A DNA stretch of 64,000 nt from NCBI RefSeq assembly GCF_009002475.1, contig NZ_AP019860.1:3100001-3164000 (forward strand), read 5' to 3'. Both the position numbers and the translations under genes were made by a program. Under the pieces are notes generated by a model. It was given only the letters and a program-made list of their open reading frames with translations, had not been told where the DNA came from and ran no database searches. Shown here piece by piece: positions 1 through 64,000 of this stretch. The stretch comes from Candidatus Uabimicrobium amorphum (lineage in GTDB: Bacteria; Planctomycetota; Uabimicrobiia; Uabimicrobiales; Uabimicrobiaceae). How positions within the stretch are numbered: position 1 is the stretch's first letter; each line of letters begins with the position of its first letter.

Positions 1-238
1 CTAGGGCCACCAATATAAATGTACGAAACTTGCCTTTTGTTTGCGACACCCTTTGAATCCATTTATTTTCTAGAAAAGTAGTAAAAAATTCCTGGGTCAG
101 ATCTTCGGCATTTTCCTTGTCATATCTTTGCACAGATTTACACACAGGTAACCAGTAGTCACGGCATAGTGTTTCAAGTGCTGCGCTATTCTTATTTTGA
201 GCTTCGAGTATTTGCGACCAATGGGTAGTTTTCCACAT
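1..238 (-). CDS. ECF-type RNA polymerase sigma factor, N-terminal part (runs off the window)
   Basis: Reading leftward from the ATG at 236-238 gives 79 residues that are open to the window edge. The protein starts MWKTTHWSQILEAQ and contains LCRDYWLPVCKSV, AEDLTQEFF and KGKFRTFIL. These are the signature of sigma region 2 in planctomycete ECF sigma factors (W..L..A, LC..YW.P, DLTQEFF, G.FR.FLL). Such factors direct RNA polymerase to a small regulon and often sit next to Ser/Thr kinases, as here: the kinase receptor at 501 is divergent. Region 4 lies outside the window. The family call is firm; the regulon is unknown. Confidence 0.85.
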   Translation of the reverse strand, partial: MWKTTHWSQILEAQNKNSAALETLCRDYWLPVCKSVQRYDKENAEDLTQEFFTTFLENKWIQRVSQTKGKFRTFILVAL

Positions 239-500
239 AATTTACCTACTTTTGCAATGGTGGTATTTTTTCAAGTTGGCTTTGGCTTGATATTTTATTA
301 TATTTTTTCATTCTATATTATTTATATAATATGACTACCATAGTATTTTATTACGGCAAAAATTTTTTCATTTTTTTTGCAAAACTTCAGATAAAAAAAT
401 ATATCCTTCCAACTATACAAGTAGAGAACCATGTCAAATATTGTGTTAACAATAAAATATTACTCCTGGGAGAATAAGACTTTACGTTAGAAAGAAACTT

Positions 501-3500
501 ATGAGAGACTCACAGCAAATACATGATCTACTTGGTTTAGGAATGTTCAGCAACGAACACGATGCAACTTCTAAGGATCTGAACCTACCCAAAGATTTAG
601 AACTGGATTTGTCCTGCGGAAAAAAAATAAATCACTATCTTTTACTCAGTGAGCTAGGTCGCGGAGGGATGGGAGTTGTATTTAGTGCCCTTGACACAAA
701 ATTAAACCGAAAAGTTGCGCTAAAAATTATCGTTTTGCCCAATCGCAACAGCGCCGACCAACTGCTACAAGAAGCAAAAGTTGTCGCACAATTAAGTCAC
801 CAAAACATTATTCGCATTTTTGAAGTATACCACAGTCCGGTATTCTTTTTTACCATGGAGCTAATAAACGGAATATCTTTACATCAATTCATATATAACC
901 ATAGTAAGTACGTCAAAAATAAAGAGTACTTTTTTAAAATAGCCACCATTTTTGCGAAAATAGCGGATGCTTTAAATTTCGTTCACCGCAAAGGTATTGT
1001 TCACCGCGACATAAAACCTGAGAATATCATGTTAGATCGTGACTTAAACCCTATTGTGATGGATTTTGGTATCGCCAAAATAGACACAAAGACCATGACG
1101 AACGAATTTTCTGGTACACCAATCTATATGTCTCCGGAGCAAATACGCGGCAAAAACGTCACCTTCACCACTGATATTTATTCTCTGGGTGTTACCCTTT
1201 ACGAAGCAATCTCAGCACAACGCATTTTTCAAAACGATACAATTGTCAATTTATTTTATCAAATCATACATGACGAACCCATTGCACTTAGGTCTATTAA
1301 CCCCAAAGTACCCAAAGAACTCGAAGCCATTTGCTTTAAGTGCCTAGCCAAAAAAGTAAATAAACGCTATTCCAGTATATCTGGCCTAGCGAAAGATCTA
1401 CGAAAGTACATGGCGGGTAAACCGGTTTCGGCAAAATCCGTTGGTAAGATAGAAAAATCGTTGAAGTGGATTGCGCGAAATAAATTATTGACAACCACTT
1501 TAGCGTGCGTTATTGGCATTGTAACTCTATTGCTGTACATCTCTTTTAAAGAGAAAAATTACCAACTAAAGGCTGCCCAAAATAAAATCACTGCAGAACA
1601 GAGATTACAACGTCAAAAAGAGCTACTATACGTAACAAAAGACCTACGACTATCCTATCTGTCAGCGCAACAAGGAAAATTCAATGCCGCGCAAAAATAC
1701 TTAGATGAAGCAAAAGCTCATTACAAATACCCCGAACAGGCGGTAGAAATTAACTGGTTACAAAATAAAATTGCTCTTTACAAAAACAAATCAAGAATTG
1801 TAGAGGGGAGAAAAATTGTGACGATGACCACTGGTTTTGCTGTAATACAGTCATCGTCGATTGTATTTTATAATGCAAAATTACACCCCCAAAAACAAAT
1901 TTTTGTCGATCATGTGATGACGGCAGGGATCAGCCCTGATAGTAAAACAATGGCTGTGGTTCACGGACAAAAATCTTACTTTATCACTCTGTATGATTTA
2001 CAATCACAACAAATTCTTTTTCGCGATAATTTTGATTACCAGCATGAGTCACAGTGTTATTTTTATTCTAACAGTATTCTGGTTTTATCAGGAAACAAGT
2101 ACGTCAAAATTTTCCAAATAAAAAACGCACAACTCCTAAAAATAAAACAATTTTCTCATCGCCAAGGATCATTTCATGTAACGTCAATAACCCAAAAAGG
2201 CAACGTACTACTTTACACTCATGGTGAACGAATTTTTTACTACGATTTTTCTAGAAAAAACTCCCATCGTTTTATTTTTTCAGGAAATCATTCTATCACT
2301 AGCGCATACGATCGCGACTCTAACAATTTAGTTGCTGCTACATCTGATACTCTGTATTTTTTGGATAGTAAAACATTTACCAAGAAAAAGGTAGTTCCCA
2401 AACAAAATTTTCATACTCCGGTGAAAATATCCACAAGTAAAGATTATATTTTTATACTAAATCAACGCGGGGAAATTTTTATTGTCAACAAAACAACAAA
2501 AAAAGTGCGACGCATGAACAACGAACAGAAACTCATTGATTTTGTCATATACGAGAAAATGTTAGTTAGTATCAGCCAAAAAACACTTTTTGTCTATGAC
2601 TACAACAATCTTGAAAACCCAAAAAAGCTAAAAGAAAAAACAGATGCCGCATCTGTATCTAAAAATAATAATTCCTTCAATACAAATCCTGGGTTAAATG
2701 AATTACTGCACTACGAATTGCACAATCATAAATCAACAAAGATTTTCGTATCCCCAAAACCTTTTGCGCGTATGTATCACTACTTTCTTAAACCTAAAAG
2801 TAACGAAGTGTTCTATATGACCACCTCTCCGAAAGAAGTTTACAATCATACAAAAAAAATTACACATCTTTTTCCCGATGGAGTTTATAAAACGATTTAT
2901 GCTCCGAAAAGTAACTTGTTATATATTTACAATCGCAAACTGGGTATTGATGTGTGGTGTTTACGAAGAAAAAAAGTTATCGATAAAATCCCTGCGGTAG
3001 GTAAAACTGTTTATGTCCCTGAAGCAACTATCTGTCCAGATGAACGTTACATTGTATTTGCATTTAATTTTTTTGTAAAAGGTAGTTTTATTATTGTTTT
3101 CGACACCAAAACACAAAAATATCGCAAAATCAAACTACCATATCGCGGCAACAACGTGCGCTTACAAATTTCGCAAACAAAGAAGTGTAACTTACTCATC
3201 CTATCTTTTGAAAAAAACATTCAAGTTTGGAATTTCGATCAATTATTGCATGGCGAATATGTCCATCTCTCATTAAGTAGACATAGCTATAACGTTAGGT
3301 GTTTTTCTGCTGTACAAGAAGGGAAAAAGTTAGTGTCTGTAGACGAAGGAAATCGTGTGATTTTTTGGAACATTACCTTTGGGTACTTATTGAAAGATAG
3401 GTTACTGCTAGAACTAGATACCAACTACGATATAAAGGACTGTGTTTATTTCGAAAAACGCAGTCAATTGGTTACCGTAGGCCGTGAAATTCTATTGTGG

Positions 3501-3533
3501 GATTTTGGCCATAGGACCAGAGATATAAAATAA
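501..3533 (+). CDS. Ser/Thr protein kinase receptor with C-terminal WD40-like propeller
   Basis: Membrane-anchored Hanks-type kinase of 1010 residues. After a 45-residue leader, the kinase domain (about 46-310) has the glycine loop GRGGMGVV (53-60), VALK lysine 75, the HRD loop at 168-170 followed by IKPEN, DFG and a SPEQ activation-segment end, so it should be active. One hydrophobic segment near 330-350 separates it from a roughly 650-residue exported part rich in short beta strands. That part resembles degenerate WD40 or quinoprotein-type propeller repeats. The architecture is the usual planctomycete kinase receptor with a sensing propeller. It is divergent from an ECF sigma factor gene, a pairing typical of this group. 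The ligand is unknown and propeller blade boundaries are not clear by eye. Confidence 0.88.
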   Translation: MRDSQQIHDLLGLGMFSNEHDATSKDLNLPKDLELDLSCGKKINHYLLLSELGRGGMGVVFSALDTKLNRKVALKIIVLPNRNSADQLLQEAKVVAQLSHQNIIRIFEVYHSPVFFFTMELINGISLHQFIYNHSKYVKNKEYFFKIATIFAKIADALNFVHRKGIVHRDIKPENIMLDRDLNPIVMDFGIAKIDTKTMTNEFSGTPIYMSPEQIRGKNVTFTTDIYSLGVTLYEAISAQRIFQNDTIVNLFYQIIHDEPIALRSINPKVPKELEAICFKCLAKKVNKRYSSISGLAKDLRKYMAGKPVSAKSVGKIEKSLKWIARNKLLTTTLACVIGIVTLLLYISFKEKNYQLKAAQNKITAEQRLQRQKELLYVTKDLRLSYLSAQQGKFNAAQKYLDEAKAHYKYPEQAVEINWLQNKIALYKNKSRIVEGRKIVTMTTGFAVIQSSSIVFYNAKLHPQKQIFVDHVMTAGISPDSKTMAVVHGQKSYFITLYDLQSQQILFRDNFDYQHESQCYFYSNSILVLSGNKYVKIFQIKNAQLLKIKQFSHRQGSFHVTSITQKGNVLLYTHGERIFYYDFSRKNSHRFIFSGNHSITSAYDRDSNNLVAATSDTLYFLDSKTFTKKKVVPKQNFHTPVKISTSKDYIFILNQRGEIFIVNKTTKKVRRMNNEQKLIDFVIYEKMLVSISQKTLFVYDYNNLENPKKLKEKTDAASVSKNNNSFNTNPGLNELLHYELHNHKSTKIFVSPKPFARMYHYFLKPKSNEVFYMTTSPKEVYNHTKKITHLFPDGVYKTIYAPKSNLLYIYNRKLGIDVWCLRRKKVIDKIPAVGKTVYVPEATICPDERYIVFAFNFFVKGSFIIVFDTKTQKYRKIKLPYRGNNVRLQISQTKKCNLLILSFEKNIQVWNFDQLLHGEYVHLSLSRHSYNVRCFSAVQEGKKLVSVDEGNRVIFWNITFGYLLKDRLLLELDTNYDIKDCVYFEKRSQLVTVGREILLWDFGHRTRDIK

Positions 3534-3628
3534 TCAAAAAAAAAATAAAAACAAACTAAAAGCATAGCCACCTCGTATAGAATACAAAATAAAAACAAAA
3601 TAGAAATATTATTCTCATAGGTGGTACT

Positions 3629-5257
3629 ATGTTTTATTCAAAAATAAACGGATACTTTCCATACATTTTCCATCAAAAAATTACGTTTTTCACGATGGTT
3701 TCGCTGCTTTTGATATTTCCTTTACTGGACTACTTAGGCGCATATTTACTTCTATATATCTTTCCCGTTGCCAATTGTATCATGTCACTTGTTTGCCTTT
3801 TTGCATTAAAAGATATAAAAGACGTAAATGGCTTAACGATGACTTTATACTTACTTCCACAACTAATTATTGCCAATGCCTTCACCAGTGTGATCGGTTA
3901 TTATCATCTTATTATCGTTATTGTATTTTCTTTTCTCACTTTTCAGTTATATGCTTTTGGCAAGGAAAATAAAAAGCTAATTGCGATATCTTGTTTTTTC
4001 TCTTTGACGATGGTTGCTTTGTGTCATGTGGTTTCCCCTAACATTTATCTATGGCTGCACCCTGTCGTATTCTACTCCATATTTATAGCATGGCTCCTAG
4101 AGCGTATAAATGTGTTTCATAATGAATATCTACACAAAACTTTCTCAACCATATTACTATGTATGTTACCGTTTTTAATTATTGGCCCCCTATACCTACT
4201 CTATCATTATGATTCTGTTTTTTTTATCATAGGTATTGCCATCATTGTCGATTTATCTATCTCTTTTACACAAGCTTCGTCAGTTCCTGTACTGCCAGAA
4301 AAAAAATCACAACTAACTCCAACAGTGTGTAATTACCAGAAACAAACGCAGCAAAAAACATGGTCAAATCTAGACCTCGATATACTCTTAGGGCAACTTG
4401 AAACAGCATACATCAAAAAAAATAATGCGAATGCATGGAAAAAAATTACCAAAATAATTTCGCCAGCGCTCGACAACTACCATAAGCATGATGATAGCAG
4501 TTACATAAAGCATTTATTCTCTACAACGAATAAAGTAATCGAACAGACTTCTTGTGATCTACAAGAATTTCAAAAACCCTTCATAGAACTTGTCAAACAA
4601 CATCGCCTAATTTTGCAGCAACGGTTGCCTTTTAATTCATTGGTACACATGTACACCATTTTACAAAAAATAGACTCTCCCTCTTGGCAGCCATATGTAA
4701 AACTTCTCACCCAACAACTGAAAGTAACATCAAACACCAGTTTTGTAGGTTGGTATCGTACCGTAGATATTGAAATTGATGATAACGATTTTGTCACCAA
4801 TAGGTTAAAAGATGCACCTTCTGCCGATTTACCTCGTCCACTAGCTCTAAAATTTTATTTTTCAAAGCAAAAGAATGTAAAAGTAATCAACGCCGAAGCA
4901 TACACTAGTTGTTGGATAAAAACCAATAGATCTTTGGTATACAATTGTGACAACGAATATACAAAATTTTCCATAAGTTATCATGGACTCATTACGCAAA
5001 ACAAACCAGGATTTTTTCGTTATAAAAACCTGTGGGGCAGTAAGAAAATTCCTTATGAAATAAAAATTTCACTGCCGAAAAACTGCATATTGCACAATGT
5101 AAATATTACACCGTTAACCCAGGAAAAAGTTGATTTTACCACAATAAAAACCCCACAAGGCAATGTGCAAGTACATATTCTCCCTGTGAAAAAAAATAAT
5201 GTGGCGCAACCGTGGCTGGCGAAAATCACTGTGGATTATGAAAAATGTTCGGAGTGA
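3629..5257 (+). CDS. Polytopic membrane protein of unknown function
   Basis: 542 residues with no recognised family. The first roughly 215 residues form about seven hydrophobic helices (first around FFTMVSLLLIFPLLDYL, last around FFIIGIAIIVDL). The remaining roughly 325 residues are soluble and polar: a helical stretch, then a beta-rich end with few motifs. The start has a good ribosome site (AGGTGG, 7 bases upstream). It follows the kinase receptor on the same strand after 95 bases and may be co-transcribed, but nothing in the sequence names its job. The layout resembles a membrane sensor or transporter with a cytoplasmic domain, which is a guess. Confidence 0.75.
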   Translation: MFYSKINGYFPYIFHQKITFFTMVSLLLIFPLLDYLGAYLLLYIFPVANCIMSLVCLFALKDIKDVNGLTMTLYLLPQLIIANAFTSVIGYYHLIIVIVFSFLTFQLYAFGKENKKLIAISCFFSLTMVALCHVVSPNIYLWLHPVVFYSIFIAWLLERINVFHNEYLHKTFSTILLCMLPFLIIGPLYLLYHYDSVFFIIGIAIIVDLSISFTQASSVPVLPEKKSQLTPTVCNYQKQTQQKTWSNLDLDILLGQLETAYIKKNNANAWKKITKIISPALDNYHKHDDSSYIKHLFSTTNKVIEQTSCDLQEFQKPFIELVKQHRLILQQRLPFNSLVHMYTILQKIDSPSWQPYVKLLTQQLKVTSNTSFVGWYRTVDIEIDDNDFVTNRLKDAPSADLPRPLALKFYFSKQKNVKVINAEAYTSCWIKTNRSLVYNCDNEYTKFSISYHGLITQNKPGFFRYKNLWGSKKIPYEIKISLPKNCILHNVNITPLTQEKVDFTTIKTPQGNVQVHILPVKKNNVAQPWLAKITVDYEKCSE

Positions 5258-5438
5258 AGCGATTGTAGAGAAAGAACAGACCGATCCCGTTCTTGAGTAG
5301 CGATCCTGTTAGGGGTAGGTTTTTTGTCAAACAAATATAAAGAAAAAACAGAAGCTCTTTCACTAAAAAGTCCCAGGTTGTCATCCCAAGCCCATTGGCT
5401 TAAGGGTAAACACTTATAATAAAAGACTTGCCTACTCG

Positions 5439-5566
5439 TGTTCTCTGGAACTACAAAACCACCATAGGAGTGTCATCCCTGACTTGATCAGGGATCCAGG
5501 CGCTTTGAAGTTTACTTCATATTGTGGATTCCTGCTTTCGCAGGAATGACACCTTGTGGTAGTTCC
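5439..5566. repeat. Composite palindromic dispersed repeat, copy A
   Basis: Two adjacent hairpins: ATCCCTGA/TCAGGGAT (5475-5482 with 5488-5495) and ATTCCTGC/GCAGGAAT (5528-5535 with 5540-5547). Outer arms GTGTCAT/ATGACAC lie around them, and GGAACTAC (5448-5455) with GTAGTTCC (5559-5566) lies outside those, so the whole element is a nested inverted repeat. The stretch 5439-5459 recurs exactly at 13866-13886, and the hairpin core recurs at 14014-14095. The size and symmetry fit a small non-autonomous mobile repeat. It resembles the widespread ATTCC...GGAAT palindromes of other bacteria. With copy A2 and the stretch to 5731 it fills the 474-base space between genes. Confidence 0.8.
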
Positions 5567-5630
5567 GTTTTAATAAAACAACAGCTTGCTATTGGGCATG
5601 GTCATCCCTGACTTGATCAGGGATGACACC
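5567..5630. repeat. Partial copy (A2) of the palindromic dispersed repeat
   Basis: This segment matches 13980-14037 closely: TTTTAATAAAACAACAGC, then a short variable part, then a perfect palindrome GTCATCCCTGA/TCAGGGATGAC (5601-5627). Only the first of the two hairpins is present. A more degenerate half copy (GTCATCCCAAGCCC) lies near 5391. Placement directly behind copy A suggests repeated insertion at one site. Confidence 0.7.
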
Positions 5631-5710
5631 CGGAGAAACTGTAGTTTGAAACAACATCTGTTTTTACTACAAGTACCTTTTATCATATATTTTATGCAAA
5701 ACTTACCTTG

Positions 5711-5733
5711 CCAGGATCGGAAACGGGATCGCT
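5711..5733. repeat. Short repeat related to 12288-12310
   Basis: The 23-base stretch beginning CCAGGATCGGAAACGGGATC, at the 3' end of the glycosyltransferase gene, matches CCCGGCTCGGAAGCGGGCTC at 12288 in 18 of 23 positions. In both places it sits directly at the end of a minus-strand gene. A fragment of similar sequence (CGATCCCGTTC and GCGATCCTGTTAG) appears at about 5281-5315. Its role is unknown; a decayed repeat or a terminator component are both possible. Confidence 0.4.
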
Positions 5734-6958
5734 ATTTTCGGTTTTTGTAGATATCGTCGATAACCACACATAAATTGCGTGCATATTGTTCCCAGGTAAA
5801 TTTTACAACACTCTCACCGGCTTTTTGCCCCATCGCGAAAAGTTCATCGCGGTGGTGATAACAATACAATATCTTCTCCTGTAGTGCCTTCACATTCCCA
5901 TGTGGCACTACAAAACCATTTTCTTTTGTCACGAGATCTTTGCTTCCCACGTTATCGCTAATGATCACAGGCGTTCCACAAGCCATGGCTTCATTCACGA
6001 CCATTCCCCAGCTATCCAGATAGGAAGGTAAAATAAATACATGTGCTTTGTGAAAGTGTTGTACCAGCTCGCTATGCGGCAAAAAAGGAATATGCGTAAA
6101 TAAGCTTTGATCGTATTTGGACAGAATATCGTTGTGGTCGTTGGCACCGACGATCGTCAACTCACTGTTTTTTAGCTGTAGCTCTTGAAGGGCTTCCAGT
6201 AGTAAATCAACACCTTTTCTTTTGATAACAGATCCAACAAATAACATCGAAAACTTTTCATTTTGCTGGTGTTTTTTGCACTGAAAAATAGACAAATCCG
6301 CCCCCAGATTCACAAGGCGTATTTTTTCCTCGGGTATTCCGTTGTCACGCAGGGAATTGTATGCTAACTGCGAAATACACAAAATATAGTCACTGTGCCG
6401 GTATTCGATTTCTTTTCTTTGGTTAATGGCTTTGGTTAACTGGTGATCAAAATCGTCACCATCGAAAATTTTTTCCAAAGGTGTGCAATATTCATAATGT
6501 ACATTTGCTAGATCTAAGACCGTGGTTATTCCCATTTCTTTAGCGGTACGAAAAGTTTCCGCACAGGAAATTTCGTAACCAACAACAATATCAGGATGTA
6601 ATTTTTTGAGCCTTTTTGCGGCAATGGAATCATGAGTCTGGTGTTGCCAGTCTACTAGATATTTGTTAAAACGGCTTCGTGTCAATTCATTGAGTAACAC
6701 GCGTACAACTTCGGCAAAAGGATGTTGCTCGACATAGTACGCGTCTATCGGTTCATAGGAACGTTTTGCACAAAATGCATTTATTTTTCGCTGTAGCGCT
6801 TTGGGTAAATATCGAAAATACTTATAGGGAAAACTTTGCGGTTTGTGCCATGTAGAACAAATGTATTTTTGCAAATACCGTTGTTGTTGCAATGCATATA
6901 CTTGTTGGTGGGAGTGTAAACGAAAAGGTGTGGAAACGACAATTTGCGGTTTTCTCAT
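5732..6958 (-). CDS. Family 4 (GT-B) glycosyltransferase
   Basis: Transfers a sugar from a nucleotide-sugar donor to an acceptor, probably for a cell-surface glycan. The 408 residues have GT-B layout. The donor-binding C-terminal half (about 230-390) carries MLFVGSVIKRKGVDLLLEAL and the family signature SWGMVVNEAMACGTPVI followed by SDNVGSKDLV. The N-terminal half is an acceptor domain with VVGYEISCAE. It is the last gene of a four-gene minus-strand operon: its ATG overlaps the stop of the sulfatase gene by one base (TAATG), so the two are likely translationally coupled. Substrate and product cannot be read from the sequence. Confidence 0.87.
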   Translation of the reverse strand: MRKPQIVVSTPFRLHSHQQVYALQQQRYLQKYICSTWHKPQSFPYKYFRYLPKALQRKINAFCAKRSYEPIDAYYVEQHPFAEVVRVLLNELTRSRFNKYLVDWQHQTHDSIAAKRLKKLHPDIVVGYEISCAETFRTAKEMGITTVLDLANVHYEYCTPLEKIFDGDDFDHQLTKAINQRKEIEYRHSDYILCISQLAYNSLRDNGIPEEKIRLVNLGADLSIFQCKKHQQNEKFSMLFVGSVIKRKGVDLLLEALQELQLKNSELTIVGANDHNDILSKYDQSLFTHIPFLPHSELVQHFHKAHVFILPSYLDSWGMVVNEAMACGTPVIISDNVGSKDLVTKENGFVVPHGNVKALQEKILYCYHHRDELFAMGQKAGESVVKFTWEQYARNLCVVIDDIYKNRK

Positions 6959-8532
6959 TACTTGCTGCTAAAGTTTTGTAAAAAAGGATACAAAAAGTTT
7001 TCCATTCCGGTGTATGGCGGTTTTTGTGTGGGAATGAGCCCTGGCGTGTATCCCTGGCGAATAAAAGGTTCCAAGAGTTTAGAATCGCGACAAATAATGT
7101 GAATAGGCACTGCCCATGAAGGATTGCTTCCGGTGATCGTACCATGTGGTTGGTGGTCTCCCAAGACAATGATCAGACTATCATCATCTATTTTTTGCGC
7201 TAAATAATCTTCAATAGAATGAAGTACATAATCAATAGAACGCACATACCCTTCCGTGGCATTTGACAAATTCGGCCATACAATCGGATAGGTTATTGTT
7301 TGTGTATCGTGATACAATGCTCCATCTTTCAAATTTTTCCAGTCTTCTATATACGGTGGTTGAATGTGAAAGGGAGCATGACTTGAAATAAGTACATACT
7401 CAACGAATAAAGGCGGAGAGCTTTTTTGTACTTCCTCACGATGAATATAATCAATCACATATTGGTCGGTCATTGTGCACCAGCCATATTTTGGTCCACG
7501 GTAATCGAAATGCCACGCATGGTACTTTTGATCGAAACCGAAAAATTTACCAGCAGGCCATGGCTTCGTTGTTCCTGGCATTACAGAAATAGCACGGTAT
7601 CCGGCCTGACGAAAATAATGCGCCATTGTCTTCAATTTTGAACCGAGTAGCATATCGAAAATAATTTGATTGAATGTCTTCACTCCGCACGACATGGCCC
7701 CGTGAGCGAGCCATGAGTTTCCTCCAAATGTCGGAGAAATAATAAAGTGCGAACACACATTGTATTGCTTTTCTTTTAACATAGCCGAAAAGCTGTCTAA
7801 GCGTGGTTGAAGAAGTTGCTGATGACGGGCTTTGTCGAAAATTGTTTTTCCGTATGATTCCACAAAAAATAGCAACACGTTATTTTTACGTAAATATTTT
7901 AAATCATAAGAGGTATTTTTTGCGGTTTCTTCAACATTTTCAATTAGCTGCCGGTACTGATTTTCGTAATGCGGTTTATTGTTCAGAAAATCGACTTGTG
8001 CGGCAATTTCTCTTACACAAGATGGATGAAATACATACACCCCGCTTGCATGTAGTAACAATAAGAAAGACATCGTCGCCAAACTAATTTTTTTGTGCTC
8101 TTTTATCTCGGCTGTACAACAATGTAAACATTTATGGAGCACCCAGTACAAAAATCCCACAACACTAACAGTGACCACACTTCCTAATAAGAATTTCCAT
8201 AAAGGCAGCGAATGGTACACAAAGTGTAAAAGATCGGGAATATATGCCAGATCAATGTAGAGATTAAAAGAACGATGAAAAAACTTCGGCACAGCAAAGA
8301 AACTTAATTTACACAATGTCACCAAAACAATGGTGGTACTCGCAACAAAATACAACCACGGATTTTTTGAAGGAAATATTTCTATGGTAATAAAAAGAGC
8401 GAGAAGTACCGCGAAAATTTCGGGAGCGACAAACAGCCCAAAGAGTACGTTGTGGTGTTGCCATACATTCGCAATATTTGCGACTATATTTAGCAATAGA
8501 AATGCGCAAAGAAAAATAGCGATTTTTTTCAT
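6958..8532 (-). CDS. LTA-synthase-like membrane sulfatase / phosphoglycerol transferase
   Basis: 524 residues with about five N-terminal membrane helices (up to about residue 165) and a large exported alkaline-phosphatase-fold domain. Domain motifs include VLLFFVESYGKTIF, TFGGNSWLAHGAMSCG with the probable nucleophile Ser in GGNSW, and LGDHQPHG near the C terminus as metal-binding residues. Proteins of this family move phosphoglycerol or phosphoethanolamine onto surface polymers or glycolipids. Its coupling to a glycosyltransferase downstream supports a role in making or decorating an envelope glycan. Start and stop both overlap neighbours (4 bases with the Lon-like gene, 1 base with the glycosyltransferase). 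The exact donor is not inferable. Confidence 0.82.
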   Translation of the reverse strand: MKKIAIFLCAFLLLNIVANIANVWQHHNVLFGLFVAPEIFAVLLALFITIEIFPSKNPWLYFVASTTIVLVTLCKLSFFAVPKFFHRSFNLYIDLAYIPDLLHFVYHSLPLWKFLLGSVVTVSVVGFLYWVLHKCLHCCTAEIKEHKKISLATMSFLLLLHASGVYVFHPSCVREIAAQVDFLNNKPHYENQYRQLIENVEETAKNTSYDLKYLRKNNVLLFFVESYGKTIFDKARHQQLLQPRLDSFSAMLKEKQYNVCSHFIISPTFGGNSWLAHGAMSCGVKTFNQIIFDMLLGSKLKTMAHYFRQAGYRAISVMPGTTKPWPAGKFFGFDQKYHAWHFDYRGPKYGWCTMTDQYVIDYIHREEVQKSSPPLFVEYVLISSHAPFHIQPPYIEDWKNLKDGALYHDTQTITYPIVWPNLSNATEGYVRSIDYVLHSIEDYLAQKIDDDSLIIVLGDHQPHGTITGSNPSWAVPIHIICRDSKLLEPFIRQGYTPGLIPTQKPPYTGMENFLYPFLQNFSSK

Positions 8533-9101
8533 GATGTCGTAGTCCGCTCTAAGATCTCGATCATTTGCGGTACAATCTCATCCGCGTTTAATTGCAGAAG
8601 CTCTTGTTTTTCGTTGCGTAGTCCAGATAGCAAAGCACTGACTAGGCCGAATATTTGGTTGTCGTTTTGTGGTATTTTGAGATTTTGCTGTGGTAATTTC
8701 TTCAAGAGATTTTCGATACACACCTTCAAATGTGCATAGTCCCCAGGAAATGATGGTAACTCTGGATCAATCCACTCAACCTCTACGCGTATGTATGGTT
8801 GTTCCTGCAATAGTTTGCGAATCAAAAACCGTCGTTCTCCACGCGCAAAGACAAATATTTTATCTTCGGCAAGCGAACGCAGTGAAATTATTTGCGCAGA
8901 AGTTCCTGTTTTGTGAGGAATCGCTGGAGGTCCTACCTCGGTTCCTTCTTCAATCAAACAAATCCCAAAAGATTGTGATTGTTCAAAACAGCGCGATATC
9001 ATATTTAAATAACGCGGTTCAAAAATTTGCAGAGGGATTACTTGATAGGGAAATAAAACTGTGTGCAAAGGGAAAAGATCAATCACTACTGTTTCCATCA
9101 T
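8529..9101 (-). CDS. LON substrate-binding (Lon-N/PUA-like) domain protein
   Basis: 190 residues consisting of the N-terminal domain of Lon protease without the ATPase or peptidase. The opening DLFPLHTVLFPYQVIPLQIFEPRY is the family hallmark (LPLF..VLFPG..LPL.IFEPRY), followed by GICLIEEGTEVG and ARGERRF. Stand-alone Lon-N proteins occur widely in bacteria; their function is not well settled, with substrate or regulator binding usually assumed. It lies between the K+ channel gene (6-base gap) and the sulfatase (ATGA overlap) in one operon. Confidence 0.88.
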   Translation of the reverse strand: MMETVVIDLFPLHTVLFPYQVIPLQIFEPRYLNMISRCFEQSQSFGICLIEEGTEVGPPAIPHKTGTSAQIISLRSLAEDKIFVFARGERRFLIRKLLQEQPYIRVEVEWIDPELPSFPGDYAHLKVCIENLLKKLPQQNLKIPQNDNQIFGLVSALLSGLRNEKQELLQLNADEIVPQMIEILERTTTS

Positions 9102-9107
9102 ATCAAC

Positions 9108-10136
9108 CTAACTACAAATTTTGTACATGGCGTCCAATTGTTTTTCATTGCCCACCACAATAAGAATATCTCCACCAACAATAAGATCATCGGCGAGAGG
9201 ATTAAAAATAAAATCACCACCTTTTTTGATACCAATGATGATAACCCCTGCTGTTTGGCGCACTTTTGATTCGCGAAGAGTCATCCCTGCAATCGGAGAA
9301 CTGTCAGCAACGATAATTTCTTCAATGGTAAAGTTTGTCTTTTCATCAGGAGTGATAATATCCATAAACTCGACTATATTTGGTCGAATAGCGGCAAGAG
9401 CCATTTTTTTTCCTCCGATTAAGTCGGGAGAAATGACACGATTCGCTCCGGAGCGCCGCAATTTTGTCTGCGAAGTAGGAGACTCCGCACGCACAACAAC
9501 GAAAATGTCAGGATTCATCTCTTTTGCTGTTAGCGTGATAAATACATTATCCGCGTCAGAACCAACAGCCCCCACGAGACCTTTTGCATGAAGAATACGC
9601 GCTTTGGTTAGAGCATCGTCTGCCGCAGCATCGTCGTGAATTGCGTAAAAACCGTCGTGAAGAGCGTGCTCTGCCATCACTTGATTTGATTCAATGACAA
9701 TTGTTTCAATACCCCGAGATCTAAGTTCTTCACAAACTTGACGTCCGACCTTACCGTAGCCACACACAATATAGTGATTGGCGAGATTTTTTATATCTTT
9801 TTTCATTTTTCTCAGTCCAAAAGTTCTGCGAATTTCACCTTCGACGATATATTGAGTAAAGGTACCTAAAAAGTAACCCATAACTCCCACACCCGTCACA
9901 ATTACCACAGAAGTAAACATTCTCCCATAGACAGACAATTCATGGATTTCTCCATAGCCAATAGTCGTTACCGTAATCAATGTCATATAAAACGAATCGA
10001 GCATGTTCCATCCTTCTATATAACTATAGCCGAATGTACCAGCAACGATAACCATTATCAGCAGAAAAAATACGAAAAAAAGTCTCTTTTCGAGATTGAT
10101 AGATTGTCGGACACCAAAAGGTTTTCTTATTATCAT
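9108..10136 (-). CDS. Two-helix K+ channel with RCK (TrkA-N/TrkA-C) domains
   Basis: 342 residues, inner membrane. Helix 1 is at about 18-40; the pore loop carries the K+ selectivity signature TTIGYGE (57-63); helix 2 is at about 73-93. A cytoplasmic RCK domain follows: the Rossmann motif GYGKVG at 126-131 with an acidic end of strand 2 (IVIES), then a TrkA-C domain at about 260-342 (IAGMTLRESKVRQTAG, ILIVVGNEKQL). This is the MthK/Kch architecture: four subunits make a pore gated by ligand binding to RCK. It is first in the minus-strand operon with the Lon-N, sulfatase and glycosyltransferase genes. The ribosome site before the ATG is weak. Confidence 0.92.
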   Translation of the reverse strand: MIIRKPFGVRQSINLEKRLFFVFFLLIMVIVAGTFGYSYIEGWNMLDSFYMTLITVTTIGYGEIHELSVYGRMFTSVVIVTGVGVMGYFLGTFTQYIVEGEIRRTFGLRKMKKDIKNLANHYIVCGYGKVGRQVCEELRSRGIETIVIESNQVMAEHALHDGFYAIHDDAAADDALTKARILHAKGLVGAVGSDADNVFITLTAKEMNPDIFVVVRAESPTSQTKLRRSGANRVISPDLIGGKKMALAAIRPNIVEFMDIITPDEKTNFTIEEIIVADSSPIAGMTLRESKVRQTAGVIIIGIKKGGDFIFNPLADDLIVGGDILIVVGNEKQLDAMYKICS

Positions 10137-10359
10137 TTTGCAAGTTTTCTAGTTAAATTTAGAATGCGACCAAAAACTCCGGAGCGCATATCCGCCAAAC
10201 CACTTGATATATTATTGTAAAAATTTATTTGTTCAAGTATATCCTAAAAAAAATTTGTTTGTAAGTATAAAAAAACTTAGAATAATAATGAGAGATCAAA
10301 TACAAAAATTATTTAAATAATTTTTCCATAATGTTTTATGGATAAAAAAAGGATGAAAG

Positions 10360-11301
10360 ATGACAAATAAATTTTCACTTTTTTGTCAGAAGCATCTGCT
10401 TGTATTACTGTGTTTTGCATTTGTGACAACCTCTTTATCTTGGGCAGACGAGAAAAAAACACAGTGGCCAGCGGAGATTTCTAACAAAGAACGCATCCAC
10501 GTTTATAAAAAAATAAACCCCGCTCTCAAAAAAATGCGCGCAGAAAAACGCAAAGTAAGTGTGGGAGTTTTTGGTGGAAAATTATATCGTGGCGATGTGA
10601 TCAAAGTAGGAAAAACCAAATTTACCATTGTCGATTACAAAGGTAAGCAGCATACGATAAAATACAATAAAATTCGTACTTCATACCTAAGTAAAATCAT
10701 TCCAAGTAAACAACAAGACGGCATGGTACTACACTCTTTCGGTTTAATCTCCTTACACGAAGGCGAGAAAAAATTTGCCAAAATTTACTTTGATCGCGCT
10801 ATTAAGCAAAAGTATAGCAAGTCTAAAGAATATGCAAGCCGTGTAGCCGATGACCTCGACAGTCAACGTGAAGAATTCCTTGCACTTAAGGAAAAAGAAA
10901 AACAAGATGAGTTAGAGGCGAAGGAAAAAGCGAGGGAGGAAAAGAAGCAATCACGCTTAGCAAAAGAGCGCTCAAGAATACCCAATATCAAATCCCTTGG
11001 TTCCAGTGAATTGGATGTAAAGGCGAACTCTTTTCCTGGCAAATACACTATTTTTAAATTTGGTGCACCGTGGTGACGTGCCTGCGTACAATTAGAGCCT
11101 CAGGTTGAGGCCATGGTAAACAAAAATAGTAATATGGTTGCTTTGCGTAAGGTAAATATTGAAAGATGGGGATCTCCTGTTGCGAAACAATTTTCACTAC
11201 GTGGTATCCCATATTTTGTTATTACAGATCAACGAGGACAAGTGGTAGACAAGGGTGGATCAAACCTTTTGAGAAAATACCAACAAATGTTCGCAAAGTA
11301 A
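10360..11301 (+). CDS. Exported thioredoxin-fold protein, probable selenoprotein (in-frame TGA = Sec239)
   Basis: Read through the TGA at 11074-11076, this is one 313-residue protein. It has a signal peptide (1-29), a small beta-rich region (about 60-105, VSVGVFGGKLYRGDV), a helical, charged stretch (to about 215) and a C-terminal thioredoxin domain. The TGA falls exactly on the first cysteine of the redox motif: FKFGAPW-(TGA)-RAC. The same frame continues without a break into RGIPYFVITDQRGQVV, which is the thioredoxin cis-proline loop, and ends at TAA. A hairpin with GGT in the apical loop lies 20 bases after the TGA (separate entry). A U-x-x-C redox centre is the simplest reading. The alternatives are a nonsense mutation (TGC or TGT to TGA) or a sequencing error. 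Confidence 0.78.
11074..11111 (+). promoter_or_regulatory. Candidate bacterial SECIS element with recoded TGA
   Basis: After the in-frame TGA (11074-11076) there are 20 bases, then the stem GCCTC (11097-11101), loop AGGTT, stem GAGGC (11107-11111). The perfect 5-bp stem, the 5-base loop with G in its first two positions and a GGT, and the loop lying about 26-30 bases past the TGA fit the published general rules for bacterial SECIS elements, where SelB binds. It lies inside coding sequence, as bacterial SECIS must. Pairing below the 5-bp stem is poor, so the structure is short. Confidence 0.6.
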
Positions 11302-11309
11302 AATTTTAT

Positions 11310-11337
11310 AATTACTCCGTGTTTCCACGGAGTAATT
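11310..11337. terminator. Bidirectional hairpin terminator
   Basis: Perfect 12-bp inverted repeat AATTACTCCGTG / CACGGAGTAATT around a TTTC loop, between the convergent genes ending at 11301 (plus) and 11345 (minus). AT-rich tracts flank both sides. Confidence 0.8.
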
Positions 11338-11344
11338 TACATTT

Positions 11345-12169
11345 CTACTTAGAATAACAACGAGTAGAATATATCTGACCGGAAGAATAGACAGGATTTG
11401 AACTTTTTCCTGGATCGTGAGAACCATACCCGCCTGATTTTGCACCAGTTAGAAGTACGAAATGCCCACCAACGTAACCAATCACGTGATAACTAGAGAA
11501 CAATGAGCTAGAAAGTGATTTTTTTCCAGAATAAGACAAATAAGGAACTTTTGTCCAAATAATTAGGTTATTTTGATAACCACCATTGCTCTTCAAGCGA
11601 TTGTTAAGATCTCGTGGTGTCCAATTGATGATATTTGCCGCAGAACTCATCGCACAACCGTCTTTACCGATCGTTGTACCATTGTACTGCCCCATCTTGT
11701 CATATTTCCACTTGGAGTCAAATTGTTTGTAATTGCTGTACCAACGCACTGTCTCATCGCTAACTTTTTGTACAAACTCAATGCTCGCTTTTTTACCAGC
11801 AATGGCCGGTGTATCTGATGCTAGAGCAGTACACTTTGCTGTCGACAATATTTCGCGTGTATTTGATTTGCATACTTCAACAACAACATTCACTTCTGCT
11901 CCTTGCGCCCAATTGTGCACCGCAAGTTCCATTTGCTGTGGAAGCATACCAAGAACTTTACGCTCTGTACTACTACCTTCAAGAGTGATATAGTATTTTT
12001 GTCCATCTACAGTGTAGTACATGTAGGTGTCCCAAATCTTACCATCGAGACTCTCTGGTAACTTAACTTCAATTCCCATATTGCCGTTGTCTTTTGCTGA
12101 ACAAGTCAATTGAATATCGTTCGCAAAAACACAACTCATGACAATGAAAAATAGAGTTATATATTTCAT
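11345..12169 (-). CDS. Secreted C39-like cysteine peptidase
   Basis: 274 residues from the ATG at 12167-12169. This start has a GGGGAG ribosome site and opens directly into a signal peptide (MKYITLFFIVMSCVFA); longer in-frame starts would spoil it. A beta-rich domain (about 20-125) precedes a peptidase C39-like domain: QFDSKW, then GTTIGKDGCAMSSAANI with probable catalytic Cys172, GGHFVLLTG with His236, and an SHDPG aspartate. This is the papain-like fold of double-glycine and bacteriocin-processing peptidases, but exported and without an ABC transporter. The substrate is unknown. It ends against the terminator at 11310-11337. Confidence 0.8.
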   Translation of the reverse strand: MKYITLFFIVMSCVFANDIQLTCSAKDNGNMGIEVKLPESLDGKIWDTYMYYTVDGQKYYITLEGSSTERKVLGMLPQQMELAVHNWAQGAEVNVVVEVCKSNTREILSTAKCTALASDTPAIAGKKASIEFVQKVSDETVRWYSNYKQFDSKWKYDKMGQYNGTTIGKDGCAMSSAANIINWTPRDLNNRLKSNGGYQNNLIIWTKVPYLSYSGKKSLSSSLFSSYHVIGYVGGHFVLLTGAKSGGYGSHDPGKSSNPVYSSGQIYSTRCYSK

Positions 12170-12287
12170 AAACTTACTCCCCTTATAAAATAAAATCATG
12201 TTGAAATGTACAAATGATGTGTTTTTATTATACAAAATTTTTCGCGAATTACCAGGGTCTGCCATCATTTGAAGTATTACCTATTTT

Positions 12288-12310
12288 CCCGGCTCGGAAG
12301 CGGGCTCGGA
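12288..12310. repeat. Short repeat related to 5711-5733
   Basis: CCCGGCTCGGAAGCGGGCTC plus three bases, immediately 3' of the lipoprotein gene on the minus strand. It matches 18 of 23 bases of 5711-5733, which also sits at the end of a minus-strand gene. It contains the tandem CGGCTCGGAAG / CGGGCTCGGAAA. Confidence 0.4.
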
Positions 12311-12315
12311 AAGTT

Positions 12316-13518
12316 TCACAGGTCCCGCATAAGAAATTCACTTAACGCAGCACATTTTTTCCAAATTCTTACATACTGTTTTGCGTCACAATCCTCATTG
12401 CCTAACACATTTTCATAATTCGGTCCATCGCCCCCTTGGTCTTCAAAAGAGTCCGTAGGCGAAAAACTCCAAGTGATATTATCATTCGCGGTAATTCCAA
12501 AAGGAGCGTGATCGTACCAAGTTATTCCGCGTGTTGTTGTGTAATGACGATATACACGGAGGTTTTCGCGTGTAGTATCAGGAGACTTTTGAGCCAAATG
12601 CTGTGTGATCGCGATCGTATTTAACTGCGTTGCTTCTAAATATTGTTGGTATTTTTTCTGTAAACCGTGATGCAAGGCTAACTCCGCATTTTTTTGTTTT
12701 TTGATGATATGATCTACCTTCGCCTCGATGGTAAAAATATCGTTATTGGCCGCGTAATTCCATAACTCATTTTCATTGAAGTCTAAGCTGAGAATCAATA
12801 CGTAAATACGCGCCAAAAGATGGGGTAAGCTATCTGTGGGAAAACGACGAACTAGTCTTTTTAATTGTGGAAGATTATTTGCTTCTTCCCACGAAACGCG
12901 CTTATCGCGATAAAACCATTCATAGACGTCTTCACAATCAAGACTCCCGGCAACTGGATGTAGAATATTCCACGGTTTATAAGGTATGTGTAGATGGTCA
13001 TGTAATTTTCTCCACACCGCAGGAACAGAAGCAATGGCGCGAAACTCTAGTAAGCGTAAAGGCGAAGGATTAAAAATCTGTAGTGTATTCATAAAACGTC
13101 GTAGAGGATAGACGTTTTCATCCGCAGGGTGTCCCACGCTCTCGTGAATCAAGACACCATGAATATTGAAATAACGCAAGTCATCTTTGTAAAAGTAGAC
13201 ATAGCCTTGTGTAGGATTAAAAAGCGATGTCTCCCCGGTATTTGATATGCGAATTTTCTGTGGAGAGAAACTGGGGGAGGATGCCAAAGCACTATAAATA
13301 CGTATGTTACTATGAATTGCTTTGCGCAAATTGCGCGAAATTTTTTTGTTGCGAAAATGTCGACTTATAATGCGATCATTTTTACTTAATCTTTGACGTA
13401 ATTCTTGGGGGGAATGCGAAGAAAAATACTCAATGTCTTGAAGGGATGTATTCCACGAGCAACCTGTTACTAAAAGCAGGATGCAAAGTGGAATACGAAA
13501 ATTTAATTTTTGCTTCAT
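12316..13518 (-). CDS. Lipoprotein of unknown function with HESVGH motif
   Basis: 400 residues beginning with a lipoprotein signal (LLLVTGCS; lipobox Cys at about 20), so it is probably membrane-anchored outside the cytoplasm. It contains FNIHGVLIHESVGHPADENVYPL. HESVGH resembles a metalloprotease zinc helix but has one residue too many for HExxH, so enzymatic activity cannot be claimed. The rest is helical and Trp/His-rich, with no family I recognise. It lies 15 bases after the lone sigma region-4 gene on the same strand, and the two are probably co-transcribed. AAGGT precedes the ATG. Confidence 0.7.
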   Translation of the reverse strand: MKQKLNFRIPLCILLLVTGCSWNTSLQDIEYFSSHSPQELRQRLSKNDRIISRHFRNKKISRNLRKAIHSNIRIYSALASSPSFSPQKIRISNTGETSLFNPTQGYVYFYKDDLRYFNIHGVLIHESVGHPADENVYPLRRFMNTLQIFNPSPLRLLEFRAIASVPAVWRKLHDHLHIPYKPWNILHPVAGSLDCEDVYEWFYRDKRVSWEEANNLPQLKRLVRRFPTDSLPHLLARIYVLILSLDFNENELWNYAANNDIFTIEAKVDHIIKKQKNAELALHHGLQKKYQQYLEATQLNTIAITQHLAQKSPDTTRENLRVYRHYTTTRGITWYDHAPFGITANDNITWSFSPTDSFEDQGGDGPNYENVLGNEDCDAKQYVRIWKKCAALSEFLMRDL

Positions 13519-13533
13519 TTTTACCTTATGATT

Positions 13534-13782
13534 TTAGGCTACTAGGCGCCAAACCATACTCATCATTGGCCTCCGCGAGCGGCAACTACTGTCGTCGTTT
13601 TCTTCGAAAAAGATAGTTCTTGCACGATGGATATACACGCCAACAGAATTTACTTTGATGTCCATAATTTTGGCGATTTCCTTGTATTTATATCCTAAAA
13701 CATCGTAAAGAACAAAAGCTTTTTTCTCTTGCTCGGGTATCTTGGCAATTTTATCTTGAAAATCGTATAGTTCGGCAGACAT
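13534..13782 (-). CDS. Stand-alone sigma-70 region 4 (ECF-like) HTH protein
   Basis: 82 residues from an ATG at 13780-13782 chosen because AGGAGA lies 8 bases upstream; an upstream in-frame ATG lacks this. The protein is little more than an ECF sigma region 4: IPEQEKKAFVLYDVLGYKYKEIAKIM, then DIKVNSVGVYIHRAR, the recognition helix-turn-helix. There is no region 2, and none is visible upstream, where a dispersed repeat (13866-14095) begins 84 bases away. It may be a trimmed regulator, or a remnant of a sigma factor whose 5' part was lost. It precedes the lipoprotein gene, as anti-sigma-like partners often do, but the lipoprotein does not look like one. Confidence 0.65.
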   Translation of the reverse strand: MSAELYDFQDKIAKIPEQEKKAFVLYDVLGYKYKEIAKIMDIKVNSVGVYIHRARTIFFEENDDSSCRSRRPMMSMVWRLVA

Positions 13783-13865
13783 TTGTCTTCTCCTAGGTTT
13801 AAATGTATTTATGTTGACGAGAAAACTCACTTTGGGGTTTCCTCTACACAAAAGCTAAATCGCAA

Positions 13866-14095
13866 TGTTCTCTGGAACTACAAAACAAAATGGTTTTGCA
13901 ATTTTGACCGTAAGTAATAACTGTACAACACTTTATACGATCAAATTGTGCAATTCCAACAGCAAGTTGAAGTAGTTTCATTTTAATAAAACAACAGCGA
14001 GCTGTTGGGCACGGTCATCCCTGACTTGATCAGGGATCCAGACGTTTCAAACTTAAATTTTGTGTTGTGGATTCCTGCTTTCGCAGGAATGACAC
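13866..14095. repeat. Composite palindromic dispersed repeat, copy B
   Basis: Opens with a 21-base sequence (13866-13886) identical to 5439-5459, then about 90 unrelated bases. From about 13980 it matches 5567 onward (TTTTAATAAAACAACAGC), then two hairpins: ATCCCTGA/TCAGGGAT within 14014-14039 and ATTCCTGC/GCAGGAAT at 14071-14090, closing in GACAC. Copy A and A2 together hold the same modules in another order. It occupies nearly all of the 376-base space between the VWA gene and the sigma-like gene. Confidence 0.8.
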
Positions 14096-14158
14096 TAGTA
14101 TTTTCTTTTAGTGTTTTCACCTATTATAAAACGTAGACAAAAGACAATGTGTTGGATT

Positions 14159-15601
14159 TTATCGTCCCACATACTGTCCATTTGTCAAATCAGACAGCGT
14201 ATGTAAGTATTTGTATATGTCTGAATACGCTGTTTTTTCTTTGTTTCCGTCTTCCGTAGGGGGGTAACCAATCGCAATAGTAATAATACGCGTCTTACTA
14301 CCTTTTTCCTGCTTTTTACGGATATAGTCTAAGATTTCTTTTTGTAAATCTGCAGAAGATTTTTTCGGGGCGTATGGCAAACCATCGGTTAAGAGGAAAA
14401 TAGCGTCCAGATTACCATAATCTTCGTAGGCAATTTTTAAAGCTTCGTGCACGTATGTGGAGCCACCAAAACGCAACTTTTTCTTTAACCAAAACATAGC
14501 CCTGTTTTTATTTAAATCATCCCCCGCAGCCATTAGACCTTTTTTCGAAGGATAAAACCTCATGGTAGAAGAAAAAGCGATCACCGAAAATTCTTCCACA
14601 TCGCAATGCTGTAAAACCTCGCCACATGTATCGATAATAACTTTTTTCCAATGATTGGCAATAATACTTCCCGATTTATCTAAAAGAAATACGATGCGTT
14701 TGTATTTGAGCTTTATACCAAAAAGAGATTTGTCGCCTTTTTTTTGCAAGGTCTTTTCTAAAGTCTCTATCGCATCTTCTTTTTCTTTTATTTCCTGTTC
14801 GCGTTTTTGTATTTGCTCCTCAATGCTCTTTAATTGCTTTTCCTTACTAGTAAGACGATCTATCAACGACTTGTTTTGCTGCTCAATTTTTTCGGAAACA
14901 GCATTGATTTCGTCTAATTGTTTTTGGGCAACTAGTTTCTGATCATTGATATCTTCCACTTTTTGCTGCAACTCCTTGTTTTTCGAAGCAACTTCTGTGG
15001 CATTTTCGCGCAATTCATCACGAGCTTTTTGCGAAACATCGTATAGTGCTTGTAGTTTTGTATACTGTGCCATCAGCTTTTGCAGCTCTTTATTGGTGAT
15101 TTCTTTTTGCTGGGTAATCGCCTCCAAAGCGTTATTTTTTTCCTCCAACAATTTATTTTTTCTCTGCAAATCCTGATTGACTATTTGACTGCGCATTTGC
15201 GCTTTCTTTAGTTTTTCCATCGCGACTTGCGCTTGATTTTTTGACGCCTCGGCTTGCTGGAGAGCTTGCTCCGCAGCATGGGCTTTTTCTAAGGCCTTAC
15301 GTCGCGATTGTTCTGCAAGAAACTTACTATGCAACGCTTCTTTCTCTGCATATTCCGCGATATTACGTGCTTCGTTGGCCATGTCGCGCGCTTTTTGTGC
15401 ATCTTCGCGGGATTTTCGCGCAAGGTTGCGTTCCGTTTTTGCTTCGGCAGCTTTCTGACGATACTTTTCAACAGTGGTGTTTACTGTGCTGTTTAGGTGT
15501 TGGCTATTGATCACAAAAATAAGAATCATCGCCCCTAATGCACAGCAAAATACATCAATAAAGGAAATACTAAAAACACTTATTTCGCGTTGTTTTTTCA
15601 T
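14159..15601 (-). CDS. Membrane-anchored coiled-coil VWA-domain protein (TolR/MotB-like position)
   Basis: 480 residues. One N-terminal membrane helix (about 13-33, SFIDVFCCALGAMILIFV, a sequence style typical of planctomycete partners of MotA/TolQ proteins), a very long coiled coil (about 45-290) and a C-terminal VWA domain (300-480). The VWA has an intact metal site: D308-x-S310-x-S312 in FLLDKSGS, a threonine region, and LLTDG. VWA domains bind protein ligands through the metal. The ATG overlaps the stop of the MotA/TolQ gene by 4 bases, so the two products probably assemble as a stator-like complex, with this protein reaching across the envelope. The function of the whole complex is unknown. 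Confidence 0.83.
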   Translation of the reverse strand: MKKQREISVFSISFIDVFCCALGAMILIFVINSQHLNSTVNTTVEKYRQKAAEAKTERNLARKSREDAQKARDMANEARNIAEYAEKEALHSKFLAEQSRRKALEKAHAAEQALQQAEASKNQAQVAMEKLKKAQMRSQIVNQDLQRKNKLLEEKNNALEAITQQKEITNKELQKLMAQYTKLQALYDVSQKARDELRENATEVASKNKELQQKVEDINDQKLVAQKQLDEINAVSEKIEQQNKSLIDRLTSKEKQLKSIEEQIQKREQEIKEKEDAIETLEKTLQKKGDKSLFGIKLKYKRIVFLLDKSGSIIANHWKKVIIDTCGEVLQHCDVEEFSVIAFSSTMRFYPSKKGLMAAGDDLNKNRAMFWLKKKLRFGGSTYVHEALKIAYEDYGNLDAIFLLTDGLPYAPKKSSADLQKEILDYIRKKQEKGSKTRIITIAIGYPPTEDGNKEKTAYSDIYKYLHTLSDLTNGQYVGR

Positions 15602-16386
15602 TTCTTTTCACCTAGACTCAAGTTGATAATAAATTTTTCTTGGCAAAATAAATCAACAGAGTTGAGTAAATCTTCCTCTTTGCGTTGTGTACTATATAAA
15701 AAGTACATTAGAACCATACTTTCCACCAAAGCAATCAGCGTGGTGTCAAATGCTGTCCCCAAGGGCTTTGTTACTAAAGTAATGTCTTGTGCGATAAAGT
15801 CGACATTTGACAATGCGGCGCCAATTCCCATAACAGTTCCAATAAAACCCAAAGAAGGGATCGCCCAAGCGATGTAACGCAATATGTTATAGGAAGACTC
15901 TATATGTTTCTCTAGAGTATCAAGTCGTTTGGTAAAAATACCAAGGACTTTTTTGGAAGTTTCCGTTACCAGACAGTGATCTACTAAAAACAATAACGTC
16001 TGCACAACCATGGAATTGCGTACTTTTTGTACCTGAGTTCCCCCATGAAGAATCCGATTGCGTAGATTGTCCACTTCACTTCTCTGGCTAATAATACGGC
16101 AGCTATCCAGATTTTTTTCTAAGGTGGTTAAGGCATTTCTTTCGGAGTTGATCAATATATTTTTATTGATAATGCTAATGAGTCCCCAAAAGAATAGAAT
16201 GTACAAAGACGCATAGATAAACATCGCAAATGCATAGTCATCAATTGGTCCCAGCATTCTTCCTAGAGAGACATCTAAAAATTTGTCGGAAAAGAAAAGT
16301 ATGGCGTAAAAAAGTACACCACTTGCAAGTCCCATAAAAAAACAAGCTGATGTGTTGGGGACTAAAAAAGTTTTTTTCGTACTCAC
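15598..16386 (-). CDS. MotA/TolQ/ExbB family proton-channel protein
   Basis: 262 residues with four membrane segments (about 12-34, 48-74, 168-190, 200-230). The last two form the family core: YIAWAIPSLGFIGTVMGIGAALSN, then LVTKPLGTAFDTTLIALVESMVLMYF, matching the G.IGTV.G...A and L..AF.TTL.G motifs of TolQ/ExbB. A cytoplasmic loop of about 90 residues lies between helices 2 and 3. Family members form pentamers that use ion flow to move a dimer of a one-helix partner. The partner here is almost certainly the overlapping VWA protein (ATGA overlap). The FHA-protease gene upstream also overlaps by 4 bases. Confidence 0.87.
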   Translation of the reverse strand: MSTKKTFLVPNTSACFFMGLASGVLFYAILFFSDKFLDVSLGRMLGPIDDYAFAMFIYASLYILFFWGLISIINKNILINSERNALTTLEKNLDSCRIISQRSEVDNLRNRILHGGTQVQKVRNSMVVQTLLFLVDHCLVTETSKKVLGIFTKRLDTLEKHIESSYNILRYIAWAIPSLGFIGTVMGIGAALSNVDFIAQDITLVTKPLGTAFDTTLIALVESMVLMYFLYSTQRKEEDLLNSVDLFCQEKFIINLSLGEKK

Positions 16387-18413
16387 CGCATTAATTCCTC
16401 AAGTATTTTGCTATGGATTCCGTAAACGAGGTTCTTTTTTCCATCAGAAAAAGAGACAACCCCCACAATCTTTCCTTTTTTGTTGATAATAGGTCCTCCA
16501 GACGACCCGTTGGTTTGATTGACATCTAATTCAACAAAATCAGGAGCTTTGGATTCACTAGAAACCTTGCCTTCACAAACAACAGGTTTTGCTACCCCAT
16601 TTTTATTGAGTAGCCTTCCCCCACCTAAAGAATAACCCAAAACAATCACTTCTTCACCGACGTTGATTTGTGTTTCTTCAATGATGCGCCATTCACTATA
16701 CTCTTGTTTTTTCTCTTTGTCGGATAGCGAAATCTTCAAAATTGCAAGATCTCCATTGCTGTTTTTTTTGTGAACGAGAAAGTCATCAACCTCTTCGTAT
16801 TCATCCTCGGCCATACGATGAATTTTTACAGAACCAATTCCTGTATTGTTACCGAAAGTGTTGAAACTATTTTGCAAAAGATATGTAGATTTTTTAGGAT
16901 CTAGCACTTGACTATTGTACGGCCAAAGAGCGATATGCTGTTCGGCAATCTCAACACCCTTCTCATCAAAAATTTTGCCATCTTTTTTGCGATGTTTTTC
17001 AAACTTCCACGATTCGATGACATGCTTGCAAGTGACAACATAGTAGATGTTTTTTTCTTGAGCATCTTTTTGTGCAATGAGAAAACCCGTACCCGAAGCC
17101 ATCGACTGTTTGCTATTTTTGTCAAATGTTGCGATATAATAGATATTTTTTTGATACAGCTGCATTGTATTCGGAGGATTGATCATTCGCTGCAAATTCG
17201 AGGAATATTTTTTGAAAACAAACACGGTACCTAAAATTACCAAAGCAATAATTACCGTGGTAATGAGTCCCGTCATGAGAGCTTTCATTCCCAATGATTT
17301 TTTTAGCGCCGGTAGCGAACGGTGGTTGTTGCGTATTTCCCAATAATCACCTATGCGTAGAATTTGATTTACCCCAAAACGACTACCATTACGTGGGTCG
17401 GCGTCTATTGTCTTTTCATCTATAACAACGGGTATGTCTAAACCACCTATTTTGCGAATGGAAAAATAATCCCCCTCAAGAGGCACTTCTATTTCCGCAA
17501 GGAGAAAAGGAGCATGCTCATCGTTAATGTGGAATGTCGCTTCATCGTTTTTGCCTATCGTATATACGTTACCTCTTTCTGGAGAGGGGATAAAGTCGGA
17601 CATTAAACACTTCTGAGGTATTCGTGGCATATGGAATTTGTTCACATCGTGTAGGAGGGTAAATGTACTTCCCACCTGCAAACACTTTTGATAACTTAAA
17701 ATACGATTCTCATTTTTGTGAACTTCGCTACCATCGATACTTACAACAACACTGCAATTATCGTCTTTATTCAAAACGACATGGTTGCCTTCCGCAGGTA
17801 CGGTTATTCGCGCGATCATTCCCGATATGGAAGGATCTGAAATAGAAATATCGTGTTTAGAATCTCCCCCAAGAGTATACTCTTTGTCGCGCTCTAGAGA
17901 ATCTACAATATCAGACAAGCGCTTGTGCACTTTGTGAACTTCTTCATGCCCTTCAATATAAAAACGGATCTTAGGAGCGTTTACCGCAACCCCTAACTTA
18001 ATGACACTTCCAGATTGTAGTTTACTGTCATTACCAACTTTTTTTCCGTCGATAAAAAGAGGGTTGTCTTTTGCAAGGCAACGAATAACATAACTCTCAT
18101 CTTCAATAGAATAAGCAATAGATGCTTGTTCCTCCGCAACATATTTGTCTTTATAAGTAATACGATAATCGCATTGTATACTTCGACCTATCAAGAAGTA
18201 AGGTTTTGTTGTGATGATTTCACAAGTCTTTGGTGCAGCGTTGGGAGAATCTAAACTAAGTAGATTAAATTCAGCAATAACAACCCCTTGTAGTTCCATA
18301 GATGATTGCAGTCCAGCTTCTATTTCGCTTGAGTTTTCTTGTTCTTGCTCTTGCTCTTGCTCCTCATCTTGCTCTTTTTGATCAAAAATGACATCCTCTT
18401 GCGGCTCGTCCAT
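16383..18413 (-). CDS. Triple-FHA, membrane-spanning trypsin-like protease
   Basis: 676 residues. An acidic Gln/Glu start (EQEQEQEQE), then three FHA-like phosphopeptide-binding domains: about 70-150 (FLIGRSIQCDYRI, the best), 178-255 (YTLGGDSKHDISISDPSIS) and 283-360. A membrane helix follows (379-400), then a C-terminal chymotrypsin/Deg-type protease with His464 (VTCKHVI), Asp555 (NGDLAILKI) and Ser638 (NGSSGGPI), a complete triad. FHA domains read phospho-Thr in the cytoplasm, so the protease is outside. It lies between a kinase gene (32-base gap) and the MotA/TolQ gene (4-base overlap). Inference: kinase phosphorylation is sensed by FHA and relayed to an outside protease and/or the channel. 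Confidence 0.86.
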   Translation of the reverse strand: MDEPQEDVIFDQKEQDEEQEQEQEQENSSEIEAGLQSSMELQGVVIAEFNLLSLDSPNAAPKTCEIITTKPYFLIGRSIQCDYRITYKDKYVAEEQASIAYSIEDESYVIRCLAKDNPLFIDGKKVGNDSKLQSGSVIKLGVAVNAPKIRFYIEGHEEVHKVHKRLSDIVDSLERDKEYTLGGDSKHDISISDPSISGMIARITVPAEGNHVVLNKDDNCSVVVSIDGSEVHKNENRILSYQKCLQVGSTFTLLHDVNKFHMPRIPQKCLMSDFIPSPERGNVYTIGKNDEATFHINDEHAPFLLAEIEVPLEGDYFSIRKIGGLDIPVVIDEKTIDADPRNGSRFGVNQILRIGDYWEIRNNHRSLPALKKSLGMKALMTGLITTVIIALVILGTVFVFKKYSSNLQRMINPPNTMQLYQKNIYYIATFDKNSKQSMASGTGFLIAQKDAQEKNIYYVVTCKHVIESWKFEKHRKKDGKIFDEKGVEIAEQHIALWPYNSQVLDPKKSTYLLQNSFNTFGNNTGIGSVKIHRMAEDEYEEVDDFLVHKKNSNGDLAILKISLSDKEKKQEYSEWRIIEETQINVGEEVIVLGYSLGGGRLLNKNGVAKPVVCEGKVSSESKAPDFVELDVNQTNGSSGGPIINKKGKIVGVVSFSDGKKNLVYGIHSKILEELMR

Positions 18414-18445
18414 CTAAATCTTCTCCTCTTAACTATGAAATTTGC

Positions 18446-19291
18446 CTATTGACTTTCTTCGTTTACCGAGATTTGATAATTTTCATCTGCAAACTTTCCC
18501 AATTCGTACAAAACTTCTCTCATGGTTTTATAGCGTTTTTCTCTATTTTTTTCCAGCATACGCATAATAACTGTTTCTAGTTTATGAGAAACATTTTTGT
18601 TGAATTGACGTATCTTAGGCACCTGGCCTTTGAGTTGCTTTTGCAAAATAGCCTTCTCACTTTTCCCTTGAACATGAGGCGTACCAGCGAAAGCTTCGTA
18701 AAAAGTGGCTCCTAGAGCGTAAATATCACACTGTCCATCAAGATTGTCTTTACGTACCTGCTCAGGTGCCATGTATAACGGTGTACCTTCACGCTTTTTG
18801 GGACGTAATTTTGAAAGAAAACTTATTTTTTCGGCGATGGAAAAATCAATTAATCGCGACTCGCCTTCGTTGTTCACCAAAATATTCTCAGGCTTTATGT
18901 CTTTATGAATTATATTTTGTTCATGTACATAATTCAGGGCCTTCGCCATTTGGATAAAAACCTTCATTCCCTTTTGGAATATAAGCGGGTTTTTATTGAG
19001 TATCCATGTTTTTAGAGTTTCACTTTCAAAATATTCCAGAGCGATTGCAGGACGCTTCGACTCCTTTATGACGGAGTCTACCTTGATAATGTTTGGATGA
19101 TCAAGAGATGCCATGAGTTTGGCTTCATTTTGAAATAGCCTGCGAATACGTGAATTGTTACAACCACTTTGGTTAAGTACTTTAATCGCAACATGTTTTT
19201 TGTCTTTTATGCGAAGAGCATAATAAACTTCGGCAAATCCCCCACTTTTAATGGGGTTTTCGATTTTATATCCTGTGACAATGTAAGACAT
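18446..19291 (-). CDS. Cytoplasmic Ser/Thr protein kinase, variant catalytic motifs
   Basis: 281 residues, almost only a kinase domain, with no membrane helix. Glycine loop IKSGGFAEVYYA (14-25), VAIK with Lys37, HKD (129-131) in place of HRD with IKPEN intact, DFS (149-151) in place of DFG, then GTPLYMAPEQ. The catalytic Asp131 and metal Asp149 are kept, so activity is likely. The loss of Arg in HRD suggests that activation-loop phosphorylation matters less. First gene of the operon with the FHA-protease, MotA/TolQ and VWA genes; the FHA domains are the natural readers of its product. Confidence 0.9.
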   Translation of the reverse strand: MSYIVTGYKIENPIKSGGFAEVYYALRIKDKKHVAIKVLNQSGCNNSRIRRLFQNEAKLMASLDHPNIIKVDSVIKESKRPAIALEYFESETLKTWILNKNPLIFQKGMKVFIQMAKALNYVHEQNIIHKDIKPENILVNNEGESRLIDFSIAEKISFLSKLRPKKREGTPLYMAPEQVRKDNLDGQCDIYALGATFYEAFAGTPHVQGKSEKAILQKQLKGQVPKIRQFNKNVSHKLETVIMRMLEKNREKRYKTMREVLYELGKFADENYQISVNEESQ

Positions 19292-19336
19292 AATTTATAT
19301 TACTCTCTAGTTTCAAATCCCAATTAGGGCTAGTCG

Positions 19337-19348
19337 TGACACGCCCTA
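19337..19348 (-). repeat. Short intergenic motif TAGGGCGTGTCA (copy 1 of 3)
   Basis: Read on the minus strand: TAGGGCGTGTCA. Near-identical copies lie at 38351-38363 (minus) and 46175-46186 (plus), all in gene-free spaces near gene starts. Here it forms a hairpin with TAGGGC at 19325-19330. It could be the end of a decayed insertion sequence, since GGG-GTGTC type ends are common, or a binding site. Confidence 0.35.
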
Positions 19349-19469
19349 GGGTAATCCTAACAAAATAGACAACAGCAAGGTTTCCACTACTGCAAATTAT
19401 AACATGCAATACATCAATAGGCAATTTTCGTTTGTAATCCTTAAAAAATATTATTCCCACAAATTTACC

Positions 19470-19497
19470 TTGACACCGGTAAAAATTCGTTTACAAT
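19470..19497 (+). promoter_or_regulatory. Sigma-70-type promoter for the Rrf2-hpnH operon
   Basis: TTGACA (19470-19475), 16 bases, TACAAT (19492-19497): near-consensus -35 and -10. Transcription would start near 19504, which places the initiation codon at 19533 rather than at any earlier in-frame ATG. As an Rrf2 gene is first, self-regulation at this site is plausible, though no clear operator dyad is visible. Confidence 0.7.
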
Positions 19498-19532
19498 TGC
19501 GACTTTATAAGTCGTATTTTGAAAGAATAAAA

Positions 19533-19928
19533 ATGCTAAAAATCTCTCGCAAAGTAGAATATGGGATTATAGCCTTAAAGTATCTACACTCACAAGACTC
19601 TTTGTGTAAATCAAAAGAAATTTCTAAAAAGTTTGGCATTCCTCCCGAAGTCATGGCAAAAATTCTTCAAGGTCTTGCCAAAGCGCAATTTATTCAGAGT
19701 ATTCAAGGAGCCAAAGGTGGGTACAAATTAGTGCGCAGTCCTGCAGAAATAAGCATGAAGGATGTTATCGAAGTCATTGATGGCCCCATAGAAATTGTAG
19801 ACTGTGTATTAGGTAAAGACCATTGTCCGCAATGCGGGGTGTGCAATATTCAAGGTCCTCTTTCTAATGTACAAGAGAAACTTTGCGAATTCTTTGGTGA
19901 TATTACCCTGGTAGATCTTGTCAGATGA
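19533..19928 (+). CDS. Rrf2-family Fe-S-type transcription regulator
   Basis: 131 residues. The N-terminal winged helix opens MLKISRKVEYGIIALKYL, has the recognition region GIPPEVMAKILQGL, and the family hallmark QGAKGGYKL. A cysteine-rich segment follows, with Cys91, Cys98, Cys101 and Cys104 (DCVLGKDHCPQCGVC), fit to hold an Fe-S cluster as in IscR/NsrR-like members. Those regulators sense Fe-S status, NO or redox. The start at 19533 fits the promoter at 19470-19497. It is followed by hpnH after 14 bases and sufS/sufU further on, so Fe-S supply and the radical-SAM enzyme are the likely targets. Confidence 0.9.
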   Translation: MLKISRKVEYGIIALKYLHSQDSLCKSKEISKKFGIPPEVMAKILQGLAKAQFIQSIQGAKGGYKLVRSPAEISMKDVIEVIDGPIEIVDCVLGKDHCPQCGVCNIQGPLSNVQEKLCEFFGDITLVDLVR

Positions 19929-19942
19929 GAGAAAGGTAAAGT

Positions 19943-21010
19943 ATGGGCATACCTATATCACAAATGTGGACTGTATCAACATACGTCCTCAAGCAAAAAT
20001 TTATAAAACGAAACAAACATTACCCGCTCGTTTTAATGCTAGAACCATTATTTCGTTGTAACTTAAGTTGTGCTGGATGCGGTAAGATTCAATACCCTGG
20101 TCATATTCTCAAGAGACAATTATCTGTTGATGAGTGTGTTCAAGCTGTAGAAGAATGTGGTGCTCCTATCGTTAGTATACCAGGAGGAGAACCGCTTTTA
20201 CATCCTGACATGCCGAAAATTGTTGAAGAACTAGTAAAACGTAGAAAGTACATATATCTGTGTACAAATGCCATTTTACTTGAGAAAAAAATTGAAGAGT
20301 ACAAGCCAAGCAAATACTTAACGTTTTCAATTCACATGGACGGACTAGAAGAAGAGCATGACGAAGCGGTATGTCGTGATGGAATATACAAAAAAGCCAT
20401 TGCTGGTATTAAAGTAGCTTTAGATAAAGGGTTTCGAGTCACAACAAATACTACGTTGTTTTTAGGAGCGAAACCAGACAGAACACGCATGTTTTTCGAC
20501 GAGATGACCAAACTAGGTGTCGAAGGAATGATGCTTTCTCCTGGTTACAGTTACTCCAAAGCCCCTGACCAAGAAAGCTTTTTACAAAGAAAAGAAACCT
20601 ATAAACTATTCCGTGAAATATTTCACAGTCCAAACAAAAGTTGGAAATTTAACCATTCGCCTTTATTCCTAGAGTTCTTAGCCGGTCATAGGCATTACGA
20701 GTGTACCCCATGGGGAAATCCAACCTACAACATATTTGGTTGGCAAAAACCATGTTATCTATTGCAAAAAGGCTACACAAAAACTTTTAAGGAACTTATC
20801 GACGAAACCAATTGGGACGAATATGGGCAAAAAAGTAATAACCCGGAATGTGCCAACTGCATGGTACATAGTGGACATGAAGCCACAACAGTAGACCATA
20901 CATTTGGAACATTGGGTGGTTTCTTAGGAACCGTTCGCGCAACATTTCTCGGTCCGAAAATTCCCAAACCCGAAAGCCAAAAAATCCCAAGTGTGAGTGG
21001 AGGTAAGTAG
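19943..21010 (+). CDS. hpnH: Radical SAM adenosyl-hopene transferase HpnH
   Basis: 355 residues. HpnH joins the 5'-deoxyadenosyl group of SAM to diploptene, the first step of making extended (C35) hopanoids. The 4Fe-4S/SAM motif is CNLSCAGC (Cys39, 43, 46), followed by the glycine-rich SIPGGEPLLHPDM. The N terminus (PISQMWTVSTYVLKQK, HYPLVLMLEPLFRC) and the C-terminal C..W..P.YN.FGWQKPCYLL region with a later CANCMVHSG match HpnH closely. AAAGG precedes the ATG. No squalene-hopene cyclase or other hpn gene is in this window. Its cluster need fits the flanking Rrf2 and suf genes. Confidence 0.93.
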   Translation: MGIPISQMWTVSTYVLKQKFIKRNKHYPLVLMLEPLFRCNLSCAGCGKIQYPGHILKRQLSVDECVQAVEECGAPIVSIPGGEPLLHPDMPKIVEELVKRRKYIYLCTNAILLEKKIEEYKPSKYLTFSIHMDGLEEEHDEAVCRDGIYKKAIAGIKVALDKGFRVTTNTTLFLGAKPDRTRMFFDEMTKLGVEGMMLSPGYSYSKAPDQESFLQRKETYKLFREIFHSPNKSWKFNHSPLFLEFLAGHRHYECTPWGNPTYNIFGWQKPCYLLQKGYTKTFKELIDETNWDEYGQKSNNPECANCMVHSGHEATTVDHTFGTLGGFLGTVRATFLGPKIPKPESQKIPSVSGGK

Positions 21011-21014
21011 AACA

Positions 21015-21326
21015 GTGGAAGTAAAACAAGGATACAGCGTCGCAAAAGACGACACAGAGTTTAGCAACTCGCTAGATAAGATAGTCGATTATCGTGGTGA
21101 TTCTACCGTTTTTATGCAAGATGGGTCAACAGTGGAAGGCTATATATTTGACGTAGTGGCGGAAACTCTACATATCTACCCCATTGAAGGTGATAAAAAA
21201 GAAATTCCCCTTACCGAAGTCTCTAAAATAGAGGTCACCGGTAAAGATACCGCAGAAGGTAAAAGTTGGGAAGCCTGGGTGGCGAAAAAGAAAAAAGAAA
21301 AAGAACAGCAACAAAACGAGGAATAA
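21015..21326 (+). CDS. Small protein of unknown function, Sm/SH3-like
   Basis: 103 residues from a GTG at 21015, chosen because GGAGG (20999-21003) lies at the right distance; a GTG at 20997 overlaps the hpnH end. One short beta-rich domain (DSTVFMQDGSTVEGYIFDV...LHIYPIEGDKKEIPLTEVSKIEVTG) resembles small barrel proteins, with a charged Lys/Glu tail. It is tightly placed after hpnH (4 bases) and ends before a terminator, so it belongs to the Rrf2-hpnH operon. Function unknown. Confidence 0.75.
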   Translation: MEVKQGYSVAKDDTEFSNSLDKIVDYRGDSTVFMQDGSTVEGYIFDVVAETLHIYPIEGDKKEIPLTEVSKIEVTGKDTAEGKSWEAWVAKKKKEKEQQQNEE

Positions 21327-21410
21327 AGGTTTTAAAAACTATTTTCAAAACATCCTCAAATAATAGTTGCTATACAAACAAAAATACATTATACATGTAA
21401 TGCGTTTCTA

Positions 21411-21441
21411 AAGGGTAGTGCAGAAATTCTGCACTACCTTT
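21411..21441 (+). terminator. Intrinsic terminator after the Rrf2-hpnH operon
   Basis: Arms AAGGGTAGTGCAGAA / TTCTGCACTACCTTT around one central A (15 pairs, one G-T), followed by TGTCTTTCT. It separates the hpnH operon from sufS and lies upstream of the sufS start used here, which argues against longer sufS starts. Confidence 0.8.
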
Positions 21442-21510
21442 GTCTTTCTAAAGCGAGCTTTTCACTTCTTACTCTCAATATTTATTGCCGTTTTAAATTT
21501 GGAAAATAAT

Positions 21511-22728
21511 ATGATTGACAGTACAAAAATAAGAGAAGATTTTCCCATTTTACATCAAAAAATCAATGGGAACCCTTTTGTCTACTTCGACAATGCGTCG
21601 ACTTCTCAAAAACCCAAGGTTGTCGTAGAGGCAATCACAGACTACTACTATAGATATAACGCCAATGTACATAGAGGACTTTACAAAATAAGCGCAATGG
21701 CGACAGAAGCTTACGACAATGCCCGTAAAAAAGTAGCCGATTTCATAGGAGCCGCACCCCAAGAAGTAATTTTCACAAGTGGTACCACAGCTTCCATTAA
21801 TTTAGTTGCCAATTCATGGGGACAAGAAAATTTAAAAGAAAACGATATCGTTGTATTGAGCGAAATGGAGCACCATAGCAATATTGTTCCGTGGCATCTT
21901 TTACAAAAACGCTTAGGCTTCAAAATACACTTTCTACAAGTAGATGAAGACGGTTCTTTGCAACTCGACGACCTAGCAGAAAAATGTAAAGGTGCAAAAC
22001 TCGTTAGCATAACCCATGTTTCGAATACACTGGGCACCGTCAATCCAGTAGAAGAAATCGTCAAAACGGCTCATGCCAACGGCGCTAAAGTCCTCATTGA
22101 CGGAGCGCAAGCCGTACCACATATGGCAATTGATGTCAAAAAAATAGGCTGTGACTTCTATGCCTTTTCCGGACACAAAATGTGCGGCCCCACTGGTGTC
22201 GGAATTTTATGGGGAAGAGAACAACTTCTTGAATCAATGCCTCCTTTTCTAGGTGGTGGTTCCATGATAGACGAAGTTCATCTAGACTATTCTACTTATG
22301 CTCAGTTGCCGAACAAATTCGAAGCAGGAACAATGAACATTGCACAAGCAATCGGACTTGGAGTTGCTGTAGATTACTTACAGGAAATTGGCTTAGATAA
22401 CATTACGGCGCATGAACAGCAATTGACGGAAGTTGCGCTAGAAAAATTAAAATCTCTAGATGTACAAATCATTGGTAATGCGCAAAATCGCGTGGGAGTT
22501 ATTTCATTTGCCATGAACAGAATTCATCCCCATGATATTTCGACAATTCTCGATCATGAGGGAGTTGCTATTCGCGCGGGACACCACTGTACACAACTAC
22601 TCATGAGAAAGTTTGCTGTCCCTGCAACCACACGCGCAAGTTTTTACTTTTACAACACCATAGAAGAAATCGATCAATTCGTAAAAGGATTACAAAAAGT
22701 AAAGGAGATGTTTCGTCGTGTCTCTTAG
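21511..22728 (+). CDS. sufS: Cysteine desulfurase SufS
   Basis: 405 residues from the ATG at 21511; longer starts run through a terminator. A PLP enzyme that takes sulfur from cysteine for Fe-S cluster building; SufS-type enzymes can also act on selenocysteine. The N terminus (REDFPILHQKINGNPFVYFDNASTSQKP), PLP lysine Lys223 in SGHKMCGPTGVG, and active-site Cys360 in RAGHHCTQ are the group II (SufS/CsdA) signatures. It overlaps sufU by 11 bases, the usual SufS-SufU pair in which SufU accepts the persulfide. If the thioredoxin at 10360 is a selenoprotein, selenium recycling by this type of enzyme would be relevant, but that is inference. Confidence 0.94.
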   Translation: MIDSTKIREDFPILHQKINGNPFVYFDNASTSQKPKVVVEAITDYYYRYNANVHRGLYKISAMATEAYDNARKKVADFIGAAPQEVIFTSGTTASINLVANSWGQENLKENDIVVLSEMEHHSNIVPWHLLQKRLGFKIHFLQVDEDGSLQLDDLAEKCKGAKLVSITHVSNTLGTVNPVEEIVKTAHANGAKVLIDGAQAVPHMAIDVKKIGCDFYAFSGHKMCGPTGVGILWGREQLLESMPPFLGGGSMIDEVHLDYSTYAQLPNKFEAGTMNIAQAIGLGVAVDYLQEIGLDNITAHEQQLTEVALEKLKSLDVQIIGNAQNRVGVISFAMNRIHPHDISTILDHEGVAIRAGHHCTQLLMRKFAVPATTRASFYFYNTIEEIDQFVKGLQKVKEMFRRVS

Positions 22729-23143
22729 AGAATTATATCAAGAAATAGTGATGGACCACTACAGTGACCCGCGTAACTTTGGAAAATTAGAAGACGCCGA
22801 TTACCATGTACATGTGAACAATCCCTCTTGTGGAGACGCAATTGATCTTGAAGTCATCGTAAATAGTGGCAAGATAGAACAAGTGAAATTCGACGGGCAC
22901 GGCTGTGTTTTAAGTCAGGCATCGGCCTCGATGATGACGGAAATCATCCAAGGAAAAGATCTTGCTGAAGTTCAAGAGATTGCTGATAGTTTCCGTTCTT
23001 TTATTACGGGAAAAGGCGAAGTAAAAATAGACCTGGAAGACCTAGAAATATTTGAAGGCGTCAAACAATTCCCCCTGCGGGTAAAGTGTGCTTGTCTAAG
23101 TTGGAGCGCTCTGCGTGAAATTTTGAAAAAGATGCAAGAGTAG
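22718..23143 (+). CDS. sufU: SufU-type sulfur acceptor / Fe-S scaffold
   Basis: 141 residues, GTG start at 22718 with AAGGAG upstream, inside the end of sufS. IscU/SufU fold: LYQEIVMDHYSDPRNFG, NNPSCGD (Cys38, Asp40), DGHGCVLSQASASMM (Cys63) and RVKCACLSW (Cys124/126). The insertion between the second and third ligand Cys (residues about 80-115) is typical of SufU, which binds zinc and takes sulfur from SufS. Coupled translation with sufS is likely. Confidence 0.93.
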   Translation: MSLRELYQEIVMDHYSDPRNFGKLEDADYHVHVNNPSCGDAIDLEVIVNSGKIEQVKFDGHGCVLSQASASMMTEIIQGKDLAEVQEIADSFRSFITGKGEVKIDLEDLEIFEGVKQFPLRVKCACLSWSALREILKKMQE

Positions 23144-23244
23144 TATAATCTATCCCAAACTTTAGACAACTGTTTCAATATTCGATAGAACTGGACTTTT
23201 CCTTGTGCTGCTCTAGTTCTAGGACCTTTATTTAGAGAATTTAT

Positions 23245-24630
23245 ATGGAAATAAAGTTAAAAAAAACGATAGAGAAAAACGTAGTGACTGTTTCTCTTAC
23301 CAAAGAGGAACAATCTTATTTAGAGAAAAATAACAATGTGGCAACTCTCAAAATAGGTATTGGCAAACAAAAAGTACATCGACGTAGCTTTTTCCTCATC
23401 GTACGCAAAATAGTCAAATATGCCCGAGAGTATAACTTCAAGAAAATTGCCGTACAGCTAGAGGATTTGAACTTCAAACATCTAAAAATGGAACCTCTAG
23501 AGTGGTTGGAGATTATCGCTGCCAACATGCACATGGCTAATTTTGAATTTGTTGCCCACCGCACTGCGCCAAAATCAGGTTGGAATTTCGTTGAACAGGT
23601 ACACTTAATTAGTAAAAGCATCACTAAAGCAATGCGTGACGGTGTCAAAAAAGGTACGCTTGCGGGGGAAGAAGTCAATGCATGTCGCGTGATGGTCAAC
23701 ACTCCAAGTAACTTTTTACGTCCAGAATCAATGGCAGCACAAGTAAAGAAGAAGTTTAAAGGTACCAAAGTCAAGGTAAAGGTATTAGAGTACGATGAGA
23801 TTCTCAAACATAAAATGGGATGTCTCCTTGAAGTAGCAAGTGGTTCAGAGCAACATCCACAACTTATGGTACTCGAATATAACAACGGTGGTGACGAGGC
23901 TCCTATCGCTCTTTTAGGAAAAGCAGTAACATTCGATGCCGGTGGTCTATGCTTAAAACCAACACCTGCTCTTATCGAAATGCACATGGATATGGCCGGT
24001 GGGGCTGCGATGATTCACGCCATTGCTTTGGCAGAAAAAATGAAATTAAAGAAGAATATCGTCGCCGTTATTCCTTCTGTGGAAAACCTAATTTCCATGA
24101 CCAACTATCGTCCGAATGACATTATTACCAGTATGTCGGGAACCACAGTCGAAATTCTAAATACCGATGCCGAAGGTCGCCTAATCCTCGCAGATAGTCT
24201 AACTTATGTACAAAAGTTTTACAAACCGCGTTGTATTATCGATGCAGCGACACTGACAGGTGGAGCTAGAATTGCCTTAGGTTTGAGAGCATCGGCTCTT
24301 TTTACCAACGAACCAAAGTTGGAAAAATTATTCCGCGACATGGGAGAAAAAACCGGTGAGTATGTATGGCCACTGCCACTGTGGGATGAATACAAAAAAG
24401 AACTCAAGGGAAACTATTCGGACATCGCGAACATTCCGACAACCCTAAACCCACGTTATGGAAGCCCTATTACCGCAGCGTGTTTTTTAAGCTATTTCGT
24501 CGAAAACGATTGTCCGTGGGTCCACTTAGATATCGCTCCACGTATGACAACGATGTCAGATGAAAATCTAGCACGCGGTGCTTCTGGAGAGCCAGTAAAA
24601 CTATTGGCCAAAGTGTTAGAAGTGCTGTAA
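23245..24630 (+). CDS. M17 family leucyl aminopeptidase
   Basis: 461 residues. Cytoplasmic two-metal aminopeptidase that frees N-terminal residues from peptides. The C-terminal catalytic domain has GKAVTFDAGGLCLKP (metal Lys/Asp region), HMDMAGGAA and the family signature NTDAEGRL at 306-313, then DAATLTGG. The N-terminal domain is diverged. The usual GKG-TFDSGG is here GKAVTFDAGG. It stands alone after sufU (101-base gap) and is followed by the repeat at 24652. PepA homologues in some bacteria also bind DNA; nothing here shows that. Confidence 0.9.
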   Translation: MEIKLKKTIEKNVVTVSLTKEEQSYLEKNNNVATLKIGIGKQKVHRRSFFLIVRKIVKYAREYNFKKIAVQLEDLNFKHLKMEPLEWLEIIAANMHMANFEFVAHRTAPKSGWNFVEQVHLISKSITKAMRDGVKKGTLAGEEVNACRVMVNTPSNFLRPESMAAQVKKKFKGTKVKVKVLEYDEILKHKMGCLLEVASGSEQHPQLMVLEYNNGGDEAPIALLGKAVTFDAGGLCLKPTPALIEMHMDMAGGAAMIHAIALAEKMKLKKNIVAVIPSVENLISMTNYRPNDIITSMSGTTVEILNTDAEGRLILADSLTYVQKFYKPRCIIDAATLTGGARIALGLRASALFTNEPKLEKLFRDMGEKTGEYVWPLPLWDEYKKELKGNYSDIANIPTTLNPRYGSPITAACFLSYFVENDCPWVHLDIAPRMTTMSDENLARGASGEPVKLLAKVLEVL

Positions 24631-24651
24631 AACGCTATAGATCAACAACGC

Positions 24652-24828
24652 GTCATCCCTGTAAAAGTGCATACGTGTTAAGTTAAGATGTAAAACTCTT
24701 ATGGTGTCATCCCTGCAAAAGCAGGGATCCAGCGTCTTATAAGACAACTTTATATTGCTGGTTTCCCGCTTACGCGGGAATGACACGGCTTTGTAAATTT
24801 TTACGAAGAAAGCTTTTACGGGATGACA
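24652..24828. repeat. Nested palindromic dispersed repeat, copy C
   Basis: Outer arms GTCATCCCTGTAAAAG (24652-24667) and CTTTTACGGGATGAC (24813-24827) enclose a full inner unit at 24704-24786: GTGTCATCCCTGC/GCAGGGAT then TTCCCGC/GCGGGAATGACAC. The inner unit is the same family as copies A and B. The arrangement suggests one repeat inserted inside another. It lies between convergent genes, so it may also act as a terminator. Confidence 0.75.
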
Positions 24829-24845
24829 CTTACAAATAAAATAAC

Positions 24846-25394
24846 CTAGCGCTTTACCAAAGAATAATTATCTTGCAAGTGCTTAAAATGGCCATAAAGA
24901 TGAGATTTCGTCGGAAAATTCGTTGCCGAAATCAAAACCATAATAACCGCCGGAATCAAGTTCGCCCAATACGCACTATTCTCCGCCATAATCCCAAAAA
25001 CAATTGCCAGTAAGCATGCCACTAAACCCAATAAAGCCGCACCTTCGAGAACAGCCATTTGCACAATGCGTGTGGTTCTAAATTGTGTCATAAAACTAGC
25101 AACGGGATCTTCACTTTCAAAAATTCCACGTAAAGTGTCTTCTTTGTAACGCAATTTGGGAAGCATGACAAAAAACATAATCGCCGAGAATGAAAGTACA
25201 CCTGCCATAGCAGAGAGTATATTGAGAACATCAACATTATCATTCACCACTTCGTTCTCCATCATAAAGAACATTCCACCAATAACCCCACTAAATAAAA
25301 TTACTCCCATTGTCAACGCAAATTGTAAAATCAGTATTGTCATGAGATCTTGCTGCTTTAATTTTTTGGAAAAGTCTTCAAATTCCACTTTCAT
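24846..25394 (-). CDS. Four-helix membrane protein of unknown function
   Basis: 182 residues with a charged amphipathic start (MKVEFEDFSKKLKQQD) and four hydrophobic helices: LILQFALTMGVILFSGVIGGMFFMM, ILSAMAGVLSFSAIMFFVML, MAVLEGAALLGLVACLLAIVFGIM and ANLIPAVIMVLISAT. No motif points to transport or enzyme activity. A strong terminator (25401-25438) lies directly upstream, so it is not simply part of the GH31 transcript. Confidence 0.72.
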   Translation of the reverse strand: MKVEFEDFSKKLKQQDLMTILILQFALTMGVILFSGVIGGMFFMMENEVVNDNVDVLNILSAMAGVLSFSAIMFFVMLPKLRYKEDTLRGIFESEDPVASFMTQFRTTRIVQMAVLEGAALLGLVACLLAIVFGIMAENSAYWANLIPAVIMVLISATNFPTKSHLYGHFKHLQDNYSLVKR

Positions 25395-25400
25395 ATCCCC

Positions 25401-25438
25401 AAAAAAAAAGACGACACACTTGTAAGTGCATCATCTTT
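25401..25438 (-). terminator. Intrinsic terminator of the GH31 gene
   Basis: On the minus strand AAAGATGATGCACTT / AAGTGTGTCGTCTTT pairs over 15 positions with three wobble pairs and a two-base centre, followed by a run of nine T. It begins 14 bases after the GH31 stop. Confidence 0.85.
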
Positions 25439-25451
25439 ATTGTGTTTTTAT

Positions 25452-27968
25452 TTACTTGAAAACGACGCGTACGCTAGAGTTGCCCTTTACTGGGGCCACT
25501 TTAACTTTTAACATATCCTCATCCATGAACCATCCATGAGTTGCCTTTTCGAACGATTCCTTATCAGTATATTCAGGCAAAACAGCTGTATTGCTCTCTA
25601 TTTGCTGAATGGCATTTTTTTGCGTCATGCGAACAAGCCATGTGTAGCGTCTAGATTCAGAGCTTTGCGCTTGGAAACTAATCGACGACTTGTCTTGCAT
25701 ACTACTACGCAGTACAGTACCATCATAGAGTGTGAATTGTGAATTTTGCTGAGGAAACGCTCTAACAACTAGATGATCACGTTTCTGCTCCCAAGTAACA
25801 ATATTAGGATCTGTAGCTGTTGTTAAGGTATCAATTGTTGGATCAGCCATTGGGATTAGACTACCATCTTTTACAAAAAGAGGTAAGGTATCTAGAGGAG
25901 CGTGAACTTCTATTTTCGCCGGACCATTATATTTTTTGCCGGTCCAGTAATCTACCCAAACACCTTGTGGAAGATAAACTTCGCGTTGCGTGTTATCTTG
26001 GTAGATAGGCGCCACAAGAAAGTTTTCACCAAATAGATATTGAAAACGCGCTTTGCAAGCTTCTACATCGTTAGGATATTCTAAAAACATCGGTCGCATA
26101 ATAGGAAGACCTTTTTCGCTCGCTATTTTTGCGTAAGTGTAAAGGTATGGGAATAGATCCATGTGCAAACGCGCATATTTTTTGTAGATTTCGAGAGTTT
26201 CGCGATCGAATTGTTTAAAATCCCACGGCAAGTGATTTCCACCACCGCCTAGTTGCATCACCGGAGAAAATGCACCAAACTGCGCCCAACGAATTAAAGA
26301 ATTCTTCGTAGGTGTTCCTTTGCGAAATCCTCCAATGTCCGGACCATAATATGGAAATCCCGACATGCTAGTACTAATTCCACCGGCAATTCCCGCAGGC
26401 AAGCCTCCGACAACACCTTTACCGTTGAAGCTAAAGTCATTGTCAAGGTCTCCAGGCCAAATACAAGGAGCGTTTACTTGGTCACCGAAAGCACCCGTAC
26501 GGCAAATCAAAAAACCATCGCCGTCATATTTTTGCAACATTTCGTTAAAGGTACGATGGTAATTCATGCGATATTCACCAACATCTACCATTTTCTTTGT
26601 ACCGTTGTAAAAACGAACACCAATAGAAGAAGAGGTAATACCGTCTTCAATCTCACCATAGTCTAACTTCCAACCGCTGACACCCATTGCCATGCACGAA
26701 TCGATTTTCTTTTGCCACCATTTGCGAGCTTCAGGGTTAACAAAGTTCACAGGAGCACCCCATCCATTCGCCCAAGGCATGACAAAAGGCGTGTGGTTCT
26801 TATCCATATTGAGTAGATAACCATTTGCCATTGCTTCGCCAAACTCTGTCGCTTCGCTATTTAAAAATTCACTCGACCACAGTGCGACGCGATAGCCCTT
26901 GCCACGCATGTCTTTAATTAGATTTTGTATCTTAGGAAATTGTTCTTCATTGAATTTAAAATCGTTGTATTCGGTTTGCCAAGGATTGTCAATCCAAATA
27001 ACGCTTCCTGGAATATCGTAACCGCGCATTTTTTCCATGTCATCGTAAACTTCATCGGCATGGTTATGTACGTTACGCCATTGGTGTGGAGCAAATACCC
27101 ACTTCGGGTATAGCGGCGGCATTCCTACCATTTCCATGTATGACGTCATGGTTTTTTTGGGATCTTCATTTACGATAAAATAGAACTCAAGAGTATTGGT
27201 ATCAAAAGTAAAACGCGCTAAATCTGCAAAAGAGGCGCCCATATCAAAATAACCACGGCGTCTAATCGGTGCAAAAACCCCATAGCCTTTGTTGCTAATA
27301 TAAAAAGGTACGAGTAAGTGGGTCTTACTGTGCTCCGATTTACTTCCTGGTGCATATTCTGGCTGCATTCCACGAACATATCCCTTAGAATTGGCGGCGT
27401 TAAAATGCTCACCGAGCCCAAAGTAATGTTCATCTTCACTCGAATTGAACGTTTCGCTAAAGTTCCAAACCTGTTTTGTGTTTGATAGTGTTGCTTTAAG
27501 TAGAAAAATATTGTCAGCGGAAAAATTCACTGTTACTTGCATTGTGACAATACTTGGATCATCTACTTCTGTAGTACTACAGTTGATTTCAACACCATTG
27601 TCAATCTTTTTCCAATCAAGAACATCTTTAGCGTGAAAAGCTTCACCTTTATTAATCTTGGTTCCCAAGGCTTTTATACGCTTATCGCGACGTACGCGGT
27701 AAACCAAAGGACCAAAGGTGTGCTCATCCGTGTAGTATCCAAGAGGAGTATCAGGAGGCTCAGGCAAAGATCCACCTTTGCGAACTTCTCCCTCAGAAGC
27801 TAGAACAGCTCCACCACTATTCATTACACGTAAATGCCATGGATTTTTTGCAATGGAAATTTTTATAGCTGTTGTTTGAATAATTAGCTCATTACCATTG
27901 TCATATACATCGACATCAGTTGCGAATAGTGGTACGAATAGAAATAAAACCATGAAAATATAACGCAT
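25452..27968 (-). CDS. Secreted family 31 glycoside hydrolase (alpha-glucosidase/xylosidase type)
   Basis: 838 residues with signal peptide (MRYIFMVLFLFVPLFATD). An N-terminal beta domain (galactose-mutarotase-like) precedes the catalytic barrel: PHQWRN, IPGSVIWIDNPWQ, nucleophile Asp436 in GWKLDYGE, acid/base Asp507 in WPGDLDND, then FPYYGPDIGGFRKGTP, and a beta-sandwich tail (PLFVKDGSLIPMADP). GH31 enzymes cut alpha-linked glucose or xylose, by retaining chemistry. The KxDYGE form is nearer to the alpha-xylosidase/sulfoquinovosidase style than to the WID-MNE maltase style, so substrate assignment is open. AGGAAGAG precedes the ATG; its own terminator follows. No sugar transporter lies adjacent. 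Confidence 0.92.
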   Translation of the reverse strand: MRYIFMVLFLFVPLFATDVDVYDNGNELIIQTTAIKISIAKNPWHLRVMNSGGAVLASEGEVRKGGSLPEPPDTPLGYYTDEHTFGPLVYRVRRDKRIKALGTKINKGEAFHAKDVLDWKKIDNGVEINCSTTEVDDPSIVTMQVTVNFSADNIFLLKATLSNTKQVWNFSETFNSSEDEHYFGLGEHFNAANSKGYVRGMQPEYAPGSKSEHSKTHLLVPFYISNKGYGVFAPIRRRGYFDMGASFADLARFTFDTNTLEFYFIVNEDPKKTMTSYMEMVGMPPLYPKWVFAPHQWRNVHNHADEVYDDMEKMRGYDIPGSVIWIDNPWQTEYNDFKFNEEQFPKIQNLIKDMRGKGYRVALWSSEFLNSEATEFGEAMANGYLLNMDKNHTPFVMPWANGWGAPVNFVNPEARKWWQKKIDSCMAMGVSGWKLDYGEIEDGITSSSIGVRFYNGTKKMVDVGEYRMNYHRTFNEMLQKYDGDGFLICRTGAFGDQVNAPCIWPGDLDNDFSFNGKGVVGGLPAGIAGGISTSMSGFPYYGPDIGGFRKGTPTKNSLIRWAQFGAFSPVMQLGGGGNHLPWDFKQFDRETLEIYKKYARLHMDLFPYLYTYAKIASEKGLPIMRPMFLEYPNDVEACKARFQYLFGENFLVAPIYQDNTQREVYLPQGVWVDYWTGKKYNGPAKIEVHAPLDTLPLFVKDGSLIPMADPTIDTLTTATDPNIVTWEQKRDHLVVRAFPQQNSQFTLYDGTVLRSSMQDKSSISFQAQSSESRRYTWLVRMTQKNAIQQIESNTAVLPEYTDKESFEKATHGWFMDEDMLKVKVAPVKGNSSVRVVFK

Positions 27969-28299
27969 AATTATCTCTTCCTAATAAAACTCTGACGTTA
28001 TAGTTTTATAAAGGCGTGTTGCAATAATTCATTTGCCAACACGTCTTTTGGTCTCTATCTGAAACCATGAGATATTATTAACAAAATGTATATTATCTCA
28101 AAAAACTATAATAACATAAATTACGATATGTCGGAAAATTTTTTTGCGTTTGTCACAAACTACTTGATAAATTCGGCGAATAGTGTTTAGTTATGGTTAT
28201 AAATAGTTGCATCGTTGATATTGAAATCTAATGTACATTTAGCGCTTTCCAATAAGCCTCTTATCTTTTCATTTAAAGCTAGACATAGGAATAATAGTT
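27969..28299. other. Divergent intergenic region, no recognised feature
   Basis: 331 AT-rich bases between the divergent GH31 and Deg-protease genes. It must hold both promoters. I see no convincing -35/-10 pair, dyad or RNA structure. Confidence 0.4.
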
Positions 28300-29676
28300 A
28301 TGCCATACCCTTCCGTAATTCGCATCTTTGCAACCACATTAGAAGTTGATTATGATAATCCTTGGCAATCAGATACACCTTCCAGTGGTACAGGTTCGGG
28401 TGTTGTTGTGGGCAACGGACAAATTTTAACGGGTGCCCATGTCGTTGCAAATTCGACATTTTTACAAGTACAAAAAACTTCCGACCCCAACAAGTTCACG
28501 GCACAAATTTTAAGTATCTGCCATGACGCGGATTTAGCTCTTTTGGAAGTCAAAGAGCCGCATTTTATGGATGGTATTGAAATCATGGAGATAGGAGAGT
28601 TGCCCTCATTACAAGACCGCGTGACCGTGGTAGGATATCCGATTGGTGGTCGAGAAATTTCAGTGACAGAAGGTGTTGTTTCGCGAATCGAAGTACAAAG
28701 ATATAGTCATTCGCGACGCAATCTACTTGCGGTCACCGTTGACGCAGCAATCAATGAAGGAAACAGTGGTGGACCTGTTTTCAAGGAAGGCAAAATTATA
28801 GGTATTGCATTCCAAACTCTAAAATCTGCTGAAAATATAGGGGAGCTCGTACCACCAAATCTCATCAAACAATTTTTACAAAAATCTTTACCTGTGGTCA
28901 AAATTCCTCATCTTGGCATTCGTACACAAAATATGGAAAACCCCATGCTGCGCACGTATAAAAACTTAGCAGAGAACGACAGCGGCATTTTGGTGACCAC
29001 TGTCGAATACGACGGTTCTACTTGGAAAAAACTGCAACGTGGAGATGTGCTTATCGAAATAGATGGCTATAAAATAGCCAACAATGGTACCATAAAATAC
29101 CGCGATAAATATCGAACGACCTATGGTGTTGTCATGGGAGATTATTTTGTGGGAGACGAAATTCCACTAAAAATAATGCGCAACGGACAAACGATGGAAT
29201 TACAAATTACTTTAAAAGAATGTAAACCGCTTGTACCGTTTTGGAACTATGATAACAACCCTTCGTATTTCATATATGGTGGTCTTGTTTTCCAAAAACT
29301 CTGTTTAGACTACATCGCAACGTGGAACAAGTGGTGGGACAAAGCACCTGTTGAATTTTTGGATCTATTTTATTATGGTGTACGCACAGCGCAACGTCAC
29401 GAAGTCATCATTCTCACACAAGTACTTTCCGACGAGATCAATGTTGGTTATCAAAATATCTACAACGAAGTCGTCGAGACAGTAAATGATCATTCTCCAC
29501 AAAACATAGAAGATTTCGTACGTGTCTTAAAAAATACAGACACCACAGTGACCATAAAAACAGTGAGTGGTCGTATCATCATCTACGATGTCAAACAAGT
29601 ACAACAAGCAAACGAACGCATTGTACAAAATTACAACATAAAAAGTGATCGTTCTGCCGACCTTTTGTATTCGTAA
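28300..29676 (+). CDS. Deg/HtrA-type serine protease with PDZ regions, cytoplasmic
   Basis: 458 residues without a signal peptide. Trypsin-fold domain (1-200): GTGSGVVVGNGQILTGAHVV with His47, DADLALLE with Asp78, NEGNSGGPVF with Ser156, a complete triad. VPPNLIKQFL ends the protease domain in the manner of plant and bacterial Deg9/Deg10-like proteins. One PDZ (about 205-310, LGIRTQNMENP, LQRGDVLIEIDG) and a second diverged PDZ-like region (about 370-450, NEVVETVNDHSPQNIEDFVRVL) follow. It probably degrades damaged cytoplasmic proteins. A kinase gene follows after 42 bases, probably in one transcript. Confidence 0.88.
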   Translation: MPYPSVIRIFATTLEVDYDNPWQSDTPSSGTGSGVVVGNGQILTGAHVVANSTFLQVQKTSDPNKFTAQILSICHDADLALLEVKEPHFMDGIEIMEIGELPSLQDRVTVVGYPIGGREISVTEGVVSRIEVQRYSHSRRNLLAVTVDAAINEGNSGGPVFKEGKIIGIAFQTLKSAENIGELVPPNLIKQFLQKSLPVVKIPHLGIRTQNMENPMLRTYKNLAENDSGILVTTVEYDGSTWKKLQRGDVLIEIDGYKIANNGTIKYRDKYRTTYGVVMGDYFVGDEIPLKIMRNGQTMELQITLKECKPLVPFWNYDNNPSYFIYGGLVFQKLCLDYIATWNKWWDKAPVEFLDLFYYGVRTAQRHEVIILTQVLSDEINVGYQNIYNEVVETVNDHSPQNIEDFVRVLKNTDTTVTIKTVSGRIIIYDVKQVQQANERIVQNYNIKSDRSADLLYS

Positions 29677-29718
29677 CTTTGGGATATATAAAAAGTAACT
29701 TTATTTTCAGGATAGAAT

Positions 29719-31203
29719 ATGATAGGAAAAAACTTTAAGGGCTTTGAAATAGTCAAATTATTGGGCAAAGGTGGTACAGGAGACGTATACTTAGCAAAAC
29801 AACAGCCGTTAGGACGTTTAGTCGCTCTAAAAGTTACTCCTACATCGCATCCTACTCTCAAGTTGGACCCACAAAAACCTCTTGGTGAAGCTAAAATATT
29901 GGCGGCCTTACAACACCCAAATATCGTCAGTATATATGATGTCGGACAAGAAGAAGATTTTCACTATATTGCTATCGAATATATCTCCAAAGGATCGTTA
30001 AAACAAAAAGTGGATCACGACGGTTTGTCTGAAATGCAAGCATGGGCCATTGCTCTTCAGATTTGCCAAGCTCTCCAAGCAGCTCTACAGGAAGGTATTG
30101 TTCACAACGATATTAAACCAGAAAATATTTTAATGGTACGGGGAGATTTTATCAAATTGACCGACTTCGGAATTTCTGAAGTATTGGCAAATAAGAGAGA
30201 GAGTGAGGTAATTCTGGGGACTCCTGGCTACATTAGTCCAGAAAAATACACGGGAGAAAGTGCCGATTTTCGCGCGGATATATATTCCCTAGGGGTTACC
30301 ATGTACTACATCCTTACAGGAGAGCACGTTTTTGTCGGAGAAAGTCCAGAAGATATACAACAAAAACATCAAAACTCTCTCATAAAACCTCCAACAATGC
30401 ACAACCCAAGCGTTAGCTACACAAGTAGTATCATTCTGGGAAAAATGTTACAAAAAAATCCTGAAGATCGCTACCAATCCTATGGTGATTTAATGTTAGA
30501 CATTCGTTGTTTACTAGAAATGAAATCCGCTAAATTTGCCACAAAAAACGCAGCTTACAACATCTTTCTGGATGCCAGAAACCACGTTAGTAACAAAAAG
30601 ATGAAAATTTCACAAAAACTCAAGGTATTTACCGAGTCGATGTTGCATCAACTCGACCTCGACGACGATACGGATATTGTTATTGTGGGTGAGTGGCCTG
30701 TTGAACACATCCGCAAGACATTCTACCATTTTTCACGCGTACATTTTATGGGTAGCATTGCCGAGTTAAAACTATATCTAGAGCGTCGCAAAGCCATTGT
30801 CATTTTAGACTGTGATTACCTAGAAAATAAAACGGTGGAATTTTGTTCGGTAATGGCCAACAACCATCCGCAAAGTTTTTCTTTACTACTAACAAAAAAT
30901 ATTTCGGGAAAGTTGCAAGACTGTATACAAGTCGTTCCTTACGAAGACTTATCTGAAAAACTCAATCAATTAGTAACAACACAAACATTATCGACAGCAG
31001 TACAAGTAGATGTTGACATGGTACTCAGTTTAGCACAGAGCAAATACTGGACTTTTGCGATAGAAATTTACAACGACAGCTTACTAGCAAAAGTATTTAT
31101 TGAAAACGGACATATTGCCAAAATAGACAGCGAACAAACAATCGCAATGGATGCTCTAACCAAAAAAGGCAATACCTGGAAAATATCCGGACACCTCATT
31201 TAA
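29719..31203 (+). CDS. Ser/Thr kinase with HND catalytic loop and receiver-like C-terminal region
   Basis: 494 residues, soluble. Kinase domain (10-275): GKGGTGDVYLA, VALK with Lys38, HND (129-131) in place of HRD with IKPEN, DFG (149-151), GTPGYISPEK. The catalytic Asp is kept. Residues about 315-410 (DIVIVGEWPVEHIRKTF...AIVILDCDYLE...FSLLLTKN) alternate strands and helices like a pseudo-receiver domain. The last 70 (MVLSLAQSKYWTFAIEIYN...LAKVFIENGHIAKIDSEQT) resemble the DUF4388/PATAN-style domains seen in bacterial signalling proteins. It sits between the Deg protease and the molybdopterin oxidoreductase (10-base gap). Confidence 0.85.
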   Translation: MIGKNFKGFEIVKLLGKGGTGDVYLAKQQPLGRLVALKVTPTSHPTLKLDPQKPLGEAKILAALQHPNIVSIYDVGQEEDFHYIAIEYISKGSLKQKVDHDGLSEMQAWAIALQICQALQAALQEGIVHNDIKPENILMVRGDFIKLTDFGISEVLANKRESEVILGTPGYISPEKYTGESADFRADIYSLGVTMYYILTGEHVFVGESPEDIQQKHQNSLIKPPTMHNPSVSYTSSIILGKMLQKNPEDRYQSYGDLMLDIRCLLEMKSAKFATKNAAYNIFLDARNHVSNKKMKISQKLKVFTESMLHQLDLDDDTDIVIVGEWPVEHIRKTFYHFSRVHFMGSIAELKLYLERRKAIVILDCDYLENKTVEFCSVMANNHPQSFSLLLTKNISGKLQDCIQVVPYEDLSEKLNQLVTTQTLSTAVQVDVDMVLSLAQSKYWTFAIEIYNDSLLAKVFIENGHIAKIDSEQTIAMDALTKKGNTWKISGHLI

Positions 31204-31213
31204 AGGGGAAGCA

Positions 31214-33343
31214 ATGGCGGTTCACTATCGTACTTGTAATTTGTGTGAAGCAATGTGCGGCTTAGAAATCCACACCAATAACGATCAAATAGAACGTATT
31301 TGTGGTGACAAGAAAGATCCATTTAGTCAAGGGTATCTTTGCCCGAAAGGAGTAGCTCTCCAAGACGTATACGAGGACAAAGACCGTCTAAAAGAACCCG
31401 TGAAACGCACAAGAAATGGCTGGCAAAAAATTACTTGGTCACAAGCTTACAAAGAAGTGACACAAAATATAAAAGAAATCCAAAAAAAACATGGCAACGA
31501 CGCCATTGCGTTGTATCTGGGTAACCCAGTGGTACACAACCACGGATCTATTTTTGGCTTGCTGTTTGCCAAAAGCCTACATACAAAAAATCGCTATTCC
31601 GCTTCCACAGTAGACCAAGTCCCTCACCACTTAATTGCGCTCAAGATGTTCGGTAATGCCTTACTTCTACCTGTACCTGATGTTGATCGCACAGATTTTT
31701 TCCTCATCATGGGCGCAAACCCAGCGGTTTCAAATGGTAGCTTGATGTCTGCCCCGAACATTGCAAAACGCATAAAGAATATTCAAAAACGTGGTGGCAA
31801 AGTAGTTGTTATTGACCCCATGCGCACCCGTACGGCCGAACTTGCCGACGAACATCATTTTATACGGCCAGGTAGCGACGTATTTTTATTGCTTGCAATG
31901 TTGAATGTTGTATTTAGCAACAACTGGGACTGTATTGACTCTTTGCCCAAATACTATAAAAATGCTCACGTTTTACACGATGTTGTTGCAGAGTACACGC
32001 CCGAAAAAGTACAAGAAATCACCGGCATATCTGCGCAAAATATTCAACAGCTAACAACAGAATTTTGTCAAGCACGGTCCGCCGTCTGCTACGGACGTCT
32101 AGGTGTTTCTGTACAAGAATTTGGGACCACAACCCAGTGGCTAATTACCGCCCTAAATATTGTAACAAATAATTTTGATCAACCAGGAGGAGCAATGTTT
32201 TCAAAGCCCGCATTTGATATGGTTGATATTTCTCAAAAATCAGGCGACGGGCAGTTTGCTTCGTGGAAGAGTCGCGTGCGCAATCTACCAGAATTTAATG
32301 GGGAAACCCCGGTGGCCACCCTAGCCGATGAAATACTTACTCCGGGTGAAGGACAAGTAAAAGCGCTCTTTACTGTTGCTGGAAACCCTGTTCTATCTAC
32401 TCCCAATGGTGAAAAACTCGACAAAGCAATCGCACAACTTGACTATGTGGTTGCCGTTGATTTTTATATAAATGCCACCACCCGTCATGCAAATATCATT
32501 CTGCCTCCCACTCATACACTAGAACACGATCATTACGATTTTGTGTTTTTATTACTCGCGGTTCGCAACTTTGTCAAATATTCCCCCACCGTATTCCCTC
32601 CCCCTAAATACATGCGTCATGATTGGCAAATTTTTCGCGAATTGCACATACGAATGGTAAACCGCGGCCTCAGTGGCAAGATAAAATCCCTACTACTACG
32701 TGCCATGTATACACTCATAAATCCATTAAGAATTATCGCGCTAGGACTACGTTTCGGCCCCTATGGAAAGTTAGTTGGTGGACTTTCCCTTCGCAAAGTT
32801 AAAAAAAGTGTTCATGGCATAGATTTGGGCGCGCTAGAAGCGTGTTTACCACAAAGATTAATGACCAAAGATAAAAAAGTAGATGTCGCACCACAACTTT
32901 TCGTCGAGGATGAAAAGCGCATTGCGAGCAAAATACACGATCACACTAGCAGTAAATTTATGCTAATTGGCCGTCGTAATTTACGCAGTAATAACTCATG
33001 GATGCACAATAGTAAACGCCTAGTAAAAGGACCGAACCGTTGCACAATGTGGATCAATAGTTGCGACGCACATGATTTAAATATTCAAAACGGAGATTTT
33101 GTTGTGGTAACCTCGCGCGTAGGTGAAATAAAAATAGAGGTCGAAATCCACGACAAGGTCATGCCTGGAGTTGTTAGCATACCTCATGGATGGGGGCACG
33201 GTCGCAAAGGTGTACAATTGGAAACAGCGCAACAACACGCGGGGGTGAGTATTAACGACCTAACAGACGAGTTGTACATTGATACAGTAAGTGGTAATGC
33301 CGCTCTCAATGGTGTCCCTGTCGAGATCTCTCCTGTGAAATAA
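31214..33343 (+). CDS. Molybdopterin-dependent oxidoreductase (formate-dehydrogenase-like superfamily)
   Basis: 709 residues, no Tat signal, so cytoplasmic. The N terminus carries a 4Fe-4S site Cys8-x2-Cys11-x3-Cys15 with Cys43 (GYLCPKG). Then come the molybdopterin domains (MGANPAVSNGS, VVIDPMRTRTAELAD, HHFIRPGSDVFLL, ITALNIVTNNFDQPGGAMF) and a C-terminal molydopterin-dinucleotide domain (NSWMHNSKRLVKG, VSIPHGWGHGR). At the metal-ligand position the sequence is SASTVDQVPHH, without Cys or Sec, so it is not a formate dehydrogenase of the classic type. There is no partner electron-transfer subunit next to it. Substrate unknown. Confidence 0.86.
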   Translation: MAVHYRTCNLCEAMCGLEIHTNNDQIERICGDKKDPFSQGYLCPKGVALQDVYEDKDRLKEPVKRTRNGWQKITWSQAYKEVTQNIKEIQKKHGNDAIALYLGNPVVHNHGSIFGLLFAKSLHTKNRYSASTVDQVPHHLIALKMFGNALLLPVPDVDRTDFFLIMGANPAVSNGSLMSAPNIAKRIKNIQKRGGKVVVIDPMRTRTAELADEHHFIRPGSDVFLLLAMLNVVFSNNWDCIDSLPKYYKNAHVLHDVVAEYTPEKVQEITGISAQNIQQLTTEFCQARSAVCYGRLGVSVQEFGTTTQWLITALNIVTNNFDQPGGAMFSKPAFDMVDISQKSGDGQFASWKSRVRNLPEFNGETPVATLADEILTPGEGQVKALFTVAGNPVLSTPNGEKLDKAIAQLDYVVAVDFYINATTRHANIILPPTHTLEHDHYDFVFLLLAVRNFVKYSPTVFPPPKYMRHDWQIFRELHIRMVNRGLSGKIKSLLLRAMYTLINPLRIIALGLRFGPYGKLVGGLSLRKVKKSVHGIDLGALEACLPQRLMTKDKKVDVAPQLFVEDEKRIASKIHDHTSSKFMLIGRRNLRSNNSWMHNSKRLVKGPNRCTMWINSCDAHDLNIQNGDFVVVTSRVGEIKIEVEIHDKVMPGVVSIPHGWGHGRKGVQLETAQQHAGVSINDLTDELYIDTVSGNAALNGVPVEISPVK

Positions 33344-33344
33344 T

Positions 33345-33434
33345 CGTAACCGTAGCCGTAGCCGTAACCGTAGCCGTAATCGTAGCCGTAATCGTAGCCG
33401 TAATCGTCACCGTGACCGTGACCGTGACCGTAAC
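33345..33434. repeat. Hexanucleotide microsatellite, 15 units
   Basis: Fifteen perfectly phased 6-base units of the form CGTNNY: CGTAAC, CGTAGC, CGTAAT, CGTCAC and CGTGAC. It begins one base after the oxidoreductase stop and ends 61 bases before the SGNH hydrolase start. Positions 4-6 vary while CGT never does. It would be prone to slippage. Confidence 0.95.
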
Positions 33435-33495
33435 CAAAATTTGAATACTACGATTACAATTCACGGTATCCGACAATTGTAAAAAGGGCAAAACA

Positions 33496-34509
33496 ATGAA
33501 TAACAAACGCAAAAAATGGTTCAAAATAATACTCGTCATGTCCCCACTATTCTTACTAGTTTTTACCGAGTTAGCCCTTAGGTTTTATATGTATGCCATG
33601 TATTCTGTACCTGGGAAGAATTACGGTTTGTGGCGTTATGATGAAACACTAGGTGCACAACACCAAGAAAACGGTTACAACACTCTAACCCAAACCAACG
33701 ATCATGGATTTCGCAATCGTGAAGACGTGATAAAGCCCAAACCGAAAAATGCTCTTAGGTTTATTGCCTATGGGGGTTCAACAACATTTTGCTACAACCT
33801 ATCCGATGAAAAAACATGGCCACAACAACTGCAAAAAATACTGCGCGAAAAGCACCATCGACAAAACCAAGTTCTAAACGCCGGGGCCATATCTTGGTCA
33901 TTAGGGCATGCTTTTGCAAGGGCCCAAAAAGAGATTCCGCAACTACAGCCCGATTTTGTGATTATATACTCGGGAATAAACGAGGAAACAAATGCCACAA
34001 CACTCGCTGCTGCGGGAATAGATCTATCATCTCATGTCCACTCAAAAAAGTACGGCCTTTTTTCAAAAAATCTCGATCAGAATCGTTGGGCTAAGAGAAA
34101 TTTAGTTATCGTAAGACTTTTAGATTATCGAATCAAGAAGCTCTTCAAGAAGCCCTCCCCAAAAAAGGTATCAACAAAAATTTTAGAAAATCCACTTCCG
34201 CATGTATTGGAGAACTACCTTCAAGTTCTCCAAAATTTTATTCGCCTTGTCAATCAATATAATGGCAAAGTTATTTTTGTGTCCCAAGCATGCGGAAAAA
34301 AAGAACGCAAGCGTCTTACTTTGTACTCGACTCAGGGGCTAAAAGCTGCCAAAAAGTTAGGGTGCACGGTTATAAATGCGCAATTATTTGTCGATGAATA
34401 TCGCGGAAACAAAATGGATCTATTTTACCACACAGGAGTTCATTACTCCGCGCAAGGAGCAACTAAACTCGCCCATTATATTTTCACTCGCATAAAAAAT
34501 GAGCTATAA
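33496..34509 (+). CDS. Membrane-anchored SGNH/GDSL-type hydrolase
   Basis: 337 residues with one N-terminal membrane helix (about 9-30), so the enzyme domain is probably exported. SGNH blocks: block I FIAYGGSTTF (Ser95), block II Gly in VLNAGAISW, block III VIIYSGINEET (Asn), block V FYHTGVHYSAQG (His). All four named residues are present. Such enzymes deacylate or deacetylate lipids or polysaccharides. The gene follows a microsatellite array that could tune its expression. The LRR gene follows after 17 bases. Confidence 0.82.
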   Translation: MNNKRKKWFKIILVMSPLFLLVFTELALRFYMYAMYSVPGKNYGLWRYDETLGAQHQENGYNTLTQTNDHGFRNREDVIKPKPKNALRFIAYGGSTTFCYNLSDEKTWPQQLQKILREKHHRQNQVLNAGAISWSLGHAFARAQKEIPQLQPDFVIIYSGINEETNATTLAAAGIDLSSHVHSKKYGLFSKNLDQNRWAKRNLVIVRLLDYRIKKLFKKPSPKKVSTKILENPLPHVLENYLQVLQNFIRLVNQYNGKVIFVSQACGKKERKRLTLYSTQGLKAAKKLGCTVINAQLFVDEYRGNKMDLFYHTGVHYSAQGATKLAHYIFTRIKNEL

Positions 34510-34526
34510 ACGATCAGTGAACAACC

Positions 34527-35444
34527 ATGCTATACAAAAAACAAAACTTAGAATATATTGAAAACAACCATTCATACCAAGGCTGTGCTTTTTATTTACA
34601 ACAACATGTCACTAATTTAGAAAATTGTTGTTTTGAAAACTGTACATTTCGCAACGACCACACGGTCTTTATGAACGTATACAATTGTCAATTTACCAAT
34701 TGCAATTTCAATGCTCTTCGCCTTAAAAGTCGCATGTACGATGTGGAATTCAACGGTGGTTATATTGCCATACTAGACCTCAGTGAAGCATTTGCTACGG
34801 ATCGTGAATTGCAAAACATTGGGCAACTCGCCAACGTACATCATCTGGTTTTGAGTAATGCTTCCTTCGACAATCGCCGTCTACAACATATTAGTTCCCT
34901 GCACTCACTACGTCATCTAGATTTATCTTTCTCTTCCGTAGGAGACTTGGGTCTACAACACCTTTTGCCTCTCGCACGGCTGGAGAATTTAAATCTAACC
35001 TACACAACCATTACCAATAGTGGATTACGTACCGTTGCCAAAATGGACACTTTGCAACATTTATCCTTGGCACAAACGCGAATTAACGATGCAGGCCTCA
35101 AATACTTGTTGCCACTTTCCCATCTACATACACTCGATTTACAAGAAACAAATATTAGTAACTTCGCCTGGGAACATCTAGTATCTCTTACAAATTTACG
35201 CAATCTAAATTTACAAAAAGTCAATATAGATAATTTACAACCCATAGTCGACTTACAACAACTGCGACATTTAAACTTGGCATACACGAAGGTCGGTGAC
35301 GCGCAAGTGGAATATTTAGCACAACTTCCCTACCTTGAGTTGCTAAACCTCAACAATACCAACATTACACACGATAGCCTGCGCACATTGATCAACAGTA
35401 CGCCGCCGCAATGTACAATTCACGCATTTCTCACCGAATTTTAA
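34527..35444 (+). CDS. Leucine-rich repeat protein with Cys-rich pentapeptide-like N terminus
   Basis: 305 residues, no signal peptide. Residues about 28-75 look like pentapeptide-type beta-helix turns (CCFENCTFRN, NCQFTNCNFNALRL). Residues about 80-300 are eight or so leucine-rich repeats of about 24 residues with the consensus L..L..L..L.LS.T.I.D.GL..L, for example LRHLDLSFSSVGDLGLQHLLPL. The ..T.I.D.GL..L type is common in planctomycete LRR proteins and probably mediates protein binding. Likely co-transcribed with the SGNH hydrolase gene; partner unknown. Confidence 0.85.
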   Translation: MLYKKQNLEYIENNHSYQGCAFYLQQHVTNLENCCFENCTFRNDHTVFMNVYNCQFTNCNFNALRLKSRMYDVEFNGGYIAILDLSEAFATDRELQNIGQLANVHHLVLSNASFDNRRLQHISSLHSLRHLDLSFSSVGDLGLQHLLPLARLENLNLTYTTITNSGLRTVAKMDTLQHLSLAQTRINDAGLKYLLPLSHLHTLDLQETNISNFAWEHLVSLTNLRNLNLQKVNIDNLQPIVDLQQLRHLNLAYTKVGDAQVEYLAQLPYLELLNLNNTNITHDSLRTLINSTPPQCTIHAFLTEF

Positions 35445-35476
35445 ATGATCGTTTGAGGAAATTACCCGTTCTTTAC

Positions 35477-36097
35477 TCAAAAACGATTCAGTGATTCAAA
35501 GCCAAACAAACGCAATAAGTCACTGAAATCACTGGCGTTTTTGTTCATTTCTAGCAAACAAAAGCCATACTCCACCGCCAACTGTTGAATTTTCTGATCG
35601 AAAAGTAGCACCCACTCTAATTCTTTTTCTTTAATTTTTTGCGATTGCGTGTCGCAAATACCGCGTTCAAAAATAACTTTACGTATACTTTCGGAACAGC
35701 TTTTTTTCACAAATACCGTTTTGACATTTGTCCTTTCCGAGAAACTACGATGAACAAGATGTGGTAAAACATTAACCCCTTCGACAACAAAACCATCTGT
35801 CCAGGTATAGTCATTCTCAATAAAATCTACTATTCCCGGCCAAGCACACTCACCTTGTTCTATTTCCATTTGTACTATTTGTTGCGGGGAAAACTCCGAA
35901 AAAAAACGCTCTAAATCGTAATCTTTCGGGGGGAAAAGTTTTGGTAACTCCTCGTATTTTGTCGCGCGACGTATAATATCGCGTATCTGGTCTGTTGAAA
36001 TCCATGGAATCCCCAAATACTGCGACAACATTTGTGCAAGCGTTGATTTTCCTAAGGTAGGAGCACCTCCTATAAAATATATTTGCCTATGATTCAT
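35477..36097 (-). CDS. P-loop kinase-like protein (AAA_33 / phosphoglycerate-kinase-2-like)
   Basis: About 206 residues. Walker A GGAPTLGKST near the N terminus, STDQIRDIIRR after it (nucleoside- and 2-phosphoglycerate-kinase style), VVEGVNVLPHLV as the Walker-B-like strand, and a lid-like SESIRKVIFERG. It probably phosphorylates a small molecule. The ATG at 36097 is taken; a GTG at 36106 overlapping the stop of the upstream phosphodiesterase gene (GTGA) is equally possible. Zeta toxins share the fold, but there is no antitoxin gene next to it. Confidence 0.78.
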   Translation of the reverse strand: MNHRQIYFIGGAPTLGKSTLAQMLSQYLGIPWISTDQIRDIIRRATKYEELPKLFPPKDYDLERFFSEFSPQQIVQMEIEQGECAWPGIVDFIENDYTWTDGFVVEGVNVLPHLVHRSFSERTNVKTVFVKKSCSESIRKVIFERGICDTQSQKIKEKELEWVLLFDQKIQQLAVEYGFCLLEMNKNASDFSDLLRLFGFESLNRF

Positions 36098-36102
36098 GTT
36101 GC

Positions 36103-38292
36103 TCACTTTTCATTTAAGATTTGGAATTTTTTCCCATCCATGCTTTGTCCTTTTACGGAAAAAATACCGAGAATGGTGGGTGCTAAGTCTTGTAAGTGAA
36201 TATTTTGTCTGGACACTTTATGATTACACATAAAAACTCCAGGAACTAAACGAGGGTCAACACTACAATGGTCACCGCTCCATTTCGATTTATTTGGTTC
36301 AACAATCGTATTCGGCACACCACCAAGCGATGTTTGCCACGAAACGCGGTATCCATCGGCAAAACCAATAACAATGTCTGCTGCTTCGTGCGAGTACGGG
36401 CCGATAAACACTTTTTCTTGCATAAAAACTTCATTCACTACTTTTTCACCGCGGAACGTAAAGCTCTTCAACTTCCGTCCTATTTCCTCACGCAATTTAT
36501 AATAATCATCCTGGTTCACAACACCTTGTGGTTCACGATTTTGCAAATTAATAAATATTTTCCCCAAGCCTATGGCATAAGCTGTTGTGCGTTTCCAGTC
36601 GATATCTTGCAACAGACGCGAGCGCTCAAATAAGTCTCTCACCTGCATATTACTACGCTCTTTGTCATCTTTTAAAAACAAGTAACCATTTTTTTGTAAC
36701 CATGTGTTTACGTTTACTTGCCAACGAAATGATTTAAATCCATGATCAGAGACAACAAGTAGAATGTCATTTTTGTTGAGTTTGTTGTGCGCAATTCCAA
36801 TGATGCGATCCATCTCTTTATAAACATCCAAGAGTTTGTGTTCGAGATTTGGTTCGTGTAGGGGATGTTTTTCATCGATAAAACGCCAATACATATGACT
36901 AGCGCGGTCTGTAAAATAAAAGACAGCCACCAGCAAATCTTGCTTTTGCTTTAGGGTATGTTGGAAAATTTTCTCGCGACTGTGTAAAATGTTTTGCAAA
37001 TCTTGCTGAAAAGCTCTTTCAGATATCGCTTCGTCTTTCAAAGCATTTGTTGCCGACGCCCAACCCAAAGTAGGGTACATCCCCACACGCTTTTCTACCT
37101 CACTTGCAAAACTTCGCGGATGAGAAAGTTTTACATTTGGCGGTAAATTTCTTGGTGAAAACTGTATAGGTGTCACGTATAAATTGACCTCTTCTTCTAA
37201 CGAAGAAACATATATGCGAATGGCACCATGAAGCGAAATAGCTAGCGTCATATCAAAACGTAGAAAGAACCACTCACTCCACTGTCCTTTCTTAACAACT
37301 TGCTTGTTGTTTTGAATGACAATCTCCACCTCATTGTTAGAAATTTTTCTTGCCTTCATGGGTAATTTCAAATGTAATTTCTGCCGCACTTGCGAAATGC
37401 GATTGCGGACTTGGGAGAGAAGATTTATATCTTTGTTCTTTTTTGCGCGAAGGTCTTGTTCTTTTTTTCGTAGTTCGCGATACTCTTCATGGGCAAGCAA
37501 ATTCTTTGGTCCGTTGAGAACGCCATTGTATACGTTGTTTTTCCATACAAGAGGTCGATACCATCCCCCCGTCTCAGTGCTGTGAACTTTGCGACTTTCA
37601 CTACTATACACCACCCAAGTGCCGTTGGTGCCTAACGCATCAGGTACGCCAAAACCGCATAAAAGATGCCCACAAGCCACTTTTTCAGCAGGAAAAGCAA
37701 TTGGAGCCATAATCACATCGGTTTTAATATTATTTTCTCCCGTTCGCGTCCAAAAGGAAGTTCCTTGTTTTAAGGGAACAGCACGGGGTATTTTTTGCGG
37801 GATAAGATAACCGCTAATGTAAAAGCACAGTAAACCCAGTGAAGTAGCTATTACCAACGAAATGAGTTTCCCCCATTTTTTGCGACGCAAAAAAATAAAA
37901 AGAATGATGTAAACAACAACGACGAGAACGGCCCCTAACATAATTTTTTGCCATAACGTTAAAAAAAGCGTATCTTCTGCTTTGGCCACAGCATACTGTG
38001 GCTTATATTCACCAATACTTCTTTTTAAAAAACCAAAAATGCGATGTTTTCCTGGGTTATTTCCGGTTGCAAAAGTCGCCCAAGCAACAGGTGAATGCGA
38101 TGGATTTGTAGTGGTCAAAGAAGTTAAGGTGCCCTGCTGCTGTAATTTTTGAATGTTGGGCAAATGTTCTATCCACTTTTCAATGAGCTGAGGGTCTGCA
38201 CCATCGAAGCCAAGGACAATCACTCGTGGTTTGGCAAAAAACTCGCTAACAATTACAAACATCATGATAAATATTAAAACTGTATACCGCAT
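36103..38292 (-). CDS. Exported alkaline-phosphatase-fold phosphodiesterase with internal membrane hairpin
   Basis: 729 residues from the ATG at 38290-38292 (AAAGGA upstream), which opens into a signal peptide (MRYTVLIFIMMFVIVSEFFA); an upstream ATG lacks a ribosome site. Type I phosphodiesterase/nucleotide pyrophosphatase motifs: VIVLGFDGADP (metal Asp), SHSPVAWATFATGNNPGKHRIFGF with nucleophile Ser where Thr is usual, YFTDRASHMYWR, VVSDHGFKSF and GDHCSVDPR. Unusually, two membrane helices (about residues 117-135 and 142-162) are inserted right after the nucleophile segment. Substrate unknown. Coupled to the P-loop kinase gene. Confidence 0.85.
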   Translation of the reverse strand: MRYTVLIFIMMFVIVSEFFAKPRVIVLGFDGADPQLIEKWIEHLPNIQKLQQQGTLTSLTTTNPSHSPVAWATFATGNNPGKHRIFGFLKRSIGEYKPQYAVAKAEDTLFLTLWQKIMLGAVLVVVVYIILFIFLRRKKWGKLISLVIATSLGLLCFYISGYLIPQKIPRAVPLKQGTSFWTRTGENNIKTDVIMAPIAFPAEKVACGHLLCGFGVPDALGTNGTWVVYSSESRKVHSTETGGWYRPLVWKNNVYNGVLNGPKNLLAHEEYRELRKKEQDLRAKKNKDINLLSQVRNRISQVRQKLHLKLPMKARKISNNEVEIVIQNNKQVVKKGQWSEWFFLRFDMTLAISLHGAIRIYVSSLEEEVNLYVTPIQFSPRNLPPNVKLSHPRSFASEVEKRVGMYPTLGWASATNALKDEAISERAFQQDLQNILHSREKIFQHTLKQKQDLLVAVFYFTDRASHMYWRFIDEKHPLHEPNLEHKLLDVYKEMDRIIGIAHNKLNKNDILLVVSDHGFKSFRWQVNVNTWLQKNGYLFLKDDKERSNMQVRDLFERSRLLQDIDWKRTTAYAIGLGKIFINLQNREPQGVVNQDDYYKLREEIGRKLKSFTFRGEKVVNEVFMQEKVFIGPYSHEAADIVIGFADGYRVSWQTSLGGVPNTIVEPNKSKWSGDHCSVDPRLVPGVFMCNHKVSRQNIHLQDLAPTILGIFSVKGQSMDGKKFQILNEK

Positions 38293-38350
38293 AATTTTTC
38301 CTTTGTGATTAGGTATATCATCATGCAAAATTTATTTTGTTGGTTATTAC

Positions 38351-38363
38351 TCAACACGCCCTA
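38351..38363 (-). repeat. Short intergenic motif TAGGGCGTGTTGA (copy 2 of 3)
   Basis: Minus-strand TAGGGCGTGTTGA, in the space between the divergent phosphodiesterase gene and the 38510 gene. Related copies lie at 19337-19348 and 46175-46186. Confidence 0.35.
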
Positions 38364-38509
38364 AATAAAAAACGGAAAACTTAAAAATCAAACCCTGTAC
38401 ATGACATAAATTTTCGTTGTGGTCGCCCTGTAAATGTAGTATTATTAAAAACAATAGGCTTATTTAACAATTTACGGATTATAACACAAGAGTAATTTGA
38501 GGTGCAAGA

Positions 38510-41500
38510 ATGGTTGGGATAGAACAAAAAATAAAGCAACGCTTGATAACGGAAGGTTTTGTAGATGACGCAGGCCTTCAAGAATGCTTTGGAATTCAAA
38601 AGTTTTGCAATGATTTAGGAATGGAACTTTCATTGCACGAAATCATCATTCACAAATTTCCAAAACATTTTTTCAGCCGGCAAAACTATCTAGAAATATT
38701 AATCCATATTCTAGAAACCCCTGAGATTTCAAAACTAATAGACCCTTGCACCCTTGAACTAGGTGAAAATTGCGAAAATATTTTCACAAGTCACAAAGCC
38801 GAGGACACAGAACTACATAAAAGTTTGCTTGCAAACGGTGTGGTATTTCCCAAAAGCTATACAAACGTATTGAAGAATAGTGAGTTGCGTTCACTGGTAG
38901 AGCTAAAAATCCGTCGTAATAATTTAGACAAATGGGATATCAATATATCTAACCTACTGCAAACGGTAAAAAACAAACAACTTATGCCTCTAAATAGTAC
39001 TCTTCAAAAGTTGTGCGGAAAAACGATTCCCTTTGAAACCATAGAGAAAGCACAAAATTTACAAAAAAAAGTCGCACAGCAAATGTCTTTACCGCTCATC
39101 CATGTCCTAGTAAAGAAATATAAAATAGAGCCTTACTTATTACATGCCATATTAATTTCGCAAGCACGTATTGAGAGCGATAAAATTGAACTGTGGTTGG
39201 GTGGCAATTTTATTTCAAGTCACAATATTAATGCCGCGACAAAAAAACAATTTCTAACGGCACAAAAAACATTGACCGAATTTCTCGAAACTTCATTCGT
39301 GATGCATTCTTTGGGTTTTCGCTTGGAAAAAGAAGTTGTTGTTGTCGAAAATATCCAAAAATACGCCTTGCCTAACGAGTGGAATAAAGCAATAAATAAT
39401 CGTAAACAACTCGCGCAAAAAAAGTTTCCTTTTTCGCTGTTGAAGATTGTTGCGTTTACAAACGTTGTTTCCGAGGGCAAAATATTTTTTGAAATACTGA
39501 AAAACATTTACAATGTACCAGAAAAACAAGCAAAAACTTTTGTAAACACCGTATACAGCGAAGATGTGGATGAAAAAATAGAGGAAGCACCTCCTCTTAT
39601 GAATATCTCTTTATCATCCAATTCCAGTAACGATCAAATGGGTTATCTAAACAAAACAATGTCACTAGACAATCTAAGCCCACGACGTAACAAACGCGTA
39701 CACAAAACCGCTTCGCGTTCCGGCCAATTACAGGACTTGAATAAGACTATTTCACGCACAGGCTCTTTAAAAGGAAGCAATACGGCAAACGCGGACATGC
39801 AATCATTGGACAAAACCATTTCGCGCACTGGTCCTCTCAAGGGCAGTGCAAGCGCGCCTGATTCAAATATGCAATCGCTAGATAAGACGATCACGCGGTC
39901 ATCAGCGGCGGAAAGAATACGTCAAAGAGTACTCAAAGCGCAGCAAAAGAAAGAGGATTTAACGGTTCTTGCTGTGGAGGGACACTTAGAAGAAGATTCT
40001 ATACAAACCATTCAAGCAAAAATATCCAAATACTCCCTTATGGTGCGGGCAGCTTTAAAGAAGGAATATTTGACGGAAGAAATGGTGATCGATGCTGCCA
40101 TCCTACAGGGTGACAATTCATCTTCTCACTACGGTGCTAAAGTCGTAGACATTTTACACGCAGAAAACCACCTCAACCAAGAACAATACGATGAATTGAT
40201 CAACGGTGTTCTCGAAGATGCCGAAGCGAAACTACCCATACTTTCAAAAAATATGGACTTAAAAATCAGCAACGAACTCATTAACCACAACATGGTAACG
40301 AGAGAACAAGTTCAAAAAGTGCTTCGTGTACAACGTATTTTGCAGCATATGTTTATCTCAAAATCCGTAGATAGTTTACTAACACAAATGAAAATAGCTC
40401 CTGCAGACATTGTTGAGCCTGTCGTTGCCAAAATAAAACAATCTTTGCGTAAATCCGTATCTGATCAAGAAATGCAACTATCGAATGAGCCTATAAAATC
40501 AACAGCGCAAAAAAGCACACAGTATTCGGTAGGCCTTGTGGTAGGAGTTGTCTTACTTTTTGGGTTTTCGTTTTACAATTTTTTCAACTTTTACTACGGT
40601 GTCGCCATTGAAAGATCCAGCTCAAAAATTACAAAACAAAATAATCAAAGTAATCAAAATAATAGCCAAAAAAACCAGAACCAAGTGGCGAAAAACAATA
40701 CAAACACGAATACAAATACGAATACCAACACAAAAGTAAATACGACCAAACCTAAAAAAGACAATGTCAATATCAAAGGTATCGTATTGAAAAAGGATCA
40801 ACTAAATAAAATCAAAGATCCCAACAAAAACAAGCGCGCTTCAACTCCGATATCGCTGAAAAAAAATCGCATTGAGTTCCTACGACGCAACTCCTCTTAT
40901 GGTGTTATTGTCTCGTTACTATTCGATATGGAAAAGCCTCCTGGGGCTTACAAGCTCAACATCAAAGTACAATTATATGACGCCTTCAAAAATAAGCCCT
41001 ACAAACAAGAGTACGGGAAAACGAAAGATGGAAAATGCAATATTATTGTCGGGCCACTGGACAAAACTCTTTGTGCGGGGCTATACTATATCAAAGTATC
41101 GATTATTCCTAGCGAGCAAACCAATGGCATTCGTAGGTTTTATCAACTGAAGAAAGCCAAGGAGTGGTGGATTTCTTACTTGCACTCCAAATCCAATCAA
41201 CCAAAAAATGATATTGCACGCTCACTGGGTACAGAAAAACAACGCATACAACAATTGGCAAAAAAAATATTTAAGCAAAACCAAAGTCTCGAAAGAATGC
41301 TAAAACGAAAACCCCAAGAAATTCGACAAATATATCCAGAATGGCATCAAAAATGGCAAGAAAAACAAGATAAAATAAACAAAGAGCTGCAAGTGAAATA
41401 TTTTATACCTGTTTTTCCCAAAACAGAGCAACAATTAATTGCTCTAGGCGAATATGTAAACACGCAATCACAAACTCTAAATACGTGGGTAACAAGCTTT

Positions 41501-41614
41501 GATTTATTTCCACCGCAAATCAATCGCTATGAGTGGAAAATTATGTGGAACGAATTCCAACAATATCTCAAACAAGACCAAAAATTACTGAACAATATTA
41601 TGAGCAAACTATAG
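38510..41614 (+). CDS. Large one-helix membrane protein with repeated Thr/Ser motif, unknown function
   Basis: 1034 residues. The N-terminal part (1-360) and part of the middle (500-660) contain repeats shaped like LI..GLIT..Q...AL..Q (for example LINHNMVTREQVQKVLRVQ, HAENHLNQEQYDELI), similar in style to the N-terminal modules of type II/IV secretion ATPases. Residues about 380-465 carry four copies of L(N/D)KT(M/I)(S/T), twice as LDKTISRTGPLKGS and its variant. One membrane helix (about 672-695) is followed by an Asn/Thr-rich linker and an exported domain of about 290 residues (beta region, then helices with Lys/Gln). No enzyme motif is seen. GAGGTG precedes the ATG. The SufT-like gene follows directly. 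Confidence 0.72.
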   Translation: MVGIEQKIKQRLITEGFVDDAGLQECFGIQKFCNDLGMELSLHEIIIHKFPKHFFSRQNYLEILIHILETPEISKLIDPCTLELGENCENIFTSHKAEDTELHKSLLANGVVFPKSYTNVLKNSELRSLVELKIRRNNLDKWDINISNLLQTVKNKQLMPLNSTLQKLCGKTIPFETIEKAQNLQKKVAQQMSLPLIHVLVKKYKIEPYLLHAILISQARIESDKIELWLGGNFISSHNINAATKKQFLTAQKTLTEFLETSFVMHSLGFRLEKEVVVVENIQKYALPNEWNKAINNRKQLAQKKFPFSLLKIVAFTNVVSEGKIFFEILKNIYNVPEKQAKTFVNTVYSEDVDEKIEEAPPLMNISLSSNSSNDQMGYLNKTMSLDNLSPRRNKRVHKTASRSGQLQDLNKTISRTGSLKGSNTANADMQSLDKTISRTGPLKGSASAPDSNMQSLDKTITRSSAAERIRQRVLKAQQKKEDLTVLAVEGHLEEDSIQTIQAKISKYSLMVRAALKKEYLTEEMVIDAAILQGDNSSSHYGAKVVDILHAENHLNQEQYDELINGVLEDAEAKLPILSKNMDLKISNELINHNMVTREQVQKVLRVQRILQHMFISKSVDSLLTQMKIAPADIVEPVVAKIKQSLRKSVSDQEMQLSNEPIKSTAQKSTQYSVGLVVGVVLLFGFSFYNFFNFYYGVAIERSSSKITKQNNQSNQNNSQKNQNQVAKNNTNTNTNTNTNTKVNTTKPKKDNVNIKGIVLKKDQLNKIKDPNKNKRASTPISLKKNRIEFLRRNSSYGVIVSLLFDMEKPPGAYKLNIKVQLYDAFKNKPYKQEYGKTKDGKCNIIVGPLDKTLCAGLYYIKVSIIPSEQTNGIRRFYQLKKAKEWWISYLHSKSNQPKNDIARSLGTEKQRIQQLAKKIFKQNQSLERMLKRKPQEIRQIYPEWHQKWQEKQDKINKELQVKYFIPVFPKTEQQLIALGEYVNTQSQTLNTWVTSFDLFPPQINRYEWKIMWNEFQQYLKQDQKLLNNIMSKL

Positions 41615-41626
41615 AAAGGTATGGAG

Positions 41627-41974
41627 ATGGTTGAACATAAAAACTTTCAAAAGCCTGAAACACGAACAGAAAAAGAACAAGAAATATTTGAAGCACTTCG
41701 CGTAGTTCAAGACCCTGAAATATACAAAAGTATTGTGGATTTAGGTTTAGTCTACGGAGTTCACTGCAATGAAGACAATAGTGAAGCGAGAGTTTGCATG
41801 ACTCTAACTAGCCCAATGTGCCCATTTGGTCCTGTTATTGTAAAGGAAGTGGAAGATATCGTTTCTGCTGCAGAAGGAATACAAAATTCCAAAGTAGACA
41901 TTGTATGGGAGCCTGCATGGGACCCAAAAACAATGGCAAGTGATGAGATAAAAATGGAGCTAGGTATTTGGTAA
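41627..41974 (+). CDS. MIP18/DUF59-family Fe-S assembly protein (SufT-like)
   Basis: 115 residues from the ATG at 41627, which has AAAGG at proper distance; an ATG six bases earlier is too close to it. DUF59 core: IFEALRVVQDPEIYKSIVDLGLVYGV, then MTLTSPMCPFGPVIVKEVEDIV with the conserved Cys, and the closing VDIVWEPAWDPKTMASDEIKMELG. Members help mature Fe-S proteins (SufT, PaaD, eukaryotic MIP18). The suf genes lie 18 kb away, but the functional link is clear. It lies 13 bases before clpA. Confidence 0.9.
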   Translation: MVEHKNFQKPETRTEKEQEIFEALRVVQDPEIYKSIVDLGLVYGVHCNEDNSEARVCMTLTSPMCPFGPVIVKEVEDIVSAAEGIQNSKVDIVWEPAWDPKTMASDEIKMELGIW

Positions 41975-41987
41975 ATAGGGAAATTTA

Positions 41988-44228
41988 ATGATAAGTAAAG
42001 AACTCGAAGAAACATTACAACGAGCGTACAAGGAAGCTTTTGATCGCCGTCATCAAGCAATTACCTTAGAACACTTGCTATATGCAATTACTTTTGAGCC
42101 CTATGGCTCAAAGTTGCTAAAAAGCTGTGGTGCCGACATCAAAAAACTACGCAAAGATTTAGAAGGTTTTTTGGAAACCTTTACCCTCAAAGTTTCCAAA
42201 AAAGAAGAACCTGATCCTAACTACACGGTAACTGTACAAAAAGTTTTGCAAATTGCAGCGTACAGTGTAGAATCCTCGCGTAAAGCAGAAATAAATAGTG
42301 GCAATCTTTTGGTCGCTTTTTTTCATTTTAAGCCGGAAAAATCCCATGCTGTTTATTTTTTGGGTAAACAAAACATAAAACGTCTAGATGTTACGAGATA
42401 CATCTCTCATGGTATTTCCAAAGTAGATGTAGAAGATGATCTGCAGCCAGCATTACCAGAGGGCTCCGAAGATGAAGACATCGATATGAAGAAAGTCTTC
42501 GAACGCTACTGCGTTGACCTAAATCAAAAAGCAAAAGATGGCAAATTAGATCCTCTCATTGGACGCAAACACGAAATCGAACGCATTGTGCATATACTTG
42601 CAAGAAGACGCAAGAACAATCCTATATTAGTAGGTGACACCGGCGTGGGAAAAACCGCGATCGTCGAGGGCCTTGCGCTCAAAATTGTCAAGAAGGAAGT
42701 TCCCAAAAGTCTTCTTGAGAAGAAAATCTACTCATTGGATATGGGTGGCATTATCGCTGGTACAAAATTTCGCGGACAATTTGAAGAACGACTCAAAGCG
42801 ATTTTGACCGTACTCAAAAAACAAGAGCATGCCGTATTATTTATTGATGAAATTCATACCATCATTGGTGCGGGAGCAACTTCAGGAGGAAGTCTTGACG
42901 CTTCGAATATTTTAAAGCCTTCGCTTGCGAACTCAGAGCTGACCTGTATTGGTTCAACTACCTACCAAGAATACAAATCATATTTTGAAAAAGACCGCGC
43001 CTTGACACGCAGATTTCAAAAAGTAGAGGTTCCCGAACCAAGTATCGAAGAGTGCTACTTAATTCTAAAAGGCTTAAAGTCGAGCTACGAAGAATACCAC
43101 GAAGTTGTGTATAAGGATGAAGCTCTTCGCACAGCAGCAGAACTTTCCGCAAAATATATCAACGATCGTTTTCTCCCCGATAAAGCCATTGATGTTATCG
43201 ATGAGGTTGGTGCACAAAAAAAACTATTAGATAGCGATGAAAACACCATCATAAAGTTAGATGTGGAAAATATGGTCGCCAAAATGGCAAAAATTCCACC
43301 AAATACAGTACAGGTAGACGATCAGAAAAAACTCAAAGACCTCGACAAAGAGCTTAAGAAAGTTGTTTTTGGTCAAGACAATGCTATCGAAGAACTCACT
43401 ACGGCAATTAAACTTTCGCGGTCCGGTCTTACCGAGCCAAACAAACCAATAGGTAGCTTCTTGTTTACTGGCCCAACAGGTGTTGGAAAAACAGAAATAG
43501 CACGCCAGCTTTCTAGCATTATGGGAATAGAACTCGTTCGGTTTGACATGAGTGAGTACATGGAAAAACACACCGTGTCGCGATTAATTGGCGCTCCTCC
43601 AGGCTACGTAGGATTTGACCAAGGTGGTCTACTCACAGACGCAGTGCACCGTCACCCACATAGCGTAGTACTTTTAGACGAAATAGAAAAAGCACACATA
43701 GATTTGTTTAATATACTACTACAAGTGATGGATCATGCCACCTTAACAGATAACAATGGTCGCAAGTCCGATTTCCGCAATGTAATTCTCATTATGACCA
43801 CCAACGCAGGTGCCAAGGAAATGAGTAGCGGGGTAATTGGTTTTAATCAGGAAATAGAAACAGCAGAGCTAAGTATGGGAGCAATAGAAAAACTGTTCTC
43901 TCCTGAGTTTCGCAACCGCTTGACAAACATCATTCGCTTCAAGTCGCTCACGATTGAACTTGTTGAAAAAATCGTAGACAAGGCCATTAAAGCGCTCAAT
44001 GATCGTTTGAAAGAAAAAGAGCTGTCTGTTTCTCTAACAAAAGCCGCGAGAACACATCTCGCGAAGAAAGGCTATGAACCAGCCTATGGTGCTCGTCCTA
44101 TCGAAAAGCTAATTCAAAAAGACATAGCCCAGGTATTGTCAGAAAAAATATTATTTGACAAACTCGCCAAAGATCAAAAAATCACCATTGGTCTAAAGGA
44201 CGGTGAATTGGATTTTCGTTATAAGTAA
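41988..44228 (+). CDS. clpA: ATP-dependent Clp protease ATP-binding subunit ClpA
   Basis: 746 residues, the usual ClpA length and without the long ClpB/ClpC middle coil. N domain (1-150: LEETLQRAYKEAFDRRHQAITLEHLLYAI), first AAA+ with Walker A GDTGVGKT (about 214-221) and LFIDEIHTIIGAG, second AAA+ with GPTGVGKT (about 494-501) and VVLLDEIEKAH, then the ClpP-docking loop VIGFNQE. It unfolds substrates for ClpP. No clpS or clpP lies in the window; clpS is often next to clpA, so its absence here is notable. A strong hairpin follows the stop. Confidence 0.95.
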   Translation: MISKELEETLQRAYKEAFDRRHQAITLEHLLYAITFEPYGSKLLKSCGADIKKLRKDLEGFLETFTLKVSKKEEPDPNYTVTVQKVLQIAAYSVESSRKAEINSGNLLVAFFHFKPEKSHAVYFLGKQNIKRLDVTRYISHGISKVDVEDDLQPALPEGSEDEDIDMKKVFERYCVDLNQKAKDGKLDPLIGRKHEIERIVHILARRRKNNPILVGDTGVGKTAIVEGLALKIVKKEVPKSLLEKKIYSLDMGGIIAGTKFRGQFEERLKAILTVLKKQEHAVLFIDEIHTIIGAGATSGGSLDASNILKPSLANSELTCIGSTTYQEYKSYFEKDRALTRRFQKVEVPEPSIEECYLILKGLKSSYEEYHEVVYKDEALRTAAELSAKYINDRFLPDKAIDVIDEVGAQKKLLDSDENTIIKLDVENMVAKMAKIPPNTVQVDDQKKLKDLDKELKKVVFGQDNAIEELTTAIKLSRSGLTEPNKPIGSFLFTGPTGVGKTEIARQLSSIMGIELVRFDMSEYMEKHTVSRLIGAPPGYVGFDQGGLLTDAVHRHPHSVVLLDEIEKAHIDLFNILLQVMDHATLTDNNGRKSDFRNVILIMTTNAGAKEMSSGVIGFNQEIETAELSMGAIEKLFSPEFRNRLTNIIRFKSLTIELVEKIVDKAIKALNDRLKEKELSVSLTKAARTHLAKKGYEPAYGARPIEKLIQKDIAQVLSEKILFDKLAKDQKITIGLKDGELDFRYK

Positions 44229-44236
44229 CTTGCATG

Positions 44237-44268
44237 TTGATTCTCACGGTATTATCCGTGAGAATCAA
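44237..44268. terminator. Long perfect hairpin after clpA
   Basis: TTGATTCTCACGG / CCGTGAGAATCAA, 13 bp with no mismatch, around the loop TATTAT, 8 bases after the clpA stop and before a convergent gene ending at 44298. It lacks a T run on the plus strand, so it may also protect 3' ends. Confidence 0.75.
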
Positions 44269-44297
44269 TGCGACCACTCACAAACCTCCTGTATTAC

Positions 44298-44693
44298 TCA
44301 ATTACCATACGCCGATGAGTAATTTTGCGTCGTTGAATTCTTTGCTTTTGGGGCAGAGTTATTGTAATAAACAGAATCATGGCGCTTTTTCATGCCTGTT
44401 TTTTGGGTAGAGCTACGCGGTGTTTGTTTTCGCGTTGTTGAATTTAAATTCGAATTCGAATATGTTGTATATGGCGCATATGAAGGTTTTGTCTGGCTAT
44501 ACCACCACAATGCACCTAAAAATACAACCGTTGCACATGCCGCGATTAACTTAGGTCGATTTCTCTTCGCCAAAATCTTTTTCTTTGTCCTTCGCCATGT
44601 CTTTTTCCACTTTATATTTGTGGATTTCCATTTGCGAGAGGCTCTTCTTTTCATTTTGCGCAATTTTCTTTGTAAATTACTTTTCTTTTTCAT
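44298..44693 (-). CDS. Small, very basic one-helix membrane protein
   Basis: 131 residues from the ATG at 44691-44693. The first roughly 55 are dominated by Lys, Arg and Trp (KRRASRKWKS, TWRRTKKKILAKRNRPK), then one helix (LIAACATVVFLGALWWYSQ) and a Ser/Thr/Asn/Tyr-rich tail. The basic side faces the cytoplasm and could touch nucleic acid or phospholipid. It overlaps the end of the symporter gene by 17 bases. No family recognised. Confidence 0.62.
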   Translation of the reverse strand: MKKKSNLQRKLRKMKRRASRKWKSTNIKWKKTWRRTKKKILAKRNRPKLIAACATVVFLGALWWYSQTKPSYAPYTTYSNSNLNSTTRKQTPRSSTQKTGMKKRHDSVYYNNSAPKAKNSTTQNYSSAYGN

Positions 44694-46095
44694 GTTGTGC
44701 CGTTCCAAACAATTCATATGCAATTAAACTTGTAATTATACCTGGATACAAAGGTTCTATGCCCATAGGGTAAACGGGAAATCCCCCCTGCATGTTAAAA
44801 AGACCGATCGCCAACCACACGCACGCACTGATGAACCCACCCCACATAGACATCAAAGCTGCATCCGCACTGCGCTTTGTACCAAAAAAAGTACGCAGCA
44901 TAGAAACAAGAAGACCACTAAGTCCTATATTACCTAGAGCATACCATAGTTGCGTCACTTTGGGAAGAGCTATTGCCAGTAACGCCGACAGTAGTGCTGT
45001 TGCAATAATGGCGACACGCGTTGCGGTGATGATTTGTTTGTCGTTCGCTTCACGATTCAAAAAACGCCAATAGTAATCACGAGAAATGTTCACCGCTGCC
45101 ACAAACAAGAAGGAATCTGTTGTTGACATAATTGTAGAAACGATTCCGGCGACAAATAGACCTTTCATTGGCGAAGACATCAAATGTTCCGCCATGATCA
45201 AATACATATATTTGTGGTCTTGCGGAGATACCGACAACTCTTTAGCATTTAGTGCTGCAAAACCGTACATGGCCGAACCAATTGCCACAATGTCAAAAAC
45301 TAACCAAAAACCAATACAAATGAGAATCCCACGCCTTGCTGTTTGTGGTGTCTTTGCCGCAGAACACCTTTGGTAAAAATTGGGGTCGACAAACACCCAA
45401 CATGCAAGACCTGCCCATACTAAAATTACCGAGGTACTCATTCCTCCTGTAATTTGTAATTTTTCTTTTGGCAAGTTATTTTGTAAAAACTCCACTCCTC
45501 CCCAAGTGTCGCATGCCAAGTAGAAAAGAACAATAAACGCCAAAAACATCCATATAAATTGAAAAAAATCGGTATATACAACCCCACGAAAACCTGCCAA
45601 ATAAGTATAGATTATACACAAAGAGGTAGATATAATAATGGAATGTAATAGAGATAAAGGAGAAAAGTAAGCAATGAGAATACCAAGGGACAATAAATAA
45701 GGAGCGGGATTTACCATGATATAGGTAAAAATACCTCCGACAAAAGCCACCTTTTTCCCGTAGTTGTTTTCGAGTATATCCGGTATTGTGTAAAAGGGCA
45801 TATTACGAATTTTTTCAGCTAAAAATAACGCAAAAACCGCATAAATAATATACCAAAATATTCCTTGCACTAGCCATGCACCTAAACCATAATATTCCGT
45901 AAACTCACTGATGCCAAATATGCCACCATACCAAGTTGAGACCAAAGTTGCGACAAAGACCGGTAGTGTTAAACGTCTTCCAGCCAACAAGAACTCATTT
46001 GTGGTTGTTGTTTTCCTGGTATGCCAAATAGTTATCATGGCAACAATTCCGACATATACAGCTATAACAATCCAGTCGCCCGTTCCTAAAGTCAT
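44677..46095 (-). CDS. Sodium:solute symporter family transporter
   Basis: 472 residues from the ATG at 46093-46095, with AAAGGAGAA directly upstream. About thirteen membrane helices; the family start DWIVIAVYVGIVAMITIWHTRKTTTTNEFLLAGRRLTLPVFVATLVSTWYG is characteristic (TT.E FLAGR.L.......A...S...). The Na+-site helix region is near VAGIVSTIMSTTDSFLFVAAVNISRDYYWR. The substrate (sugar, amino acid, urea and so on) cannot be told. A small basic gene overlaps its 3' end. Confidence 0.9.
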   Translation of the reverse strand: MTLGTGDWIVIAVYVGIVAMITIWHTRKTTTTNEFLLAGRRLTLPVFVATLVSTWYGGIFGISEFTEYYGLGAWLVQGIFWYIIYAVFALFLAEKIRNMPFYTIPDILENNYGKKVAFVGGIFTYIMVNPAPYLLSLGILIAYFSPLSLLHSIIISTSLCIIYTYLAGFRGVVYTDFFQFIWMFLAFIVLFYLACDTWGGVEFLQNNLPKEKLQITGGMSTSVILVWAGLACWVFVDPNFYQRCSAAKTPQTARRGILICIGFWLVFDIVAIGSAMYGFAALNAKELSVSPQDHKYMYLIMAEHLMSSPMKGLFVAGIVSTIMSTTDSFLFVAAVNISRDYYWRFLNREANDKQIITATRVAIIATALLSALLAIALPKVTQLWYALGNIGLSGLLVSMLRTFFGTKRSADAALMSMWGGFISACVWLAIGLFNMQGGFPVYPMGIEPLYPGIITSLIAYELFGTAQHEKEK

Positions 46096-46174
46096 GTTTT
46101 CTCCTTTGATAAACAAAATTTTAAATTTAGCTGTAAATATGTTATAATTCTAGTGGTATAATACCAGCGCTCAA

Positions 46175-46186
46175 TAGGGTGTGTCA
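46175..46186 (+). repeat. Short intergenic motif TAGGGTGTGTCA (copy 3 of 3)
   Basis: TAGGGTGTGTCA followed by CCAATTTAATATTG, between divergent genes. It matches copies at 19337-19348 and 38351-38363 (consensus TAGGGYGTGTYR). GGG-GTGTC ends followed by AT-rich sequence are also seen at the tips of insertion sequences, so a relic is possible. Confidence 0.35.
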
Positions 46187-46386
46187 CCAATTTAATATTG
46201 TTTTGGGTCTTGTAAATTCAGAAAACACAGAAAAAACTCACACAGCTAAGTTATGGCTCCAAAAAGTAACAGAGCAAGTGTTTATAAGGGACATAGATAA
46301 AAAAAGAGTTAGTATAACCAAGAATACCTACTAAATTTTTATTGATTATGAATACATTTTTCAATATATTTTTCAAGGATAATCAC

Positions 46387-47028
46387 ATGTTAAGACTGTT
46401 GTGTCTTGTTAGTTTAAGTTGTATTTTTGTAGGTTGCGCGTCTTACCGCGCTTACGAAAAAGATATTTCACGCCCAGCTCACCAACACGTAAAAAAGAAA
46501 GACTTAAAAGGTTTAGTTGTTGCGGCAGAAGATTATTCATCGGTAGAAAAATCACAAAAATATTTCGATCGCGACCTACGAGATTATGGTTACCTACCTA
46601 TATATTTGAGTTTTGCAAACGATTCGGATTACGAGTTTACCGTACGCCAAGATAACATTACATTTTTTTACGAAGACGGCTCTCAAGCAACATTAGTCGG
46701 CGCAAAAAGTGTAATAGAAGACACTCAAAATTCTTATGGACGTGCTTTGCTCGGAATACCACTGCTGATTTTCCCCGCCTTCATAATTGGTTCCTCTGTT
46801 TCTAGTGCCAACTATGAATTAGAAAAAGATTACAATGCAAAATCATTACGCGATTTTAATATTGTAAAAGGGGAAAAAGTTTTTGGATTTGTATTTTTTA
46901 AAATACCGGCAGGAAAAGAACAAGCATCTCTAAGTGATGCTATTTTGAAAGTGAATGTAGTCAAAAAAGCAAAGCAAGGCGAAATGGCAGAAACACTAGA
47001 AGGTATCTTATCACTATCTACAGATTAG
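46387..47028 (+). CDS. Lipoprotein of unknown function
   Basis: 213 residues from the ATG at 46387 (AAGGAT upstream); an ATG 45 bases earlier would spoil the signal. Lipoprotein signal MLRLLCLVSLSCIFVGC with lipobox FVGC. The body is a single mixed domain (LVVAAEDYSSVEKSQKYFDRDLRDYGYLPIYLSFANDSDYEFTV, with DNITFFYEDGS) and one hydrophobic stretch (ALLGIPLLIFPAFIIGSS). No family recognised. A second lipoprotein gene follows after 10 bases. Confidence 0.75.
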   Translation: MLRLLCLVSLSCIFVGCASYRAYEKDISRPAHQHVKKKDLKGLVVAAEDYSSVEKSQKYFDRDLRDYGYLPIYLSFANDSDYEFTVRQDNITFFYEDGSQATLVGAKSVIEDTQNSYGRALLGIPLLIFPAFIIGSSVSSANYELEKDYNAKSLRDFNIVKGEKVFGFVFFKIPAGKEQASLSDAILKVNVVKKAKQGEMAETLEGILSLSTD

Positions 47029-47038
47029 AGGGAAAAAA

Positions 47039-48133
47039 ATGTACAAGTTGTTAATCTTTGCTGCTTTGTGTATCATTGGATGCTCAAGTGTATCAAAAAA
47101 AGCACAAGCAAATTACGACCAAGCAATTAACGAATGGAATGATGGCAACTACAACGATCCGATTATTTTGTTGGAAGAGGCGGTTGCCGATAGCCCAAAA
47201 TTTTTAGACGCACATTTAAAATTAGCAGAGTATAAAGTATACAGAAGTCAGACACATGGGGCATTGGAAAGTATAGACAAAGCTCTTGCTTTAGATAATA
47301 GCATTCCTCAACCATTTATATTAAGAGGAAAAGCTCTTGTACAGCTCGAAGAAAATTTAAAGGCCCAGGGAGAGTACAATAAAGCGTTAAAACTGGAACC
47401 ATCGACAGAGCAAAAATTTGAAATCTATCTAGGAAAAGCCATTGCAAAAATCAACTTAGGCTTGCACGAGGATGCTCAAACTTACATAGATAAAGCCAAA
47501 AAAGTTTCCCCCGATAGCAGACGCATCATTTATTTAAACGCGCTGTTACGCGAAAAAAAAATGGGCCCAAACTCCCTCACAATAAAAGAGTACAAACAAG
47601 TACTTGGCCAAGATCCAACAGACACAGACGTCCTTAAAAGTATAGGAGATACCTGGAGACAACTAGATGTTCCTAATAAAGCCATAAAGCATTACAAAGA
47701 ATATCTTGCCGCAGGTGGTAAATCTCCAGAAGTAAAACAATACCTTGACGAACAAATTCAAATTCGCAAACAACAACAACTTGTAGAACAACAAAAAATA
47801 ACGGCGGAGCAAGCTCAAATAGAGCTGGAAAGAATAAAAGCTGAGGTAGAAAAAGCCAAAGCGCAGGCAAAACTAGAAGCGCAAAAAGCCTTAGCCGATG
47901 CCGAAGCACGAAAAGCAATTGCCGATGCTGAGGCGGAAAAAGCCAAAGCCGAAGCGGAAAAAGCCAAAGCCGAAGCCGAAAATGCTAAGTACCTGAACGA
48001 TCCGTTGCTAAAAAATACCGGTACATCTACAAAAATACTCACCTGCCCTGTATGCGGCCGCATTTACAAGGACGGGAAACAAAAAACATGCGATTATGAC
48101 GGGACTCCTCTAATTGATTTGACAGAAGAATAG
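47039..48133 (+). CDS. TPR lipoprotein with coiled coil and C-terminal zinc-ribbon-like end
   Basis: 364 residues. Lipoprotein signal with IIGCSS, then about six tetratricopeptide repeats (about 22-235, for example PQPFILRGKALVQLEENLKAQGEYNKALKL). An Ala/Glu/Lys coiled coil (about 240-325) has near-perfect seven-residue copies of AEKAKAE encoded by repeated DNA. The end, LTCPVCGRIYKDGKQKTCDYDGTPL, carries a CxxC and later Cys like a small zinc ribbon. TPRs bind proteins, so this is probably an envelope scaffold. Operon with the preceding lipoprotein gene; the double-kinase gene follows after 59 bases. Confidence 0.82.
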   Translation: MYKLLIFAALCIIGCSSVSKKAQANYDQAINEWNDGNYNDPIILLEEAVADSPKFLDAHLKLAEYKVYRSQTHGALESIDKALALDNSIPQPFILRGKALVQLEENLKAQGEYNKALKLEPSTEQKFEIYLGKAIAKINLGLHEDAQTYIDKAKKVSPDSRRIIYLNALLREKKMGPNSLTIKEYKQVLGQDPTDTDVLKSIGDTWRQLDVPNKAIKHYKEYLAAGGKSPEVKQYLDEQIQIRKQQQLVEQQKITAEQAQIELERIKAEVEKAKAQAKLEAQKALADAEARKAIADAEAEKAKAEAEKAKAEAENAKYLNDPLLKNTGTSTKILTCPVCGRIYKDGKQKTCDYDGTPLIDLTEE

Positions 48134-48192
48134 TTTGTTGTTTGCGGTATTTGAGATCACTATAATAAATTTGATATTGTTAGGAGGAATCA

Positions 48193-51100
48193 ATGGAACG
48201 CTCCTCAGAGAATAAAAAGAAAAAAAACAAGAACCAAGACATCCAGTTATATGGCGACTCCATCGAAGCAATTCCCTCGAATGAATTTGATGCTGAAGAT
48301 GACTCAATTATTAGCAATTTAGACATGGACGCCGTACCCGTCGATAGCGAGTTAGTTACACCGAACGAATCGGACGACGACTACTCTGATATTATATCTT
48401 CATCCGATAGATCAGATGAAGACTACTCTGATATCATATCTTCGTCAGACAAATCAGATTCCGAAGATTCCAACATCCAACAACCAGAATTAATGAATTC
48501 ACAATATCTTGCATTACCTAGTGATTTTCAAGTTACCGTAAAAAAGTTTGAAGGCCCCCCCATTCTCGAAGAGCCTGAAAACGTCAAATTATCTGAAAAA
48601 AACGAGTATGAAGAAGAAGAGGATGACCCTATCGCCGATACGATTATCTGTTCTACAGATATCGAAGAGGAAGACTCTGTTCCAGAAATTCCCACCGTGG
48701 GCAAAGAGGCCATTCTAAACACAGAAGAAGTCGGAAATACCGAAACTGCCCCAGGGATACTAGATTCGGCAATGGAAGCAACAGTTGCAGATCCTGATGT
48801 TGTTGCGTTGTTTGAAGACAGAGCGGAGGATAGCGCAATTCTTGCTGCCCAGGAAGTCGACGAACTAGATGTGACGGTGGAAGAGGCAATGTATGCCGAT
48901 GGTACAATTTCGTCCACATTTGTGGCAGAATCCGTTGGAGAAGATACTTTTCTAGCCGCGACAAAATCCACAAATGACATTGAACAAAGCAGTGGCGAAA
49001 TATCAGCCCAGGCCGCTCCCACACAAGATTTAGCCTCAAAATTTATTCCAAAGGCACAATCAGATCTCGGGCAAACCAAAGATATGGATTATTCGCTACA
49101 AGCGAGTTCTTCACAAAACTTACCAACGCAAGATATGCCATTTACCTCAGATGAGATAAATCGCGTACAAATTCCGATGCCAACAACAAGTCCTTTTGGC
49201 ATCGGAGATGTTCTTGACAATCGCTATAAGATTGTTGAGTTCTTAGGCCGTGGTGGTATGGCATATGTATACAAAGTGGAGCATCAACTACTGGCCGGAG
49301 ACAAACATTTTGCTCTGAAGGTTTTAGGTGGCTACGCAGGTAAACAACAAGAGTTTTCCAAACGTTTCAAACGCGAAGTAGCGGTAATGATGGAATTTTC
49401 GCATCCTCATGTCATTCCTATTCGCGATTTTGGCGTAACACCCGATAATCAACCATACTTTACCATGGACTATTGCAGTGGCGATGTTATCAAAAGCCTG
49501 ATAGAAAAGCATGGTGCCCTTGATATTGAAGTCGCGTTAAAAGTGACGATGCAAACTCTAGAAGCTTTAAATGAGGCGCATAAAAAAAATATCATTCATC
49601 GCGATTTAAAACCTGAAAATCTCATGTTGGAAATGCGCAATGATGAACCATTTACTTATGTTCTTGACTTTGGTATCGCAAAAAGTTTAACCACAGAGTA
49701 TACCGAAAAACTTACTCAGGGAGTTATTGGAACTCTGTTGTATATGTCACCGGAACAAGCAACTGCACAAGAGCTTACAATAGCCACCGATATTTATTCT
49801 TTAGGGGCAACACTGTACCATATGTTGACAGGTCGTCCGCCATTCATAGGAACACAACAAGAAGTTATTATAAAAATTGTGCAGGAAAATCCTTTACCAC
49901 CGAGTTATGTACGTAAAGGTATACCACCTGAAATAGATGCTTTAGTTCTCAAAGCTTTGAACAAAAAAATAGATGAGCGCTATGCATCTGCCGACGAGTT
50001 TATCGAAGCAATCCACGCGGCTTTGGATTCATCAACTTTCCAAGCAGCAGATAAAAGCGCTAATACCCTACAAGCACATCAAGCATTTACTCCGGGAGAT
50101 GTTGTTAATAACCGTTATCGAATTGTCGATGTTCTTGGTTCAGGTGGTATGGGAATCGTATATAAAGTAGAACATTTAGAGCTATCTTCCAGTAAACGTT
50201 TTTTTGCTTTAAAACTACTCGATCCCAAACTTTCCACAGATAGTAGTTTTAAAGATCGATTTGTTCGCGAAATCGAAATGGCGATGGAATTTACTCATGA
50301 AAACGTCATCCAGATACGTGACTTTGGGCATACAGACGCAGGTCATTACTACTACACAATGGACTATTCACGGGGTCAAACACTCACAAATGTTATTGCA
50401 AAAAATGGTAAATTAAGTACAAAGCGTTCTCTTAGCATTATACGTCAAGTACTTTCGGCATTGAAAGGTCCCCATAAAAAAAATATCGCCCACCGCGATT
50501 TGAAACCAGACAATATTATTATTGAAAATCGCAATAGTAGTGACCATGCTCTCGTTCTCGATTTCGGTATTGCCAAAATTTTGGATGATGATGGCTCGCA
50601 AAAAGTTACCCAAGAAAGTGTGATTGGTACACCTCACTACATGTCTCCGGAGCAAGCTGGTGGAGAAAGCATAGATTTCCGAACTGACTTCTATTCTGTA
50701 GGTGTCATTTTCTACGAAATGTTGTTAGGCAAAGTTCCTTTCGATGGAAGTACGAAAGAGGTTCTTGTGGCTCACATGCTAAAAAAACCACCACAGCCTT
50801 CAAAATTACAGCCTCAGTTACCTTTGGCAATTGAAGAACTCATGCTACGGGCATTGCAAAAAGATCCTAATGCGCGCTTTGCCAATGCCGAAGAATTTAT
50901 TGCTGCAATTGACAACATAGAACAACGCGAAAAGAAACTCCTTCGCCGCAATAAAGTACGTCGGGTTATGCGGTTCGTTGCGAGCCTCATGTTTTTAGCG
51001 ACCATCGCCGCCACTGCATTTTTGTTCCTGCATATTGACAAAGAAAATCGTAAAGTAGAGCAAAAATTTCAAGTTGCTGTTGCCAATTTTAGTGAACAAC

Positions 51101-53034
51101 AAGCAAATATTTATCTAGATGAAATTAAAAACGCTTTTTTTGGCGTTAACAAATTTGTATTCCCCAATAAAATTGCGCGACTTTCACTACAAATAGAATA
51201 CCAACGTGCCCTGCACAATGAAGATCTGAACAAGGCGCAAAACTTATATACACAAATACAAAAAATGCCCTCAAGCAATCCAAAGTTACTTATCCAATTG
51301 CAACAACAATTGGATACTTTGCGCAATAAAAAATTTGCTCTCTACCAAGTGGTCAGAGCTTTAAACAAACTACAGCCTGTTGCTGCCCAAGAAATGCTAC
51401 GCAAGCTCGAAACAAAAAATGGAAAAAAACTCAACGAGCTAATTACTTACTACATTAATCTGCAAGAAAGTCTGCGTAACAAAAAGTATGAAGAAGCAAA
51501 ACGCATCATTGAGATAGACATTTCACCTGGCCTATCAATACTAAGTAGTAAATTTTCTTTGCGAAACTTCAGCAATAAGGTTCGTCAAATTTCGCAAAAA
51601 CTAGGAAACAAAACCAATCAAAATGAAGATAATGCCAAAGCAAAAATCATTATTGCGAACATTGAGAAAGCATTGCAACAAAGCAAAACAAAAAAAGTAG
51701 AACGCTTATTAAAAGAACTTGACCAGTCTCAAGGGGTTCCTTACGAGACAAAGCAAAAATACAGTGAGCTCCTGTCGCAGGAGAAACGATTTTTAGCGAT
51801 AAAAAAACAACCCAAGAAAGATCGAATCAAGGCGTACGAACTGTTTTTATCCGCGGCTCCACGAACACAGCATCGTTATCAAATAGAATCGGTATTGCGT
51901 GAAGATTTACAGGAAAAATTTCAAAAAGCACAACAAAAATACGCTGCAGAAAAGTATGACACCGCTCTAGAAATAGTAAAAAATATTGTAGGTAGCCCTA
52001 TTTTTGCGACCACACCCAAAAGTCTTCAAAGTAATGCATTAACTATGCTAGAGCGAATTTATTATTTCAATCGCGACAAAAAAATATTTGCCTTAGAAAA
52101 ACAATGGCAACAATTATTGGGAAAATCCCTACATCTTTCTCGTGATAACAGAACAGTGGAAGCAAGACTATATCTAGCGGTTGCCTACAGCAAAAAAAAT
52201 CGCTCTACTTCAGAAAAATTGTTGTCATCTTTGAAAGGCCACCTGCGCGATTTGCAAATTGACAACATGGATAAAATTCAGAGAAAAGCATACCAGGAAG
52301 CCTTTGAATTATTGATTAAAATGTCAAAAAGCAAAGAGAAAATTATTTTAAAATTTATTCGTTTGTTCCCTAGTCAATACAAGTACTACAAAGATTTAGG
52401 AGACATGAAACTACGTAAAAGTAAGTCGCAAGCCAGTAAATATTTTTCTCTTTATCTCAAAGCAATTCAAAAGAAAACCCAAGGTCTATTAATTCGCGAT
52501 AAGCTTACAAAAACAGACACCTACGTAATAAATCAGTGGCTAGCTCTGCAAAACTTCTTTCCTTTAAAAGTGGGCTATGCATGGGCATATGAAACGCGAA
52601 ATTTAAAAGACCAAAATATTAAACAACCGGTGCATACTATTGAAAAACGTAAAGGCAATACTTACACACGATTAGAGCAAGACGAAGGGGACTCGTTTGC
52701 TGCACGAATAACCATTTTTATTGAAAAGGGAATGATCAAACAGAAAATAGTAATACCCAACGCTTATTTTGAGATCATTCCGCAAAAAGTAAATATCAAA
52801 TCAAAATGGAAGAGAAAAATAGCTCAGCCTTTTAGAGCACGTCTAGTAGGTTACAATGTACCAGTAAAAGAATATAAAAATGTGAAATGCCTGAAAGTCA
52901 AGATTGAAAGAGTTGATCTCAAAGTAGTTCGTTATGAGTACTATGCTCCAAATATAGGTTTGGTTAAGGCAGAACTTTTCACAAACGGACAAAAGAGTTT
53001 TGAACAAATATTGAAAAATTTTAAAGGTAAGTAG
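48193..53034 (+). CDS. Giant receptor with two complete Ser/Thr kinase domains
   Basis: 1613 residues. An acidic, disordered leader (1-330) contains two copies of DDYSDIISSSD-like sequence. Kinase 1 (about 335-605): GRGGMAYVYKVEH, HRD 469-471, DFGIAK, SPEQ. Kinase 2 (about 632-905): GSGGMGIVYKVEH, HRD 767-769, DFGIAK, SPEQ. Both have every catalytic residue. A membrane helix (about 925-947) is followed by about 480 residues of helical repeats (TPR-like) and a final beta domain (about 1450-1600, LKVGYAWAYETRN). The kinases are close relatives, so an internal duplication is likely. AGGAGG precedes the ATG. It heads a likely transcript with the coiled-coil and PQQ genes. Confidence 0.9.
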   Translation: MERSSENKKKKNKNQDIQLYGDSIEAIPSNEFDAEDDSIISNLDMDAVPVDSELVTPNESDDDYSDIISSSDRSDEDYSDIISSSDKSDSEDSNIQQPELMNSQYLALPSDFQVTVKKFEGPPILEEPENVKLSEKNEYEEEEDDPIADTIICSTDIEEEDSVPEIPTVGKEAILNTEEVGNTETAPGILDSAMEATVADPDVVALFEDRAEDSAILAAQEVDELDVTVEEAMYADGTISSTFVAESVGEDTFLAATKSTNDIEQSSGEISAQAAPTQDLASKFIPKAQSDLGQTKDMDYSLQASSSQNLPTQDMPFTSDEINRVQIPMPTTSPFGIGDVLDNRYKIVEFLGRGGMAYVYKVEHQLLAGDKHFALKVLGGYAGKQQEFSKRFKREVAVMMEFSHPHVIPIRDFGVTPDNQPYFTMDYCSGDVIKSLIEKHGALDIEVALKVTMQTLEALNEAHKKNIIHRDLKPENLMLEMRNDEPFTYVLDFGIAKSLTTEYTEKLTQGVIGTLLYMSPEQATAQELTIATDIYSLGATLYHMLTGRPPFIGTQQEVIIKIVQENPLPPSYVRKGIPPEIDALVLKALNKKIDERYASADEFIEAIHAALDSSTFQAADKSANTLQAHQAFTPGDVVNNRYRIVDVLGSGGMGIVYKVEHLELSSSKRFFALKLLDPKLSTDSSFKDRFVREIEMAMEFTHENVIQIRDFGHTDAGHYYYTMDYSRGQTLTNVIAKNGKLSTKRSLSIIRQVLSALKGPHKKNIAHRDLKPDNIIIENRNSSDHALVLDFGIAKILDDDGSQKVTQESVIGTPHYMSPEQAGGESIDFRTDFYSVGVIFYEMLLGKVPFDGSTKEVLVAHMLKKPPQPSKLQPQLPLAIEELMLRALQKDPNARFANAEEFIAAIDNIEQREKKLLRRNKVRRVMRFVASLMFLATIAATAFLFLHIDKENRKVEQKFQVAVANFSEQQANIYLDEIKNAFFGVNKFVFPNKIARLSLQIEYQRALHNEDLNKAQNLYTQIQKMPSSNPKLLIQLQQQLDTLRNKKFALYQVVRALNKLQPVAAQEMLRKLETKNGKKLNELITYYINLQESLRNKKYEEAKRIIEIDISPGLSILSSKFSLRNFSNKVRQISQKLGNKTNQNEDNAKAKIIIANIEKALQQSKTKKVERLLKELDQSQGVPYETKQKYSELLSQEKRFLAIKKQPKKDRIKAYELFLSAAPRTQHRYQIESVLREDLQEKFQKAQQKYAAEKYDTALEIVKNIVGSPIFATTPKSLQSNALTMLERIYYFNRDKKIFALEKQWQQLLGKSLHLSRDNRTVEARLYLAVAYSKKNRSTSEKLLSSLKGHLRDLQIDNMDKIQRKAYQEAFELLIKMSKSKEKIILKFIRLFPSQYKYYKDLGDMKLRKSKSQASKYFSLYLKAIQKKTQGLLIRDKLTKTDTYVINQWLALQNFFPLKVGYAWAYETRNLKDQNIKQPVHTIEKRKGNTYTRLEQDEGDSFAARITIFIEKGMIKQKIVIPNAYFEIIPQKVNIKSKWKRKIAQPFRARLVGYNVPVKEYKNVKCLKVKIERVDLKVVRYEYYAPNIGLVKAELFTNGQKSFEQILKNFKGK

Positions 53035-53049
53035 AGTAGGGAGTAAGAA

Positions 53050-54147
53050 ATGTGGATGGCTCTATTTGGTGTAGCTGTACTAGCTTTAGTCGTATACTAC
53101 ACAATTGCACAAAAGCAACAACAAGAATACAAGGATCAGTTAACAAATATCGAAAAACAACTCGATGAGTTACAAAATCAAAAATCGATCGTTGAAACAG
53201 AATTGACGAAAACACAAGATGAAAAAAAGCAACAACTAGAAAAAAGTACCAGTCAAATAGAAGAGCTAAACCAACAGCTACAGGAAAAAGCGCAACAGTG
53301 CCAGTTAGCTTTGGAAAAAAACGAAGAATTAGAAAAATCGCATCAACAACAAGTAGATACCTTACAAAAGAAAATAGAAAGCAAAACGGCTTCCGCGCAA
53401 CAAACAAAAAATATATTGGAGAGCCAACTCAACGAGCTAGAAACAAATAGTAAAAATTTTCAAGAACAACTACGCCAAACCAATCAGCAAAAACAAGATC
53501 TTAAAGCAAATATAGAGGTTCTCGAAAATAAGTTACAAGAACAAAAAAATCTCATTGAGCAAGCCAAAAAAGAACAAGAAGCATGGCAAGGAAAGCTAGA
53601 AGAAAAAGATAGCTTAGTGGAGAAAAAAGACCAAGAAATACGTTCGCTGCTACAAAAACGTAACGAAGAACAACAAAAACGCAATGAAGAACAGCAACAA
53701 CTCATGGACCAAATCCAACAACGCGAAGAAAAAAATACCCAACTAAAAGAGCAGTTGCAAAACAAAACAGAGCAGGAGCAAGAGCATAAAGATTTTATTT
53801 CTCAACTGGAGAAACAATATGAGGAAAATCTCCAAGTGCGTAGTAAAACTCTACAGGAAATCAGTGCTCTACTACAGAGGTTAACCAGCTTACCTTCACC
53901 AAATAGTATCATGAATACCAATTTAAAAAATACTCGCAAATTCACCCTAGAAGGTGATTTAAAGAAACAAGTTCTTGTCAAAGAACAAAAAAACAAAGAA
54001 AACGCTGTTGTCAGTGAAATCAAGCAACATTTAGAAAACCGCGATAGCATTATGGCGCAATACTTGGATGTACTACAAAAATTTGAAGCGAAAATACAAA
54101 GAAAAATTGACCGTTCACAAGGCATTCCCACAGAGAATTCCGTGTAG
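53050..54147 (+). CDS. Membrane-anchored long coiled-coil protein
   Basis: 365 residues: one N-terminal helix (MALFGVAVLALVVYYTIA) then about 270 residues of Gln/Glu/Lys coiled coil (for example QQKRNEEQQQLMDQIQQREEKN) and a short end with KFTLEGDLKKQVLVKEQKN. No enzyme motif. It lies 15 bases after the double-kinase gene and 9 bases before the propeller gene. It may be a structural or substrate partner of the receptor. Coiled-coil composition makes homology searches unreliable. Confidence 0.72.
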   Translation: MWMALFGVAVLALVVYYTIAQKQQQEYKDQLTNIEKQLDELQNQKSIVETELTKTQDEKKQQLEKSTSQIEELNQQLQEKAQQCQLALEKNEELEKSHQQQVDTLQKKIESKTASAQQTKNILESQLNELETNSKNFQEQLRQTNQQKQDLKANIEVLENKLQEQKNLIEQAKKEQEAWQGKLEEKDSLVEKKDQEIRSLLQKRNEEQQKRNEEQQQLMDQIQQREEKNTQLKEQLQNKTEQEQEHKDFISQLEKQYEENLQVRSKTLQEISALLQRLTSLPSPNSIMNTNLKNTRKFTLEGDLKKQVLVKEQKNKENAVVSEIKQHLENRDSIMAQYLDVLQKFEAKIQRKIDRSQGIPTENSV

Positions 54148-54156
54148 GAGAGTTAC

Positions 54157-55362
54157 ATGCAAAAGGTATTACTTCCCCTTCTAATCGCAATTTCGTTCTT
54201 AGTTGCAGACGACTGGCCACAATGGCGTGGTAATAACGGAGATGGTATTGTTTCAGTAAAAAGAAATATCCCCGTAAAATGGCCAGAAAGTGGTCTTCCC
54301 GTACTATGGCGCGCCAAAAGCGGTGCCGGATATTCAGGAATTTCCGTGGCAAATTCTCGTGCGTATACGCTTTGCGGTATAGAAAGCGATGTGTATTGTA
54401 CCGCCTATGCCTGTGACACAGGTAAAATTATATGGAAAAAACGTGTTGGCAAAATGTTTACCAGTAGTTGGGGAGATGGACCTCGCTCCACTCCAACATT
54501 TCACGAAAATAAAATTTACACCATAGGCAGCCGTGGAGAATTATGGTGTCTAAATGCAGAAGACGGTACAAGTATATGGCATGTAAACTTACTTAAAAAG
54601 TTCACAACATCAATACCTCACCACGGCTTTGCAGGATCTCCAATCATTTACAAAAATAAAGTTCTTTACAATGTAGGTGGCCCCAAAAACGCTTTTGTTG
54701 CCTTCGACAAGAATAGCGGTGAAGTAATATGGCAAAGTGCTAATGATAAAGCGGCCTACAGTACGCCCTTAATAGCAAAAATACACAATATGGACCACGC
54801 TGTTTTTTTTAGTGCAAGTGGAGCAGTAGGAGTCAACCCCGACAATGGAAATGTTTTATGGCGTTACCCATGGACAACATCCTACAATGTCCACGCCGCA
54901 AGCCCCATTGTACACAAAAATAAAGTTTTTATTTCCTCAGGATACAGCAGTGGCTCCGCACTATTCGCCATAAAACAGCAACAAGCAAAATTCACCACCG
55001 AAAAAATATGGGAAACCCAAAAACTCAAAAATCACTTCTCCTCCTCAATCCTATTTAAAGAGCACCTTTATGGCTTTCATAACTCAATTCTAACATGCAT
55101 CGACTTAAAAAACGGCAAAGTAAAATGGCGACAACGTGGTTTTCGTAAAGGATCCTTAATTGCGGTCAACAACCACTTACTCATTTTAAGTGAAAATGGC
55201 AACAAATTAGCCCTAGCTGAGATAAACTCTGAAAGCTACAAAGAAAAAGCGCAAATGGCAGCATTTCCAAACACAAGATGTTGGAGCGTACCAACCATTG
55301 CCAATAATTGTATTTATTTGCGTAATGAAGAAGAAATAATGTGCATTAACTTTCTTAAATAG
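54157..55362 (+). CDS. Secreted PQQ-like beta-propeller protein
   Basis: 401 residues with a short signal peptide (MQKVLLPLLIAISFLVADD). It opens DWPQWRGNNGDGIVSVKRNIPVKWPESGLPVLWRAKSGAGYSGISVANSRAYTL, the standard start of planctomycete PQQ-like (BamB-fold) propellers, followed by repeated W......G.V.W blades (CDTGKIIWKKRV, AEDGTSIWHVNL, NSGEVIWQSA, NGNVLWRYPW, NGKVKWRQRG). There is no sign of a dehydrogenase active site, so it is a binding or scaffold propeller. Last gene of the double-kinase transcript; a hairpin follows. Confidence 0.88.
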   Translation: MQKVLLPLLIAISFLVADDWPQWRGNNGDGIVSVKRNIPVKWPESGLPVLWRAKSGAGYSGISVANSRAYTLCGIESDVYCTAYACDTGKIIWKKRVGKMFTSSWGDGPRSTPTFHENKIYTIGSRGELWCLNAEDGTSIWHVNLLKKFTTSIPHHGFAGSPIIYKNKVLYNVGGPKNAFVAFDKNSGEVIWQSANDKAAYSTPLIAKIHNMDHAVFFSASGAVGVNPDNGNVLWRYPWTTSYNVHAASPIVHKNKVFISSGYSSGSALFAIKQQQAKFTTEKIWETQKLKNHFSSSILFKEHLYGFHNSILTCIDLKNGKVKWRQRGFRKGSLIAVNNHLLILSENGNKLALAEINSESYKEKAQMAAFPNTRCWSVPTIANNCIYLRNEEEIMCINFLK

Positions 55363-55366
55363 GCGT

Positions 55367-55399
55367 TAAGCGTTCCGTTATAAAAAACGGTGACGCTTA
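55367..55399 (+). terminator. Hairpin terminator after the propeller gene
   Basis: TAAGCGTtCCGTT / AACGGtgACGCTTA with a short AT loop, 4 bases after the stop codon, followed by an AT-rich stretch. It closes the 48193-55362 transcript. Confidence 0.7.
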
Positions 55400-55430
55400 C
55401 TTCATATTTTAACACTGTAACACTATAACA

Positions 55431-55660
55431 CTCTGGCGCAAATTTACTCTGGCATAGTGCTCTGGTACACACTTACTCTGACACCTGTTTTACTCTGGCA
55501 CACATTTGCTCTGACACCTGTTTTACTCTGGCACACATTTGCTCTGACACTTGTTCTACTCTGGCACACACTTGCTCTGACACCTGCTCACTCTGGCACA
55601 CATTTGTTCTGACACCTTCTCTACTCTGGCACACATTTGCTCTGACGCCTATTCTATTTC
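55431..55660. repeat. Tandem array 1a: 33-base units of CTCTGG / CTCTGACACC
   Basis: CTCTGG begins at 55431, 55447, 55460, 55493, 55526, 55559, 55591 and 55624. From 55460 the spacing is 33, 33, 33, 32, 33. Each unit is two related half-units: CTCTGGCACACATTTG and CTCTGACACCTGTTTTA. The left end is more ragged. It contains no convincing gene and leads into array 1b and then the RAYT gene. Confidence 0.9.
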
Positions 55661-55684
55661 CCTTATATACAAAGGACCACCTTC

Positions 55685-55820
55685 TTTTGCTCTGACACCT
55701 TGCTAATTTTTACTTTTGCTCTGACACCTTGCTAATTTTTATTTTGCTCTAACACCTTGCTAATTTTATCTACTCTGACCTTGCTAATTCATATACAACG
55801 AATGACACCTTGCCAATTTT
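55685..55820. repeat. Tandem array 1b: about 28-base units with GCTCTGACACC
   Basis: GCTCTGACACC at 55689 and 55718, GCTCTAACACC at 55746, then decayed copies at about 55771 and 55801, each followed by TTGCTAATTTT (or TTGCCAATTTT). It shares the CTCTGACACC core with array 1a and with array 2 (60487-60875) but has a different spacer. It ends 109 bases before the transposase start. Confidence 0.88.
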
Positions 55821-55928
55821 ATCTGTGGTTACAACATAAATTCATGCATCACAAAATGCTAATTTGTCAAAGTTGTATATATAATGTTAAAAATCCATTA
55901 GTAAGTACTCAAGAGAAAAGGAGAAAAG

Positions 55929-56642
55929 ATGCGTCCCCCCAGAATTATTTATGTCGGCGGTGTTTATCATATTATTGCTAGATGTAACAACCGTGAATAT
56001 TTTTTCAAAAAAGATGAAGATTTCGATTTATATCTAAAGATACTTGGTAAAGCCCGAAAAAAATATAATGTTTCTATACATGCTTTTTGTTTAACAAACA
56101 ATCATGTGCACTTAATCATAGGTACACCACATAATAAAAATTTATCACTGTTTATGCAGTACGCTCAAGGCCATTTTGCTAGAGCATATAATAAAAAATA
56201 CAATAAAATGGGTAGTTTTTGGAGTGGTCGTTATAAATCGACAGTAATAGAATCAGAAGAATACTATATGAATTGTTTAATGTACATAGAATTAAACATG
56301 GTTCGTAATGTTGCTAAAAAACATCCAAAATACTGGAAATACTCTAGTTATTCTCAACACGCTGAAGGAAAAGGCATTTTCCAAATAGATTACCATCACC
56401 AATACATGCTACTTGGTAAATCTAGTATGGAAAGGCAAAAAAAATATGAAAACATAATGAATTTAAAAATAAAAGAAAAAGGATTGCTTCAAAAACAAAC
56501 ACATATGTTCCAAGTGGCTATCTGTGGTTCACAACAATTTATCGAAGATATTATAAATAAATATACGAATCATTCATACTACAAGAGTAATCGGCTCTTT
56601 ACATCCAATGGCCTCTATAGAGGTAAGGTAGATTCCAGTTAG
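55929..56642 (+). CDS. REP-associated tyrosine transposase (RAYT, Y1/HUH family)
   Basis: 237 residues, AAGGAG upstream. RAYT signatures: RPPRIIYVGGVYHIIARCNNRE, the HUH metal motif His59-x-His61 in NNHVHLII, FWSGRYKS, and YIELNMVRN with candidate catalytic Tyr119 (family usually YI.LNPVRA). Single-strand DNA enzymes of this family move or maintain short palindromic or tandem intergenic repeats and are normally a single-copy gene flanked by them. Here an array of CTCTGACACC repeats lies directly upstream. Downstream TTAGCAAG at 56639-56646 is the reverse complement of the CTTGCTAA found in array 1b, hinting at element ends. Confidence 0.88.
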   Translation: MRPPRIIYVGGVYHIIARCNNREYFFKKDEDFDLYLKILGKARKKYNVSIHAFCLTNNHVHLIIGTPHNKNLSLFMQYAQGHFARAYNKKYNKMGSFWSGRYKSTVIESEEYYMNCLMYIELNMVRNVAKKHPKYWKYSSYSQHAEGKGIFQIDYHHQYMLLGKSSMERQKKYENIMNLKIKEKGLLQKQTHMFQVAICGSQQFIEDIINKYTNHSYYKSNRLFTSNGLYRGKVDSS

Positions 56643-56842
56643 CAAGCTAAAATTTTATAAAAATTTTAACTACTTTTGTAAAGGCTATGGACTAGTAACA
56701 TTCTAAAACTTCTCAGATATAACTAGCGATTTGAGTCAAACATCCTATAAATTTTCTGGTGTTTTTTCATGTTTTCACAGTATAGTAGATTTTACGTAGT
56801 GAAGTACGTCCAAACTAAATTATTATAATGCGTGGAGTAACT

Positions 56843-58459
56843 ATGGAACAAAAGATACTCAAAATGTTACAAGAAAAACAATTAGTATTATTTTGTGGAG
56901 CAGGTATTAGTCTTGATCCTCCGGCCGGTTTACCAGATTGGCATAAATTGCGAGATTATACTCTTGAAGCTGTTGCTTCTTTAGATCCACACCTACAAAT
57001 TGTTGTTCCTGTATTACTAAACATGGACATGCTTGCAGATCCTGGCAAAAAAGGTCTAACCCCTGAAGTTGTCGCGTCTGAAATTGCCAACCACAGCAAT
57101 GGTTATTTTGAAAGTTTTCGCTCTCTGCGTAATGGTAAAGAAAATGTAAACCATCTCTGCATTGCTGCTAGTGGCTTGCGCTATATCGTTACTACTAATT
57201 TTGATATTTTTATTGAAAAAGCGCTTTTAGAAAAAAATATTACATTTAAAGCGTATCGTTTTGCGGAAGAATTTGCAACGTTTGATAAAAACGATCGGGG
57301 TATTCACTTATTCAAATTGCATGGCTGTATTAGTGAACCTCGCTCCATTACTGCAACAATAGAACAAGAAGCAAAAGGTTTATGTTCTCCGAAAAGGGAA
57401 GTTCTTCGCTATTTACTTGGAAAATACTACTTTCTATTTTGGGGATACAGTGGCGCGGATTTAAAAATTAATCTTGATTATCTACAAATGGAGAGTTGTG
57501 TAGATAACGCCAAAGGATTTATGTGGGATTTTTGGCAAAAAGATGAAGAAAATACTTATGTAAAAAGACTAGCTCATTTATATAGAGAAAAAGCTGTTAT
57601 TACACAAGGAAAACTGCCGAAATTATTTTACAATTTTATCAAAGAAACAGATATTGTTGAATACAGTAACCAACAAAGGCGTGAGTGGCAAAAGAATAAA
57701 AATGAAGAATTACGTATTGCTTTGCAAGAATGGAGTAAAAAATACTTAACTTCAGAGAAATCTTCAAATATGCTTGGGAGGTTGCTTTTACATAGCGGTA
57801 AACTAGATGAAGCCCTATATTGTTTCCATCACTGTTTAGAAATTTGCAAATCACCTAATATTGAGAACGTAGAAGCGTTATTAAACATAGGTGTTGTTTG
57901 TAAACATAGGGGACAATACAACAAAGCTCTTGAGTATTTTGAAAAAGCGCGAATTATTTCAAAGGAAAATCACTATATTAAGGAAACAGTGGCCTCATTG
58001 AACAATACAGGTGTAGTTCATGGTTCTCAAAATCACTACGAAAAAGCACTGCAATGCTTTGAGCAGGTAAAACAAATTGCTCTAGACAACAACTACCAAA
58101 AAGAAATTGCTGCGAGTTTCAATAACATTGGGGCTATTTACAGTAAACAACATAGGTATGATGACGCACTCGAATGTTATGAGAAGGCAAAAAAGATAGC
58201 TTTTGATCGTGGAGATCGACAAAATTTTGCAGCACGCTTAAATAACATTGCATATGTGTATACCAAACGAGAGGAAATAGACAAAGCCCTAGAATACTAT
58301 AAACAATACGAAGAAATATCACGCTCGTTAGGAGACGTACAGGGTTTAAGTGTTGCATGCCACAATATAGCAATGCTATATACTGCGCAAAACAAATGGA
58401 AAGAGGCAAAAAAATATTACGATTTGTATGAGAGTTTTAAGGCAAAGAATAAGCCGTAA
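56843..58459 (+). CDS. SIR2-like NAD-binding domain fused to TPR repeats (candidate defence protein)
   Basis: 538 residues from the ATG at 56843, 6 bases after GGAG; an ATG at 56828 lacks a site. SIR2-like domain (1-270): LFCGAGIS (19-21 GAG), TTNFD (117-121, Asn119 the catalytic-type Asn) and KLHG (His160), the residues used by SIR2 NADases of Thoeris, AVAST and other defence systems. Then about six tetratricopeptide repeats (about 285-535, A..N.G.....Y..AL..FE.A..I type), the likely sensor. A predicted role is NAD+ destruction upon infection. It is next to a RAYT gene and repeats, an accessory-type location. No second defence gene adjoins it. Confidence 0.85.
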   Translation: MEQKILKMLQEKQLVLFCGAGISLDPPAGLPDWHKLRDYTLEAVASLDPHLQIVVPVLLNMDMLADPGKKGLTPEVVASEIANHSNGYFESFRSLRNGKENVNHLCIAASGLRYIVTTNFDIFIEKALLEKNITFKAYRFAEEFATFDKNDRGIHLFKLHGCISEPRSITATIEQEAKGLCSPKREVLRYLLGKYYFLFWGYSGADLKINLDYLQMESCVDNAKGFMWDFWQKDEENTYVKRLAHLYREKAVITQGKLPKLFYNFIKETDIVEYSNQQRREWQKNKNEELRIALQEWSKKYLTSEKSSNMLGRLLLHSGKLDEALYCFHHCLEICKSPNIENVEALLNIGVVCKHRGQYNKALEYFEKARIISKENHYIKETVASLNNTGVVHGSQNHYEKALQCFEQVKQIALDNNYQKEIAASFNNIGAIYSKQHRYDDALECYEKAKKIAFDRGDRQNFAARLNNIAYVYTKREEIDKALEYYKQYEEISRSLGDVQGLSVACHNIAMLYTAQNKWKEAKKYYDLYESFKAKNKP

Positions 58460-58479
58460 AACAAATTTTCTGTTTTACG
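58455..58479. terminator. Hairpin between convergent genes
   Basis: CGTAAAACA / TGTTTTACG, 9 bp around a 7-base loop; the left arm contains the stop codon of the SIR2-TPR gene. The endonuclease gene ends on the other strand at 58499. Confidence 0.6.
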
Positions 58480-58498
58480 ACTTACTGAATTCTGTTAT

Positions 58499-59557
58499 TT
58501 ATTTAATAAACTCGATACTCTCAAGTTTTTTTATCCCCTCTTCACTAGCATAAAGATCTCGTGTACCCACAATACGAACTCTTTTTCCCGAAGCAGCAGG
58601 GTTTAAGTTGGGATTGAATTGTTGACGATATTGTGAAGGTAGCTGTATAACTAGTGTACTTTTACTATCAGCAATAGAAAGACCATATATGCCATTGAAA
58701 CCACCGGAGATAACACCTTCTACAATAACTTTTTGATCATGGGCTTTTTGTAGAGCCTGAGTAACTGTTAATGCGTCTGGGTCCGGATCTGGGTCTGGAT
58801 CAGAACCGTTCCATATCTGATCTACAAATTCAGGATGATCAATAAATGGATTACGATTTTTTTGCAGCTCATACACTCGCTCATTGCGACGTCGCTCAAA
58901 ATAATCGACAGGGTCTTCCTTGTGCCATTTTAATAACGTAGAGAGCTTACCATGAAAACCTTTTTTGGTATCAACCATAATTATATCGGTCACTTTTAAA
59001 TCAGGTACATTTCCTTCTTGCCCTTCGTAACGAGTCGCCATGTAAAAAATAATGCGTGCAACATCACCTTTGACTGCTTTTCTTGGTTCCCAAGAATCTT
59101 TATCATAACGACATTCAGTAAGGCCGTCGTTGTCTTGATAGATTTCACCACCATTGTCAAAATCAAGATGCCCACGTTTGCTATTTACAGAAACATCTGT
59201 AGGACGAATGTGGTGTAAATCAGTACCCGCAGGTTGTGCGGTCCCAAACTGTCCTCTTGATTTTGCCCAAGTATGTTCACGATTCCACTGCGAAACCCCT
59301 CCACCATGAGCATTTTTAGAACGCGACCATCCAGTATAGAATAAAATAACATTATTTGCATTGGATGGGTCGGCATCAGTGTAGGCAAGGTGATTCCACA
59401 ACTCACCATAAGAATATGATTTATGTCCGCTAATAATTTGGTGAAGCTTCGATTTTAAGGCTTTCCCCTTTAAACCGGTTGTTCCTTCATAGTAGTCTCC
59501 CTGTCCCCAAATAGGAAGTAATGATAAAACAACAAAAATACATAAATATTGTTTCAT
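58499..59557 (-). CDS. Secreted endonuclease I family nuclease with C-terminal OB-like domain
   Basis: 352 residues from the ATG at 59555-59557 (AAGGT upstream) with signal peptide MKQYLCIFVVLSLLPIWG. EndA/nuclease-I domain: QWNREHTWAKSRG and TDLHHIRPTDVSVNSKRGHLDFD hold the His-metal-type active site. A DPDPDPDPD linker, coded by a short DNA repeat, joins a C-terminal OB-fold-like domain (VTQALQKAHDQKVIVEGVISGGFNGIYGLSIAD...GKRVRIVGTRDLY) typical of secreted bacterial nucleases of this group. It degrades DNA or RNA outside the cytoplasm, for nutrient use or defence. It lies convergent to the SIR2-TPR gene. Confidence 0.9.
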   Translation of the reverse strand: MKQYLCIFVVLSLLPIWGQGDYYEGTTGLKGKALKSKLHQIISGHKSYSYGELWNHLAYTDADPSNANNVILFYTGWSRSKNAHGGGVSQWNREHTWAKSRGQFGTAQPAGTDLHHIRPTDVSVNSKRGHLDFDNGGEIYQDNDGLTECRYDKDSWEPRKAVKGDVARIIFYMATRYEGQEGNVPDLKVTDIIMVDTKKGFHGKLSTLLKWHKEDPVDYFERRRNERVYELQKNRNPFIDHPEFVDQIWNGSDPDPDPDPDALTVTQALQKAHDQKVIVEGVISGGFNGIYGLSIADSKSTLVIQLPSQYRQQFNPNLNPAASGKRVRIVGTRDLYASEEGIKKLESIEFIK

Positions 59558-59638
59558 AACTCTGACCTTCATAAGTAGATTTATATAGGTATAGTCTAGT
59601 AAGCTTGCATATTTATTATAGCACGTTTTCTATGATCA

Positions 59639-60457
59639 TCAAACATTTTCATGTCCACGCTTTACATGGCAAACATCAATCCATTCAACCTCTGAGACAG
59701 ATGACTGTGCAGGCACTGTCAAAAAAGGATATTCTACCTTGGCAAGATGTAGTCCCTGAGGGTAAGCAATAGTAGAGAATTGTCCCTCACACGGTGAACA
59801 AAATAAATTTTCAAATTCAGGGATAGATAGACGCTTTTGAGCAACAAAAAGTATCCTCATAACAAGAATGCGAATCATACTACGCAAAAAGCGATCTGCA
59901 CGTATCGAAAAACGAATACGCGTTTGTGTAATATTCGTGGATAGTCGAACGTTATATACCTTACATGTTGTATGATTGTGTTTTTTTGGCGACTTACAAA
60001 AAGCAGCGTAGTCTGTGTAACGTGTCAAAAGCATACACGCTTTTCCTGCCCTTTCAAGATCTAAATGATTTTCTAAATATAAAGCGCTTACACGACTTAA
60101 AAAAGGATTTTTTTGGGTGTGAATGTAGTAGTGGTAAGTCCGATGAGTAGCGCTAAACTGTGCATGCGCTTTCAGAGAAACAGGATGAATATCAAAAATT
60201 GCTATATCATCAGGTAATATTTTGTTCAGACGAAATACCAAATCAAAATTCCAACCTTCAGGTATATCACTGTGAAAAAAATATTGCTGAGCATTAACAA
60301 GTGAATCGGTTCTCCCACAGCCTATGCAAGCAATATGACGAGCAAAAACTTTCCGCAAGGCTTGTTCAATAGTTTCCTGTACACTTATAGATTGAGGTTG
60401 ACGCTGCCAGCCACGATAGTCAGCGCCGCAGTACCCAATGTGAAAAAAATATCTCAT
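59639..60457 (-). CDS. truA: tRNA pseudouridine synthase A (TruA), diverged active-site motif
   Basis: 272 residues, the usual TruA length. TruA converts U38-40 of the tRNA anticodon arm to pseudouridine. IGYCGADYRGWQRQPQSISVQETIEQALRKV is the family start; the catalytic Asp51 lies in GCGRTDSLVNAQQ, where the normal motif is GRTDAGVHA. ATHRTYHYYI and the C-terminal FLRSMIRILV (normally FL..QVR.MV) also match with changes. Asp is kept, so activity is likely, but the altered AGVH residues are unusual. The 22-base repeat array 2 ends close to its start, on the upstream side. Confidence 0.85.
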   Translation of the reverse strand: MRYFFHIGYCGADYRGWQRQPQSISVQETIEQALRKVFARHIACIGCGRTDSLVNAQQYFFHSDIPEGWNFDLVFRLNKILPDDIAIFDIHPVSLKAHAQFSATHRTYHYYIHTQKNPFLSRVSALYLENHLDLERAGKACMLLTRYTDYAAFCKSPKKHNHTTCKVYNVRLSTNITQTRIRFSIRADRFLRSMIRILVMRILFVAQKRLSIPEFENLFCSPCEGQFSTIAYPQGLHLAKVEYPFLTVPAQSSVSEVEWIDVCHVKRGHENV

Positions 60458-60486
60458 TACGACTACTCACAAACTTATTTTACAAA

Positions 60487-60875
60487 GACACCACTCTTTT
60501 TTTGCTCTGACACCACTCTTTTTTTGCTCTGACACCACTCTTTTTTTGCTCTGACACCACTCTTTTTTTGCTCTGACACCACTCTTTTTTTGCTCTGACA
60601 CCACTCTTTTTTTGACACCACTCTTTTTTTGCTCTGACACCACTCTTTTTTTGCTCTGACACCACTCTTTTTTTGCTCTGACACCACTCTTTTTTTGCTC
60701 TGACACCACTCTTTTTTTGCTCTGACACCACTCTTTTTTTGCTCTGACACCACTCTTTTTTTGACACCACTCTTTTTTTGCTCTGACACCACTCTTTTTT
60801 TGCTCTGACACCACTCTTTTTTTGCTCTGACACCACTCTTTTTTTGACACCACTCTTTTTTTGCTCTAACACCAC
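60487..60875. repeat. Tandem array 2: 22-base units (GACACCACTCTTTTTTTGCTCT)
   Basis: GACACCACTC begins at 60487 and recurs every 22 bases, except for three 17-base steps (to 60614, 60763 and 60846), where GCTCT is missing. There are eighteen good units plus a decayed nineteenth (AACACCACAC) at 60868. The units are almost identical. Because 22 is not a multiple of 3, all three minus-strand frames are open, giving false proteins of Lys, Glu, Ser, Val and Trp. It fills the 423-base space between the histidine kinase stop (60881) and the truA start, and shares CTCTGACACC with array 1. Confidence 0.95.
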
Positions 60876-60880
60876 ACAGT

Positions 60881-62263
60881 TTAAGCTGACAACAATATCT
60901 TAAACACACTACCATGGTTTACCTTACTTTGAACCAATATTTTCCCTCGGTGTGCATGAACAATGGCTTTAACAAGTGCAAGTCCCAAACCAGATCCAGA
61001 CATTGACCGGGAAGTATCGGAGCGATAGAAGCGGTTAAAAATCAAGCGTAGATCTTTGTTGGGAATACCCATCCCTGTGTCTTTAATAAAAAGTCCCACA
61101 CGCGCTTCTTCTTTTGTGATACCCACAGTCACTTTTCCTGTAGAGGTGTATTTTATGGCATTATCAACTAAGTTCACTATTGCACGGCGTAATTTTTTTA
61201 TATCGCCAAATATGCATATCTTTTCATCAACACTTTCGTAAGATAACTCGATATTTTTGTGCTGTGCTATTGGTTCGAACATTTCGACAACTTCGTCGAT
61301 AAGGTCGTTAATGATAAACTTTTCTCTGTGAATAGATATTTTCGCTTCGGCTTCTGAAATATCTAGTAGGGTATTTAGCCAGTGAAGTAAGCGTTTGCTT
61401 TCTGAAACGCAGTCATACAGTACTTCGCAGTATTCTTCACTAGAGCGTTTTTGCATAAGGGCGACTTCGGATGCTCCTTGTATCCTCGTAATGGGTGTAC
61501 GGATATCATGTGCTAGGTTGTCGCACATTTCTTTTATATTGTTTACTAGGCTGTCAATGCGTGACAGCATCTTGTTTAGAGTTATGGCTAGCATCCCTAG
61601 TTCATCTTTGGGATTTTTTACGGGAATCTTCTGATTCAGGTTGTCTATGGCTATTTTGTGTGCACTTTGCGTCATGTCTCTTATTGGTTTTAGGGTATTG
61701 CGCATCATGATAAAGCCTAAAATATAAAAAACTATCAGTAGGCCGGGGAAAATGTAAATAAAAGATCGCAGTAAGCGATTGAGAAATGCGGTGCTGTTGC
61801 GTAGTGAGTAGACTACATGTAGTATACGACCATCTTTATAGGGAAAGTAGATAATGCGTAGAGGATGCTGACCTTGGGCTATTAGTAGCGTTTCTATAAA
61901 AAAACCACTTCCCATGTCTTGGTATGTCGATGTGAGTACTTCTTTCCATATAGACTGGTCCGTCGAGGCAATTATTTTGTTGTTGGCATCTTTTAAACAA
62001 TAGAATACTTGGTATGCACCTAAGGCTTTTGTACCTTCTTTCATTTTCGCTAGTGTTTTAGGTAGGGATTGAGGGTCTTTAGACATTTCGTGTATTTGTT
62101 TGGCTTCTTGGATAAGCCACTGGTCTTCGATATTTGCGATGTAGTCTGCGACAAAAAAATAAATGCTGGCAAAGGCTCCACAGAGAAAAACGCCGAAAAT
62201 TATTGTGTACAAGATGGTACTGCGAAATGCGATCGAGTGAAACAACCTACTCTTTGATAACAT
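60881..62263 (-). CDS. Two-component sensor histidine kinase
   Basis: 460 residues from the ATG at 62261-62263, 6 bases after AGGGGAG. Two membrane helices (about 12-38 and 165-185) bracket a periplasmic sensing region; a HAMP region follows (RNTLKPIRDMTQSAHKIA). HisKA has phospho-acceptor His252 in LAHDIRTPITR; the ATPase has RRAIVNLVDNAIKYT, DTGMGIPN and GSGLGLALVKAI. The gene overlaps the response regulator gene by 17 bases and is transcribed after it. OmpR/PhoB-partner kinases of this design sense envelope or nutrient signals. The signal is unknown. Confidence 0.93.
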   Translation of the reverse strand: MLSKSRLFHSIAFRSTILYTIIFGVFLCGAFASIYFFVADYIANIEDQWLIQEAKQIHEMSKDPQSLPKTLAKMKEGTKALGAYQVFYCLKDANNKIIASTDQSIWKEVLTSTYQDMGSGFFIETLLIAQGQHPLRIIYFPYKDGRILHVVYSLRNSTAFLNRLLRSFIYIFPGLLIVFYILGFIMMRNTLKPIRDMTQSAHKIAIDNLNQKIPVKNPKDELGMLAITLNKMLSRIDSLVNNIKEMCDNLAHDIRTPITRIQGASEVALMQKRSSEEYCEVLYDCVSESKRLLHWLNTLLDISEAEAKISIHREKFIINDLIDEVVEMFEPIAQHKNIELSYESVDEKICIFGDIKKLRRAIVNLVDNAIKYTSTGKVTVGITKEEARVGLFIKDTGMGIPNKDLRLIFNRFYRSDTSRSMSGSGLGLALVKAIVHAHRGKILVQSKVNHGSVFKILLSA

Positions 62264-62918
62264 AGCCAACTCCCCTTATTGTGTGAATCATTTTATGAGC
62301 AAATTTTTTATCTATTTTGTCGCGCAAACGGCACATATGTACATCAACAACATTTGTCGATGGGTCGAATTGAAAATTCCACACATGTTCCATCAACATG
62401 GTTCGCGTCACTACCTGGCCACTGTGTTTCATCATATATTCTAAAATATCAAATTCCTTGGGTTTTAGCTCGATATCTGCCTCTCCTCTTTTCACGGTAT
62501 ATGTCAAGCGATCTAAGTATAGTTCCCCCACTTGCAAACTATAACTGTTAACGTTGCTCGTTCCACGGCGCAAAAGAGCGCGGATTCTCGCAAGAAGTTC
62601 GGTAAAAGCGAATGGCTTTACCATGTAGTCGTCGCTGCCTTTTTGCAATCCTATTACGCGCTCTTCTACGGAGCGTTTCGCGCTGAGAATAATAATCGGT
62701 GTTGTGACTTTTTGTAGGCGCAATGTCTCAATAAGGCTAAGTCCGTCTCTCTTGGGTAGCATTAAGTCAATAATCATTACATCATATGATTCTTTTAAAG
62801 CCATATGCAGACCTTCCTCACCATCTGGTGCATGATCTACAGCAAAACCGCTTTCTTGTAGTCCTTTTTTCACAAAGGAAACTATTTTATGGTCATCTTC
62901 GACAAGCAAAATACGCAT
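62247..62918 (-). CDS. OmpR/PhoB-family response regulator
   Basis: 223 residues. The receiver domain has acidic pair Asp8/Asp9 (VEDDH), phospho-acceptor Asp51 (IIDLMLPKRDG), LSAKRSVEERVIGL and the lysine in VKPF. The C-terminal winged helix (about 125-223: LKPKEFDILEYMMKHSGQVVTRTMLMEHVWN, TNVVDVHMCRLRDKID) is the OmpR/PhoB type. Such dimers bind 7-base direct repeats spaced 11 bases; exactly that pattern lies at 63155-63183, in front of the divergent DUF4331 gene. The regulator-then-kinase order with overlap indicates one operon. Confidence 0.94.
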   Translation of the reverse strand: MRILLVEDDHKIVSFVKKGLQESGFAVDHAPDGEEGLHMALKESYDVMIIDLMLPKRDGLSLIETLRLQKVTTPIIILSAKRSVEERVIGLQKGSDDYMVKPFAFTELLARIRALLRRGTSNVNSYSLQVGELYLDRLTYTVKRGEADIELKPKEFDILEYMMKHSGQVVTRTMLMEHVWNFQFDPSTNVVDVHMCRLRDKIDKKFAHKMIHTIRGVGYVIKE

Positions 62919-63154
62919 ACTTTCTCCGAGCTAAAACATACATAACTAGTTTTATTTATGAACTTTGCCGAATTTAAATTATTTTAACTTTATTGCTTAA
63001 ATAGTTGTTTTTTTTTGTTTTTCACTTACAATGTTGATAGTTCTATACCACAGATAAGTATTTTATATTTATGAAATATACCGGATATTTTCCAACACTA
63101 TTATATGAACACATCATTAAAGATAAACTACAATTTAACATTTGCCGTGATCTT

Positions 63155-63196
63155 TAATGTTTGTTTAATGTTCCTGTAATGTTTATTTTGTATAAT
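63155..63196 (+). promoter_or_regulatory. Three TAATGTT direct repeats at 11-base spacing with -10 box
   Basis: TAATGTT at 63155-63161, 63166-63172 and 63177-63183, each separated by exactly 4 bases, then TATAAT at 63191-63196. No good -35 is present; the repeats cover that place. This is the layout of promoters activated by PhoB/OmpR-type regulators. The adjacent response regulator (62247-62918) is the obvious candidate and the DUF4331 gene at 63283 the target. It lies in the 364-base gap between the two genes; the rest is plain AT-rich sequence. Confidence 0.7.
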
Positions 63197-63282
63197 CACA
63201 AAAACCTTAGATTATAAATCAATGTAAATAAAACTACTGTGTATCTAATTCTTACATTAGATATTTAACCATGGAGTTACAT

Positions 63283-64000
63283 ATGAATAAAATGTCTTTT
63301 ATCGCAAAGGCAACAATATGCCTTGTGGTTTCTTCCGCAATTTTTTCCCTTATTTCCCCAAATAAGATCGAAGCTTCTAGTCACCGCGAAGCACCGTTTA
63401 TGACAACTGCTCCCAAGTTAGACATCACCGACTTCTATATGTTTCAGTCTTATGATGCTGCTAACGTTGCAGAGAATGATGTAAATCAGCGCAACACCAC
63501 TCTTATAATGAACTTTCATCCTTTACAGGATGCTTTCGGTGGCCCAAACTACTTTTTCGCTGACGAAAACGCTGCGTATCGTATCAATATCGATAACAAC
63601 GGTGATGGTGTCGAAGATATCATTTTCCAGATTCAATTCAACTTCAAAGGCGACAACTTCCGTAAACTTGCAGTTCCAACAGGTGCTGTAAACACAGAAA
63701 TTCCCCTGATCGCCCTTCCTGGAGTTGCCGATGAAGCCGATGCCAACCTTAACATAGTAGAGTCATATACTCTAACTGTAATAAAAAATGGTGCGATCGC
63801 CAATGCAACAAATTTAAACAACCTAACCCTTAACTCACAATTTGCAGGCACAACCACTTTTGTCAAACCTGTTGACAATATTGGTGCAACCACAATACCT
63901 CTATACAATGATTATGTAGAGCAACACGTATACGCATTCGGAGCCTTTGGTGAACAAGGAAAAGTTTTCGTTGGACAAAGAAACGATCCTTTCGTTGTGA
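63283..64000 (+). CDS. Exported DUF4331 domain protein (runs off the window)
   Basis: 239 codons, open to the window edge. ATG at 63283 with GGAG 6 bases upstream. Signal peptide (MNKMSFIAKATICLVVSSAIFSLISPNKIEA), then SSHREAPFMTTAPKLDITDFYMFQSYD, the DUF4331 hallmark (SSHREAP, D.TD.Y.F). It continues NTTLIMNFHPLQDAFGGPNYFFADENAAYRINIDNNGDGVEDIIFQIQF, which matches the family. The function of DUF4331 proteins is unknown; they are often found in outer-surface contexts. Likely regulated by the divergent two-component pair through the repeats at 63155-63183. Confidence 0.88.
   Translation, partial: MNKMSFIAKATICLVVSSAIFSLISPNKIEASSHREAPFMTTAPKLDITDFYMFQSYDAANVAENDVNQRNTTLIMNFHPLQDAFGGPNYFFADENAAYRINIDNNGDGVEDIIFQIQFNFKGDNFRKLAVPTGAVNTEIPLIALPGVADEADANLNIVESYTLTVIKNGAIANATNLNNLTLNSQFAGTTTFVKPVDNIGATTIPLYNDYVEQHVYAFGAFGEQGKVFVGQRNDPFVV

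Follow-up and report, generated by a model that had tools for sequence, protein, structure and literature searches.

Thioredoxins with a UxxC active site, in which selenocysteine (Sec) occupies the first redox position, constitute a known selenoprotein family (PMC1794560; PMC13188914; the GOS survey, PMC2398784), and Sec-containing representatives are found, for example, in Treponema, Geobacter, and Anaeromyxobacter (PMC1794560, PMC13188914). Sec use has also been reported for Planctomycetes, in a publication whose main text names other selenoproteins (PMC4807772). The gene described here lies in a 64-kb stretch of DNA, called the window throughout, whose first letter is position 1. Its predicted product resembles the known UxxC proteins in having a thioredoxin domain (PF00085) in which Sec substitutes for the first redox Cys. 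Unlike those proteins, it is probably exported, carries an N-terminal region of approximately 170 residues after the leader, and belongs to a distinct subfamily marked by a WxSxVAxQ-like block.

Three further kinds of protein are among the closest known systems. Cys orthologues from the same order (L021/L074, from a metagenome-assembled genome named 'Candidatus Brocadiia bacterium', and L022) have the same leader, N-terminal domain, and thioredoxin domain, but they carry TGC instead of TGA and lack the hairpin described below. Verrucomicrobiota, Omnitrophota, and Auribacterota have Cys homologues that are more distant and likewise carry leaders (L075-L090). These share the thioredoxin subfamily, an RKIDIVNW block, the leader, and a small N-terminal domain with the window protein, whereas their active site is a Cys form (mostly CGPC), their N-terminal domains are of other kinds, and the hairpin is absent. 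The selenoprotein TsoB, which resembles a rhodanese/DsbD fusion (NF045694), gives a weak match to the thioredoxin region (16 bits against a cut-off of 805 bits) and differs in architecture. No description of the subfamily or of the fusion was found in the open-access literature, and both the exported subfamily with its conserved hairpin and the N-terminal fusion appear to be new. A preliminary description of the locus had proposed a new selenoprotein form, which stands for the order-specific fusion and the exported planctomycete subfamily but not for the UxxC thioredoxin itself, which was already known.

A single TGA within a thioredoxin frame

The frame from 10360 to 11301 on the plus strand contains one TGA, at 11074-11076, and closes at a TAA. 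When the TGA is translated as Sec (U), the frame yields 313 residues, including FGAPW-U-RAC and the cis-Pro loop RGIPYFVITD, and the TGA sits at the first redox Cys of the thioredoxin domain (WURAC). The lone interruption reported earlier at the first Cys of W-C-x-x-C is therefore confirmed by the frame and its translation. The features of the locus are as follows.

10343..10352 (ends approximate), plus strand: RBS-like purine-rich stretch (an A-run, then AGGA), read from the sequence 5' of the ATG
10360..11301, plus strand: predicted selenoprotein gene, 313 codons with TGA as Sec, a single in-frame TGA, and a TAA end
10360..10450, plus strand: probable Sec-pathway signal peptide, a hydrophobic stretch ending ...SLSWA-DEKK, read from the sequence
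10480..10824, plus strand: N-terminal domain, comprising a helix, a small beta-barrel with weak profile matches of Hfq/Sm type, and a pair of TPR/Sel1-like helices
10825..10980, plus strand: charged, E/K-rich helical linker, from the sequence and an AlphaFold helix at residues 153-206
10984..11298, plus strand: thioredoxin domain (active site WURAC; cis-Pro at residue 284), from Pfam PF00085, alignment, and Foldseek
11074..11076, plus strand: putative Sec codon TGA, residue 239; 13 other Planctomycetota loci share the TGA here, and the full-length orthologues have TGC
11097..11111, plus strand: bSECIS-like hairpin with stem GCCUC/GAGGC and loop AGGUU, from comparison of Sec and Cys genes
10360-11076 (238 aa), perhaps also 11113-11301 (62 aa), plus strand: expected output of a gene caller

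Judging from the sequence comparisons presented below, this gene very probably encodes a selenoprotein in which the UGA at 11074-11076 is read as Sec, and it almost certainly belongs to a planctomycete subfamily in which this TGA specifies an amino acid and does not end translation. Only three TGA codons in the window are flanked by long open frames (100 or more codons before them and 40 or more after), and of these the one at 11074-11076 alone falls in a redox motif. At 60467 on the minus strand, a TGA separates a 128-codon open reading frame from a 275-codon open stretch that apparently starts its own gene, an arrangement that resembles two neighboring genes and not recoding. An Rfam search of the window at gathering thresholds gave no match.

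Domain architecture and predicted role

The thioredoxin domain is recognized by Pfam (PF00085, residues 228-302, 40 bits against a gathering cut-off of 23.5 bits), and W238, U239, C242, and P284 line up in the alignment with the W-C/U-x-x-C motif and cis-Pro of thioredoxins. Solved structures matched by the protein are thioredoxins and PDI domains. The AlphaFold model of this domain has a pLDDT of approximately 85-90, and a Foldseek search with the modeled domain finds PDB thioredoxins at E ~1e-6. No NCBIfam model recognizes the subfamily, which scores under all thioredoxin cut-offs, including those of the TrxA/TrxC equivalogs (TIGR01068, 33.8 of 96.8 bits; NF006898, 19 of 138 bits; NF008229, 32.9 of 125 bits). 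Hydrophobic leaders are also present at the start of orthologues L021 and L022.

In the proposed mechanism, the ribosome would decode the UGA as Sec by means of SelB, tRNA-Sec(UCA), and the hairpin at 11097-11111. The resulting thioredoxin domain would have W-U-R-A-C as its active site, and the signal peptide predicted from the leader would carry the protein out of the cytoplasm. There, Sec239 and Cys242 would most likely form a selenenylsulfide/dithiol reductase that acts on envelope proteins and is probably recharged by a DsbD/ScsB-type protein, a reading to which we give roughly even chances. The same genome encodes a DsbD/ScsB-like protein with DsbD_N, DsbD_TM, and a C-terminal Trx domain. 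A periplasmic disulfide-reductase role is plausible given the thioredoxin-type active site, the cis-Pro environment, and the presence of this potential donor, and the substrate class, localization, and electron donor are likewise predicted by analogy. The protein could instead be a selenoprotein that functions as a DsbA-/DsbC-like oxidase or isomerase, or in handling peroxides or metalloids. Exported proteins with a thioredoxin fold do include oxidases and isomerases, but the domain matches the thioredoxin and PDI families and not DsbA, the residue before the cis-Pro is Ile as in thioredoxins, and a DsbD-type donor is available, all of which make such a function somewhat unlikely compared with disulfide reduction.

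The N-terminal half offers other clues. Residues 41-155 match no Pfam family. A profile of this region gives several Hfq chains at E values of 0.01-0.2 for its first half and TPR matches at 1e-6 to 0.01 for its second half. The full-length AlphaFold model contains a helix at residues 42-61, four strands within 65-101, and helices from 123 onward; a model of the isolated domain has low confidence (pLDDT 53), insufficient for searching by fold. The profile matches suggest that this half of the protein combines an Hfq/Sm-like barrel with a TPR/Sel1-like region, and the full-length model is in keeping with this. The domain occurs in 5 of the 40 genomes searched, all from the same order, with nine matches in the genome that carries the window gene, among them Ser/Thr-kinase and other proteins (L041/L163, L043/L166, L169, and L042/L159). 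Some of the proteins bearing it contain Ser/Thr-kinase and PQQ-type repeat sequence, as recognized by eye, and in one genome of the order the domain stands ahead of a different thioredoxin domain (L157/L028). Because its spread is restricted to one order and it is joined to kinases and to another thioredoxin, the domain looks like a lineage-specific adaptor.

The barrel and TPR-like region might position the protein by binding a partner, although we rate this slightly below an even chance. A more far-reaching reading, which as a whole we consider rather improbable, is that the locus represents an undescribed, exported Sec-thioredoxin subfamily of Planctomycetota with a strongly conserved hairpin, one member of which is fused in this lineage to a barrel-plus-TPR adaptor shared with Ser/Thr-kinase proteins; envelope thiol chemistry would then be coupled to the expanded signaling system of the lineage.

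A bSECIS-like hairpin in the Sec genes

Bacterial SECIS elements typically form a stem-loop approximately 16-37 nt from the UGA, with a G among the first two loop positions. In the window gene, GCCTC (11097-11101) and GAGGC (11107-11111) enclose the loop AGGTT (11102-11106). The stem begins 20 bases past the TGA and the loop starts 25 nt after the UGA, in keeping with the bacterial rule in both spacing and loop G. The hairpin was thus placed correctly, and its likeness to a bSECIS element judged correctly, in the preliminary description; comparison of genes further reveals that Sec genes conserve it and Cys genes lack it.

In most Sec genes, bases 24-36 counted from the first base of the TGA read CCTCAG(G/T)T(T/G)GAGG, which corresponds to a common hairpin of CCUC-[AGGUU/AGUUG]-GAGG. 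The codons CCT, CAG, TTG or GTT, and GAG are retained in most Sec genes even at 65-75% GC. Of 15 Sec genes, 9 form four or more base pairs next to the loop and have a G at the first or second loop position, and none of the 23 Cys genes does so (Fisher p = 3e-5, with relatedness ignored, so that the test overstates the independence of these related rows). Six Sec members (L045, L047, L052, L055, L057, and L066) are without the whole stem in the same register. The two outer stem pairs covary among G-C, A-U, and U-A, with a covariation score of 0.216 compared to 0.099 for shuffled alignments, and only 1 of 500 shuffles scored as high. Furthermore, sliding the stem partners against each other lowers pairing from 84% to 32-56%. 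The hairpin overlaps the codons of a conserved P-Q-V/L-E, and its conservation therefore is partly at the protein level. The folding energy of the window hairpin is unremarkable (z about -1); the evidence for this candidate element comes from comparison between genes, not from folding energy.

Relatives, decoding machinery, and the genetic code

Homologues were sought first in 59 relatives and then in 392 Planctomycetota genomes. Except for a few divergent members, the subfamily scores at approximately 75 bits or more, and ordinary thioredoxins reach approximately 60 bits at most. TGA is found exactly at the first redox Cys in 14 core members, namely the window gene, a paralogue in its own genome, and 12 core loci from other Planctomycetota; a fifteenth, L066, is divergent. 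Five of the TGA members (G131, G190, G148, G177, and G061) were absent from the alignment and model that found them. The paralogue (L040/L050; L050:1380-1797, around 1548290-1548580 of contig C1) is a short protein with a WUGAC active site and a hydrophobic N-terminus, is 49% identical to the window protein over the domain, and carries the same CCTCAGGTTGAGG hairpin. The full-length orthologues L021 and L022, which come from two genomes of the same order and are 32-35% identical overall, carry TGC at the Sec codon.

Relatives thus have either TGA or TGC at this codon, with frames intact on both sides. The alignment that had been called for at this position accordingly finds Sec or Cys, and the random stops and frameshifts expected of decaying genes were looked for in the relatives and not seen. 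These results bear on the possibility that the gene is a pseudogene, a Cys thioredoxin with a recent TGC to TGA nonsense mutation. TGC in the full-length orthologues of the same order is what such a history would leave, but beyond the TGA the reading frame is conserved and undamaged, the same TGA recurs in the paralogue and in at least 12 loci of other families, and the hairpin is specific to TGA genes, leaving this explanation only a very slight probability. A sequencing or assembly error at 11074-11076 is more improbable still, given TGA at the same codon in the paralogue and in independent assemblies of other species.

The relatives of the organism place it in the phylum Planctomycetota, and a large genome with many kinases makes the Uabimicrobium lineage likely (PMC11032199). 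The 9.5-Mb genome contains each of the genes for Sec synthesis and insertion whose presence had been proposed as a check. These are selA (420 bits); a tRNA-Sec with anticodon UCA, scoring 67.5 bits and over the Rfam cut-off; selB, over its cut-off and covering positions 1-580 of 581; and selD (394 bits; L018, C1:8531822-8532745). The selD gene has an in-frame TGA of its own, within HGAG-U-ACK, and is itself a selenoprotein gene. Genome-wide reassignment of TGA, for example to Trp or Cys, has a negligible chance of being correct, because TGA also acts as an ordinary stop that terminates 6 of the 32 long open reading frames of the window, as well as the gene at 8529-9101 with a LON substrate-binding domain, and because tRNA-Sec and the complete Sec machinery are present. 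Overall, sequencing error, pseudogene formation, and code reassignment are effectively excluded, and the earlier proposal of a Sec239 redox center is supported by the Sec machinery, the TGA and TGC relatives, and the hairpin comparison.

SelA is found in all 14 of the Sec-member genomes checked, compared to about 86 of 119 genomes of the phylum that score over the cut-off. It is also retained in five of seven Cys-member genomes, so the Cys forms cannot simply be attributed to loss of the Sec trait, an explanation that was rejected on these grounds. At least five changes between Sec and Cys are needed on a 38-row tree, and the window gene and the paralogue are sisters with support of 99/96; many other forks are weak, which makes the number of Sec/Cys gains and losses uncertain. 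One of the two patterns used in a wider contig scan required ADWC, biasing that scan toward Cys members and making it unfit for estimating Sec frequency outside Planctomycetota. A search of viral contigs found no relatives.

Standard gene callers would truncate these genes at the catalytic residue, and the redox domain would consequently be missed here and in at least 12 other planctomycete genomes. The subfamily profile and the hairpin pattern can be used for re-annotation. The order also supplies natural Sec/Cys pairs of one architecture, in genomes (that of the window gene, G003, and G004) that all retain SelA, and such pairs are useful for asking why Sec is retained or lost. In another planctomycete genome, G041, three subfamily matches with an in-frame TGA are found, on contigs C36 (L047), C487, and C512.

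What the first reader, a model, noticed from the sequence alone, without database searches (positions are those of the whole stretch)
14159..19291. Four-gene envelope signalling machine: kinase + triple FHA/protease + MotA/TolQ channel + coiled-coil VWA
Seen: four minus-strand genes, three joined by 4-base overlaps. They are a kinase, a membrane protein with three FHA domains inside and a complete trypsin triad outside, a MotA/TolQ/ExbB channel, and a one-helix protein with a 250-residue coiled coil and an intact VWA metal site. Known: FHA binds phospho-Thr; MotA/TolQ proteins use ion flow to move a one-helix partner; ZorAB and ExbBD are examples. Inferred: phosphorylation is read by FHA and coupled to an ion-driven VWA arm and an outside protease. 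I know no described system with this set; it could act in envelope maintenance, predation/engulfment or defence.
Basis: partly seen in the sequence, partly recalled or inferred. Interest (0 to 1): 0.82.

Follow-up and report, generated by a model that had tools for sequence, protein, structure and literature searches.

The report
Ion-driven envelope arm with FHA-protease
Four neighbouring genes in a planctomycete encode what looks like an ion-powered rotary motor carrying a long arm tipped with an adhesion-type (VWA) domain across the cell envelope, together with a membrane-anchored protease and a kinase; the motor type was predicted in 2025, but I found no description of this particular assembly.

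Summary
Four minus-strand genes encode a Ser/Thr kinase, an FHA-FHA-FHA-TM-trypsin protein, a 4-TM MotA/TolQ-type channel and a one-helix, long coiled-coil VWA protein. The last three are joined by 4-base overlaps. All four have orthologues across the order: kinase, channel and VWA in 6/6 genomes, FHA-protease in 5/6. The full cluster is kept only in the sister genome; the kinase is unlinked in the other four.

The channel/VWA pair meets the sequence tests of the recently predicted "TPH-vWA" class (PMC12204202): a TolQ-like pentamer whose axle is itself a VWA protein. The axle Asp (D16) is invariant, and two channel Thr align with TolQ T145/T178. No exbD/tolR gene lies nearby.

What differs is a single VWA gene instead of the usual pair, a roughly 250-residue coil with invariant Ala in one heptad register, and the FHA-protease plus kinase. 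The "FHA reads phosphorylation" step is weakened: FHA1 lacks the conserved Ser and His in 5/5 orthologues, and FHA2/3 are degenerate.

The pattern of inheritance argues against defence. Most likely it is an ion-driven periplasmic force transducer with an anchored protease. Its target is unknown, and all function here is inferred from sequence.

The parts
18446..19291 (-). Soluble Hanks-type Ser/Thr kinase, 281 aa; K37, catalytic D131 in 'HKDIKPEN' (non-RD), DFG replaced by DFS (D149 kept)
   Evidence: Pfam Pkinase E 1e-52; best solved relatives StkP/PknB; orthologues in 5/5 other genomes of the order, HKD shared by the five aligned (G005 not aligned)
16383..18413 (-). FHA-FHA-FHA-TM-trypsin membrane protein, 676 aa
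   Evidence: Pfam, TM, orthologues in 4/5 other genomes
17991..18194 (-). FHA1 (residues 74-141): Arg77 and Asn117 kept; Ser/His of the pThr site are Ala93/Gln96
17637..17930 (-). FHA2 (residues 162-259), FHA fold, pThr Arg absent
   Evidence: fold match Z 12 to MDC1 FHA; weak Pfam; residues
17331..17615 (-). FHA3 (residues 267-361), degenerate FHA
   Evidence: profile similarity to FHA2 prob 99.3; modelled beta pattern with pLDDT 76-89
17214..17270 (-). single transmembrane helix between FHA and protease (residues 382-400)
   Evidence: hydropathy
16458..17093 (-). trypsin-like protease domain (residues 441-652), triad H464, D555, S638
   Evidence: Trypsin_2 E 5e-17; triad positions; conserved in G001, G003, G004; domain absent in G002
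15598..16386 (-). MotA/TolQ/ExbB-type channel, 262 aa, four predicted TM helices
   Evidence: MotA_ExbB E 6e-12, TM, orthologues at 50-60% identity in 5/5 order genomes
15835..15837 (-). channel Thr184 in TM3, aligns with TolQ T145
15739..15744 (-). channel Thr215-Thr216 in TM4; Thr216 aligns with TolQ T178
14159..15601 (-). one-helix coiled-coil VWA protein, 480 aa (the putative motor axle)
15554..15556 (-). Asp16 in the transpore helix (motif F-S-x-S-F-I/L-D), aligned with the ExbD/MotB Asp
14732..15493 (-). coiled-coil arm, residues 37-290
   Evidence: predicted helices 11-130 and 145-286; heptad periodicity
15314..15421 (-). proximal coil segment with invariant Ala at 61, 68, 75, 82, 89, 96, one heptad register
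14162..14707 (-). VWA domain (residues 299-480) with intact MIDAS D308 S310 S312 T382 D406

Best explanation
The channel forms a pentamer and two copies of the VWA protein pass through it by their N-terminal helix, as ExbD, TolR or MotB do. Ion flow past Asp16 and the ring of channel threonines turns or cycles this dimer. A coiled coil of about 250 residues (about 38 nm if one continuous helix; my arithmetic) carries the movement through the periplasm to a metal-binding VWA head, which grips a partner at the cell wall, the outer membrane or the protease. The FHA-TM-trypsin protein sits beside the motor, with the FHA array as a cytoplasmic scaffold and the protease in the periplasm, where force-exposed or motor-delivered substrates could be cut. 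The kinase sets the level or state of the machine. Shown from sequence: domains, topology motifs, conserved catalytic, ion-path and MIDAS residues, order-wide co-occurrence. Inferred: pentamer:dimer assembly, rotation, the protease-motor contact, the kinase link, and the target.
For: Channel and VWA genes are adjacent in 6/6 genomes of the order. D16 is invariant and lines up with own-genome ExbD and MotB Asp. T184/T216 map to TolQ T145/T178. Ion-path, MIDAS and triad residues are conserved although overall identity is only 44-60%. No ExbD/TolR gene is near this channel, whereas the genome's five ExbD genes sit beside four of its other MotA/ExbB genes. VWA fold Z 14. Profile homology to planctomycete loci with a TolQ-like gene plus two one-helix VWA proteins: channel prob 99.9, VWA prob 99.2 and 98.6. 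The FHA protein sits next to the channel in four of the five genomes that have it, with 4-base overlaps here. Kinase, FHA, FHA-TM-trypsin, channel and one-helix partner genes recur together in a different family, G314. In G003 a kinase-TM-HtrA fusion lies in the channel cluster, which supports a protease on the outer side.
Against: No complex prediction or experiment. The FHA-protease is unlinked in G003, not found in G005 (59% complete) and lacks its protease in G002, so the protease is dispensable. The kinase is linked only in the two f1 genomes. The FHA-protease model has low overall confidence. The relatives are incomplete assemblies.
Confidence: 0.6

Rival explanations
1. Only the channel and VWA protein form a machine (a TPH-vWA motor). 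The FHA-protease and kinase are neighbours with separate jobs, brought together in one lineage.
For: Kinase unlinked in four of six genomes; FHA-protease unlinked in G003 and not found in G005; kinases and FHA domains very abundant.
Against: FHA protein adjacent to the channel in four of five genomes that have it, with start-stop overlaps here; similar association in G314; an FHA domain also ends the gene between the channel and the paired VWA genes in G274.
Confidence: 0.22
2. The machine powers surface movement or prey engulfment: the VWA head is an adhesin-like foot driven by the motor, as the VWA adhesin CglB works with the AglRQS motor in Myxococcus gliding (general knowledge).
For: VWA domain with intact MIDAS on a motor axle. 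PMC12204202 suggests gliding for the other vWA family.
Against: Present in all six genomes of the order, including small ones of 3.1-3.7 Mb whose lifestyle is unknown; no outer-membrane anchor recognised on the head; organism identity not verified.
Confidence: 0.1
3. An anti-phage defence system analogous to Zorya, with kinase and protease as sensor and effector.
For: Channel hits ZorA2 at E 9e-7; protease hits RT-Protease_XI and kinase hits PD-T4-6 models.
Against: These hits are to the generic domains. Single copy, present in 6/6, synteny with Rrf2 and radical-SAM genes in G000 and G001; no ZorC/D/E or OmpA-type ZorB recognised; metabolic neighbours.
Confidence: 0.05

Closest known systems
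TPH-vWA motors (PMC12204202, Mol Biol Evol 2025)
   Same: TolQ-like channel next to a one-helix vWA protein with the Asp-bearing transpore helix and no tolR/exbD; VWA fold; conserved channel threonines
   Different: Single VWA gene rather than the usual heterologous pair; long coil between helix and head; FHA-TM-trypsin and kinase genes attached. The term 'FHA domain' does not occur in that paper
ExbB-ExbD / TolQ-TolR
   Same: Aligned ion-path Asp and Thr residues; periplasmic output
   Different: Four TM helices in the channel instead of three (three in ExbB/TolQ is general knowledge); VWA head and coil instead of the ExbD/TolR periplasmic domain; no TonB/TolA-type third protein recognised in the cluster
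MotA-MotB
   Same: Four-TM channel with a large loop between TM2 and TM3
   Different: VWA instead of the OmpA-like peptidoglycan-binding domain; not with flagellar genes; the genome has a separate MotA next to two MotB-like genes (L050)
ZorA-ZorB (Zorya)
   Same: MotA-like channel plus one-helix partner
   Different: No long ZorA tail on the channel, no OmpA domain, no ZorC/D/E recognised; inheritance is not defence-like
MarP/HtrA-type membrane-anchored trypsin proteases
   Same: TM followed by a trypsin-fold domain; profile hits to MarP and Do families
   Different: Three FHA domains before a single TM helix; no PDZ match in the Pfam scan

Membership tests
TPH-vWA motor class (PMC12204202) | vWA gene adjacent to a tolQ-like gene | tested here: met
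   6/6 genomes of the order
TPH-vWA motor class (PMC12204202) | no tolR/exbD gene nearby | tested here: met
   The genome's ExbD genes lie at other channels; none among the ORFs around the window locus
TPH-vWA motor class (PMC12204202) | transpore helix with the proton-binding Asp | tested here: met
   Asp at the same place in all six, aligned with ExbD/MotB Asp
TPH-vWA motor class (PMC12204202) | ring of channel threonines | tested here: met
   T184 and T216 invariant, aligned to TolQ T145/T178; the ring itself not modelled
TPH-vWA motor class (PMC12204202) | vWA fold | tested here: met
   Z 14 against VWA structures
TPH-vWA motor class (PMC12204202) | genes predominantly in heterologous pairs (described as common, not as required) | tested here: not met
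   One VWA gene per locus in all six; paired loci are a related type
TPH-vWA motor class (PMC12204202) | 5:2 assembly with the helix inside the pentamer | not testable with these tools
   only single chains could be modelled
TPH-vWA motor class (PMC12204202) | sequence homology to the Idiomarina family used in the paper | not tested
   its sequence was not at hand; planctomycete paired loci used as stand-ins
Phosphothreonine-binding FHA protein | Arg, Ser, His, Asn of the pThr site | tested here: not met
   FHA1 keeps Arg (4/5) and Asn (5/5), loses Ser and His (5/5); FHA2/3 lack Arg in the window protein. Relaxed binding is not excluded
Active trypsin-like protease | His-Asp-Ser triad | tested here: met
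   H464 D555 S638, conserved in all four protease-bearing orthologues; activity not tested
Zorya defence system | ZorB with OmpA-like domain and ZorC/D or ZorE genes | tested here: not met
   partner carries VWA; no such genes recognised among the neighbours

The most novel reading that the evidence does not exclude
A kinase- and FHA-regulated, ion-driven rotary arm with a VWA gripping head that mechanically feeds or opens envelope substrates to a membrane-anchored trypsin protease: a force-coupled proteolysis machine for envelope remodelling (possibly surface movement or engulfment) in a planctomycete order.
Probability: 0.15. Interest if true: 0.85.

Novelty: new variant of a known kind. Interest (0 to 1): 0.55.

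Why it matters
TPH-vWA motors were described in 2025 from sequence and AlphaFold prediction only, and I found no later paper on them in the library. A single-copy version with an associated protease and kinase, conserved across a planctomycete order, gives that class a first candidate regulation and output. It also makes testable whether ion-driven 5:2 motors act on envelope proteolysis. If the window organism is close to the engulfing Ca. Uabimicrobium, this is a concrete candidate for force across its envelope.

Tried and rejected
Viral-contig scan with the channel: no relatives. Genome-contig scan and 392-genome phylum search: close relatives only in this order; scores drop from about 460 to 120 bits. 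Defence reading rejected on inheritance and synteny. Kinase linkage first looked like strong evidence; the kinase count and the orthologue search showed it is weak. Canonical pThr reading by FHA rejected on residues. FHA-protease structure model too poor for the protease (pLDDT 56). Search for more G314-type channels in its family and FHA-proteases in the phylum found none as close. Several planctomycete channel loci were other motor types: channel plus two one-helix partners lacking the S-F-L-D motif, or giant fusions. Two paper searches failed on term syntax.

Full report
OBSERVATION. Four minus-strand ORFs exist at the stated places. The stop of the FHA-protease overlaps the GTG start of the channel (16383-16386) and the stop of the channel overlaps the ATG of the VWA gene (15598-15601); the kinase is 32 bp upstream of the FHA gene. 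Pfam gives Pkinase, FHA plus Trypsin_2, and MotA_ExbB; the VWA match is weak. An AlphaFold model of the VWA protein shows two long helices (11-130, 145-286) and a C-terminal VWA fold matching solved VWA and I-domain structures at Z about 14. FHA2 matches FHA structures at Z 12 and FHA3 is homologous to FHA2 by profile (prob 99.3), so the triple FHA claim holds. The trypsin triad is H464/D555/S638 and the MIDAS is D308/S310/S312/T382/D406.

RELATIVES. Five other genomes of the same order carry the channel (50-60% identity) with the VWA gene directly downstream, though the VWA gene is cut by a contig end in one. In the sister genome G001 all four genes have the same order, beside the same Rrf2 and radical-SAM genes. 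In G004 the FHA-protease, channel and VWA genes are together; in G002 the FHA protein has no protease domain; in G003 the FHA-protease is on another contig, beside a gene that also flanks it in G004 (by its sequence a tyrosyl-tRNA synthetase; not searched), while the channel lies after a kinase-TM-HtrA fusion and a kinase-TM protein; in G005 (59% complete) only channel and VWA are seen. A clear orthologue of the kinase occurs in all five (scores 375-574 against 187 for the next kinase), unlinked in the four more distant genomes; the five that I aligned share the unusual HKD catalytic loop (G005 not aligned). Kinase adjacency is weak evidence in genomes with at least 118-133 kinases each.

MOTOR. 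The channel has four predicted TM helices. HMM alignment to solved TolQ places T184 on TolQ T145 and T216 on TolQ T178 (the match itself is weak, E 0.05, but the family is clear from Pfam). The VWA helix reads F-S-x-S-F-[IL]-D, and D16 lines up with the Asp of the genome's own ExbD and MotB proteins. The genome has five ExbD genes, beside four of its other MotA/ExbB genes, but none here. This matches the TPH-vWA class predicted in PMC12204202. Planctomycete loci with a channel and two such VWA proteins are homologous by profile. What is specific here is one VWA gene, and a coil with six invariant Ala, all in one heptad register, plus 3.5-residue periodicity in its distal part in four of five sequences. 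One continuous helix of that length would be about 38 nm (arithmetic, not measured).

ACCESSORY PARTS. In G314, from a different family, a channel and a one-helix partner lie with kinases, FHA proteins, an FHA-TM-trypsin protein and an Hsp70-like FHA protein. In G274 the gene between the channel and the VWA pair also ends in an FHA domain (E 3e-11). FHA domains near such motors therefore recur. But in the window family the FHA pThr site is not canonical: FHA1 has Ala93 and Gln96 where Ser and His belong in 5/5 orthologues, and FHA2 and FHA3 lack the Arg in the window protein. They may be scaffolds like the YscD-type FHA, which Pfam also scores.

INTERPRETATION. Best reading: an ion-driven force transducer with a protease on the outer side. 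Confidence is about 0.75 for the motor part and lower for its functional link to protease and kinase; 0.6 overall. Defence is disfavoured. The target is unknown.

Noticed in passing
L049:8361-10553 (G000:C1, about 9.404-9.407 Mb): The same genome has ExbB-ExbD next to a 309-aa VWA protein whose TM helix 'ISTAAHVLFLI' resembles the S-H motif of TolA/TonB: a candidate of the other vWA transducer family of PMC12204202 (Pfam VWA_3 E 6e-19).
   Followed up: partly
L041:6143-7879 (G003): Kinase-TM-HtrA trypsin fusion in the channel cluster of a related genome, next to a ParA/MinD-like protein and a kinase-TM protein.
   Followed up: partly
window:5525-5550, 14068-14093, 24706-24731: Dispersed repeat GTCATTCCTGCGAAAGCAGGAATCCA (two exact copies, one with 3 mismatches) in the window; 0 expected by chance.
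   Followed up: no
window:13534-13851: ORF with only region 4 of an ECF-type sigma factor (105 aa); looks like a fragment.
   Followed up: no
L112:4831-10702 (G072): A 1194-aa channel protein with two one-helix partners bearing an S-F-L-D-L-L-S-C-A-L-G motif, another motor type in planctomycetes.
   Followed up: no

Follow-up and report, generated by a model that had tools for sequence, protein, structure and literature searches.

One of six dispersed SIR2-TPR genes of Candidatus Uabimicrobium amorphum as a candidate single-gene NADase alarm

The best solved relatives of the SIR2 domain analyzed in this study are KomC, ThsA, and DSR2, all of them NAD+-destroying phage-defense sirtuins, which bears out the kinship with SIR2-fused defense families proposed in a first-pass annotation of this DNA. 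The homologous pair N133 and H171 of DSR2 is required for the NADase activity (PMC11290490). The SIR2 effector of Avs5 relies on C-terminal TPR/Sel1 repeats for sensing the phage (PMC12931631). According to a study of the FAM118 proteins, members of the SIR2_2 class do not have the zinc module that deacetylation requires (PMC12700824).

The gene considered here lies in a window of 64,000 nucleotides, that is, the whole stretch of DNA analyzed (positions 3100001-3164000 of a single 9,503,417-base contig), from Candidatus Uabimicrobium amorphum, a bacterium with a 9.5-Mb genome and a G+C content of 39% (PMC11032199, PMC11481906). Its features, in window coordinates, are as follows.

56843-58459, plus strand: SIR2-TPR gene, 538 aa, or 543 aa if translated from the in-frame ATG at 56828
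56876-57550, plus strand: SIR2_2 (sirtuin-like, NADase-type) domain, residues ~12-236
56897-56911, plus strand: GAGIS motif, NAD-binding
57191-57205, plus strand: TTNFD motif with the invariant N119
57314-57325, plus strand: KLHG motif with the invariant H160, aligned with H146 of KomC
57443-57460, plus strand: GYSGAD motif; G201, S203, and D206 are invariant in 11 homologs
57752-58432, plus strand: about six tetratricopeptide repeats with a period of 40 residues; putative sensor or autoinhibitory array

The open reading frame is intact. Its first in-frame ATG is at 56828, 15 bases before 56843; we retain 56843, the start chosen in the first-pass annotation, since it is directly preceded by a GGAG box (GTGGAGTAACTATG) and agrees better with the starts of the paralogs. 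Pfam assigns SIR2_2 (PF13289) to residues 120-215 of the 543-aa version (E 4e-14; 53.3 bits against a cut-off of 24.5) and TPR_12 to the same protein (E 1.4e-38), and these E-values exclude chance for the domain matches. The self-identity of the TPR region is 31% at an offset of 40 residues versus at most 10% at other offsets, consistent with the six or so repeats initially counted. The GAGIS, TTNFD, and KLHG motifs recognized at first reading are all in place, so that the GAG.S, TTN.D, and HG motifs of the SIR2_2 (SIRim) sirtuins are all present. The pair N119/H160, to which activity had been ascribed, is kept and shows no variation across 11 aligned homologs; its correspondence to N133/H171 of DSR2 rests on the common TTN.D and HG motifs. 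The residue of KomC aligned with H160 is the one replaced in entry 9xvc.

A SIR2 profile matched KomC at E 1e-17, an 8jkz-type Sir2 at 2e-14, ThsA at 6e-13, and DSR2 at 2e-9, and all classical deacetylases ranked behind these four. The window protein has no match to PF02146 and does not contain the four zinc-binding cysteines of a canonical sirtuin deacetylase; moreover, no CxxC pair was found in the 12 sequences checked. The window protein also has neither a P-loop (GxxxxGK[ST]) nor a transmembrane stretch. TPRs are classic client-binding scaffolds, and could serve as such if the protein were a protein-modifying sirtuin, either a deacylase or an ADP-ribosyltransferase, with the TPR array selecting its protein clients. 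The SIR2 fold is generally known to perform deacylation and ADP-ribosylation in other families, as the FAM118 study also states (PMC12700824). None of the results obtained in this study favors such a role, and the absence of the zinc-cysteine pairs, the proximity of the SIR2 profile to NADase sirtuins, and the reported lack of the deacetylation module in the SIR2_2 class make a protein-modifying role improbable. The NADase-type assignment follows from the SIR2_2 class, the conserved catalytic pair, the missing zinc-cysteine module, and the identity of the nearest solved relatives; that one gene combines an effector of this type with a TPR sensor is a prediction well supported by the sequence.

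Several features of the window copy could suggest that this member of the family is degenerating or silenced. It has the shortest TPR array among six paralogs and lacks four residues just before TTNFD, which are present in 10 of the 10 other aligned homologs. Its G+C content is 0.352 versus 0.385 for the window, and its flank is rich in repeats and contains a transposase. However, the frame is open with every catalytic motif intact, a plausible ribosome-binding site precedes it, and KomC aligns with the same short gap before TTN.D. We consider degeneration quite improbable, and activity of the window copy remains plausible given the shared gap in KomC.

The gene upstream of the SIR2-TPR gene encodes a Y1 transposase of the RAYT type (PF01797, E 1e-16; 72.5 bits against NF047646, under the cut-off of 80), and the convergent downstream gene encodes an endonuclease I (PF04231, E 3.5e-44) that, as judged by eye, appears to have a signal peptide. 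Together with the following arrays, they confirm the surroundings described in the first-pass annotation, namely a RAYT gene with tandem repeats upstream and a secreted nuclease downstream.

55460-55789: tandem array with the core TTTGCTCTGACACC, in the same orientation as the array at 60487-60875
60487-60875: tandem array with the core TTTGCTCTGACACC, in the same orientation as the array at 55460-55789

The two arrays flank the RAYT, SIR2-TPR, endonuclease, and TruA genes, and contain 17 of the 18 exact copies of the core in the 9.5-Mb genome. On the minus strand at 60467-60915, reading frames of 128-146 aa rich in KKSGVRAKKEWCQ run through a 22-bp tandem array and probably are not genes. RAYT paralogs elsewhere in the genome (L068 and L070), 47-49% identical, have nearby arrays of their own with CTGGCA(C)-like cores, and a separate repeat family may accompany each RAYT. 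We also considered the RAYT as a part of the SIR2-TPR system, and rejected this, because none of the other five SIR2-TPR paralogs has an evident transposase gene next to it, and the RAYT's own paralogs are located away from them. Its position next to the SIR2-TPR gene looks incidental, and no role of the adjacent transposase or nuclease is supported.

The gene is not the isolated one that had been pictured. Five more genes of the same genome have the same full SIR2-TPR layout, with the SIR2 part 51-56% identical, and a seventh, distant paralog (1036 aa) is 34% identical. The six paralogs are dispersed singletons with unrelated neighbors. Their conservation is unequal: the mean pairwise identity falls from 61% in the SIR2 part to 40% in the linker and 32% across the TPRs. 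The protein length varies from 543 to 1048 aa, and the arrays contain an estimated ~6 to ~15 repeats, if each repeat takes up 40 residues of the length. A conserved enzyme part with a differing binding part is what one would expect of a few alarm proteins acting inside the cell; low conservation of the TPRs is also expected from relaxed constraint rather than from sensor diversification. The L022 paralog (L022:7829-10972, minus strand) has a repetitive C-terminal tail of ~440 residues, with units like QQKAQDKAMNELQID.EELD.LI..GKLS and a weak HTH_17 match. Downstream of another paralog, the region L019:11550-17669, encoding a DUF559 protein, small helix-turn-helix-like reading frames, and a primase-helicase (AEP-TOTE, D5_N), looks like a mobile element.

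At its own locus and at most paralog loci, the neighboring genes are not defense genes. The main rival to the defense reading is an NAD+-consuming signaling enzyme of the bacterium's own physiology, acting in stress, prey engulfment, or cell differentiation, with the TPRs binding endogenous partners, for instance Ser/Thr kinases. Candidatus U. amorphum preys in a phagocytosis-like manner, and its Ser/Thr kinases, many of them containing TPRs, have undergone a large expansion (PMC11032199), which favors such a role, as does the placement of the paralogs among ordinary genes, two of them (L021 and L022) being immediately followed by a kinase gene in the same orientation. Given how many kinase genes this genome has, however, two adjacent ones may be due to chance. 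Further, TPRs abound in the genome and occur in kinases and CHAT proteins too, so the TPR array need not be a pathogen sensor. Nine CHAT protease domains were found, within reading frames of 879-1447 aa, at least two of which also have TPR matches; TPR-effector fusions, or TPR-controlled effectors, may be a wider theme in this genome.

The distribution of the family speaks against the physiological role, which we regard as rather unlikely: the family is patchy, it is reduced to a remnant in the only other genome of the same family covered by the searches, and its closest outside homolog is found among mobile and defense genes. The genome has nine matches to PF13289, the highest number among 294 sampled planctomycetes; the next-highest counts are six and five, and 218 of the genomes lack any match. 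A search of 59 relatives with the SIR2 part yielded only two weak matches outside this genome, the family and order of the host being represented by few genomes in the collection searched. A profile of the paralogs reached E 1e-8 or better in 11 of 392 planctomycetes, a count that includes the genome studied here, and the best outside match among them is a full SIR2-TPR gene in genome G281 (E 7e-65). The remnant, in a genome of another genus of the same family (83% complete), comprises only ~50 residues, 48-62% identical to the paralogs, in a stretch interrupted by stops, and lies ~2.5 kb from a DUF4011 helicase-nuclease matching PADLOC PDC-S37.

The closest outside homolog, L027, comes from beyond the planctomycete phylum; its SIR2 part is 49% identical, and it resides on contig VMEP01000003, filed as Parcubacteria LiPW_30; the contig is possibly misbinned and the organism assignment doubtful. 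Its neighbors include a phage-type integrase, a HEPN protein, a ParA-type ATPase, a QatC-like protein, and a type III restriction-like helicase, that is, a mobile, defense-like neighborhood. In the phylogenetic tree L027 clusters with the six paralogs with strong support, and a separate clade of the six that excludes it is neither supported nor rejected (AU p 0.455). The SIR2-TPR copy of Accumulibacter, likewise from another phylum, is split over three frames, reflecting a broken gene or sequencing errors, and the 398 genomes of its phylum contained no relative beyond this copy itself. A genome contig collection gave no match to the single SIR2-TPR protein and three matches to the paralog alignment. 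No relatives were found in 50,697 phage genomes and IMG/VR, and plasmids yielded three weak matches of 27-30%.

The patchy occurrence, the remnant in the same family, and the neighborhood of L027 fit the idea of defense. We suggest, with a probability of about 0.6, that the gene encodes a single-gene NADase alarm against invaders, with the TPR array as the sensor. The C-terminal TPR superhelix would keep the N-terminal SIR2 domain inactive until it binds a particular protein that is produced or becomes exposed when a phage, a plasmid, or another invader attacks; the released SIR2 domain would then hydrolyze NAD+, and the cell would be stopped or killed. By analogy with DSR2 and Avs5, we infer that the C-terminal repeats restrain the enzyme until the trigger binds. 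The six dispersed paralogs, with their conserved effector and different arrays, could watch for different triggers. In the abortive-infection protein with a TPR sensor proposed initially, the single-gene SIR2-TPR make-up stands, as judged from sequence, and the picture of a lone gene does not. It is conceivable, though unlikely, that this phagotrophic bacterium carries six diversified intracellular SIR2-TPR immune receptors with a shared killing domain and NLR-like logic, possibly watching phages, plasmids, or engulfed live prey material.

If the alarm reading is true, the protein would represent a compact SIR2 defense architecture in which neither an ATPase nor a nucleotide messenger stands between the sensor and the NADase, in a host whose feeding mode brings the cell into contact with proteins and DNA of other organisms. 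Nature would thereby offer the same effector with six different sensor arrays, a set of variants suited for studying trigger recognition by TPRs, a question that the paralog set makes testable.

The layout itself is not new, since SIR2_2 proteins with TPRs, as here, are already in the tree of the FAM118 study (PMC12700824, Extended Data legend); in its available portions they are listed by domain only, with neither a function nor a multi-paralog set. A literature search for 'SIR2-TPR' retrieved no paper, and the literature searched held no description of such a set of six, specific to one lineage, in which the effector is conserved and the arrays diverge. L027 has the same SIR2-TPR layout, but ends in a SEC-C motif and differs in its mobile, defense-like surroundings. 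KomC, a solved SIR2-domain NADase, is the best sequence match of the window SIR2 domain, with the same gap before TTN.D and the aligned histidine, but at 264 aa it consists of the SIR2 domain only, with no TPR. ThsA of Thoeris (SIR2-SLOG) is likewise a SIR2_2 NADase effector, but has a SLOG nucleotide sensor in place of the TPRs; no SLOG domain was found in the window protein, and no ThsB-like partner or TIR gene is evident among the neighbors of its gene. DSR2 and DSR1 share with it the single-gene combination of a SIR2_2 NADase having the Asn/His pair with a long C-terminal sensor part, whereas DSR2 has ~1005 aa and a detectable sequence relation in the SIR2 part only; the Dsr1 model NF041818 likewise scores 23.7 bits against a cut-off of 1400, in the SIR2 part only. 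Finally, Avs5 (SIR2-STAND-TPR/Sel1 repeats) contains a STAND ATPase, whereas the window protein, to which STAND models gave no match, runs from SIR2 to TPR without a P-loop domain between; the two are alike in having an N-terminal SIR2 NADase, predicted as such here, and C-terminal TPR-type repeats as the proposed sensor (PMC12931631).
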